Source: an uncultured Acidimicrobiales bacterium (GTDB lineage: Bacteria > Actinomycetota > Acidimicrobiia > Acidimicrobiales > SZUA-35). From it: a stretch of DNA of 39,413 bases. Each line of letters starts with the position of its first letter. Positions within the stretch are counted from its first letter, which is position 1. This document shows, in pieces, positions 1 through 39,413 of this stretch. The notes beneath the pieces are model-generated. The model was not told the DNA's origin. It did not search any database and was given only the letters and a program-made list of their open reading frames with translations. The translations under genes were made by a program, and so were the position numbers. The DNA is taken from contig CALHCB010000065.1 in assembly GCA_937930695.1 (NCBI GenBank), positions 1 to 39,413 of the forward strand. The letters are read 5' to 3'.

Positions 1-1086
1 GATGTTCGGGACCCTCCAGCGAACCAGTGATTCGAATCCGAGGATTTCGGCAGAGTCAATGTCGACGATCGGTTGGGCATAGAGCTCGAATTGGCCGTCG
101 TCGAACGCCTCATCGATTCCGGCGTAGAGATCCTCCCGAACTCGCCCATGGGCTCGAATCTCCGGTGTGCAGATAACAAAGGGGGATTCATTCGCCTTGG
201 CTTCGTACAACGCAATGTCGGCAAGTCGAAGCAGTTCCCCGACGTCGCTTGTGTCGCTGGTCGACTCGACAACTCCGACTGAGGTGGCGGGCCGAACGAC
301 GAGTCCGTCGAGAACCACCGGTTCCGTCACAACCTCAACGATGTTCTCGGCTGTCGCCCGCGCGTCGATTCCAACAGAGGGAACCGCAATGGCGAACTCG
401 TCGCCACCCAGCCGAGAGACCACGAAGGCATCGGACAGTTGGTCAAGCCGTCGGCCAACTTCTTGAAGGAGTCGGTCACCGATCGCATGGCCGAGCGCAT
501 CATTGACCTGCTTGAAGCGATCGAGGTCCAAGAGCATGAGCGTGACGTCGTCGTTGCACTCGAGCCACTCGGTCACGACATCTCGAAACGCAACACGGTT
601 GAACAGCCCGGTGAGGGAATCGCGCTCAGCGAGCGCCCGCATGCGTTCTTCGGCAGCTCGTTGTTCAGTGACATCGACAAATGTCATGGCGACGGCACCA
701 CCGCCGAGTGAGAAAATGTGAGCGTCCACAACATGGCCGGCGACCGACTCTCCTGTCGCGGGAACTTCCTGTTCGAAATAGGGCTGTCCTGTCCGCGCGA
801 CGCCTTGAGCTGCATCCAGCAGCCCAACAGCATCCATTCAATGCCTGGCATCGGCGAGAAGCTGCGACACCTCACAGGTTGGGCGGCCGAAGAACTTTGC
901 ACCCATGGCGTTGACGAGGGTGATCGTCAGTATTCCAGGATGGCGACGGTCCACAGCCTCGAGAATGAACACGCCTGTGGCGACGTTGCTGACGATCTGC
1001 TCGTACTGCTGGAGGCGATCCGATCGGCGAGGCTGCCAATCTGGATCTGGATTGAAGAACAGCTGCTGGGGTGATGTTGAAGTCAT
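1..1086 (-). CDS. PAS-GGDEF-EAL cyclic-di-GMP protein, interrupted by an in-frame TGA, partial
   Basis: The protein would make and/or break cyclic di-GMP under control of a PAS sensor. From the ATG at 1086 the frame gives a PAS domain, then R-L-G-G-D-E-F (about 390-410) and the start of an EAL domain (F-E-L-Y-A-Q-P-I-V-D near 61-90, G-F-E-S-L-V-R-W near 20-40) before the left edge. The GGDEF core is intact, but no RxxD inhibitory site is seen ahead of it; the EAL signature reads E-S-L and keeps the Glu. A TGA at 838-840 falls inside the PAS domain, after codon 82, and the same frame continues without a gap on the far side, so there is no indel. The TGA is followed at once by an ATG at 835-837, so a separate GGDEF-EAL protein could start there. 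A nonsense mutation, a sequencing error or selenocysteine read-through are all possible. The domain assignment is firm; the status of the gene is not. Confidence 0.8.
805..827 (-). other. Hairpin downstream of the PAS-gene TGA (weak SECIS candidate)
   Basis: On the minus strand, starting 11 nt after the TGA, the arms TTGGGCTGC and GCAGCTCAA form nine pairs (one G-U) around the loop TGGAT. Size, distance and a G at loop position 2 fit the general bacterial SECIS pattern. The host protein has no known selenocysteine homologue, so this may be chance structure in GC-rich coding DNA. Confidence 0.3.
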
Positions 1087-1188
1087 GGGCTCGTGCGCGT
1101 TGGTCGGCTCGTTCAGCGCATTGGTTTCTACGACTCCGGCCCGCTCGATCTGGAATCAAGACTTCGTCAAGAAACCTGACCGAGCTGC

Positions 1189-2070
1189 CTATTCCTTGTT
1201 CTTCTGAACCTCGAAGATCGAGGTGTAGCCACGAGACCAATCCGGGGCCGCCGGCATCCGGCGTCCCCCAATCTCGATGTGCGTCGGAGCCCCGCCTCGA
1301 ACGATCTGATGGCCGGAACGGCCCGTTGCTCCATTGGCGCCAACCCCGATCAGCGGATAGGAGTCGGCCCGGGAGTAGGTCTGAAGTAAGAGCGGGCGCA
1401 TGCGATCCGACAGATTTGGTTCGGAGCCATGAACGGCGCAGCAATTGTGCACCGTGACCGAACCCGCGGGCCCCTTCAAATAATCGGCCGAATCGAGATC
1501 AACTGTTTCGAGGTCGGTCTTGGAAAGGGAGCCTGTCCAGGATCCGTTCTCATCGGCAAGGTCATAGAGCTGTCCCTTGTGGCTCTGGGGCACGATTCCC
1601 ATGGGTCCCATCTCGTCGTCGACATCGCGGAGGTACACGCCGATCGTGAGCGGTGAGAAGTCGGTGTGGGGCCAGAACTGAATGTCCTGGTGCCACTTGA
1701 CCTCGTCGCCACCCGAGTGCCACTTGATGTTGAGTTTTGAGTGGTGATAGCGAATGTCCGGCCCGAGGATGGCTTGTGCGAGATCGGTTGCCGGGCCATC
1801 CAACGCGAATTCGGCGAAGGTCGGGTCCAGGTCGGTTGGTTGGTTGATTCGGCGAAGACGGGGGTTCTCTGGGGTGTGGCTCGGTTCGGTGTCGAAGCGG
1901 CGATCGTCAGGCGCTGCAGTTCTCGAAATTTCGATGTACTCGTCGAGCGTTGTGTTGAGACGCTGCATCCAAGCTTCGTCGATCCATGACTCGAGGGCGA
2001 GGTAGCCGTCGGCCTGGTAGCGCTGGAGTTGCTCATCACTGAGCAGGCGAGATTCGAGTTCGGTTCCCAT
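1189..2070 (-). CDS. Phytanoyl-CoA dioxygenase (PhyH) family protein
   Basis: This is a 293-residue Fe(II)/2-oxoglutarate dioxygenase of the PhyH family, which hydroxylates small organic substrates in the cytoplasm. The iron-binding H-x-D is W-H-Q-D at residues 126-129. The distal His and the 2-oxoglutarate-binding Arg fit the C-terminal segment V-H-G-S-E-P-N-L-S-D-R-M-R (H214, R225). The length is normal for the family. The start ATG at 2070 lies only 29 bp from the divergent GTG of the M20 peptidase, so the two probably share a regulatory region. The substrate cannot be told from the sequence; PhyH paralogues are numerous in Acidimicrobiia-like genomes and act on many compounds. Confidence 0.88.
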   Translation of the reverse strand: MGTELESRLLSDEQLQRYQADGYLALESWIDEAWMQRLNTTLDEYIEISRTAAPDDRRFDTEPSHTPENPRLRRINQPTDLDPTFAEFALDGPATDLAQAILGPDIRYHHSKLNIKWHSGGDEVKWHQDIQFWPHTDFSPLTIGVYLRDVDDEMGPMGIVPQSHKGQLYDLADENGSWTGSLSKTDLETVDLDSADYLKGPAGSVTVHNCCAVHGSEPNLSDRMRPLLLQTYSRADSYPLIGVGANGATGRSGHQIVRGGAPTHIEIGGRRMPAAPDWSRGYTSIFEVQKNKE

Positions 2071-2099
2071 GCGGCAACGCTACGTGCGAGGCTGGCAGG

Positions 2100-3470
2100 G
2101 TGCCAGACGACAAGACAACGACCGCCCTCACCAATCAGAGTGTTGAGCTGCTGCAAACAATGATCCGGAACGCCTGTGTGAACGACGGCACGCCGGAGTC
2201 GGGCCAGGAAGTTCGAAATGCAGACACCTTGGAGTCCTTTCTAGAAGGCACGGGTCTCGATATCGAACGCTTCGAACCGACGCCGGGCCGCGTCTCACTT
2301 GTCGCTCGGATCGAGGGTTCTGATCCCAACGCCAAGAGCTTGTGTCTGATGGGCCACACCGATGTGGTCCCCGTCAACCCGGACGGCTGGGACCGGGACC
2401 CTTTCGGCGGAGAGATCACTCCGCTTCCAGACGGCAATGCGGAGGTCTGGGGTAGGGGAGCAGTCGACATGCTGAACATCACGGCATCCCAGGCGGTTGC
2501 CTTCAAGCATCTCGCCCAGTCAGGCTTCAAGCCAAAGGGTGACCTGATCTACTTCGCCGTTGCCGACGAAGAGTCCGGGAGCGCACACGGCGCTCGTTGG
2601 ATGGCCGATAACGCGGCAGATGCAATTCGAGCGGACTACGTCCTCACCGAGAACGGTGGTTTGCACGGCGGCACTCCGAACTCTCCGGTCATCAATGTCA
2701 ACGTCGGTGAGAAGGGAGTCGCATGGCGCCGACTCCGTGTGAAGGGAACGCCGGGCCACGGTTCGACGCCGTTCCGGCGCAACAACGCGCTGGTGAAAGC
2801 TGCCGCGGTCATCAACCGCATAACCGAGTACCGGCCACCGGCCCGCTTCTCGGAGCTATGGCGTGAGCGAGTCGAGACACTTGGTCTCAGCGCCGAGGAG
2901 AACGCGATTCTGCTCGATCCGGACAAGATCGAGGACTTGCTTGATGAAATGCCGGCGTCGGCGGCCGCCTATCTCTATTCGTGCACGCACACGACGTTCT
3001 CGTGCAACGTGATCGATGGCGGCAACGAGATGAAGACGAACGTCATCCCGGATGACGTCATCCTCGAAGTCGACGTTCGCACGCTGCCAGGTGAGTCTGC
3101 TGCCGATGTCCACGCGCACCTGCACGCCGCTCTCGGTGACCTGGCCAACGACGTCGAGGTCGAGCCGCTCATGAACGACATCTCGACAATGAGTCCCATC
3201 AACACGCCCCTGTGGGATGCCCTCCAACGGTCGATCAACGATCCGTTTCCGGATGCCCGTCTCTCGCCGCAGATGATCGTCGGGTTCACCGACTCGCGGA
3301 TTTATCGAGAAATGGGAGCGATCGCATACGGCGCAGGGCTACTGAGTCCGATCATCGATGCATCCGAATTTGGTATGAGGTTCCACGGCCACAACGAGCG
3401 AATTGATGTTGAGTCCATGCGATTGAGTACCAAGTTGTGGCTCGACGTCTGTGGAGACCTGCTCGGCTGA
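2100..3470 (+). CDS. M20 family zinc metallopeptidase/deacylase
   Basis: A 456-residue cytoplasmic metallohydrolase of the ArgE/DapE/carboxypeptidase Ss1 family (M20) that would cleave an amide bond in a peptide or N-acyl amino acid. It shows the first metal ligand motif G-H-T-D-V-V-P (H86, D88), the bridging Asp in G-R-G-A-V-D-M (D123), the catalytic Glu pair in D-E-E-S-G (E157, E158) and a late H-G-H-N-E-R ligand region near the C-terminus. A dimerisation domain lies between about residues 200 and 330. The start is a GTG 29 bp from the divergent PhyH gene; the next in-frame ATG (2160) would shorten the first helix. The stop is a TGA. The exact substrate is not readable from the sequence. 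Confidence 0.9.
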   Translation: MPDDKTTTALTNQSVELLQTMIRNACVNDGTPESGQEVRNADTLESFLEGTGLDIERFEPTPGRVSLVARIEGSDPNAKSLCLMGHTDVVPVNPDGWDRDPFGGEITPLPDGNAEVWGRGAVDMLNITASQAVAFKHLAQSGFKPKGDLIYFAVADEESGSAHGARWMADNAADAIRADYVLTENGGLHGGTPNSPVINVNVGEKGVAWRRLRVKGTPGHGSTPFRRNNALVKAAAVINRITEYRPPARFSELWRERVETLGLSAEENAILLDPDKIEDLLDEMPASAAAYLYSCTHTTFSCNVIDGGNEMKTNVIPDDVILEVDVRTLPGESAADVHAHLHAALGDLANDVEVEPLMNDISTMSPINTPLWDALQRSINDPFPDARLSPQMIVGFTDSRIYREMGAIAYGAGLLSPIIDASEFGMRFHGHNERIDVESMRLSTKLWLDVCGDLLG

Positions 3471-3546
3471 ACCGCGAGACCGACGTCACAAACAACGTGT
3501 CGGGCGGACAACAGAACAGCGGGAATCCCTCAGTCATCGTGGAGGC

Positions 3547-4296
3547 ATGATCCTTCACCGAACCGCACGCAACTCACGCACACGATTCCTGGCGGCACCG
3601 CTTCTCGCGGTTCTGTTTGCCGCCGCATGCGGCGGCCCTGGCGACGCGCCAGCTGAGTCGGCCGGCCCGGTCACGACGCTTTCGAGTGGCGCTCCCGTCG
3701 AGACCACCGGTGCCGACGTTGTCGGCGGAGTCTCTGCGGAGGCCGATGGCGATGAGCTGGCTGCGCCGAGTGACGTTGTTGTGCAGTCGGGCTCTTCCGA
3801 TGTTTCTGAAGACGGAGAAACACCAGAGCCCGCAGAACCTGCTGGTGACGGTGCAACCGGAGACTGCCTCGTCGGCAGTTGGAAGATTTCGGCCGCGAAC
3901 CTGGATGCCTACTACGACGAGCTCGAGGAAGCAGGGGTCGCCTTTGATCTCAGCGGCAATGTTCTGCTTGCCCTCAACGCCGATGGCACGTTCGTCTACA
4001 CGCCAACCTTTGGGTTTGAAATGACTATCGATGGGATGACGGCTTCTGGCCATTCCTCAGGGCAGGCGAGCGGCGTCTACACGGCGGAGAACGGGCAATT
4101 GACCCTCACCGGAACCGAAGACGGAACGGACTTCACCATGAGCATGATGGGTATGACGATGTCCGCATCAGATCTGGGTGTCGGCCTCGTTGGCTTCTCT
4201 GACCTTGCAACTCCCTACGGCTGCCAAGATGGGCTGCCATACATGGAGTACCTGACACCGAATGGAACCCATCGGATGCAGTACGAGCAGGCGTAA
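3547..4296 (+). CDS. Secreted lipoprotein with a lipocalin-like C-terminal domain
   Basis: A 249-residue exported protein of unknown function. The N-terminus has basic residues, a hydrophobic stretch and a lipobox L-F-A-A-A-C with the lipidated Cys at residue 28. An acidic and Thr/Ser-rich linker follows to about residue 110. The C-terminal part starts at C-L-V-G-S-W-K-I and has alternating strands with D-G-T-F and N-G-Q-L-T-L-T-G turns, as in small lipocalin-like or META-like beta-barrels. Three Met-rich turns (M-S-M-M-G-M-T-M) are unusual. The ATG at 3547 is chosen because it puts the signal peptide at the N-terminus, with GGAGG just upstream although the spacing is very short. An upstream in-frame extension to 3451 overlaps the peptidase gene and carries no signal. 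Confidence 0.75.
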   Translation: MILHRTARNSRTRFLAAPLLAVLFAAACGGPGDAPAESAGPVTTLSSGAPVETTGADVVGGVSAEADGDELAAPSDVVVQSGSSDVSEDGETPEPAEPAGDGATGDCLVGSWKISAANLDAYYDELEEAGVAFDLSGNVLLALNADGTFVYTPTFGFEMTIDGMTASGHSSGQASGVYTAENGQLTLTGTEDGTDFTMSMMGMTMSASDLGVGLVGFSDLATPYGCQDGLPYMEYLTPNGTHRMQYEQA

Positions 4297-4306
4297 GCGG
4301 CACGAC

Positions 4307-4798
4307 TCAGGCGGTGACCCGGGCGGGGAGATCAAGCCCGAAGCGTTCGACGTCCCCCGCCAAGTCGAGGGGAGCGGTCGTCACGTCGTCCACGGTCGGA
4401 TCGAGTAGGTCGACCGGCACCGCCCACAGAACTTCGAACTCCAACCCGTCCGGATCCTTTGCATACAGACTGCGTGAGACACCGTGGCTGCTTTCCCCGA
4501 CGAGAGAGCCCACATCGAACAGTCGAGTTCGAATGTCGATGAGTTCTCGCAGCGTCTCGACTTCCCACGCCAGGTGATACATGCCGACGTTGCGGCGCTC
4601 GGTCGGTGGCCCCGCTTCAGAACCAATGGAGAACACGCCGAGATCGTGGTCGTTGAGCGAATTTGGGTGAGTCTGGAGAAAGATGGCTCCGGGAACGGCC
4701 TTGGCGACGTGAAATCCGAGGTTGTCGACATAGAACGATGCGGTGACTTCAGCATCTCGGACCCAGAGGACGGCGTGGTTGAGACGAGTTACGGCCAT
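4307..4798 (-). CDS. VOC superfamily protein (glyoxalase/extradiol dioxygenase fold)
   Basis: A 163-residue protein of the vicinal oxygen chelate fold, in which paired beta-alpha-beta-beta-beta modules hold a divalent metal. The N-terminus L-N-H-A-V-L-W-V-R-D carries the first metal-ligand His, the middle has M-Y-H-L-A-W-E-V with another His, and the C-terminal half ends in D-P-D-G-L-E-F-E-V-L-W with the last Glu ligand. This pattern is typical of catechol 2,3-dioxygenase-like and glyoxalase-like proteins. The ATG at 4798 is preferred: the longer frame up to 4966 runs into the neighbouring GNAT gene and adds a basic segment with no family match. It converges on the lipoprotein gene with 10 bp between stops. 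The substrate is unknown. Confidence 0.82.
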   Translation of the reverse strand: MAVTRLNHAVLWVRDAEVTASFYVDNLGFHVAKAVPGAIFLQTHPNSLNDHDLGVFSIGSEAGPPTERRNVGMYHLAWEVETLRELIDIRTRLFDVGSLVGESSHGVSRSLYAKDPDGLEFEVLWAVPVDLLDPTVDDVTTAPLDLAGDVERFGLDLPARVTA

Positions 4799-4847
4799 GC
4801 TGGACTCAACGTCTCGCAAGCTCAGATTCTTCCCTGAGCGCCAGCCG

Positions 4848-5369
4848 TCACAACGAGCGACGCATCCGTACCTCGTCTTTGCACGGATCCGAAGGAAGCG
4901 GAGCATGGTCGCCCGTGAGAATGAATCCGCAACGCTCGTAGAACGCTTGTGCCCGGTCATTACCACGGGTCACCCACAATTCGATGATGTTGCCTCCAGA
5001 GTCCGCAGCCCACGCGATCACCGCGTTGACGAGATCGGACGCTGCTGAGGATCCTCGATGCGGGGGAGCTACCCACATCGAGACGAGTTCGTATGGTCCA
5101 TCCGAAGTCGGGCGATATCCACCGACGATCCCGATCGGCGTTGTGCCCTGAGCAGGAAAGGCGAGAAACGTTGCGTTGTCTGGACCCGTTGATCTCTCGG
5201 CAGTCGATGTGGCCCAGTGATCGTCCGAGTACGCCACTTCCTCGGCATGTGTTTTCCCAAAGGCACTGGGCGAATCAAGCAGCGCAGCCAACCGAATGGT
5301 GCGCGTGATCTCGACATCGGCGGGGGTGACTCGGCGAACGTGGTGAGATGCATCGGCTGGCCTGCTCAT
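4848..5369 (-). CDS. GNAT family N-acetyltransferase
   Basis: A 173-residue acetyl-CoA-dependent acyltransferase. The GNAT fold is recognised from the N-terminal V-R-R-V-T-P-A-D strand and helix, the central strand G-P-Y-E-L-V-S-M-W-V-A-P, the pyrophosphate-binding turn P-P-H-R-G-S-S-A-A-S and the late A-Q-A-F-Y-E-R-C-G-F motif. The length is normal. The gene is divergent from the aminotransferase gene, with 19 bp between the start codons, so the promoters must overlap. The acceptor (an amino acid, antibiotic or protein amine) cannot be told. Confidence 0.85.
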   Translation of the reverse strand: MSRPADASHHVRRVTPADVEITRTIRLAALLDSPSAFGKTHAEEVAYSDDHWATSTAERSTGPDNATFLAFPAQGTTPIGIVGGYRPTSDGPYELVSMWVAPPHRGSSAASDLVNAVIAWAADSGGNIIELWVTRGNDRAQAFYERCGFILTGDHAPLPSDPCKDEVRMRRSL

Positions 5370-5388
5370 ACAGAGACGGTAGGACGCA

Positions 5389-6513
5389 ATGAACGTCGAG
5401 TCATACGACTTTCCGTCTCGTCGCTACGATCTCAGTGTGATTGGACGACCTCGCCCCGCTGTTGATGCACTTCCTTCCTACCGGCCAGGAAAGGACGCGG
5501 CCCAAGCGGAGGAGGAGCACGGCATCGATGACGCCATCAAGTTGGCATCGAACGAAACCCCCTGGGGGCCGGTTCCTTCAGTGGCCGGAGCCTTGGCCGG
5601 TGCGATCGAAGGCATCAATCGCTATGCCGACCATCGGGCCACAGAACTCCGGGAACGACTCGCCGAATGGGTCGGCGTTGAGGTCGATCAGGTAACCGTC
5701 GGATGCGGATCTGTGGGCATTCTGCAGCAACTTTTCCTGACCTACGTCGACCCCGGCGACGAGGTCATCTACCCGTGGCGGTCGTTCGAGGTCTACCCAG
5801 TCTTCGCAAAACTGGTTGACGGTGTGTCTGTCACGCCGCCACTCGTAGACAACGGCTTTGACCTCGATGCGGTTGTCCGGGCGGTGACCGATCGCACGAA
5901 GCTGATCGTCCTCGCCAATCCGAACAATCCGACGGGCACGGCATTCTCGACCGCCGACCTCAGGCAGTTGTTGAACAGCGTTCCGGACGACGTGATCGTG
6001 GTTCTTGATGAGGCATACCGGGAGTTCATGGACCCGGCGCTCGGGAACCCCGTGACCGACCTGCTTCCCCAGTTCCCGAATTTGCTCGTCACCCGGACAT
6101 TCTCCAAAGCGCAGGGGCTTGCGGCGCTCCGCGTTGGCTACGCCGTCGGAGACCCTTCGGTCATTGAGTCGATCGACAAGACGCTCTTTCCCTTCGCCGT
6201 GAACGCCATGGCGCAGGCCGGTGCCATCGCATCGATCGAGGCGCACGACGAAGTCATGGAGCGCGTCGAGCAAATCAAGTCCGAGCGCGCCCGTGTTGTG
6301 TCGGCACTGCGAGAGGCAGGTCAGTCGATCCCCGATCAGCAGGCGAACTTCGTATATCTCCCGCTCGGAGAATCGACGATGGACGTCTGTACCAAGCTCG
6401 AAAGGCTTGGCCTCGTCACCCGACCGTTTGCGGGCGAGGGGCTTCGCATCACGATCAGCTCGCCAGAAGAAAACGATCGTCTGCTGGCGGGACTGGCCGA
6501 GGTTCTCGGCTAG
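5389..6513 (+). CDS. HisC-like class I/II aminotransferase (histidinol-phosphate or aromatic)
   Basis: A 374-residue PLP-dependent aminotransferase of the HisC/Pat branch. Visible motifs are the N-terminal K-L-A-S-N-E-T-P-W-G substrate loop, Y-A-D around residue 79-81, P-N-N-P-T-G at 178-183, D-E-A-Y at 207-210 and the PLP-lysine in R-T-F-S-K (K240) followed by a second phosphate-binding R-V-G-Y. This order and length are characteristic of histidinol-phosphate aminotransferases, but actinobacterial Pat enzymes that transaminate aromatic 2-oxo acids look the same. No other his gene is nearby, which slightly favours an aromatic or general role. It is divergent from the GNAT gene and converges on the APH-like gene, with 6 bp between stops. 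Confidence 0.9.
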   Translation: MNVESYDFPSRRYDLSVIGRPRPAVDALPSYRPGKDAAQAEEEHGIDDAIKLASNETPWGPVPSVAGALAGAIEGINRYADHRATELRERLAEWVGVEVDQVTVGCGSVGILQQLFLTYVDPGDEVIYPWRSFEVYPVFAKLVDGVSVTPPLVDNGFDLDAVVRAVTDRTKLIVLANPNNPTGTAFSTADLRQLLNSVPDDVIVVLDEAYREFMDPALGNPVTDLLPQFPNLLVTRTFSKAQGLAALRVGYAVGDPSVIESIDKTLFPFAVNAMAQAGAIASIEAHDEVMERVEQIKSERARVVSALREAGQSIPDQQANFVYLPLGESTMDVCTKLERLGLVTRPFAGEGLRITISSPEENDRLLAGLAEVLG

Positions 6514-6519
6514 ATCGGA

Positions 6520-7596
6520 TCAGCTTTGTGAGGCAGACCGCTCGACCGCGAGATCGATCGTGGCGATCATTCGCTGCTTCAATGCGGGCACGTCGATGCC
6601 CTCGGTGCTCTTCTTGCCCTCGAGGTATCGGGAATACACCCCGTGGAGAATGCACGCGGTCTTGAAGTAGTTGTACGCCCGGTAGTACTCGAGGTTGGAC
6701 AGATCGGCGCCTGTCCCCGCTGCGTAACGCTCGATGAGAAAATCAGGCCCGTCGAAGCCCGGCGCTGTCGTCGCTCCCGAGTGCATCGCCGGTGAGGGCT
6801 CCGCATCGGGATCACCCCAAGCGTTGAGAGCGTAGGCAAAGTCGGCCAGCGAATCGCCAAGTGTTGCGATCTCCCAATCCAGCACAGCAGTGAGGTTGCC
6901 CTGCTGATCGACCATGCAGTTGTGCAATCCGTAGTCGCCGTGGACGACACGAGCGGGTCCTTGCTCAGGTAGGCGATCGTTGAGCCAGGTGTGCAGCTCA
7001 TGAATTCGATCGTCGTCGTACACCGCCGCCTCCTTGGAGGCCTCCCAGGAGCCGTACCAAGTCCGAATCTGGCGTGCTACGTAGCCGTCTCGACGACCGA
7101 GGTCGCCAAGCCCGACATCGTCGGGCTCGACGGAATGCAGCGCAGCAAGCGTGTCGATGAAGGACTCGCCCAATTGTTTGCGTGCCGGGAGATCCAGCCA
7201 CTCTTCGACGAGTTCGGGCGTGTACATCGCCTTGCCAGTGACCTCACTCATCACATAGAAGTGCGCGCCGGTAACGGAAGGATCTTCGCAGTAACCGTAG
7301 GCAACCGGAACGGGGACCGCTGTGGGGCCGAGACCGGATATCACCTTGAACTCGCGACCCATGTCGTGAGCCTTGGGTAGGAGTTCGCCTTGTGGCGGAC
7401 GTCGGATGACGGCCCGCTTACCGTTCTGATCGCCGAGAGCGTAGGTCAGATTGGAGTGTCCGCCTTCCAGCTGGGTCCACCTGAACGGAGGGGTGAGCCC
7501 TTCGACGTTCTCTCTCACCCAGTTCTCGACCGACTCCACGTCGTAACCGGGGATGGATTGGCGAGCGTCGCCTTGAGGGGTGCTTGAATCTGACAT
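6520..7596 (-). CDS. Aminoglycoside phosphotransferase-fold kinase (ACAD10/11 N-terminal type)
   Basis: A 358-residue protein of the APH/choline kinase fold. It has a nucleotide-binding N-lobe with G-G-H-S-N-L-T-Y and R-R-P-P-Q-G, the catalytic loop V-V-H-G-D-Y-G-L-H-N-C and the metal-binding D-W-E-I-A-T-L-G-D. The R-R-P-P and H-S-N-L-T-Y signatures match the stand-alone kinases related to the N-terminal half of ACAD10/11, which in bacteria often accompany acyl-CoA dehydrogenases and are thought to phosphorylate hydroxy-acids or hydroxyacyl-CoAs. This is family knowledge and not shown here. The ATG at 7596 is chosen because the family begins shortly after it; the longer frame to 7725 overlaps the divergent SGNH gene. 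The two starts are 25 bp apart. Confidence 0.85.
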   Translation of the reverse strand: MSDSSTPQGDARQSIPGYDVESVENWVRENVEGLTPPFRWTQLEGGHSNLTYALGDQNGKRAVIRRPPQGELLPKAHDMGREFKVISGLGPTAVPVPVAYGYCEDPSVTGAHFYVMSEVTGKAMYTPELVEEWLDLPARKQLGESFIDTLAALHSVEPDDVGLGDLGRRDGYVARQIRTWYGSWEASKEAAVYDDDRIHELHTWLNDRLPEQGPARVVHGDYGLHNCMVDQQGNLTAVLDWEIATLGDSLADFAYALNAWGDPDAEPSPAMHSGATTAPGFDGPDFLIERYAAGTGADLSNLEYYRAYNYFKTACILHGVYSRYLEGKKSTEGIDVPALKQRMIATIDLAVERSASQS

Positions 7597-7621
7597 CGAA
7601 AGGGACACTACTGTCAACCGC

Positions 7622-8524
7622 ATGATTCGTTCGAGTGGAGCAGCCGTCGGAATGGTCACCGCACTCGTGGCTGCACTGTTTTCAGCGGTACTGGCCGCTC
7701 CCGTCGGAGCGGGTACGTCGGGCATTTCCCACGTGGTGCAGCTTGGCGATTCGTACTCGGCGGGTTACGGCGTGTTGTCGAACTACCGGTCGGCGAGCTC
7801 GGGAACGTGCCTGGAGCCTGGCTTCTTCAATTCGACCGTGGTCCCTGGGGGTCGTTTGGCGACCCAGCTCGGCGTCACGCTCGACTTCCAAGCCTGTGGT
7901 GGTGCGGAGATCGACGACGTGGTGGATCAGTTCCGCACCTCACGGTCCTCGATCCCGGGAGATGGGTCTGGCTCTCTGGTCGTGTTCACCGCTGGCGGAA
8001 ACGACCTGCGAAGTGTGCGGGGAGAGATGTGGCCCGACATTCTGCAGCGGTGCATCCTCTGGGACACGAGCTGCGAGAAGCGGAGCAACAATCATGCGGC
8101 GAATCTCGACGTGATTCGAGCCCGCATGGTTGCGCTCGTCGACGAAATTTCGGTCTCTGCCCCCGGCGCACAGGTTCGCGTCCTGGGCTACCCCGAACTC
8201 ATGCAGCGAACGCCCGGCTGTTGGGGCGTCACCGGCGTTGATCGGAATGAAGCCGACTTTCTCGATTCGATCGCTCGGAATCTGAATGACGTGCTCGAGT
8301 CTGCTGTTGGAGAGGTGGCGGTGTCGAGGGGCGGTGACATCGAGTTCGTCGACGTCGAGGGTGCCTTCGACGATCACGGTGCGTGCCAGACCTCGTGGAG
8401 CGGACAGCGCTTCGTCAACGACACGGTCTTCGTTCCCTGGTCGCTGCGGGTGGCCTCGAACTCGTTCCATCCGACCGCCACTGGCTACGTCGCCTACAGC
8501 GAGGCCCTCAATAGCTCGCTCTGA
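7622..8524 (+). CDS. Secreted SGNH/GDSL hydrolase (esterase/lipase)
   Basis: A 300-residue exported hydrolase. The signal peptide runs from Met1 to about A30 (hydrophobic core G-M-V-T-A-L-V-A-A-L-F). Block I is L-G-D-S-Y-S-A-G with the nucleophile Ser44, the oxyanion Gly and Asn are in A-C-G-G-A and G-G-N-D-L, and the catalytic His is in S-F-H-P-T-A-T-G-Y near the C-terminus. Six or more Cys residues in the mature part suggest disulfides outside the cell. The layout resembles actinobacterial secreted SGNH lipases such as the Streptomyces enzymes. The ATG at 7622 places the signal peptide correctly; the upstream in-frame codons from 7580 are dropped. It converges on the acyltransferase gene. 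Confidence 0.88.
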   Translation: MIRSSGAAVGMVTALVAALFSAVLAAPVGAGTSGISHVVQLGDSYSAGYGVLSNYRSASSGTCLEPGFFNSTVVPGGRLATQLGVTLDFQACGGAEIDDVVDQFRTSRSSIPGDGSGSLVVFTAGGNDLRSVRGEMWPDILQRCILWDTSCEKRSNNHAANLDVIRARMVALVDEISVSAPGAQVRVLGYPELMQRTPGCWGVTGVDRNEADFLDSIARNLNDVLESAVGEVAVSRGGDIEFVDVEGAFDDHGACQTSWSGQRFVNDTVFVPWSLRVASNSFHPTATGYVAYSEALNSSL

Positions 8525-8575
8525 GCCGTCTCGAGCCTGTGGGTCAGCACGCGTGTGGAGAGCAATTCGTTGCGA

Positions 8576-10597
8576 TCAGTTCTCGACGGCGGCGACCGCG
8601 GCATCGAACCACAGAGGAGCGAACCAGGCTGCACCTTCCGCGGTGAAGTGGGTCTGGTCTCGGGCGCCCTCGCGAATCTGAATGCCATCAATGATCTCGG
8701 GGCACGGGTTGGCGTCGGGGCACAGAATTGAATCGACCTCGATGAACCAGAGCCCGTCTCGGCCCTCGACTTGGTCCCGGAAGTCTGCAGTCGCAGCTCG
8801 AATGGAGTCATCCTGAAGCTGGATGTCAGCGCAGCGTCGAGGATCAAGTGCACCTTCACAACCGACAGGGTCAATGCTCCTGAGCGGGGGAATGGTGATG
8901 ACGAGCGGAAGACCCTCACTGAGGAAGAAGTCGAGCTGCACGATCCACTCCTTCACGAGGTCTTCTTGCCAGGCAGGCTCACCCGTGAGAAGCACGGTGC
9001 CGTCGTCGGCGAAGCGAGGGATCGTCGACTGCAGGTCGTGCCAGATGATCAGATCCGGGTCAGCTTTGATCAGCTCTTGGTAGGAGGGAATGACCTGGGT
9101 GGCGCACCGCTCCGCATATGGCGACTCGGTGCCGTCTGCGTTCGCGAGCGGCTCAGAACCCACGGGACAGGCCGGAAAGGCTGCTTCCAAGAGTTGCCAT
9201 CCACGATCTGCAGCAGCAGTTCGCAGTCCCGGATAGGCCGAGACGACGAATGAGTCGCCAACGACCGCGACGACGTCGATCGGCTCGGGAGGTGCTTCGG
9301 TGGTGGGCGTTGCGTCGGTCTCGGTTTGGTCCTCATCGGGATCCTCAGCATCCAAACGACCATCAGTTTCGTCTGTCTCAGCGAGGGCGTCCGCAAGCTG
9401 CAACGGACCTGTTGCCGCATTCGATGCCCACTCAGGCGTCGCGTCTGGCAGGTTGAAATAGACCGTGCCCGCGGTGAACAGCGAAACGACGGGAACCAAC
9501 ATCGCCAACCGGCGGGGCGAGAGTTCGAGCCCGAACAAGGCGCCGTTCTTGCGAATTGGTCGTTCGACGAGTTGGTAAGAAATGAAGGCTGCTGCGGCTG
9601 TCGCCGCAATCGTGGCTGCCAACACCACCAGGGTCGACTCGAGCCCAGCGTTGTTCCGCAGCCACAAGATGATCGGCCAATGCCACAGATAGACGCCGTA
9701 GGAGATGAGTCCGATGGCGGTCATCGGTTTGGAGGCAAGGAGCTGTTTCGTGGGTGACTCCGTCTCGAGCGCCACGATGAGCCCAGCCGTCACGACTGCG
9801 ACGGCAACTGCTCCGCCGTAGTAGTAGACCGCAGACTGATCACTGATGAAGACGAACATCGCACCAAGCGTTGCGAGAAGCGCTGGCGTCGCCCGTCCCA
9901 ACATGGTGAACACTGCGCGATCTGCCCGAACGTGCATGGCCCACGCCAACAGCACGCCGATCAACATCTGAAAGATGCGAGAGTCCGTGCCGTAGTACGC
10001 CCGAGAAGCAGACGCCGGGTCGTACAACACCGCCATGGTGGCGATCGACGCAACCGTCCCGATAGCGAAGAAGGCCCGGAGCCAGCGGCGCCGATTGGCT
10101 GCCAGGCCGAAGGCCATGAGCAGGGGAAATCCGATGTAGAACTGCTCCTCGATGGCGAGCGACCATGTGTGGCGCACCGGCGAGGCGTCGGTGTAGAGCG
10201 TGAAGTACGAGCTGTCGGTCACGACAAAGAACCAATTCGCGACGTAGAAGAGCGCTGCCATCAGTTCGTCACGACGCGACGAACGAAGCAGCGCATCGTC
10301 GAGCAAGATGTTCTCCACGATCGCGATCACGAGAATCGCCACGATGAGTGCCGGCATGAGCCGACGGAATCGCCGTGTCCAGAATCCCGGCAGGTCGATC
10401 CTGCCATTCTCGTCGTATTCACGCAGAAGCAGAGTGGCGATCAAGAATCCCGACAGCACAAAGAAGATGTCGACCCCGAGAAACCCTCCGGGGAGCCAAC
10501 CATCGTCGACGTGGTAGACCACGACAGAGCCAACGGCGATGGCCCGAAGCCCATCGAGGGCTGGCCGATATGCAAATGTCGAGCCGTGCTTCGCCAC
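8576..10597 (-). CDS. Acyltransferase 3 (OafA/YrhL type) with C-terminal SGNH domain
   Basis: An integral membrane O-acyltransferase with an extracytoplasmic SGNH domain, the architecture that acetylates surface glycans such as O-antigen or peptidoglycan-linked sugars. The N-terminus has Y-R-P-A-L-D-G-L-R-A-I-A-V and V-D-I-F-F-V-L-S-G-F-L-I, then W-S-L-A-I-E-E-Q-F-Y, all diagnostic of acyltransferase 3, spread over about ten membrane helices. After a Thr/Glu/Asp-rich linker the C-terminal domain begins V-V-G-D-S-F-V-V and ends with Q-T-H-F-T-A-E-G-A as the catalytic His region. The GTG at 10597 is preferred because the family begins at about this point and it avoids overlap with the upstream gene; a GTG at 10675 would add 26 residues and overlap by 47 bp. 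Confidence 0.87.
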   Translation of the reverse strand: MAKHGSTFAYRPALDGLRAIAVGSVVVYHVDDGWLPGGFLGVDIFFVLSGFLIATLLLREYDENGRIDLPGFWTRRFRRLMPALIVAILVIAIVENILLDDALLRSSRRDELMAALFYVANWFFVVTDSSYFTLYTDASPVRHTWSLAIEEQFYIGFPLLMAFGLAANRRRWLRAFFAIGTVASIATMAVLYDPASASRAYYGTDSRIFQMLIGVLLAWAMHVRADRAVFTMLGRATPALLATLGAMFVFISDQSAVYYYGGAVAVAVVTAGLIVALETESPTKQLLASKPMTAIGLISYGVYLWHWPIILWLRNNAGLESTLVVLAATIAATAAAAFISYQLVERPIRKNGALFGLELSPRRLAMLVPVVSLFTAGTVYFNLPDATPEWASNAATGPLQLADALAETDETDGRLDAEDPDEDQTETDATPTTEAPPEPIDVVAVVGDSFVVSAYPGLRTAAADRGWQLLEAAFPACPVGSEPLANADGTESPYAERCATQVIPSYQELIKADPDLIIWHDLQSTIPRFADDGTVLLTGEPAWQEDLVKEWIVQLDFFLSEGLPLVITIPPLRSIDPVGCEGALDPRRCADIQLQDDSIRAATADFRDQVEGRDGLWFIEVDSILCPDANPCPEIIDGIQIREGARDQTHFTAEGAAWFAPLWFDAAVAAVEN

Positions 10598-10628
10598 GGC
10601 GGCCAAATCTACTTCGCCAGTGGAGCGA

Positions 10629-11804
10629 TTAGCGGTGACCGGGCGCCATATAGAACCAAACGGGGAACGGCCCACCCTGGTCCTGTATCGCCTGACGTGC
10701 TTCCATCAACGTCTTGCCACCTTCGGTGGAGGCAAAGAACCAAGCTTCGGCCGCACGTCCGTCTGGGACGTCTCCCGATCCGTCGAGGGCGCCGACCAGT
10801 TCGAGCGCCGCTTCCTCGTAGTAGGTGCGAATGTCGTGGCACAAGGCTGTGGTGTTGCCACCCGGGATGCCGACCTCTTTCCACGGCTCGCCGTCAACGA
10901 TCTTCTGAAGCGTCAACAGGGCGTCTGGCACGCCGTCCGCATCGATGCTGCGGCCAACGTTTGTGGAGCCACGGGTGGCCAGTGAACGGTCGTACGCCTT
11001 GCGGAGCCCCTGAGCCTCATCAACCGCCGGATGGAGGTTTGGATCAAATCGAGGAGGGATCTGGCACGTCAGCGGTGTCTCGTCAGCCTCGATCGAAACC
11101 GGGTGCTGAACAAGGACTGGGCCAGCGTTTTCGTCGAGAAGTTCAAATGCCCGGAGCAAGACGTCGTGCTGGAATTCTGCGTCGTTCGGACGGCCGAGCG
11201 GACGTCCCAGTGGGAACTCGCAGTGGAGCGTGCGGGGGGCGTTCATCCGTTCTGCGACAGAACGGGTCGAGGAAAGCACGATGGTGGCGATCCCAGCTTC
11301 TTCAAAAACGTGTGCGAGCGTACTCACGGTACGCGTACAAAGAGGTCAAACGGGGGTGAGTAACACCACATCGACGCCGTCGGCCTTCATCTCCGCTGCT
11401 GCCCGCGGACCCGAGTCGAGACGAAGCGTCGACACATCATCAGGCTGATTTCCAGCGAAGGACACGTGACGGGGAGCGACCGCACCGATCACGCCGTCGT
11501 CGACGAGTTCAGTCAATCGATCGATTGGATAGACGACGTTGAGATCGATGGCGACACCCGTTCGATCAAAGTTCGGGCTCCAGTGACCTAACACGAGGTT
11601 GCGCTCTGCACCTTCGATCATCCGGTAGCTGGTGTCACCGGCTGAGAACGCCTCTCCGTCGGCGGGATAGAGCGCGGCGGAGGTCACGATGCCGACCGTC
11701 GCTTTGTTGAGTGAGACGGGAGTGGTCCACGGGGTCGAGGAAAACTCGGGGACGGGCAGGCCATCGCCTGCCTCGCGCATCTTGCTATCGCCTGTTGCGG
11801 TCAT
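10629..11804 (-). CDS. GrdB-like (glycine/sarcosine/betaine reductase B family) probable selenoprotein
   Basis: Read straight through a TGA at 11346-11348, the gene encodes one 391-residue protein. Codons 1-152 give the N-terminal half of the family (V-G-I-V-T-S-A-A-L-Y, H-W-S-P-N-F-D-R-T-G, P-I-D-R-L), ending V-D-V-V-L-L-T-P-V. The TGA is residue 153. The same frame continues P-L-C-T-R-T-V-S-T-L-A-H-V-F-E-E-A-G, giving a U-x-x-C redox motif (U153, C156). In this family, as I recall it, selenocysteine or cysteine occupies precisely this place. A hairpin that fits a bacterial SECIS lies just downstream. Automatic annotation would split it into two genes, with a false GTG start at 11327. The ATG at 11804 is one choice; an ATG at 11780 is also possible. 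The substrate is unknown: such aerobic homologues lack the other glycine-reductase subunits nearby. Upstream is an acyl-CoA dehydrogenase gene. Confidence 0.87.
11318..11334 (-). promoter_or_regulatory. Candidate bacterial SECIS hairpin of the GrdB-like gene
   Basis: On the minus strand the arms GCGTAC and GTACGC pair perfectly over six bases around the loop CGTGA. The stem starts 12 nt after the TGA and the loop 18 nt after it, with a G at loop position 2. This agrees with the general bacterial SECIS pattern read by SelB: a short apical loop, a G among its first two bases, and roughly 16-37 nt from the UGA. The assignment rests on position and pairing by eye, with no folding energy computed. 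Confidence 0.65.
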
Positions 11805-11866
11805 GCTGGAACGGTAGAGGTCCTGCGCGCTCGCGTCGATTTGAACGCCCGAAATCGGGCCGGGAG

Positions 11867-13087
11867 CTAGTTCCGAGGAACGTCGCTCCAGGCGACGCTC
11901 TTGTCGACTCTGGGCTCGCCAGGAAGACCGAGGACCTGCTCGCCGATGATGTTGCGCATGATCTCGGAGGTCCCGCCCTCGATTGAATTGGCGCGGACTC
12001 GCAAGAAGGCGTGTCCGATCCCGTTCTCGACACCGGAGACACTCAGTTCCTCCGGCCGGCGGAACGTGAAGTCGTAGTTGACCATGCCGTCTGCGCCGAG
12101 CAGGTTGAGACAGAGGTTCGTAATCTCTTGGTTGAGTTCGGCGTGCACGAGCTTGGCAATGGACATCTCCGGACCGGGGTTGCCTGCCTTGCGATTCTCG
12201 CCCGCTCGAATGTTGGTGAGACGAGAAACCTCGGCCTGCACCCACATGTCCATCAATTCGTCTTTGTGCGCAGCGGTCTTGCGGTCTTCGGGGAGCTCGC
12301 TCCAGATGTCGACCGCAGCAGCAATGGTGCCAGAACCGCGCTTTGGAGGGCCGCCCGAACCTGCGCCAATCGCGTTGCGTTCGTTCATCAGCGTCGTGAG
12401 AGACACGCGCCACCCATCACCGGTATCGCCGATACGGTTTTCGTCCGGAACCCGAGTGTCGGTCATGTAGACCTCGTTGAATTCAGCCTCTCCCGTGATC
12501 TGACGGAGGGGACGGACTTCAACTCCAGGGCTCTTCATGTCGAGAGCGAAGTAGGTCATGCCTTTGTGCTTTGGCGTGCTGGGATCAGAACGGGTGACGA
12601 GCATTCCCCAGTCGGCGAGATGCGCCATCGTGTTCCAAACCTTCTGGCCGTTGACGATCCACTCATCGCCATCACGCTCGGCCTTGGTTCCGAGTCCGGC
12701 AAAGTCCGAGCCTGCGCCGGGCTCGCTGAAGAGCTGGCACCAACGCTCTTCGCCACTGAACATCGGGCGGAGAAAGCGCTTCTTCTGTTCGTCGTTTCCG
12801 TGGGTGGCGATCGTCGGCCCAGCGAGGTACATGAAGAACGTTGCGGGGTCCGCAGGCTTGGCCCCTGCCTCTCGCAACTCGGTTTCGACCAGCTTCTGCA
12901 TCTGTGGTCGCAGTCCGAGGCCGCCGAAGCCCTTCTCGAAGTGAACCCATGCCAGACCTGCGTCGTACTGATAGCCGCGAAAGTCCTGACGGCTCATCGT
13001 CGTCGGGTCATGGTCTCGGACCAGCGCAGCAACGGCGTCGCTGACCAGCTTGGATTCTGCTTCTTCGGAGATCATGGTTTCGGCCAT
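11867..13087 (-). CDS. Acyl-CoA dehydrogenase family flavoprotein
   Basis: A 406-residue FAD-dependent acyl-CoA dehydrogenase, oxidising the alpha-beta bond of an acyl-CoA and passing electrons to ETF. The N-terminal helical domain contains G-F-G-G-L-G-L, the middle beta domain has the flavin and substrate motif Q-L-F-S-E-P-G-A-G-S-D-F-A-G-L and the following K-V-W-N-T-M-A, and the C-terminal helical domain ends S-I-E-G-G-T-S-E-I-M-R-N-I-I-G-E, typical for the family. The length is normal. The start ATG at 13087 has a second in-frame Met four codons later. It lies 62 bp upstream of the GrdB-like gene on the same strand, so co-transcription is likely. Chain-length preference cannot be told. 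Confidence 0.93.
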   Translation of the reverse strand: MAETMISEEAESKLVSDAVAALVRDHDPTTMSRQDFRGYQYDAGLAWVHFEKGFGGLGLRPQMQKLVETELREAGAKPADPATFFMYLAGPTIATHGNDEQKKRFLRPMFSGEERWCQLFSEPGAGSDFAGLGTKAERDGDEWIVNGQKVWNTMAHLADWGMLVTRSDPSTPKHKGMTYFALDMKSPGVEVRPLRQITGEAEFNEVYMTDTRVPDENRIGDTGDGWRVSLTTLMNERNAIGAGSGGPPKRGSGTIAAAVDIWSELPEDRKTAAHKDELMDMWVQAEVSRLTNIRAGENRKAGNPGPEMSIAKLVHAELNQEITNLCLNLLGADGMVNYDFTFRRPEELSVSGVENGIGHAFLRVRANSIEGGTSEIMRNIIGEQVLGLPGEPRVDKSVAWSDVPRN

Positions 13088-13164
13088 GCGTGATTGTCGC
13101 CCATGACGGACTCTCGTCCCAATTCATCGTTGAGATTCAGCCGGTCAGCTGCTCGACGTTGAAC

Positions 13165-15549
13165 CTATTCGGAGACTCGCGCAGGCAAAGTGAAGCAGAA
13201 CGTGGATCCAGTTCCCGGAACGCTTTCCGCCCAGATCGCGCCATCGTGGTATTCGATGATCTCACGGCAGATCGGGAGCCCCAGTCCGGTACCGGTCGGC
13301 TTCTCCGTAAGCGTGTCGCCGACCTGGCGGAACTTCTCGAAGACCGACTGCAGATCCTCCTCGGCAATTCCGGGGCCGTGGTCGATCACCCGGACGGTCA
13401 CGTTGAGATTTGAGGCGACGGCGTTGATGACGACACTGCCCTTTGGCGTGAACTTCAGTGCGTTCGCCAGGAGATTGATCATGACCTGGACCAATCGGTC
13501 GTGATCGCCGGTCACGGTCGGGAGGTCGGCAGCGGAGTCCACGATGACGGAAATGCCGCCATGGTCGGCAATGGAGGAGGTGGCAGCAACGGCTTGGGCG
13601 ATCACCTCGTCCATGTGCACGATGGCTTCTGCCCATTCCATCTTTCCCGCCTCGATCTTCTCGAGATCGAGAACGTCGTTGATCATGGACGTGAGGCGTT
13701 TGCCCTCGAGATGAACGATTTCGAGGTTTTCCCTGGTTCGGGTGACGGCTTTTTGCGCTCGCTCGTTGGATGCGTCGACGGCCGGAAAGACCCGATCGTC
13801 GAGCTGCTTTTGGGCCAATCGAACGAATCCGAGAATGGATGTGAGCGGTGTGCGCAACTCGTGAGAGACGTTGGCGAGGAATGTCGACTTGGCTTCCGAA
13901 GCGGCTTCAGCAGCTGCAGTCGCCTCTGCCCACTGGGCAGTGCGAATCTCGACTCGGTCCTCGAGCGTTCGGTACGTCTGTGCCCCATCGACCGCAACTG
14001 CGATCTGGGAGGCGACGGTCTGGAGCAGGGAGGGTTGCTCCGCATCGAACGGTCTGGCGCTGAGGCCGTTGTCAACGAAGACAGCGCCCAAACGCCGACC
14101 CCGACTCACGAGGCTGACACCAAGAAGTTCCGTGGCATCGTCGATCCAAACGGGGAGATCGACCTGATCGGCTGTGAGAAGGACGGGATCGGTCGAGTCA
14201 GCGACCTGATCGGCGACCGAAAGGAGTTCTCGAGCAATCGGTCCTCGTCGTTCCGTGAGATCTTCGTGCGCACCGTTGATCGACCGCATTTGAGCAGAGT
14301 CGATCTCGTTACTGTCACGGGCGAGGAGGATCACTACAGCTCGGTCGAAGTCCAGACTGTTCACTAGGGCGCCAACGCTCTGGTCGAGCAGCGGTTCGAT
14401 CTCTCGCGTCGCGCTGATTGACACACCGACGGAGTGCAGCGCCTCGATTCTGAGGTTCTGCTTCCCGAGGTCCCGGTTCGCTGCTTGGAGGTCGTCGTTG
14501 GCGTCCTTGAGGCGATCGTGGGCTCGGGTGCTCAGGCCGACTTCCATTTCTGCAAGATCTCGTTGTTCCGCGAGCAGAACTTCCCGCTCCGCATTCTTGG
14601 CCTCGTATTGCCGCCGCTGGGCAACGAGGAGGGCTACCAGCAGCGGGACGGCGGCGAACCATGCTGCGATCGATGACCCGCTCACGCCAGTGAGAGCGAA
14701 GATGACAAGGGCAAGCGTGAGGGCTGCGCCGAGCCAGACCCAACGAGGTGGACGCTCTTCTGGTTCGGGCAGCCAGGTGAACTCCCAGGTGCAGAAGTCA
14801 TCACCGTGGAGTTGGCAGCCGAGTTCTCGGAACCCAGCTCTTGGCTGCTGGGAGTGTTCCCTGGGGAGTGAGGCCAGCATGGAAGAGTAGGCGTGGCACA
14901 CTTCTCGCACGTAGGCCCGGCCAACGGCCTCGGTGCTTACCGAGACGCCGACCCGATTCGAGGTCCGAATGGTCACGCTGGTCGGACCGGTGAGCTCTGA
15001 ATAGATCGCCTCGGGGGAGATCCATCGAGCGTTGCGTGACAGCATCATGTAGGCCTGTCGAAGGCTCATGGGGCGAGTCAGGGACGACTGCCGGTGGGGC
15101 AACGTGCGATCACCAATGTCGACGTAGAAGTCCGGCCGTTCGCCAGCAAGCTCGAAGCAGAACTTGGCGAGGTACTGACTGCACTCGACGGAGTACCGCC
15201 GTGACTGATCGAGCAGATTTTCCGCAGTAAGGGAGTACTCGGGTTCGATGATCGCATCGTTCAGGCGTCGAACCAGTTGCTCGATGGCACTGGCTCGAAC
15301 CTCTCGAACTCGGACGTCTATCTCGTCATCGGTCAGATTCGGCGGGAAGTCGCTAGTCGCCTGCTCAGCGACAATGTCGAGCGTCGCATTGATTCGGCGG
15401 AAGAACGTGTTGCCGGTGATCAGATCAAGGGGTTGACCTTCCTCAGTCTCGCCATACGGGCGCTCGGACATCATGGGAGGAAGCGCGGCGTAGACCTCTG
15501 CCAAGGTCGGAGACCGATCGACGTCCCACCCGTCGAACGTGACGGTCAT
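13165..15549 (-). CDS. V4R/GAF hybrid sensor histidine kinase, membrane-bound
   Basis: A 794-residue kinase. Residues about 150-270 end in R-E-L-G-C-Q-L-H-G-D-D-F-C-T-W-E-F-T-W, a pattern like the C-terminal half of 4-vinyl-reductase (V4R) small-molecule sensor domains. Two membrane helices follow (about 275-312), then a coiled coil, a GAF domain (about 360-510), the H-box F-L-A-N-V-S-H-E-L-R-T-P-L and an ATPase domain with N-box M-I-N-L-L-A-N-A-L-K-F-T-P, G1 D-H-G-P-G-I, F-box and G2 G-T-G-L-G-L. All catalytic boxes are present. The start ATG overlaps the stop of the GAF gene (ATGA), so the two are translationally coupled. No response regulator lies within the window. The V4R assignment is moderate and the kinase assignment firm. 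Confidence 0.9.
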   Translation of the reverse strand: MTVTFDGWDVDRSPTLAEVYAALPPMMSERPYGETEEGQPLDLITGNTFFRRINATLDIVAEQATSDFPPNLTDDEIDVRVREVRASAIEQLVRRLNDAIIEPEYSLTAENLLDQSRRYSVECSQYLAKFCFELAGERPDFYVDIGDRTLPHRQSSLTRPMSLRQAYMMLSRNARWISPEAIYSELTGPTSVTIRTSNRVGVSVSTEAVGRAYVREVCHAYSSMLASLPREHSQQPRAGFRELGCQLHGDDFCTWEFTWLPEPEERPPRWVWLGAALTLALVIFALTGVSGSSIAAWFAAVPLLVALLVAQRRQYEAKNAEREVLLAEQRDLAEMEVGLSTRAHDRLKDANDDLQAANRDLGKQNLRIEALHSVGVSISATREIEPLLDQSVGALVNSLDFDRAVVILLARDSNEIDSAQMRSINGAHEDLTERRGPIARELLSVADQVADSTDPVLLTADQVDLPVWIDDATELLGVSLVSRGRRLGAVFVDNGLSARPFDAEQPSLLQTVASQIAVAVDGAQTYRTLEDRVEIRTAQWAEATAAAEAASEAKSTFLANVSHELRTPLTSILGFVRLAQKQLDDRVFPAVDASNERAQKAVTRTRENLEIVHLEGKRLTSMINDVLDLEKIEAGKMEWAEAIVHMDEVIAQAVAATSSIADHGGISVIVDSAADLPTVTGDHDRLVQVMINLLANALKFTPKGSVVINAVASNLNVTVRVIDHGPGIAEEDLQSVFEKFRQVGDTLTEKPTGTGLGLPICREIIEYHDGAIWAESVPGTGSTFCFTLPARVSE

Positions 15550-16463
15550 CGTTGCGGTGTGTCGTCGATGATGTTGCGAAGCGACTCCGCCCGACCTCGA
15601 AGACTCTGGAAGTAGTCGGAACTCGTGATTTCTCGTACCCGTTCTTGCTGTCCGTGCGAATCCAACTCGACTCGGAGTTGCTCGATCTGCTGCTCGAGCG
15701 CCTGCTCGCGGGCCAACGCAGCGGTGCGAGCGGCCCGTGCGGCGAACGCTGAGGCGAGCGCGGGACCCGCCTGGGAAGCAACGGCGCCCAAGAGCTTCAG
15801 ATCGACGGAACGATAGGGATCGCTTTGTCGGCCCAGCAGAAGAAGTCCGACGAACCCAACTGGTCCGGTGACCTCGAACGGACAGAACACAAGCGTGGTC
15901 ACACCCGAGGTCGAGAGCGGGTGGTCCGCTCCAATTCTTTCGATCACATCGCTTCGTTCAGCCTCGACGATCTCACGGGCAAACTGCGAAAGGTCATTCG
16001 ATGACGCGCCGGATTGAAAGCCAGATCCCTTTTGCGCAGCTGGAGCAAGATCCTCTGAATCCGGGCCGATGAGTACGACTGCTTCGTCAGTGCCGATGAG
16101 TCGCGAGGCCTCAGCGAGGGCGGTCGATGCTGTCCTATCTGGGTCATCGGAGCCTGCCATCTTGGCCCCGAGGGTGTACAGCAAGCTGAGTTCGCGGTAG
16201 CGCTCCAAGGCATCCTCGGTCACGGCCCGGCGTTCTCCATCGAGTTTCGCGAGGGAACGCAACAAGGCGAGACAGAGCGTGGGATCTGAAGCATGGATCA
16301 CCCCGAGGAGGACTCCGTCAAGGACGACTTCGGTTCCCGGTTGTTGCTCGAATGCGTCGGGGGACCCGGCGAGCACCGCTCCATCGAGATTGAGTAATGA
16401 ACCATTGGGACCAAGAAGCTGGGTCATCAGCTCGATGCCGTCGGCGCCAGCGCGCTTGAGCAC
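15546..16463 (-). CDS. GAF domain protein with C-terminal coiled coil
   Basis: A 305-residue cytoplasmic sensory protein without an output domain. The first 90 residues (G-S-L-L-N-L-D-G-A-V-L-A-G-S) look like a ligand-sensing module that ends in a helix A-V-T-E-D-A-L-E-R-Y-R-E-L-S-L-L-Y, followed by a GAF domain (about 105-240; V-F-C-P-F-E-V-T-G-P-V-G-F-V-G-L-L-L-L-G) and a helical tail rich in Glu, Gln and Arg to the end. It sits in an operon between a permease-like protein and the V4R kinase and overlaps the kinase start by 4 bp, so it may act as a partner or co-sensor. The start is given as the GTG at 16463; no ATG lies between it and the in-frame TAG about 54 bp upstream. Confidence 0.75.
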   Translation of the reverse strand: MLKRAGADGIELMTQLLGPNGSLLNLDGAVLAGSPDAFEQQPGTEVVLDGVLLGVIHASDPTLCLALLRSLAKLDGERRAVTEDALERYRELSLLYTLGAKMAGSDDPDRTASTALAEASRLIGTDEAVVLIGPDSEDLAPAAQKGSGFQSGASSNDLSQFAREIVEAERSDVIERIGADHPLSTSGVTTLVFCPFEVTGPVGFVGLLLLGRQSDPYRSVDLKLLGAVASQAGPALASAFAARAARTAALAREQALEQQIEQLRVELDSHGQQERVREITSSDYFQSLRGRAESLRNIIDDTPQR

Positions 16464-16530
16464 ACGGCGGAGCGTTGGAGGGGCGGGAGAAATGGCTACG
16501 TCTCCGGAAAAAGCCTAGTGAGGGTGAGAC

Positions 16531-18747
16531 TCATGACGTTGCTTCCCCCCGTGGACTGTGATCTGCCGGCGACATTCTTCGACGGGTTGGTCCAAGAACG
16601 AGGAACCGGCTCTTCGCGAGGCCGATGAACCGGTAGGTCCCATCGTCCTGAGAAGCCGAGACTTCGTTCTTGCTTCCGTCGGGATCAATGTAGAACACCT
16701 GCGCCCCCTCAGCATCAGCAGGAGCAAGGCCGAGGTCGATCGCTACCTCGGTCTCGATCGGGAGAGCGAAGTCGATCGAGCCGACGCGAGCATCGATGAC
16801 CGCTTCGTGTCGAAGAGGAACGATGTCTTCGGTTTCAGAGAGCTTCGCATCGAGTTCGGTGGGTTCGGAACGGAGGAGGAGCGCGAGCCGCCTTGGTCCT
16901 CGCGTCGCCGTTCCGCGTTCCAAGCCAACGAAGAGGAGGGGAGCGAATCGTTTGCTACGGAGTGAGTCAGCGATGGCGATCAGGATGAGCGCCAACGTGA
17001 GTCCCATTAGTGCTCGGCTGATGGGGTTGACCCAGATCAAGACGGCATGGAATGCCATGCCGGCGAGAAAGAATACGGCGACGGCAATCGCGGCGAAGGG
17101 AAACGTCGTTGAGCCGAGGATGTCGTTGGTCCACTGCCTGCCTCGCCGTCGTGCCGCGAAAAGGAGCAGTGTGGGGGCCGCTCCCTTGATGACAGGATCG
17201 ATGAGGGCGCCCCCGAGCGACAGGCTGTCGGTGAGCACATCGACGCCTCCAGACAGACCAGTGAGAAGGACAACGCCGAGGCCGGCGGACAAGATGGTCG
17301 GAACCGACGCAAGCCAGGATCCAAGACCACGTCGTTGGGTCCATTCACGCACCTGATTCTTGAGTCCGAGTGCGTACTGCACGGTCACGATGCCCATGGC
17401 CAGCGGCGCATACACGATGGCGGCGGTGGCTACTCCGGAGCCAGCGATGTCGGTGAGCGGCCCGATCACGGTTGCGGTCTCGTCCACGAGCGCCGAAGCC
17501 GGCACCGCACCAAGCGTTGCCAGAAGGAACGCCAGATACACAACGGTGGCGCCGGCGATCGCGGTGTGAGTGCCGCGTCGTAGCGCCCGGCCGCTGGGGT
17601 CTTTGCGGAGCACAAGGCTCGATGCATTGAGGACACCAACGGGTCCGGCGAAGATACCCGCGGTGAATCCGAACAATGCCCCAAGGGCGGGAGCGATGCC
17701 CCGATCTGGAAGTCTCCAGGTGCCGAGACTCGTCAAGTTGTCGCTGTTGAATTTCGTCAGCGCCAAGACGATCAAGATCCCGAGCATCAGCATGTTGATG
17801 AGTCCGATGAGCATGGCAACTGCCACGGTCGCATCGAGAGAGTCACGGCGAAGAAGCAGGACTACCGCGATTGCAAGCGCGGCCGCCCAGAACGGGCCGC
17901 CGAACCCGGTCGCTTCGGCCATGTTTCGGCCAAAGCCGTACGTGAATCCGACCATCACGATGAGAATGTCGATGGTCATGACGGCGGTGATCGCCGCCGC
18001 GGCGCGGCTCCCCAAGTAGTGACCGGTCAGAGAGCTCATCGTTCCGGATTGGCTTGCCGCTGGTGCCGATCTGGCCAACGCCTCGGCAAACGATCCCATC
18101 GCGAGTGACGACACCAGCCCACCAATGGCCAGAATGACCGCCGATGTTGCCAACCCAAACTGAGAGAACACGAGGGGGACAGCCAGAATCCCACCCCCAA
18201 TTGTCGTTGTCAGGATCAGCGTGAAGGTGATCCAGAAGGCCGACAGATTCTCGATCGCTCGAGCAGCGGGGACCCAACGCCAGGCCAGACGATCTCGGAC
18301 CGAGACATCGGCGTCGAGTACGTCCTCGACGAGTTGCTCGGTCTTGCGGCCGAATTCTGCTGCGAAGTCAGCATCGTCTGCTCCAAGCGCCTGGCGAATG
18401 CCCCGAACCCTGGCGTACGGGAGATCGTACTTTCTGGCCATGGCATCGAGCAGCGCAGAGCGCGCCGTCAAGCTCGCCGGAGTGAGATCGGTCCAGGTGC
18501 TCGCGTAGCGTTCGAGATCGATACCGGTGAGTTCGACCTGCTCGTCGCGTCCCGCTGCGATCGAACTCAGAAAGTCGACTTGCTTGCCGTGTTGTGCCGT
18601 TGCGGCTTCCCAGCCGGACGCGGCTCGCCGGTTCGTCGAAGCGGCGTGGCGAACTCGATTCTCGATGGCGAAGAGCGCCGTCGACGCCGTGCGGCCGCCC
18701 AGGCCACCAGACAGCAGTTCGTCTCGTGTGATTCTCCCTCCTGCCAC
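16531..18747 (-). CDS. Permease of the amino acid/aromatic amino acid transporter type with soluble N- and C-terminal domains
   Basis: A 738-residue membrane protein. Residues 1-165 are soluble and helical. A permease core follows (about 168-600, ten or more helices), whose first helix I-L-T-T-T-I-G-G-G-I-L-A-V-P-L resembles the unwound substrate-binding helix of APC-superfamily transporters, notably the aromatic amino acid (HAAAP/TyrP) branch. The last 130 residues are soluble, with short strands (F-Y-I-D-P-D-G-S and Y-R-F-I-G-L-A-K-S). Ordinary members of the family are near 400 residues, so both ends are extensions, which suggests a transporter-like sensor or regulated carrier. The GTG start at 18747 has a good ribosome site (GAGGA) and follows the MinD-like gene by 16 bp. 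The substrate is unknown. Confidence 0.7.
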   Translation of the reverse strand: MAGGRITRDELLSGGLGGRTASTALFAIENRVRHAASTNRRAASGWEAATAQHGKQVDFLSSIAAGRDEQVELTGIDLERYASTWTDLTPASLTARSALLDAMARKYDLPYARVRGIRQALGADDADFAAEFGRKTEQLVEDVLDADVSVRDRLAWRWVPAARAIENLSAFWITFTLILTTTIGGGILAVPLVFSQFGLATSAVILAIGGLVSSLAMGSFAEALARSAPAASQSGTMSSLTGHYLGSRAAAAITAVMTIDILIVMVGFTYGFGRNMAEATGFGGPFWAAALAIAVVLLLRRDSLDATVAVAMLIGLINMLMLGILIVLALTKFNSDNLTSLGTWRLPDRGIAPALGALFGFTAGIFAGPVGVLNASSLVLRKDPSGRALRRGTHTAIAGATVVYLAFLLATLGAVPASALVDETATVIGPLTDIAGSGVATAAIVYAPLAMGIVTVQYALGLKNQVREWTQRRGLGSWLASVPTILSAGLGVVLLTGLSGGVDVLTDSLSLGGALIDPVIKGAAPTLLLFAARRRGRQWTNDILGSTTFPFAAIAVAVFFLAGMAFHAVLIWVNPISRALMGLTLALILIAIADSLRSKRFAPLLFVGLERGTATRGPRRLALLLRSEPTELDAKLSETEDIVPLRHEAVIDARVGSIDFALPIETEVAIDLGLAPADAEGAQVFYIDPDGSKNEVSASQDDGTYRFIGLAKSRFLVLGPTRRRMSPADHSPRGEATS

Positions 18748-18763
18748 TGTCAGTCCTCGGAGG

Positions 18764-19519
18764 TCATGTCAGGAGGGCCGGGCCGATCGTTCGGTAAAGC
18801 TTCGTGAGTTCGTGATCTGGGTTGCGAGCAATGAACAGGCCCTCGCTCGCCAGCGTCATCAACGCATCACTGTGGGGGATGACGCCGATTGCTTCGGCGT
18901 CGTATGCCTCTTCGACTCGGGTTCGCAGGAGTTCAGGGTTCAGGCTCATCGGTGCCTTGTTGACAATCAGCTTTAGGTTCGGCACCTCGAGCTGTCGGGC
19001 CACCTCGACGGCGATGCCGGTGCCCTCATAGTCCTGGTGATCTGGCCGTAGAACCATTGCGACGGTGTGAGAAACCACGATCGAGAGCAGCGTCTCTTCG
19101 TTGAGCCCTGGATGCGTGTCGATCAGCAGAACGTCGAGACCGAGATCGTCCACCAAGTCTCGAAGACCTTGGGTGAAATGTTGGGCGTCGTAGCCGTCGC
19201 GGAGGGCTTGAGTGATCTCGCCGGGTTGGGTGCTCGAGGGAACCAGATGGATGGATCCCGGAACGTCGGCGCCGGCGGCCGCGGTGACATCGATTGCTGT
19301 CTCAACGAGAGGTGTCGAGCCCCACAGGTAGTCGTTGATGGCGACGTTGATGTCATCACCGGCAAGGCCGAAGAGAACGTGCACACCCGGTGACTGAATG
19401 TCGGCATCGACAACTCCGACGCGTAGACCGCTTTGGGCGTAGATCCCCGCGAGATTTGCTGTTGTGCTGGACTTGCCGGTGCCCCCACGAAACGAGTGCA
19501 CTGAAACGATCTGGGCCAA
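18764..19519 (-). CDS. MinD/ParA-type ATPase
   Basis: A 251-residue P-loop ATPase of the MinD/ParA/Mrp class that would position or switch a partner by ATP-driven dimerisation. It shows the deviant Walker A with signature lysine (S-F-R-G-G-T-G-K-S-S-T-T), the D-A-D-I-Q-S-P-G switch I segment and the D-T-H-P-G-L switch II/Walker B segment. There is no obvious C-terminal amphipathic membrane-targeting helix as in true MinD, and no ParB gene is nearby, so it is more likely an accessory ATPase for the operon it heads (permease-like protein, GAF protein and V4R kinase). The start is a TTG at 19519 with AAGGA about 7 nt upstream. The partner is an inference from context. Confidence 0.85.
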   Translation of the reverse strand: MAQIVSVHSFRGGTGKSSTTANLAGIYAQSGLRVGVVDADIQSPGVHVLFGLAGDDINVAINDYLWGSTPLVETAIDVTAAAGADVPGSIHLVPSSTQPGEITQALRDGYDAQHFTQGLRDLVDDLGLDVLLIDTHPGLNEETLLSIVVSHTVAMVLRPDHQDYEGTGIAVEVARQLEVPNLKLIVNKAPMSLNPELLRTRVEEAYDAEAIGVIPHSDALMTLASEGLFIARNPDHELTKLYRTIGPALLT

Positions 19520-19656
19520 GGCCTGTCCTTTCCGAACCGGCGCAGCGTAACCGACTGCAGCCAGCTGATCAGACCAAGACCCACGATCTGGAACTGCTTG
19601 GCGAGATACTTGCCGAGACGTGACGATCTGAGGCCAAAACGGACGAACTGGAGGCC

Positions 19657-19680
19657 CCTGCCGCCGGAATCGGCGGTGGG
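19657..19680 (-). terminator. GC-rich hairpin after the CoxL-like gene
   Basis: In the 192 bp between the CoxL-like stop and the MinD-like start, ten pairs (core CCGCCG with CGGCGG, two wobble pairs) enclose the loop GAAT. It follows the CoxL-like gene by about 30 nt on the minus strand. There is no T-tract, so it could be a Rho-independent terminator of the weak actinobacterial kind or just an RNA-stabilising hairpin. Nothing else is recognisable in this gap. Confidence 0.4.
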
Positions 19681-19711
19681 TTCCTCCAGCTCGATGTGTT
19701 CAAGGATGTAC

Positions 19712-22015
19712 TCAGCTGGCGCTTTGTACTGCGCTCCACACCTTCTCGGCAGTGAGCGGCATGTCGATGTGCTTGACGCCGAGGTGGCTCACAGCGTTCA
19801 CAACCGCGTTGTGGATCGCAGGTGTCGACCCGATTGTGCCGGACTCGCCAATTCCCTTTGCGCCCAGTGGATTGCGAGGGCTCGGGGTTTCGGTATTACT
19901 GGTCTCGAAGTTGATGAGTTCAGCGGCTGACGGAATGGCGTAGTCCATGAGGTTCGACGTGATGGGGTTGCCGTCACCGTCGTACATGACTTGCTCGAAC
20001 AGGGCCTGAGCCGCTCCCTGGGCGATACCACCGTGCTGCTGGCCAGTGACCAACATCGGGTTGAGGATCTTGCCGCAGTCATCAACTGCAATGTGGCGAA
20101 GCATCGTGACATCGCCGGTCTCGGTGTCGACCTCGACCATCGACACGTGAGCGCCGAACGGGAAGGTTGAGTCTTGACCATCGAAGTCGAGTTCGTGACT
20201 GAGGCCGGCTTCCATGTCGGCCGGACGCTTGGAGTCATCATTGGCGGCAGCAGCGAGGTCGGCCCAACTGATCGCCTTGGCCGGAACACCAGCAACCTGA
20301 AGGCCGCCGTCGGCCTTCTCGATGTCGGTCTCTGACGCCTCAAGCAGATGAGCTGCAAGCTGCTTGGCCTTGGCCAAGACGGTTTCACTGGCGACATGCA
20401 CGGCTGAACCAGCGGTCTGGAGTGAACGCGAGCCCATCGTTCCAGCACCACGAGGACTCTCGGCGGTGTCGGACTGAAGGAGAGTGACGTCGTCCATCGA
20501 CACGCCAAGCATGTCGGAGACGATCATGGAGAACGCTGTCTCATGGCCCTGGCCATGAGAGCTGGTGCCGACACGAGCGGTCACCGTTCCGTCTTCGTTG
20601 ATCTCCACAGCGCCGTACTCAACGTGCAGCCCGGCGGGAGCGGTCACCTCGACGTAGGCGCTGACGCCAACACCGATCTGCTTGCTGTCGCCGGATGCCC
20701 GACGGGCAGCCTGCTCAGCGAGCATTGCTTGATAGTCGGCTGCCTCGAGGGCAGCGTCGAGTGCCTTTTCGTACTCGCCGCAGTCGTAGTTGGCGCCACC
20801 GTGGGTGGTGAGCGGGAACTCGCTTGGCTGCAGGAAGTTCTTGCGCCGCATCTCTGCTGGATCGATTCCCAGCTCGGCAGCGGCCATGTCGACGATGCGC
20901 TCGAGCATCTGTGTGGCCTCAGGACGGCCAGCGCCGCGATAGGCGGCCGTGGTCGTGGTGTTCGTCATGGCCGAACGTGCGTGATAGCGCAGCTTGGGAA
21001 TCTTGTAGACGCCCTGGCTCATGGTCTGGGTGAACACGGTGAGGAAGGCGCCGATGGCGGGGTAGGCGCCACCGTCGGCGACGACATCAATGTCGATGCC
21101 GGTGATCACGCCGTCTTTGGTCGTGCCCAGTTTGGCGTGGAGCATCATGTCTCGGCCGTGCACCATCGCGACCATGTTCTCGGAACGAATCTCGGTCCAG
21201 CGGACCGGGGTGCCCAGTTCAAGAGCGGCCTTGGTGGTGAGCATGAACTCGATGTACGGACCGGCCTTGGGGCCGAAGCCGCCGCCGACGGCCGGTGCGA
21301 CAACTCGCACCTTGTCGGCATCGAGGCCGAGGAGGCCAACGAGTGGCTCCTTAACGGCGATTGGGTTCTGGCTTGAGATCCAGACGTCGATGGCGCCACC
21401 GTCTTGTGGGATCGCCACACAGCCGTTGGGTTCCATCGGCACACCAGCGAGACGCTGGCTGTAGATCGAGCCCTCGGTGACGTGCTCGGCACCTTCCAGC
21501 GGGTCGCCGTCTTCTTCACCCGCACCGATCGCGGTCTCGAAAATCATGTTGCTGCCGTGCTCTTCGAACAGCAGAGGAGCACCATCAGCAAGAGCTTCGG
21601 TGGCGTTGGTGACGACGGGCAGAGGCTCGTAATCAGCGTTGACCATCTCGGCGGCATCTTGAGCCTGTGCAATCGATTCTGCGATCACGATCGCGACGAT
21701 GTCACCAACAAAGCGGACCTTGCCGGTGGCCAACATCGGGCGTGCAACATGCGGCGGGAACATCGGAAAGCCCAAGAACGGGGCAGTCTCGAAGTTGCTC
21801 GCTGTATAGACAGCGCGAACACCCGGCATGGCCTCGGCATCAGCGATGTCGATGTTGCCCAAGTTCGCGTGAGCGAAGGGCGATCGAACGAAGTGAATGT
21901 GGAGTGCACCGGGCGCGTCGAGATCGGCGCTGTATTTGTCAGTGCCGAGAAGAAGCCGTGGATCTTCCTTGCGGAGGACGGCGTTCCCGAGAATCGAACC
22001 CTTGACGTCTGCCAT
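19712..22015 (-). CDS. Form II CoxL-like molybdenum hydroxylase large subunit
   Basis: A 767-residue xanthine-oxidase-family molybdenum subunit. It begins L-R-K-E-D-P-R-L-L-L-G-T-D-K-Y and carries the molybdopterin-binding G-G-G-F-G-P-K and the active-site segment A-A-Y-R-G-A-G-R. This is the form II signature, not the A-Y-x-C-S-F-R of true CO dehydrogenase, so its substrate is probably not CO but an aldehyde or N-heterocycle. A late L-G-A-K-G-I-G-E-S-G motif contains the catalytic Glu of the family. No FAD or iron-sulfur subunit is adjacent, so it must borrow them from elsewhere. A good ribosome site (AGGGAG) precedes the ATG at 22015. The real CO dehydrogenase is encoded 8 kb away on the other strand. 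Confidence 0.88.
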   Translation of the reverse strand: MADVKGSILGNAVLRKEDPRLLLGTDKYSADLDAPGALHIHFVRSPFAHANLGNIDIADAEAMPGVRAVYTASNFETAPFLGFPMFPPHVARPMLATGKVRFVGDIVAIVIAESIAQAQDAAEMVNADYEPLPVVTNATEALADGAPLLFEEHGSNMIFETAIGAGEEDGDPLEGAEHVTEGSIYSQRLAGVPMEPNGCVAIPQDGGAIDVWISSQNPIAVKEPLVGLLGLDADKVRVVAPAVGGGFGPKAGPYIEFMLTTKAALELGTPVRWTEIRSENMVAMVHGRDMMLHAKLGTTKDGVITGIDIDVVADGGAYPAIGAFLTVFTQTMSQGVYKIPKLRYHARSAMTNTTTTAAYRGAGRPEATQMLERIVDMAAAELGIDPAEMRRKNFLQPSEFPLTTHGGANYDCGEYEKALDAALEAADYQAMLAEQAARRASGDSKQIGVGVSAYVEVTAPAGLHVEYGAVEINEDGTVTARVGTSSHGQGHETAFSMIVSDMLGVSMDDVTLLQSDTAESPRGAGTMGSRSLQTAGSAVHVASETVLAKAKQLAAHLLEASETDIEKADGGLQVAGVPAKAISWADLAAAANDDSKRPADMEAGLSHELDFDGQDSTFPFGAHVSMVEVDTETGDVTMLRHIAVDDCGKILNPMLVTGQQHGGIAQGAAQALFEQVMYDGDGNPITSNLMDYAIPSAAELINFETSNTETPSPRNPLGAKGIGESGTIGSTPAIHNAVVNAVSHLGVKHIDMPLTAEKVWSAVQSAS

Positions 22016-22102
22016 GTTTGCTCCCTGAGAGAAATGCGGGGACGGACGGAACGATTATTCCCCAGATTTCGTCGGGAGAAGACACTCAACGCAAAGAAGT
22101 CT

Positions 22103-22876
22103 TCACCGCGATGAAACGCGTGCGCTCAGAAGCAGGAAAAGAGGGACCCGCAGACGTCGCTCGTACTCGGAATTGTTGCCGTCGAACCGCTGCTGCTTCG
22201 GTGCGCATTCGTCGAGTGTTTCAAGCTGGAACCCTGCTGCAGAGAGGACGGTGAGGTAGTCGCCGATTGTTCGGTGCTGCCAAATGACCGGCTCGCCAAA
22301 CCACCGCCGCTCTCGTGGTCCTGGCGAAAAGTAGTTGTCGACAACCTGACTCTCGCGAGGCCCATCAGGTGGGTTGCTTCCCGCGGTCAGAACCGGATGC
22401 AGCACCGTAACGACCAATCGGCCGTCCGGAGCGAGCGCATCGCGGGCATTGGTCAGGACCGGTTCGAGGTCTGCGACATAGTGGAGAGCGAGACGCGAGG
22501 CGACAAGATCGAAGGCGCCTTCCGAACCTGCGAAATCCTCCAGATCGGCCACCTCGAAACGAACCTGGTCGTTCTCTAGGGCTCTCTTCGCTCGCTCGAT
22601 CATTCCGATTGACCCGTCAACGCCGAGGTAGGAGTCACAGCCAGCAGCCAAACAATGGCGCCCGAAGTTCCCGTCGCCACAGCCGAGATCGAGGACCCGC
22701 TTGGCCTTGAGGTCTCCGACGTGTCGGAGAAACGCGGGCTCCTCCATCACGAGGTTCGGACTCGAAACAGCACGATGTCGATGCTTCAGATACTGATCGA
22801 GCAGTGGATCCTTGTCATAGAACGATCCGCCTCGGCGAGTGGCGTCATCATCGTTCCGATCCGTGTCGTTCATCAT
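22103..22876 (-). CDS. SAM-dependent class I methyltransferase
   Basis: A 257-residue cytoplasmic methyltransferase with a Rossmann fold. Motif I is V-L-D-L-G-C-G-D-G-N-F-G (about residues 60-71), the acidic loop after strand 2 is L-G-V-D-G-S, motif II reads V-A-D-L-E-D-F and motif III is D-G-R-L-V-V-T-V-L-H-P. The C-terminal part W-F-G-E-P-V-I-W-Q-H-R-T-I-G-D-Y is like members that modify small molecules. The start ATG at 22876 is followed by a second ATG. It is divergent from the DUF2461 gene, with 128 bp between starts, and lies 87 bp upstream of the CoxL-like gene on the same strand. The substrate is unknown. Confidence 0.87.
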   Translation of the reverse strand: MMNDTDRNDDDATRRGGSFYDKDPLLDQYLKHRHRAVSSPNLVMEEPAFLRHVGDLKAKRVLDLGCGDGNFGRHCLAAGCDSYLGVDGSIGMIERAKRALENDQVRFEVADLEDFAGSEGAFDLVASRLALHYVADLEPVLTNARDALAPDGRLVVTVLHPVLTAGSNPPDGPRESQVVDNYFSPGPRERRWFGEPVIWQHRTIGDYLTVLSAAGFQLETLDECAPKQQRFDGNNSEYERRLRVPLFLLLSARVSSR

Positions 22877-23004
22877 CGTTCATCGTGCCACACGAGCGAA
22901 GGTGTCCATCTCGTGCTGGTCTGTTCGTCGAGACAACACCGAAGACCAAGCGGACAGCGGTTCACGTGGACAGCGGTGCATCGGCACCGCGAGGAAGGGC
23001 AACG

Positions 23005-23697
23005 ATGAGCGATGCATTTGACGGATTCTCAGCCGAGGGTCTCAATTTCTTGGCTGGACTGGAGCGTGACAACTCCAAGACGTACTTCGATGCGCACCGG
23101 TGGATCTATGAGGCGGAGCTGTCTGGGCCGATGAAGTCGTTCGTCGATGCCGTGACGGACGAACTCCGCTCTGTCCTGTCACCTGGAATTCAGGGCGAAG
23201 CCAAAATCGGCAAGTCGCTCTTTCGGATCAACCGAGACACTCGCTTTGCGAAGGACAAAACGCCGTACAAAACCTACCTGGATGCCATCTGGTGGGAGGG
23301 TGTGGACACACCGCGAGCGGCGCCGGTCGTCCTGTTTCGTCTTGCCCCCGACGCGTTGACCTTGGGCTGTGGGGTGATGGCGATGAAGGACGAGCTCGTC
23401 GCGAGGTTCCGGTCAGCGGTCGATTCTGATTCGGGGGAGGCCTTGGTTGAAGCGATCGATGCCGTTGCATCTTTGCATCACGACGTGGTTGTCACCGAGC
23501 CGACTCGCAAGCGCGTCCCAAAGCCGTTTGCTCAAGATCACCCAAGAGCCGAGTTCTTGAAGCTCGACTCCCTCCACGTTTCTCGCACCTACTCGATGCC
23601 AGTGGAGGCATCGTCGCCCGAGTTCCCCATATGGGTCGCAGGAGAACAGGCAAGGTTCGCGCCGGTCCACTCGTGGCTGGTGTCGAACCTGACCTGA
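23005..23697 (+). CDS. DUF2461 family protein (TIGR02453)
   Basis: A 230-residue cytoplasmic protein of a widespread conserved family without an established biochemical role. It is recognised by F-L-A-G-L-E-R-D-N-S-K-T-Y-F-D-A-H-R near the N-terminus and by the conserved block I-N-R-D-T-R-F-A-K-D-K-T-P-Y-K-T-Y-L in the middle. The length is typical. The ATG at 23005 is chosen over the longer frame from 22804 because it has GAGGAAGGG just upstream and matches the family start. It converges on the oxidoreductase gene with 29 bp between stops. Confidence 0.88.
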   Translation: MSDAFDGFSAEGLNFLAGLERDNSKTYFDAHRWIYEAELSGPMKSFVDAVTDELRSVLSPGIQGEAKIGKSLFRINRDTRFAKDKTPYKTYLDAIWWEGVDTPRAAPVVLFRLAPDALTLGCGVMAMKDELVARFRSAVDSDSGEALVEAIDAVASLHHDVVVTEPTRKRVPKPFAQDHPRAEFLKLDSLHVSRTYSMPVEASSPEFPIWVAGEQARFAPVHSWLVSNLT

Positions 23698-23726
23698 CTG
23701 TGGCCTGACGTGACTCGATTGAGGTC

Positions 23727-26700
23727 TTATGCCGTGGCGTTGTACGCCGTCATGGCGGCGCGAACTTCAGAGCGATAGGCCTTGACATTGAGCGCCTTCA
23801 CCTCGTCGTACCCGCGTACCTGATCGAACATCGACGCAATCTCGACCGCAGCGTCGTACTTGTCGGAGGTGAGTCCCGAGAGCAGGCGATCAATCAACGA
23901 GTTGTACTCCGTGATGAGTTCTCGCTCCATGTTTCGTTCTGCGGAGCGAGAGAAGATGTCGAACTTCTTGCCACGGATTTTTTTGGTCCGGGCGAGACCC
24001 TCGAACATCTTTTGTCCTGCCGCTTCGGGGATCGAGATCTTCTCCTTGCGTCCCAAGCTCTTGAGTGTCGGTGGGTGCAAGCGATAGCTCACCTTGGCGT
24101 TCGGTCCGAACCGAGCCTTGGCCTGCTCCCCGATGTCGGACTTCAGAGCGAGGCGAGCGACCTCGTACTCATCCTTGAACGCCATGACCTTGAAGAGGTA
24201 ACGCCCGACTGCCTGACTGAGGTCAGTCTGCTGGCCGACGATCGCTTGCTCGGCGTCTCGCACTCGGCGGACCGTGTTGGCGTAGGTCGTGGCGTAGTTC
24301 TCGTCTTGCCAGCCAACGAGCTCGGGAATCCGCCATGCCAGAATGTCGTGCAGCGGATCGTCCGACGCCAGTTCGGTGCCGGCCGCCTTGGACGCAAGCT
24401 GGGCCAACCCAGCGGGCAAAGCTGGAGCGACGTCGGCGTCGGTCGCTGTCTGGTCATCAGAGAGTGATGCGAGAAGGCCGGGATCCGCGGCGAGGCGACG
24501 ACCGAGGCGGAACGCCTCCAGATTGATATCGACCGCTACACCATTGAGCTCGATGGCCCGTTCGATCGAGGCGCCGCTCACCGGGAGAACCCCACGTTGA
24601 TACGCGAGTCCGACAACGAGAATGTTCGCTGCTGGCTGAGAAGCGAACACTCGACGAGCGATGCTCGTTGCATCGACCCAGACGTTGTTCTCGACCTGCG
24701 TGGTCTGATCGAGCAACGAGCGATATCGCTCGAGTTCTGGGAACTCCTCAGCGCCACGGCCGGAGACCATGGCGCCGGTCGGCACGAGGTCACTCGACAC
24801 GATGGCCGTGGTGAGACCTGGGTCGGTCCGGTCAAGGTTCTTTGTGGCGGTGAGCAGATCGAACACCAACATTGCGTCGGCGGTTTCGACGCGGTTGGAA
24901 CCCGCTGCCAACTCGGCCGTGATTCTTAGGTTCGAGACAACGGAGCCACCCTTCTGGGCAAGGCCCGTCTGGTCGAGACCGTTGGAGGTCTTGCCGTCGA
25001 GCAGGGCTGCGGTGGCAAGCACTTGGCTGACCGTGACCACACCTGTGCCCCCGATGCCGATGAACAGCACGTTGCCGTCCGCAGGGATCGTTGGATCGCT
25101 GGGGAGCGGACCGTCGGGGACGCCAGCGGCTGCTGCCTTGGAAGGTTTGAAGTCGGGATCGATCTCGACGGTGACGAACGCGGGGCAGTTGCCATTCAGG
25201 CAGGTGAGATCGAAGTTGCAGGATTCCTGGTGGATCTCGGTCTTGCGGCCGAACGGTGTTTGAACTGGATGCACGCTCGCACAGTTGGACACCTCGCCGC
25301 AGTCTCCACACCCTTCGCAGATCGACTGGTCGATCATGACTCGCGTCGTCGGCGTTTCGAACTTGCCCCGTTTTCGTCCTCGGCGAAGTTCCGCAGCGCA
25401 CGCCTGGTCATAGATGAGGACGCTGACGCCGGGAACGTCGCGTAGTTCTTGCTGGACTTCGTCGAGTTGGTCGCGATGCTCCACCCGAGCGGACTTGGCG
25501 AAGACTGATCCTGGTGGGTACTTCTTGACGTCGTCGGCGACGACAACGATGGCCGATGCACCCTCGGCTTCGAGCATGCGGGTGAGATCGGGAACCGCCA
25601 TCTCGCCAGCCGCGGTCTGGCCGCCGGTCATGGCGACTGTGCCGTTGTAGAGGATCTTGTAGGTCATGTTCGTGCCGGCAGAGACGGCCTGACGAATCGC
25701 CAGCGAACCCGAGTGAGCGAACGTGCCGTCGCCCAGATTCTGGAAACGGTGATCATCGTCGACAAACGGTGCGGCGCCGACCCATTGGACACCCTCGCCG
25801 CCCATATGAGTGATGCCGTAGTTCTCACGATCCATGTTGAGTGCCATGCCATGGCAGCCGATGCCGCCAAGTGCCTGGGAGCCTTCCGGAACCACGGTCG
25901 AGCGGTTGTGTGGGCAGCCCGAGCAGAAGTGCGGTGTACGCGTCGGCAGCTCGGCTCCGTCGCTGGAGATCAGGGGAATCCTCTTTCGTTCGGCCTTCAG
26001 GTCCGACTCGAGAAGGAAGCGGCTGAGGCGTCGGCGAAGAGGATCGACCAAGTCTGTCGATACAAGACCGCCTGAATGGCTGATGAGTGGACGTCCCTCG
26101 TCATCAGACTTTCCAAGAACTCTGGCTGGACGTCCGTCACGGCCCGAGGTCGTCCCATAGAGCAGATCACGAATCTGCGTTTCGATGAACGCTCGCTTCT
26201 CCTCGATGACGACAATCTCTTCGAGATCGGTGGCGAACTCGCCCAACTTGTCTGGCTCGAGCGGCCAGATCATCGCCGGCTTGTAGATGCGCACGCCGAG
26301 CCGAGCAAGATCGTCGTCGGTCTCGAGACCGAGACGGGAAAGCGCGTCCCGAACCTCGCCGTATCCCTGGCCTGCGGCAACAATTCCGAAACGGGCGTTC
26401 GAGCCGGTCGCACCGATGATGCGGTCGAGCCCCTGGGCGGCGATGAAGCGGCGGGCGGCTTCAAGCCGAGGACCGAACATCTCGTCTTCGAGCTCCACAG
26501 ACTTGGGAGCGAGGAGCATGTTTGATTGGGTGTGGGTGAAAGCGTGGCCATCGATCTCAAAGCTCGCCGGCATGATCGTGAGGCGTTCGGGATCTGGATT
26601 GATCGTGGCAAATCCGTCGGCAACGTTCGTAACGATTTTGAACCCGACCCAGGCGCCGCAGAAGCGCGACATCTCGTAGCCAAAGCGGCCGTAGTCGAGG

Positions 26701-27239
26701 ATTTCTTGCACCGTGCCGGGGTAGAGGGTCGGCATCGCGAGGTCGGCCAATGCCCACTCTGAAGCGCTTGCGATCGTGGAGGACTTGCACGACGGGTCAT
26801 CACCTGCGACCGCTAAGACGCCACCGTTTGGCGCGACACCTGATGTGTTCGCATGGCGGAGAGCATCGCCGGATCGATCGACCCCAGGCCCCTTGCCGTA
26901 CCACATGCCGAGTACGCCATCGAAGCGTGCCGATGGCTCCAGCGTTGCTTGTTGGGATCCCCAGACGGCAGTCGCTCCGAGGTCTTCGTTGACGCCGTTG
27001 ATGAACTTGATGTTGTGGGCTTCGAGAATTTCGCGATCGGCTTCGTAGGCCGCATCAACACCTCCGACGGGAGACCCTCGGTAGCCGCAGATGAGTCCGG
27101 CAGTCCGTAGACCCTTGGTCGCGTCTGCCCGCGTCTGATCCAAGGGGACGCGCATGAGCGCCTGAATCCCGGACAAGGCGACCGTTCCCGATTGGGCAGC
27201 AAGTCGATCCGAGAGCGAGTAGTCATCGAGAGCAGTCAC
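23727..27239 (-). CDS. Indolepyruvate:ferredoxin oxidoreductase family protein, single-chain (alpha-ferredoxin-gamma fusion)
   Basis: A 1170-residue TPP-dependent 2-oxoacid:acceptor oxidoreductase that would oxidatively decarboxylate aryl- or branched 2-oxoacids to acyl-CoA. The N-terminal domain has T-A-G-L-I-C-G-Y-R-G-S-P-V-G-G, the TPP domain has F-C-S-G-C-P-H-N, a ferredoxin-like insert has C-E-G-C-G-D-C and a fourth Cys (one 4Fe-4S cluster), and the gamma domain has G-I-G-G-T-G-V-V-T-V. A further C-terminal region of about 250 residues is typical of these long aerobic-bacterial versions. The GTG at 27239 is taken as the start because the conserved D-Y-S-L-S-D-R-L follows at once; the longer frame to 27770 is the shadow of the LysR gene. 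It lies 70 bp downstream of LysR on the same strand. Confidence 0.9.
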   Translation of the reverse strand: MTALDDYSLSDRLAAQSGTVALSGIQALMRVPLDQTRADATKGLRTAGLICGYRGSPVGGVDAAYEADREILEAHNIKFINGVNEDLGATAVWGSQQATLEPSARFDGVLGMWYGKGPGVDRSGDALRHANTSGVAPNGGVLAVAGDDPSCKSSTIASASEWALADLAMPTLYPGTVQEILDYGRFGYEMSRFCGAWVGFKIVTNVADGFATINPDPERLTIMPASFEIDGHAFTHTQSNMLLAPKSVELEDEMFGPRLEAARRFIAAQGLDRIIGATGSNARFGIVAAGQGYGEVRDALSRLGLETDDDLARLGVRIYKPAMIWPLEPDKLGEFATDLEEIVVIEEKRAFIETQIRDLLYGTTSGRDGRPARVLGKSDDEGRPLISHSGGLVSTDLVDPLRRRLSRFLLESDLKAERKRIPLISSDGAELPTRTPHFCSGCPHNRSTVVPEGSQALGGIGCHGMALNMDRENYGITHMGGEGVQWVGAAPFVDDDHRFQNLGDGTFAHSGSLAIRQAVSAGTNMTYKILYNGTVAMTGGQTAAGEMAVPDLTRMLEAEGASAIVVVADDVKKYPPGSVFAKSARVEHRDQLDEVQQELRDVPGVSVLIYDQACAAELRRGRKRGKFETPTTRVMIDQSICEGCGDCGEVSNCASVHPVQTPFGRKTEIHQESCNFDLTCLNGNCPAFVTVEIDPDFKPSKAAAAGVPDGPLPSDPTIPADGNVLFIGIGGTGVVTVSQVLATAALLDGKTSNGLDQTGLAQKGGSVVSNLRITAELAAGSNRVETADAMLVFDLLTATKNLDRTDPGLTTAIVSSDLVPTGAMVSGRGAEEFPELERYRSLLDQTTQVENNVWVDATSIARRVFASQPAANILVVGLAYQRGVLPVSGASIERAIELNGVAVDINLEAFRLGRRLAADPGLLASLSDDQTATDADVAPALPAGLAQLASKAAGTELASDDPLHDILAWRIPELVGWQDENYATTYANTVRRVRDAEQAIVGQQTDLSQAVGRYLFKVMAFKDEYEVARLALKSDIGEQAKARFGPNAKVSYRLHPPTLKSLGRKEKISIPEAAGQKMFEGLARTKKIRGKKFDIFSRSAERNMERELITEYNSLIDRLLSGLTSDKYDAAVEIASMFDQVRGYDEVKALNVKAYRSEVRAAMTAYNATA

Positions 27240-27309
27240 GTTCGGGACCTTAGTTCGCTGACGAATCCAGTGGTACTGAGCCACGAGCCGGGCAACGCTG
27301 GCCCCAGTG

Positions 27310-28272
27310 TCAGGTGCCGCTCCAAAGCGTGACGTGCACCTTCGGACGGAAGCGGGCGACGTTTGCTCCTGATCCGCTGAGCATTGCCTTGGATGCTCTC
27401 GGGGTCGAGATGAATCGGGCCAGCTCGGATGCCGCGGGAGCGACCTGCTCGCGGCGGAGGGTCGAGATGGCCCAGGTTCCATCGCCTTGGCTGCCAGGTG
27501 AGTCCAACTGGACGAGGCGGCCGTCGTCGAGATCGTTCGAGATGCGGAAGGCCAGCGCCAATGCAATGCCCCGACCGCGGCGGGCCTCTGCCAAGGCGGC
27601 GGCGTGGCTGGGGAAAATACGCTGATTGGACTCGGGGACGCCGAATCGATCGAGCATCGGCTTGGTGATGCCCCCCGTCTCGACTGCGGACGGGCCCAAC
27701 AGCCACGTCTCGTTTGCGCAGTCCTTTTGTCGCAGCCTTTGCCGAGCCTTCGGGTGGTTGGGGCTCGCAACCGCGAGCACGCGATAGCGGAGAAATTCCT
27801 TTACCTGGAGTTCTGTGGGGGCTTGGGTGCGTACGGGTCCGATTGCTGCGTCGGCTGCTCGCGAGACCAAGAGCCCATGGAACTCCGACGGTGGGTGCAC
27901 GCTCAGTTCGACATCCAGATCCTCGGCGCGGTCGGCGAAGAGTTCGATGAGCCCTGGCGCCGCGTACTCGGCAAAGAGGTTCGACACGGCGAGTCGCAGA
28001 ACTCGGCGACCGCTGTTGGCATCGTGGACTTCTTGCCGAGTCTGATCTTGCAGGCCAAGAAGTTCCACGGCCCGGCTTGCAAGTCGGAGGCCGCCAGGCG
28101 TGAAGGTCAGGCCAGATCCGTGACGGTGGAAGAGGTCGTCATCGAGTTCCTTGCGTAGCGCACTCACGTGGTTCGAGATCGCGGCTTCCGAAACGCCAAG
28201 TGCAGCAGCGGCTGATTTTGCTTGGCCCCGTCGCACGATCTCGACGTAGGCCCGAAGTTGGGTGGGCGTCAC
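27310..28272 (-). CDS. LysR family transcriptional regulator
   Basis: A 320-residue regulator. The N-terminal winged helix-turn-helix is seen as L-R-A-Y-V-E-I-V-R-R-G-Q-A-K-S-A-A-A-A-L followed by the recognition helix V-S-E-A-A-I-S-N-H-V-S-A-L, and the co-inducer domain spans about 90-300 with the usual two lobes. The start is a GTG at 28272 without a clear ribosome site. It is divergent from the CO dehydrogenase operon, with 163 bp between starts, and upstream of the oxidoreductase gene on its own strand, so either could be its target. A strong inverted repeat lies just beyond its start codon. LysR proteins next to cox genes are known in other CO oxidisers; the link here is an inference. 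Confidence 0.88.
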   Translation of the reverse strand: MTPTQLRAYVEIVRRGQAKSAAAALGVSEAAISNHVSALRKELDDDLFHRHGSGLTFTPGGLRLASRAVELLGLQDQTRQEVHDANSGRRVLRLAVSNLFAEYAAPGLIELFADRAEDLDVELSVHPPSEFHGLLVSRAADAAIGPVRTQAPTELQVKEFLRYRVLAVASPNHPKARQRLRQKDCANETWLLGPSAVETGGITKPMLDRFGVPESNQRIFPSHAAALAEARRGRGIALALAFRISNDLDDGRLVQLDSPGSQGDGTWAISTLRREQVAPAASELARFISTPRASKAMLSGSGANVARFRPKVHVTLWSGT

Positions 28273-28275
28273 AGC

Positions 28276-28307
28276 TGGACCGTCGCAGTTTTACGACGGC
28301 TCGTCCA
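28276..28307. promoter_or_regulatory. Inverted repeat between LysR and coxM, candidate operator
   Basis: CCGTCG and CGACGG face each other across 8 bp (CAGTTTTA), and a second outer pair TGGAC/GTCCA flanks them. The site begins 4 bp from the LysR start codon and is about 130 bp upstream of coxM. This is where a LysR protein that represses itself and activates the divergent operon would bind. No -10 or -35 element could be assigned with confidence. Confidence 0.5.
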
Positions 28308-28435
28308 GCGCGTGTGGTCGCTCATGACTTCTGAGTCTGGGCCGACTTCAGTGATCCGTGTAGTCGCGGTGCAATCGGCTGGCGAGTTCTGGCAACGTGA
28401 CCGATGCCACAGTTGTCAACAGGGGAGTAGCGGCC

Positions 28436-29326
28436 ATGCAGGTACCAGCACCGTTCGAATACGAACGGGCGACCAGTGTCGATCATGCGATCGAACTGCT
28501 GAATCGTCTTGGAAGTGAAGCGAGAATCATCGCGGGCGGCCACAGTTTGTTGCCCATGATGAAGCTGCGAATGGCGGCGCCGGAATACATCATCGACATC
28601 AACGATCTGTCCGCCGAACTTCAGTACATCAACATCAGCGACAACGAAATTCGCATTGGGGCACTCACTCGTCACCAGCAACTTCTCGAGAGCGACGAAC
28701 TCGCTGCTGCCCTCCCAATCTTCCGCGATGCCGAAAAAGTGATCGCCGATCCTGTGGTCCGAAACAAGGGAACCCTTGGCGGGTCCCTGTGCCAGGCCGA
28801 CCCTTCCGAGGACCTCTCCGCTGTCTGCGACGCACTCGATGCAAGTTGTGTGATCAAGGGGCTCGACGGCGAACGGATGGTTTCGATGCACGACTTCCAT
28901 CGTGGTCCGTACGAGACCGCCGTCGCCGATGGCGAAATGCTTACCGAGGTGCGCATTCCTCTCCGGCCGAATTCGAGTTCGGCCTACCACAAGGTCGAGA
29001 GGCGGGCTGGGGACTGGGCCGTGGCGTCAGCCGGAGCGGCAGTGACGATGGATGGCGACGTGATCGCTGATGGCCGAGTCGGACTCTGCGCCGTTGGCCC
29101 GAATCTCACGAATATCGAACCGATCTCGGAGGCCCTCCGAGGACAAGCTCCCTCCGAAGAGCTTTACGCACGAGTCGGCCAAATCGCCGCCGACAACTCC
29201 TCGCCAAATACCGACACTCGGGGTACAGCCGCCTACAAGACGCACCTCGCAAAAGAACTGACGATCCGATCACTACGCAAGGCCGTCGCCCGAGCGACCG
29301 GCACCGACACAGGAGCAGTGGCCTGA
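28436..29326 (+). CDS. coxM: CO dehydrogenase medium subunit (FAD-binding)
   Basis: The FAD subunit of aerobic molybdenum CO dehydrogenase, passing electrons from the iron-sulfur subunit to the respiratory chain. At 296 residues it has the family length. The FAD motifs are I-I-A-G-G-H-S-L-L-P-M-M-K-L-R near residue 31-45 and T-L-G-G-S-L-C-Q-A-D-P-S-E-D near 113-126, both as in CoxM. The start ATG at 28436 has GGGGAG eight bases upstream and the protein starts M-Q-V-P-A-P-F-E-Y, as in other CoxM; a GTG at 28397 is less likely. coxS follows after 1 bp, so this is the first gene of a tightly packed operon. Confidence 0.95.
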   Translation: MQVPAPFEYERATSVDHAIELLNRLGSEARIIAGGHSLLPMMKLRMAAPEYIIDINDLSAELQYINISDNEIRIGALTRHQQLLESDELAAALPIFRDAEKVIADPVVRNKGTLGGSLCQADPSEDLSAVCDALDASCVIKGLDGERMVSMHDFHRGPYETAVADGEMLTEVRIPLRPNSSSAYHKVERRAGDWAVASAGAAVTMDGDVIADGRVGLCAVGPNLTNIEPISEALRGQAPSEELYARVGQIAADNSSPNTDTRGTAAYKTHLAKELTIRSLRKAVARATGTDTGAVA

Positions 29327-29327
29327 C

Positions 29328-29837
29328 ATGCAGGTAACGATGACCATCAACGGAGAAGAAGTCTCCAGAGAAGTAGAGCCCCGCACGCTGCTCGTGCACT
29401 TCCTTCGAGATCATGTGGGCCTGACCGGCACGCATTGGGGATGCGACACCAGCAACTGTGGCACCTGCGTCGTGTGGATTGACGAAGAGCCCGTCAAGAG
29501 CTGCACGCACCTCGCCGCCATGGCGGGGGGCCATGCCGTTCGGACCGTGGAAGGCCTCGAAGTCGACGGCGAGCTCGATCCTGTGCAAGAAGGGTTCATT
29601 CAGTGTCACGGTCTGCAATGCGGCTTCTGCACCCCGGGAATGATGATGACGGCCCGAGCGCTGCTCGATCGAAATCCTGATCCAGACGAAGCAACGATTC
29701 GTGAAGCCATCAGCGGGCAGATCTGTCGCTGTACCGGCTACTCAACCATTATCCGGTCGATCCAGTGGGCCGCATCCAAGGAGCGCGAAACCGCCGTGGA
29801 ACTTGCCGGAGCATCGAACGAGGGAGCAAGCGCATGA
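29328..29837 (+). CDS. coxS: CO dehydrogenase small subunit (two [2Fe-2S] clusters)
   Basis: The iron-sulfur subunit of CO dehydrogenase, 169 residues. The N-terminal plant-type ferredoxin domain carries [10 protein letters not shown] with a fourth Cys in V-K-S-C-T-H-L, and the C-terminal helical domain carries Q-C-G-F-C-T-P-G-M and I-C-R-C-T-G-Y. These are the eight Cys ligands of the two clusters. The family usually ends shortly after C-R-C-T-G-Y; this one has about 30 extra residues, which is ordinary. Its TGA overlaps the ATG of coxL (ATGA), indicating translational coupling. Confidence 0.96.
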
Positions 29838-32239
29838 CCGTTACTGACGACAATACGAATGCCGTCCCAACACCCGACAACAATCTGAATGACAACAAGC
29901 CGGTCGGATATGGCCGCATGCTTCGCAAAGAAGACCCTCGGTTCGTTCGAGGACTCGGCCAGTACTGCGACGATGTCGAACTTCCCGGCATGTTGCACCT
30001 CGCAATCCTTCGGTCGCCAATGGCGCACGCCAGGATCGTGAACATCGACAAGTCGGCGGCTGAAGCCCACCCCAAGGTGAAGGCCGTGATCACGGGAGCA
30101 GATCTTGCTGAGCAGGGTCTTGCCTGGATGCCAACGCTCTCCAACGATGTGCAGGCTGTGCTCGCGACCGACAAGGTTCGCTTCCAGCACCAGGAAGTGG
30201 CGTTCGTCGTTGCCGAGGACCGCTACTCCGCACGAGACGCGCTCGAGTTGATCGACGTCGAATATGAGTACATCAAGCCGGTCGTCGATGTGCGCAAGGC
30301 AATGGACCCTGAGTCCGCAATCATCCGCGACGACCTCGAAGGTAAAGAAGACAACTACTGCTTCAAATGGGAGACCGGCGACAAGGAAGCGACCGAAGCC
30401 GTCTTCGCGAACGCGGATGTGACCGTCAAGGAAGAGGTTGTCTACCCCCGAGTCCATCCTGCGCCGATGGAAACGTGCGGGTGTGTCGCAGACGTCGACC
30501 GGGTCTCGGGCAAGCTCACGTTGTGGAGCACGACCCAAGCCCCCCACGCTCACCGGACGGTGTACGCCCTCGTCTCGGGCTTGCCCGAACACAAGATCCG
30601 AGTGATCGCGCCGGACATCGGCGGCGGCTTTGGCAACAAGGTCCCGATCTATCCCGGCTACGTCTGCGCCATCGTGGCGTCACTCGTCATCGGCAAGCCC
30701 GTCAAGTGGATGGAAGACCGAACCGAGAACCTCGTCAGCACCGGCTTTGCCCGTGACTACGTAATGCAGGGTGAGATCGCGGCAACCAAAGACGGCAAGA
30801 TCCAGGCGATTCGCACGCACGTGCTTGCCGACCATGGCGCGTTCAACGGCACAGCTGCACCGCTCAAGTACCCGGCAGGTTTCTTCGGTGTCTTTACCGG
30901 GAGCTACGACATCGATGCGGCGTATTGCGACATGGACGCCGTCTATACCAACAAGGCTCCTGGAGGTGTCGCGTACGCCTGCTCGTTCCGGATCACCGAG
31001 GCGGTCTATCTGGTCGAACGAATTGTCGACTGCCTGGCCTATGAGCTCGACATGGATCCGGCAGAGCTTCGGTTGAAGAACTTCATACAGCCCGAGCAGT
31101 TCCCCTACGAAAGCAAGACCGGCTGGGTCTATGACTCTGGTGACTATGAGCCTGCGATGCGCAAGGCCATGGACATGATCGGGTACGACGATCTTCGAGC
31201 CGAACAAGCCGAGAAGCGAGCCAAGGGTGAGCTCATGGGCATCGGGATCTCGTTCTTCACCGAAGCCGTGGGTGCGGGGCCTCGCAAAGACATGGACATT
31301 CTTGGCCTCGGTATGGCGGACGGATGTGAGCTGCGAATTCATCCAACCGGCAAGGCCGTGGTGAGGCTTTCTGTGAAGACACAGGGGCAAGGGCACGAGA
31401 CGACCTTCGCCCAGATCATCGCCGAAGAGCTGGGCATCGCCCCCGACGACATCGACGTCGTTCATGGAGACACTGACAACACGCCGTTTGGTCTTGGAAC
31501 CTACGGATCGCGTTCAACGCCGGTTTCGGGAGCGGCCGCAGCACTCGTGGCGAGGAAGATCCGGGAGAAGGCACACATCATTTCCTCGGGAATGTTGGAG
31601 GCGTCGGTGGCCGATATCGAGTGGGTCAAGGGCAGCTTTCAGGTGAAGGGTGATCCAGAAAAGTCCGTCACCATCCAAGATGTCGCGATGCGTGCTCATG
31701 GAGCAGGCGATCTGCCACAGGGGATCGAGGGGGGCCTCGACGCGTCGGTTTGCTACAACCCCGACAACCTCACCTACCCATTTGGGGCCTACATCTGCGT
31801 CGTCGACGTCGATCCGGGAACCGCCGAGGTCAAAGTCCGTCGGTTCGTTGCAGTTGATGACTGCGGAACACAAATCAACCCGATGATCATCGAGGGGCAG
31901 GTCCACGGGGGCCTGACCGATGGTGTCGGGATGGCGTTGATGGAGATGATCTCTTTTGACGAGGAAGGAAACTGCCTGAACTCGACGCTCATGGACTACC
32001 TGATCCCCACGGCGATGGAGGTGCCGGATTGGGAGACCGGCCACACCGTGACCCCGTCGCCACATCATCCCATTGGGGCGAAGGGCATTGGAGAGTCGGC
32101 CACGGTGGGCTCACCGCCCGCAGTTGTCAACGCGGTCGTGGATGCGCTCAAGCCGTATGGGATCCGCCACGCCGACATGCCGCTCACCCCGTCTCGGGTG
32201 TGGGAAGCCATGCAGGGCAACCACACCCCGCCAATCTGA
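29834..32239 (+). CDS. coxL: Form I CO dehydrogenase large subunit (Mo-Cu active site)
   Basis: The catalytic subunit of aerobic CO dehydrogenase, oxidising CO to CO2 with water, 801 residues. The decisive signature is V-A-Y-A-C-S-F-R at residues 379-386, whose Cys383 corresponds to the Cu-binding Cys388 of Oligotropha carboxidovorans CoxL. The usual A-Y-R-C-S-F-R has Ala in place of the first Arg, an allowed position in form I. The N-terminal G-Y-G-R-M-L-R-K-E-D-P-R-F, G-G-G-F-G-N-K and the late G-A-K-G-I-G-E-S-A with the active-site Glu complete the family pattern. The ATG at 29834 overlaps the stop of coxS. Together with coxM and coxS this supports CO as a respiratory energy source. Confidence 0.96.
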   Translation: MTVTDDNTNAVPTPDNNLNDNKPVGYGRMLRKEDPRFVRGLGQYCDDVELPGMLHLAILRSPMAHARIVNIDKSAAEAHPKVKAVITGADLAEQGLAWMPTLSNDVQAVLATDKVRFQHQEVAFVVAEDRYSARDALELIDVEYEYIKPVVDVRKAMDPESAIIRDDLEGKEDNYCFKWETGDKEATEAVFANADVTVKEEVVYPRVHPAPMETCGCVADVDRVSGKLTLWSTTQAPHAHRTVYALVSGLPEHKIRVIAPDIGGGFGNKVPIYPGYVCAIVASLVIGKPVKWMEDRTENLVSTGFARDYVMQGEIAATKDGKIQAIRTHVLADHGAFNGTAAPLKYPAGFFGVFTGSYDIDAAYCDMDAVYTNKAPGGVAYACSFRITEAVYLVERIVDCLAYELDMDPAELRLKNFIQPEQFPYESKTGWVYDSGDYEPAMRKAMDMIGYDDLRAEQAEKRAKGELMGIGISFFTEAVGAGPRKDMDILGLGMADGCELRIHPTGKAVVRLSVKTQGQGHETTFAQIIAEELGIAPDDIDVVHGDTDNTPFGLGTYGSRSTPVSGAAAALVARKIREKAHIISSGMLEASVADIEWVKGSFQVKGDPEKSVTIQDVAMRAHGAGDLPQGIEGGLDASVCYNPDNLTYPFGAYICVVDVDPGTAEVKVRRFVAVDDCGTQINPMIIEGQVHGGLTDGVGMALMEMISFDEEGNCLNSTLMDYLIPTAMEVPDWETGHTVTPSPHHPIGAKGIGESATVGSPPAVVNAVVDALKPYGIRHADMPLTPSRVWEAMQGNHTPPI

Positions 32240-32251
32240 TCGGAGTTGGTG

Positions 32252-33154
32252 ATGACGGGAAGTAGTCGTCGACTGGCTGCTCGGATATCCGAGCTGATCG
32301 ACCAGCGCCGCCCCTTCGTCCAGGCCACCGTCGTGAGGGCGCAATGTCCCACGTCGGCCAGGCCTGGCGATGCGGCGGTGGTACTCGCCGATGGCTCGAT
32401 CGAGGGGTTCATCGGAGGACAGTGCGCTGAGGGTTCGGTGCGAGTTGCCGCGCTCGATGTGCTCGCCGGTGGTGAGTCGCTGCTGCTGAGGATTCTGCCG
32501 GAGGACTCCGATGAGTTTCCGGCAAGCCCCGGGTCCTTGACGGTGGTCAATCCATGTCTGTCGGGCGGTGCGTTGGAGATCTATCTCGAACCGAAGCTCC
32601 CCGCTCCGGAGGTCCTTGTTGTCGGCAGAACCCCGATCGCTGAGGCGCTGGTCGATTTCGGCCAACACCTGGGTTTCGTCATGACCCACGATCCGGACGG
32701 CGAGACGGATCCTCGTTCGGCGACCGCACTCCTCATCGCCAGTCATGGCCGGCATGAGGAGGAGTCGATTCGAACAGCACTCGATGCGGGCGTCGGATTC
32801 ATCGGACTCGTCGCGAGCACAACACGCGGTGCTGCGGTGGTGGAATCGCTCTCCCTTAGCGACGAGGAACGTCGCGTGGTTCGCAGCCCCGTTGGGTTCT
32901 ATATCGGGGCGAAGACGGCTGAGGAGATCTCTCTGTCGATCCTCGCCGAGGTCGTGAAAGCAGTTCGACTCGATGGGCTGGAGCCGCCCAAGACCGATGA
33001 GGTTGCTGCTCCGGCTGACGCCATCGACCCCATCTGTGGCATGACGGTCGTGGTGCAACGAGACACCCCCCACCTTCGCCACGATGGTGTCGACTTTTGG
33101 TATTGCAATCCGGGTTGCCGGACCCGTCATGAGAGCGAGCTTTCTGTTGGTTGA
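32252..33154 (+). CDS. XdhC/CoxF-type molybdenum cofactor maturation protein with C-terminal YHS domain
   Basis: A 300-residue accessory protein. The XdhC N-terminal domain has G-F-I-G-G-Q-C-A-E-G-S-V and the Rossmann C-terminal domain has V-L-V-V-G-R-T-P-I-A and H-G-R-H-E-E. XdhC proteins bind molybdenum cofactor and hand the sulfurated form to the enzyme. The last 45 residues, D-P-I-C-G-M-T-V-V-V to W-Y-C-N-P-G-C-R, form a YHS domain, a small cysteine module found on copper and other metal-handling proteins. That is unusual on XdhC and could relate to the Cu of the Mo-Cu site. The ATG at 32252 is chosen for its GGAG six bases upstream; in-frame TTG and GTG codons precede it. It overlaps coxD by 26 bp. 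Confidence 0.85.
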   Translation: MTGSSRRLAARISELIDQRRPFVQATVVRAQCPTSARPGDAAVVLADGSIEGFIGGQCAEGSVRVAALDVLAGGESLLLRILPEDSDEFPASPGSLTVVNPCLSGGALEIYLEPKLPAPEVLVVGRTPIAEALVDFGQHLGFVMTHDPDGETDPRSATALLIASHGRHEEESIRTALDAGVGFIGLVASTTRGAAVVESLSLSDEERRVVRSPVGFYIGAKTAEEISLSILAEVVKAVRLDGLEPPKTDEVAAPADAIDPICGMTVVVQRDTPHLRHDGVDFWYCNPGCRTRHESELSVG

Positions 33155-34040
33155 CGGGGTATCTCTTGCCGAGCTGCGAACCAGCCTCGACGCGGTCGAC
33201 TACGTGGTAGACGACGGTCTGGCCATGGCGCTTTTCTTGGCCCAGTCCCTCGGACAACCGGTGCTCCTCGAAGGCGAACCTGGTGTGGGCAAGACGGCTG
33301 CTGCCAAAGCGCTGGCCCAGGCACTCAGCACGCCCCTGATCCGCTTGCAGTGCTATGAGGGAATCACCGCGTCGGAGGCGCTCTACGAGTGGAACTATCC
33401 ACGCCAGCTCCTGTCGATCCGGTTGGCCGAAGCCTCTGAAACGGGTATGTCCGAAGCTGACCTGTTCAGCCCGGACTTCCTGCTCGATCGACCACTCCTG
33501 GCCGCAGTTCGTCACGAGGGCCCGGTGCCGCCGGTTTTGCTGATCGACGAGATTGATCGGGCAGATGATGAGTTCGAGGCCTTGCTGTTCGAGTTCCTCG
33601 GTGAGGCCTCGATCACGGTGCCCGAGATCGGGACGTTCAAGGCCACGACCAAGCCAATTGTGATCCTGACATCGAATCGCAGTCGAGAGCTTCACGACGC
33701 GCTCAAACGACGTTGCTTCTATCACTGGATCGACTACCCAGATGTTCTGACTGCGACCGACATCGTTCGTCGACGGGTGCCACAGAGTACGCACTCGCTC
33801 ATCGAGGCCGCCACGGGATTTGTGTCGAGTGCACGGGAACTCGATCTCGATAAGGCTCCCGGCCTGGCTGAAGCGATTGATTGGGTTGCCGCCTTGCATG
33901 CGCTCGGCATGTCTGAACTCGACCGTGGCGTCTTGACCGCAACCTTGGGCGCCATTGTGAAGACCCCAGATGATCGGGACGTGGTGCTCTCTGCGGTTGA
34001 TGCAGGAGAGCTGGGCAACGAATACCTGACGAGCGAGTGA
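33129..34040 (+). CDS. coxD: MoxR-type AAA+ ATPase for CO dehydrogenase maturation
   Basis: A 303-residue AAA+ ATPase of the MoxR/CoxD class. Walker A is L-E-G-E-P-G-V-G-K-T (residues 48-56), Walker B is V-L-L-I-D-E-I-D-R-A-D, and sensor I follows in I-V-I-L-T-S-N-R-S-R-E-L. In carboxidotrophs CoxD is needed to install sulfur and copper at the Mo-Cu site and works with the von Willebrand protein CoxE, here encoded immediately downstream with a 4-bp overlap. The ATG at 33129 lies within the end of the XdhC-YHS gene. Confidence 0.92.
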   Translation: MRASFLLVDGVSLAELRTSLDAVDYVVDDGLAMALFLAQSLGQPVLLEGEPGVGKTAAAKALAQALSTPLIRLQCYEGITASEALYEWNYPRQLLSIRLAEASETGMSEADLFSPDFLLDRPLLAAVRHEGPVPPVLLIDEIDRADDEFEALLFEFLGEASITVPEIGTFKATTKPIVILTSNRSRELHDALKRRCFYHWIDYPDVLTATDIVRRRVPQSTHSLIEAATGFVSSARELDLDKAPGLAEAIDWVAALHALGMSELDRGVLTATLGAIVKTPDDRDVVLSAVDAGELGNEYLTSE

Positions 34041-35257
34041 CCGGACGTTCATCGGCCGGGACGGTCTTCGCGGGGCTGGACCGCGCCATGTTCGTGTCGT
34101 CGTTCGCGGCAAAGCTGCGGTCTGCGGGAATCCCGACGCCGCTCAGCGCTATTGAGCGTTCTGCCGCCTCGCTCGATTTGATCGGGCCGACAATCCGAAT
34201 GACCGATCTCTACTGGGCACTGCGGGTGAGCTTTGTGACGCGCCAAGAGGATCTCGAGCTCTTCGATCGGGTATTCGATGCGGTCTTCAGTTCGGAATTC
34301 AGCCCGCGTGGCGAAAGCCGACGTCAGCGTCAGGGAACACCTGGAGCCGGGAACACTGAGCACAAGCTGCGACTCAGTCCGCTCGGAAGCGCAATCACAG
34401 GAGCGGGGCTGAACTGGTCATCACAACCCTCGATCGTCGATGACGATGACGATGACGATGAGAGCGATGCGGAGGAGGAAACACTCCTCCCCGAGCTGGC
34501 TCCATCCGATGACGCGACCGACGTCGACCGGCCGTTTGACCTGCTGGACGAACAGGAGTTGGTGGAAGCGGGGCGTTCGATCGAAAGGGCCATGGCTGAT
34601 TGGCCGATGAGGCGGAGTCGTCGAGTACGCATTGGCCGAAAGGGTCGACGTCCCGATCTGCGGTCCTCACTTCGCCAATCCATGCGGTCGGGGGGAGAGC
34701 CGCTCACCCTGATGGCGCGGAGTCCAAGACAGCGCCCTCGCCGGGTTGTTGTCATCGTCGATGTGAGTGGCTCGATGGAGAGCTTTGCTCGCTCGTACCT
34801 TCATCTCACGCGGGCATTGGCGATCGCGGGTCACGCCGAGGTGTTTGCGTTTGGAACGAGCCTCACGCGGATCACGACTGCCCTTCGGCACCGATCGCCC
34901 ATCGAAGCGGTCGACATGGCCTCCGAACTTGTCGTCGATCGCTTTGGTGGCACCCGGATCGCGGCCAACATCAGGCATTTGCTTCGTCACCCTCATTGGA
35001 GCGGGTTGCTCCGAGGTGCTGTCGTCGTGGTTGCCAGCGACGGTTGGGACACCGACTTGCCCGAAGCGCTCGATGCGCAGATGGAAAAATTGTCCCGAAT
35101 AGCCAACCGAGTTGTCTGGGTGAACCCTCGATCAGCGGCGACGGGCTTCGAGCCGCTCGTAGGGGCGATGGTGGCGGCGATGCCCCACTGCGACGCAGTC
35201 GTTTCGGGTCATTCGGTGGGGGCGATGGACGAACTGGTCGCTGCAATCGTCGCCTGA
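34037..35257 (+). CDS. coxE: von Willebrand A domain protein CoxE
   Basis: A 406-residue partner of the CoxD ATPase. The C-terminal half is a VWA domain with the MIDAS motif I-V-D-V-S-G-S-M-E (D-x-S-x-S) and the later T-R-I and S-D-G-W-D elements. The N-terminal half is the CoxE-specific helical region, followed by a strikingly acidic run (D-D-D-D-D-D-E-S-D-A-E-E-E, near residues 135-147) and an Arg-rich stretch just before the VWA domain. The start is a GTG overlapping the coxD stop (GTGA). Its TGA ends the cox operon; 72 bp without recognisable signals follow before the next gene. Confidence 0.92.
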   Translation: MTGRSSAGTVFAGLDRAMFVSSFAAKLRSAGIPTPLSAIERSAASLDLIGPTIRMTDLYWALRVSFVTRQEDLELFDRVFDAVFSSEFSPRGESRRQRQGTPGAGNTEHKLRLSPLGSAITGAGLNWSSQPSIVDDDDDDDESDAEEETLLPELAPSDDATDVDRPFDLLDEQELVEAGRSIERAMADWPMRRSRRVRIGRKGRRPDLRSSLRQSMRSGGEPLTLMARSPRQRPRRVVVIVDVSGSMESFARSYLHLTRALAIAGHAEVFAFGTSLTRITTALRHRSPIEAVDMASELVVDRFGGTRIAANIRHLLRHPHWSGLLRGAVVVVASDGWDTDLPEALDAQMEKLSRIANRVVWVNPRSAATGFEPLVGAMVAAMPHCDAVVSGHSVGAMDELVAAIVA

Positions 35258-35329
35258 GAATCGGGAGTCGAATGATTCCTCGGGGACATCGCTTACTCGT
35301 GATTGTCCGTCTCCTACTGTCTTGTCGTT

Positions 35330-36055
35330 GTGCGGAAACTTGTCGTGGTAGCTCTGTGTTTTGTTTTGTGTCTGGTGTCGCCGTCGATCGGCGTTCCGGC
35401 GGCGTCTGCTGCTGAGGGGGAATCGGCGAACGCAGCGTGGCTGCGGGATGTCTACGAGGACATTCTCGGCCGAGACGCGGACGGCGGCGGCTTGGACTTC
35501 TGGGTCGGTCGTCTTGCCGGTGGCGGAGATCGATCTCGGGCCGTGGTTGCTCGGCAACTCGTGTCAAGTCCGGAAGGCTCAAGTGGCGAGGTGCAACGGG
35601 CGTACGGCGACATCTTGGGTCGTGGTCCCGACGCCGCTGGCTTGCCTTTTTGGACCGGCTTTCTGCAGACCGAGCCCGTTGTCACCCTGCGAGCAGCTTT
35701 GTATTCAAGCGATGAGGTGCTCACCAACGCTGGATCGGTCGAAGCTTGGATCGAACTGCTCTATCAAGATCTTCTCGGTCGCCAGCCGGACGCCGCTGGC
35801 GCCGCATTCTGGAAGGGACAAATCGAGGCGGGCGTCAACCGCTATGTCTTGGTTTCTCAGGTCTATCTGAGTGACGAGGGCCTTGGTCGTCGAGTTGATG
35901 CGTACTACGCCGAGATCCTCGGACGAGTTTCGACACCGACAGAACGAGCCGCAGGGATCGCCATCATCCGTGGTGCGGACGAGCGCGAACTGAGAGTTGT
36001 GTTGCTGTCGTCGGACGAGCGGTTCGAGACGTTCCTGAACAGGGTCGGCGTATGA
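35330..36055 (+). CDS. Secreted protein with three or more DUF4214 repeats
   Basis: A 241-residue exported protein. The signal peptide is R-K-L-V-V-V-A-L-C-F-V-L-C-L-V to about A-S-A-A-E-G. The mature part is made of repeats of the DUF4214 kind (Y-x-D-I-L-G-R-x-x-D-x-x-G-L-x-F-W), at W-L-R-D-V-Y-E-D-I-L-G-R, A-Y-G-D-I-L-G-R, L-Y-Q-D-L-L-G-R and a degenerate Y-Y-A-E-I-L-G-R. Such repeats occur in bacterial surface and secreted proteins; their ligand is uncertain. The GTG at 35330 puts the signal peptide at the start; an in-frame TTG at 35303 is possible. The stop overlaps the start of the MauE-like gene (ATGA), which ties this protein to the redox operon. Confidence 0.82.
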   Translation: MRKLVVVALCFVLCLVSPSIGVPAASAAEGESANAAWLRDVYEDILGRDADGGGLDFWVGRLAGGGDRSRAVVARQLVSSPEGSSGEVQRAYGDILGRGPDAAGLPFWTGFLQTEPVVTLRAALYSSDEVLTNAGSVEAWIELLYQDLLGRQPDAAGAAFWKGQIEAGVNRYVLVSQVYLSDEGLGRRVDAYYAEILGRVSTPTERAAGIAIIRGADERELRVVLLSSDERFETFLNRVGV

Positions 36056-36588
36056 CGTCCATTGCATCGGTTTCGGCGTTGGTGCTCGCTGCCGTCCTCG
36101 CAACTTCCGCGATTGGGAAACTTCGTGATCGTCAAAGCGTGAGCGACGACTTTGCGGCCATGGGGCTCCCGCGTCCCGAAGCGCTCACGCTTTTTGTGTC
36201 ATTGCTCGAATTGTTTGTTGCCGCCGCCTTGCTTGTGGCCCCCCGCCTGGGGGCGATGGCGGCGGTCGCGATGCTTGGCATCTTCACCGTTTTTCTTGTG
36301 CGAATCGTTCGGTCAGGCGTCGTTGTGCGGTGCGGCTGCTTCGGGGCACGACATCGCAACGCGGTGTCTTCTGTCGAGATCGCACGCAACGGTGGTCTTG
36401 TCCTGCTCGCCATATTGGCCCTCGGCGTGACCTCAATCGTCGCTCCGACGCTGCCGTCGGTCATGTTCGTTTCTTCGCTGTTGGCGGTCGGCATGCTCGG
36501 CCTCCAGCTCCTCGCGCTTCGGCGAGATGTCGGCAGCGTGCTCTCTGTCCAACTTGCCGGTGAACTTCGTGAGGACGGTTCGACGTGA
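36052..36588 (+). CDS. MauE/DoxX-like redox-associated membrane protein
   Basis: A 178-residue integral membrane protein with four or five helices. It shows the MauE pattern: L-A-T-S-A-I-G-K-L-R-D in the first helix end and a R-C-G-C-F-G-A motif (C94, C96) in the loop after the third helix. In methylamine utilisation MauE and MauD are needed for disulfide formation and export-side folding of the light subunit MauA; the C-x-C pair is taken as redox-active. The ATG overlaps the DUF4214 stop and its own stop overlaps the next start (GTGA). The general family includes many non-methylamine members. Confidence 0.82.
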   Translation: MTSIASVSALVLAAVLATSAIGKLRDRQSVSDDFAAMGLPRPEALTLFVSLLELFVAAALLVAPRLGAMAAVAMLGIFTVFLVRIVRSGVVVRCGCFGARHRNAVSSVEIARNGGLVLLAILALGVTSIVAPTLPSVMFVSSLLAVGMLGLQLLALRRDVGSVLSVQLAGELREDGST

Positions 36589-37091
36589 GCGGTGGTGTTT
36601 GGATTGCTTCCTACGTGATCCTGTGGATTGCGGTTCTCGGACTGTCGTTCGCCGTCGTCGTTCTGCTTCGACAGATCGGTGTGCTCCATACCCGGGTCGC
36701 TCCGATGGGGATCAATTTCGCGGGAGAGGGCCCTGACCTCGATGCATCGGCCCCACCGCTGCCGGGCGTGAGTTATCCCGAATCAGAGGTCACGGTCGTG
36801 GCGTTCACCTCTCCAACATGTGAGCTGTGCGCGGCCCTCGTCCCTGGCCTTCGTCGCATCGAGAGCTCCTATGACGAGGTGCAGTTCACAACGGTCTCAT
36901 CCGAGGGTGCCCAAAACGTCTTCAGCGCGTTTCAGGTCCGATCGACGCCGTATTTGGTGGCGATCGACCGCGAGGGGATCGTGCGCAGCCGCGGGGTGGC
37001 AAACACCCTTGATCAAGCAGAAGAGATGCTGGCCGAGGTCCTGGCCGGCCCGCCGATCTCCGGCGAATCAGCAACAGGAGAATCGCGTTGA
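36585..37091 (+). CDS. MauD-like membrane-anchored thioredoxin-fold protein
   Basis: A 168-residue protein with one N-terminal membrane helix (residues about 5-28), then R-Q-I-G-V-L-H-T-R-V-A-P-M-G, which strongly recalls the MauD linker, and a thioredoxin domain facing out of the cell. The active site is T-S-P-T-C-E-L-C (C79, C82) and the cis-proline is in R-S-T-P-Y-L-V (P122). The domain is short but complete. In mau operons MauD is the oxidoreductase that rearranges MauA disulfides. The GTG start overlaps the MauE-like stop; its TGA overlaps the TTG start of the next gene. Confidence 0.87.
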   Translation: MSGGVWIASYVILWIAVLGLSFAVVVLLRQIGVLHTRVAPMGINFAGEGPDLDASAPPLPGVSYPESEVTVVAFTSPTCELCAALVPGLRRIESSYDEVQFTTVSSEGAQNVFSAFQVRSTPYLVAIDREGIVRSRGVANTLDQAEEMLAEVLAGPPISGESATGESR

Positions 37092-38527
37092 ATCGTGTTG
37101 ACTCAGCAACCGAAGCATTGACTCGGTGGACTGCCGCTCGGACGACGAGGCGGTCGTTTCTCCACCGACTCGGACAACTGGCGATGTTCGTGGCTGCAGG
37201 CCCGACCGTGGCCGCAATTCTGATTCGTAAGGCTGAGGCCCGAGTGTGTGGCCAGAGTGGTGTCACACCAAAGTGCGACACATTCGACTGCAACGGTGCC
37301 GACGACGTATGGGGTTGGTGCTGGTACGCAAACGATGGTTGCTGCCGGAACGACGGCCTGAAGAAGATCTGTGATTGCTGCACGGTGAACTACCCGAATG
37401 TGCACGGCTACTGCCCGTCAGGAACGAACGTGCGATGCATTGTGGAAAGCTGCGGCAACGACCCGCGACTTCTGACCGTGGTCTTGACCGGGCTCCGCTG
37501 GGACAACAGCACCGGCTACGGGGCTTCCGCTGCGGTCGCAGCCGAGGCTGGATCCAAGCGCGTCGTGGTTACCAACGCCGACGATCCCTTCGCCGCGGCA
37601 ATCGCGGCGCCGCTTGCGGGAGCGCTCGGCAGCCCGGTGCTCGCCTTCACCGGAGCTGGCGGAGGAACGATTGCGACAGCGACCGGGTCGGCCAACGCAG
37701 CCCACCTCAGTGCCATCCGGACACTCGGCGCCGAGACTGCAATGATCGTTGGAACCGTCGATTCTGCGGTCGCTACTGAACTGAGCGCGCTCGGATTGAC
37801 GATCGACATCGTCTCGCCGCTGGCAGATCCAGGACCATTGAGCGCCGCAGTGGCCGAGCGGATCATCTCGATCAACGACATCAATCGCACTGTGACTGTG
37901 ACCGAGACCGGGCTGTCTGCAGCAGCGTTGCCTCTCGCAGCGAGCTTCGCTGCCATCAACGGCTACCCACTGATCGTTGGGTCAGATGCAGTGGCAACGG
38001 TTGGGCTGCCCACCGTGTATGTCGGCCCCGAACCCATCGATGCCGGTGTTCCCTCCGAGCGTACGAAGGCCACGTCGCTGGCCGCGCTGTCGATCGAGCT
38101 TGCCGAGTTGGCAGCGGCTGCGCCGTTTGTCGACGCATCACGAGTCACTATTGCTCCCGACGGCAGCGGTGATCTGATGGGACTCATCAACACCCAAGCA
38201 CCGATCGTTCTCCACCCGGCAGGCAGCCTCGGGCCGGTTGCTGATTGGCTACAGACCCATTCGTTGCGATTTGGTGCGCTGACCGAGGTCTTCTACGTCA
38301 CCGGTCCGGGAGCGCTTGACACGCAGAACTTCTGGCAGCTGCAGGGAACCGTCAATGGCTTCCGAGTTGACCAATTGACGGGCGAATCCGGTCAGGGCCT
38401 TCCCGTGATTCGGCAACCTTGGGCCGAGCGGCCGATCGGCAAAGCCCGCATCGACGGAGCTCTTGAATGGGGCAGTGAGGTAACTCCGAGTTACTGGACG
38501 AGTTCTGCTCAAACCTTCAGACGATGA
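37088..38527 (+). CDS. Tat-exported MauA-like 12-cysteine domain fused to cell-wall-binding repeats (CWB2-like)
   Basis: A 479-residue exported protein. Residues 18-51 form a Tat signal (R-T-T-R-R-S-F-L, then a hydrophobic run). Residues 54-122 hold twelve Cys (54, 63, 68, 78, 85, 86, 95, 97, 98, 109, 117, 122). The order C-x-x-D-G...I-C-D-C...Y-C-P-S-G-T and a late S-C match, by memory, the first half of the methylamine dehydrogenase light chain. The tryptophan that forms TTQ (in S-W-V-A-S-C of MauA) is replaced (C-I-V-E-S-C), and the second half of MauA is absent, so no TTQ enzyme is expected. W-G-W-C-W at 75-79 is unusual. From about 130 the protein has two or three Ala/Gly-rich repeats like cell-wall-binding repeat 2 (T-N-A-D-D-P-F-A-A-A-I-A-A-P-L-A, then A-M-I-V-G-T-V-D). 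The TTG start overlaps the MauD-like stop and has AGGAG seven bases upstream. Confidence 0.75.
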   Translation: MNRVDSATEALTRWTAARTTRRSFLHRLGQLAMFVAAGPTVAAILIRKAEARVCGQSGVTPKCDTFDCNGADDVWGWCWYANDGCCRNDGLKKICDCCTVNYPNVHGYCPSGTNVRCIVESCGNDPRLLTVVLTGLRWDNSTGYGASAAVAAEAGSKRVVVTNADDPFAAAIAAPLAGALGSPVLAFTGAGGGTIATATGSANAAHLSAIRTLGAETAMIVGTVDSAVATELSALGLTIDIVSPLADPGPLSAAVAERIISINDINRTVTVTETGLSAAALPLAASFAAINGYPLIVGSDAVATVGLPTVYVGPEPIDAGVPSERTKATSLAALSIELAELAAAAPFVDASRVTIAPDGSGDLMGLINTQAPIVLHPAGSLGPVADWLQTHSLRFGALTEVFYVTGPGALDTQNFWQLQGTVNGFRVDQLTGESGQGLPVIRQPWAERPIGKARIDGALEWGSEVTPSYWTSSAQTFRR

Positions 38528-39413
38528 GCGCGTCGCTCATCGTCGTTTTCGGTGCCGCAAGCTTTGCTGCGATCCACACAATGTGGTCGCCCTGAGGTTT
38601 GTCGGTCGCAGAGACGCTGCTTCCCTCGGTCGAGGCTCGCAAACGTTGGCATGTGCGAGCAGTTTTCGCCGCGTCTGCGCTCGCCGCAGGCGCCGCGGCG
38701 GGTTTTGTTCTCGGCGTCGCTGCTGCGGTTCTGAAATCTGTCTTGGGTGCGGACCAAACTGGACCTGGACTCCTTGCTGTTGGTGGGGTGATCGGAGCGG
38801 CGCTCCTTCTCGATGGGTTGCACCTCGGCTCTGGTCGAGCACGTCCGTTGGCGGTTCATCGCCAGGTTCCTCGAGAATGGGGACGGATCTTCTCTGCTCC
38901 AGTCGTTGCGCTGCTCTACGGCGCCCGTTTGGGAATTGGGCCACTGACGATGTTGTCGACGTGGTTGTGGTGGGGAGCCATGATCGGGGCCAGCTTGCTC
39001 GGCGTCGGCTCGGCGGTGTTGACCGGAATGGTGTTCAGCGCTGTGCGCGTGGTGGCCAACGAGATGTTGGCACGTCGTGTTCGATCTCACGGGCCGGCGA
39101 TCGTCGGCCGTCTGGGATCGGTCACCAGGACGTCGTGGATCTCGATCGACGGGGGAGCGGCGATTGGTCTCGTTGCGGTAGCCATAATCGCTGCGGCCTG
39201 CGTCTCCGGGACCGATGTCGAGATTGACAGCTCGGGCGATTCTGTCGGAGCAACAACGGGTGTGGAGGGCGCGACCCAACCGAGTGTGACCGCAACTGTC
39301 GCCGATCGCGGCGAGTCGAGTGTTGGCAACGATGCGTCCGAAGGCATCGACGCTGACCCTGCGCCTGAACTGCCCACTGGGGAACAGAACGAAGACGGAG
39401 AACAAACCGTGGC
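38524..39413 (+). CDS. CcdA/MauF-like membrane redox protein, probable selenoprotein, partial at right end
   Basis: The reading frame starts at an ATG that overlaps the preceding stop (ATGA), like the junctions upstream, and runs to the window end except for one TGA at 38593-38595 (codon 24). The first 23 codons give a membrane helix ending H-T-M-W-S-P; after the TGA the frame continues G-L-S-V-A-E-T-L-L-P. This fits the S-P-C-G-L-S motif of CcdA/MauF-type electron carriers with Sec in place of Cys. Five or six further helices follow (A-A-G-F-V-L-G, A-P-V-V-A-L-L-Y-G-A-R-L-G-I-G-P and others), without the second intramembrane Cys of CcdA. A Ser/Gly/Glu/Thr-rich tail begins after the helix ending A-A-A-C-V-S-G and continues past the edge. 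Automatic calling would start late, at a TTG at 38599 or a GTG, and lose the active site. A Cys-to-TGA error is the main alternative. Confidence 0.7.
38604..38624 (+). promoter_or_regulatory. Candidate bacterial SECIS hairpin of the CcdA/MauF-like gene
   Basis: Starting 13 nt after the TGA, GCAG and CTGC pair around the loop AGACG; beyond a 2x2 internal mismatch the outer GG pairs with CC. The G at loop position 2 and the 17-nt distance to the loop fit the bacterial SECIS pattern. The upper part (CGG-two bases-GCAG) closely resembles the E. coli fdhF element as I remember it. The stem is short, so a covariance search is needed to rank it. Confidence 0.55.

Follow-up and report, generated by a model that had tools for sequence, protein, structure and literature searches.

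A homologue of MauF with a predicted selenocysteine at its conserved cysteine position in Acidimicrobiia

The analyzed stretch of DNA (referred to as the window; 39,413 nucleotides, i.e. the entire contig G000:C65 of an uncultured Acidimicrobiales bacterium) ends within a gene whose in-frame TGA codon can be assigned, with high confidence, to selenocysteine (Sec), and whose product can be identified with the same confidence as a homologue of MauF. Gene-level evidence for Sec decoding is strong, while the insertion itself is inferred from sequence comparisons, without protein or 75Se data.

Reading frame of the mauF-like gene

Frame reading of the window revealed a single frame on the forward strand, running from ATG 38524 to the window end (38524–39413), with TGA 38593–38595 as its sole stop, exactly as proposed in the preliminary description. 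The TGA is codon 24 of the frame and lies in the protein context S-P-(TGA)-G-L-S. The start codon forms part of an ATGA sequence (38524–38527), in which it overlaps the stop codon of the upstream gene. Hydrophobic segments were found on both sides of the TGA position, in accordance with the membrane helices that had been postulated there.

The contig end falls inside the mauF-like gene, and the window contains only codons 1–296. One end of contig C107 shares a 62-base overlap with the last bases of the window. Joining the frames of the two contigs yields a protein of 472 residues (TGA counted as a residue), with a stop codon at L003:9322. In the joined sequence (window 38524–39413 plus L003:9322–9912), residue 226 is the last of a lipobox-like A-A-A-C, behind which approximately 245 residues follow, and the protein looks like a lipoprotein fused behind a membrane domain. 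Some relatives of this protein stop near the lipobox-like position.

Conservation of the TGA codon among homologues

The comparison covered 128 distinct loci with a homologue, almost all of them in Acidimicrobiia. The motif was read in each fetched locus as W-x-P-x-G-x-S, with the fourth place open to any residue. At the position aligned with codon 24, a TGA was present in 79 loci and a Cys codon (TGC or TGT) in the remaining 49; no other codon was observed, and the surrounding motif was otherwise invariant: W-S-P-(Sec/Cys)-G. The preliminary description had inferred that Sec replaces Cys and had suggested an alignment of homologues at codon 24 as a check; the alignment, with Cys or in-frame TGA only and no non-Cys residue, supports the inference. 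Homologues were found in 33 of 61 genomes (the genome of the window and those of 60 relatives), and in most of these cases the frame contained a single TGA.

The proteins may be divided into subfamily A (WSPUGLSVAET; includes the window protein) with TGA in every member, subfamily B (mostly WSPUGESM), likewise with TGA, and set C (mostly WSPCGLSM), which has Cys. In a quick tree, subfamily A formed one clade (support 98) and the main Cys clade was nested within subfamily B. The long branches of MauF and subfamily A may have been joined falsely in this tree. One Cys protein (L181:4189–4842), encoded by the SelB-bearing genome G296, is placed separately among Sec proteins in the same tree, and its Cys form is probably, as judged from sequence, a separate Sec-to-Cys change. 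The tree also revealed that the homologue from genome G058, of the same order, is near-identical to that of Candidatus Microthrix parvicella RN1, a bacterium placed by NCBI within the Acidimicrobiales (Acidimicrobiia).

A single stop in an otherwise open frame of a draft assembly might result from a sequencing error, or might mark a pseudogene with a nonsense mutation. However, 79 distinct loci, spread over many genera and families, share the TGA, which invariably occupies the Cys position of the motif, and the sequence downstream of it is under purifying selection. This explanation, which can be given almost no credence, was rejected for the family on the grounds of the 79 loci with an aligned TGA.

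The pN/pS ratio of subfamily A was 0.27 in the 10 codons before the TGA and 0.27 in the 12 codons after it, as compared to 0.98 upstream of the start codon. The corresponding values for subfamily B were 0.37, 0.25 and 0.99. Since the ratio is low before the TGA and close to 1 upstream of the start, we conclude that the segment preceding the TGA is translated and maintained as protein. The sequence just behind the TGA contains an open frame starting with TTG, and it could be supposed that the TGA is a true stop, terminating a short leader peptide, and that the membrane protein is translated from a second start (e.g. TTG 38599). Selection of equal strength on both sides of the TGA in subfamily A speaks against such an arrangement, as do the Cys homologues, which read straight through this position, and MauF itself, which possesses both the segment preceding the TGA and the Cys. 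A true stop with a downstream start is very improbable, and was rejected on the basis of the pN/pS values and the uninterrupted Cys homologues.

Selenocysteine machinery

The genome containing the window encodes all of the components that the preliminary description had proposed to look for: (i) tRNA-Sec (64 bits; gathering score 47), (ii) SelB (281 bits; cut-off 242), (iii) SelA (400 bits), whose gene directly precedes that of SelB, and (iv) SelD (363 bits). The selD gene contains an in-frame TGA of its own (L102); such codons are known for SelD selenoproteins. It shares with the mauF-like gene the presence of an in-frame TGA in a Sec-decoding genome, but belongs to a known selenoprotein family.

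Reading TGA as a sense codon throughout the genome, e.g. as Trp, would also open the frame of the mauF-like gene. Yet TGA is an ordinary stop codon here: it terminates 17 of the 20 larger genes of the window, in which Trp is encoded by TGG. Moreover, the homologous residue is Cys and not Trp, and both SelB and tRNA-Sec are present. Reassignment to Trp, which hardly deserves consideration, was rejected given the usual role of TGA as a stop.

Within the class sample, SelB was present in 51 of 58 genomes with the Sec form, compared to 11 of 30 genomes with the Cys form (Fisher p = 1.2e-6, a value that overstates independence, the genomes being related). SelB was not detected in seven of the 58 Sec genomes, all of which are drafts; tRNA-Sec was found in two of these. 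In genome G038, which carries the Cys form and consists of one contig (99% complete), neither SelB nor tRNA-Sec exceeded the cut-off.

SECIS-like hairpin

The published limits for bacterial SECIS elements (bSECIS) comprise a loop of 3–9 nt with G in the first two positions, a stem of at least 4 bp, a distance of 16–37 nt between the UGA and the loop, and a minimum folding energy of −7.5 kcal/mol or lower (PMC13188914). A hairpin within these limits was found in 71 of the 79 Sec genes, compared to 17.6 expected from synonymous-codon shuffles. The excess was observed in both subfamily A (21 of 23 genes; 4.7 expected from codon shuffles) and subfamily B (50 of 56; 12.9 expected), while only 7 of the 49 Cys genes had such a hairpin (6.4 expected). 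Profiles along the gene showed that the excess is confined to the region just after the TGA; the hairpin loop usually starts 33 nt after this codon. Covariation in the subfamily A hairpin was modest (its score was higher than in any of the 500 shuffles, yet shifting the register by −1 gave a similar score), and the analysis therefore rested on the shuffling of codons and on the Cys genes as a control.

The hairpin of the window itself (38624–38635, forward strand; stem CCTC/GAGG, loop GGTC beginning after 32 nt from the TGA) is weak. Its 4-bp stem has a folding energy of only −3.7 kcal/mol (shuffle p 0.38); the 30-mer surrounding it reaches −7.7 kcal/mol. Eight Sec genes fall outside the bSECIS limits, and that of the window is among them. 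The stems of its relatives at the same place comprise 6–9 bp. Thus, of the earlier claim of a hairpin at the right distance, the location holds and is conserved in the family, but the stem in the window is weak. An Rfam scan of the window gave nothing at gathering scores.

Relationship to MauF and to CcdA/DsbD proteins

Comparison of the family profile with that of MauF (hhalign) gave, over 186 columns, a probability of 99.0 and an E value of 7.4e-18; the Sec residue was aligned on the MauF cysteine. The MauF reference sequences were derived from annotated plasmids of Pseudomonadota, and all of these true MauF sequences contain STWSPCGYSS; the window protein has WSP-U-G, i.e. Sec in place of the Cys of WSPCG. 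A plasmid search with a Cys homologue as the query gave no match. The W-S-P-C-G-x-S, QVP and G-L-Y-G...LG...T segments of MauF of Paracoccus denitrificans (WP_011750949.1) align with the window family, and the P. denitrificans protein is also encoded together with MauE, MauD and a Tat-exported Cys-rich protein of the MauA type. The window protein differs in having Sec instead of Cys, as well as the lipobox-like segment and the long C-terminal part. Furthermore, its MauA-like partner lacks Trp at the place of MauA Trp57, and a scan of nine window genes, covering 29765 to the contig end, detected neither mauB nor other methylamine dehydrogenase (MADH) genes.

The preliminary description had assigned the protein to CcdA/MauF-type carriers. 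The MauF part of this assignment is well supported, but membership in CcdA/DsbD proper, or possession of their fold, has not been demonstrated. The window family resembles CcdA/DsbD (PF02683, PF13386) in that its members are polytopic membrane proteins whose first membrane segment lies close to a Pro-Cys/Sec motif. The CcdA/DsbD scheme uses two cysteines, a conserved pair in membrane helices 1 and 4, and this pair is missing from the window family, in which a single Cys/Sec is invariant and no second conserved Cys occurs in the membrane part. Pfam contains no family matching the window protein, and there was no DsbD or CcdA match at E up to 1; the best match among its relatives, that of a subfamily B protein to DsbD_2 (E 3.8e-4), was below the cut-off. 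The predicted model of the window protein (pLDDT 87.8) gave no Foldseek match at E 0.001 or better, and no CcdA. In VIA-align searches with this model the best Z score was 6.5, too low to be meaningful for helical bundles; no CcdA chain was among the matches listed, and the weak matches included Fe-S-bearing NqrE/RnfA (Z about 6). NCBIfam likewise has no family for the window protein, and none of its selenoprotein models matched the 28 members tested.

MauF is absent from an inventory of prokaryotic selenoproteins from 2026, which lists 119 families and subfamilies (PMC13188914). The nearest entry is TsoB (NF045694), a catalogued Sec-containing DsbD-like protein resembling a rhodanese/DsbD fusion (PMC13188914); it differs from the MauF-like proteins in its UxxxxU motif with two Sec residues and in its rhodanese part, and its model matched neither the window protein nor the 28 members. 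Hence, the earlier statement that no Sec-containing member of this carrier group is known seems to hold only for MauF: Sec in a DsbD-like protein has a precedent in TsoB, whereas Sec in MauF appears to be without one. Literature searches for selenoproteins in connection with MauF or Acidimicrobiia yielded no relevant paper; they did not cover preprints or the majority of subscription journals, and an earlier mention is possible. The MauF-like proteins add to the inventory a selenoprotein family found in Acidimicrobiia. Automated annotation in which TGA is treated as a stop would truncate such genes, and they are likely to have been missed in public genomes.

The mau-like operon and the proposed role of selenocysteine

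The mauF-like gene is the last of a MauE–MauD–MauA-like–MauF operon, all genes of which lie on the forward strand. The MauE-like membrane protein (36052–36588; PF07291, E 2e-21, above cut-off) contains C-G-C (Cys94, Cys96). The MauD-like protein (36585–37091) is a membrane-anchored thioredoxin whose active site is C-E-L-C (Cys79, Cys82); it matches PF00085 above the cut-off, TIGR02661 with E 6e-22 (below the equivalog cut-off) and Paracoccus MauD at 32%. The MauA-like protein (37088–38527; TIGR02659, E 6e-4, below cut-off) consists of a Tat leader, a 12-Cys domain and about 350 more residues. It shows solid resemblance to MauA in the Tat leader only, and homology of the mature domain has not been shown: a PDB sequence search retrieved only a chance-level match to the methylamine dehydrogenase light chain (E 7.2), and the domain model was poor (pLDDT 63) and matched nothing. 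The C-terminal part of about 350 residues (window 37487–38524) is less conserved and has no Pfam match.

In each of the 19 subfamily A loci for which wide flanks were available, genes for MauE, MauD and the MauA-like protein were found upstream of the Sec gene (loci cut by a contig end were counted as far as they reach). The three genes also adjoin the Sec gene in most subfamily B loci, and about half of the Cys loci likewise have them beside the Cys gene. The operon is preceded by a gene for a DUF4214 protein (35303–36055, forward strand; PF13946), and most of the remaining subfamily A loci from the same family likewise have this gene ahead of their mau-like genes.

The function of MauF, with its lone WSPCG cysteine, is unsettled. 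Sec is found in proteins mostly at redox-active sites, and since it is exchanged for Cys at this position, the lone cysteine is pointed to as the reactive residue of MauF; the role of MauF thereby becomes a testable question. In the mechanism that we propose, UGA codon 24 is predicted with high confidence to be decoded as Sec by the SelA/SelB/SelD/tRNA-Sec machinery of the host, aided by the hairpin about 33 nt downstream, and the alignment shows the product to be a MauF homologue with Sec in place of its single conserved cysteine. As inferred from the operon, this protein may work with the co-encoded MauE and MauD, the three proteins setting the disulfides of the exported 12-Cys MauA-like protein. 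The exchange partner of Sec is most likely MauD or MauE, given the thiol-redox nature of both proteins and the Cys-rich character of the exported product. Since there is no second conserved Cys in the protein, a relay would need a partner cysteine, with which Sec would form a mixed selenenylsulfide. The chemistry that we consider most likely, again by inference, is a relay in which Sec passes reducing equivalents on to MauD/MauE, either across the membrane or inside it, for disulfide correction. A redox relay that helps to mature the secreted Cys-rich MauA-like protein is a likely role by inference, and for the specific relay function of the Sec residue the chances seem roughly even.

The MauF-like selenoprotein might instead use Sec as a membrane oxidant or isomerase site, in peroxide reduction, or in metal or cofactor binding. 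The presence of a single Sec/Cys in each protein, in contrast to the two cysteines of the CcdA/DsbD scheme, is compatible with these functions, as are the absence of a clear structural match to CcdA and the weak one to NqrE/RnfA. The thiol-redox nature of the operon partners and the Cys-rich exported protein nevertheless favour thiol exchange, and a role other than a relay, though a genuine possibility, is not the one we would expect. Returning to the relay, we may speculate that MauF acts as a selenol/thiol carrier with a single carrier residue, as part of a wider MauE–MauD–MauF system by which the secreted Cys-rich MauA-like proteins of Acidimicrobiia are matured. On this tentative proposal, Sec would be the commoner form in the class sampled, Cys forms nested in the Sec clade would represent later Sec-to-Cys changes (as suggested by the quick tree only), and the system might also serve a tryptophylquinone-like enzyme where the MauA-like partner has an invariant G-W-W.

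This G-W-W, located a few residues after C-P-P-G-T, was observed in the MauA-like proteins encoded beside subfamily B and set C MauF (L125:2208–2777, L148:6798–7367 and 15 others in alignment A5), which often also contain P-P-W-x-W-D near the domain end. We take the G-W-W position to be the place of the quinone-forming Trp57 of MauA, and on sequence grounds alone a tryptophylquinone-like cofactor in these proteins is conceivable.

The region directly upstream of the mau-like genes (window 29765–35257) carries genes for a molybdenum hydroxylase (CoxL-like) and for XdhC/CoxI, AAA and CoxE-like proteins. The last three also adjoin the mau-like operon in two genomes of the same genus (L103 and L122), and part of the molybdenum hydroxylase is retained in L103 as well.
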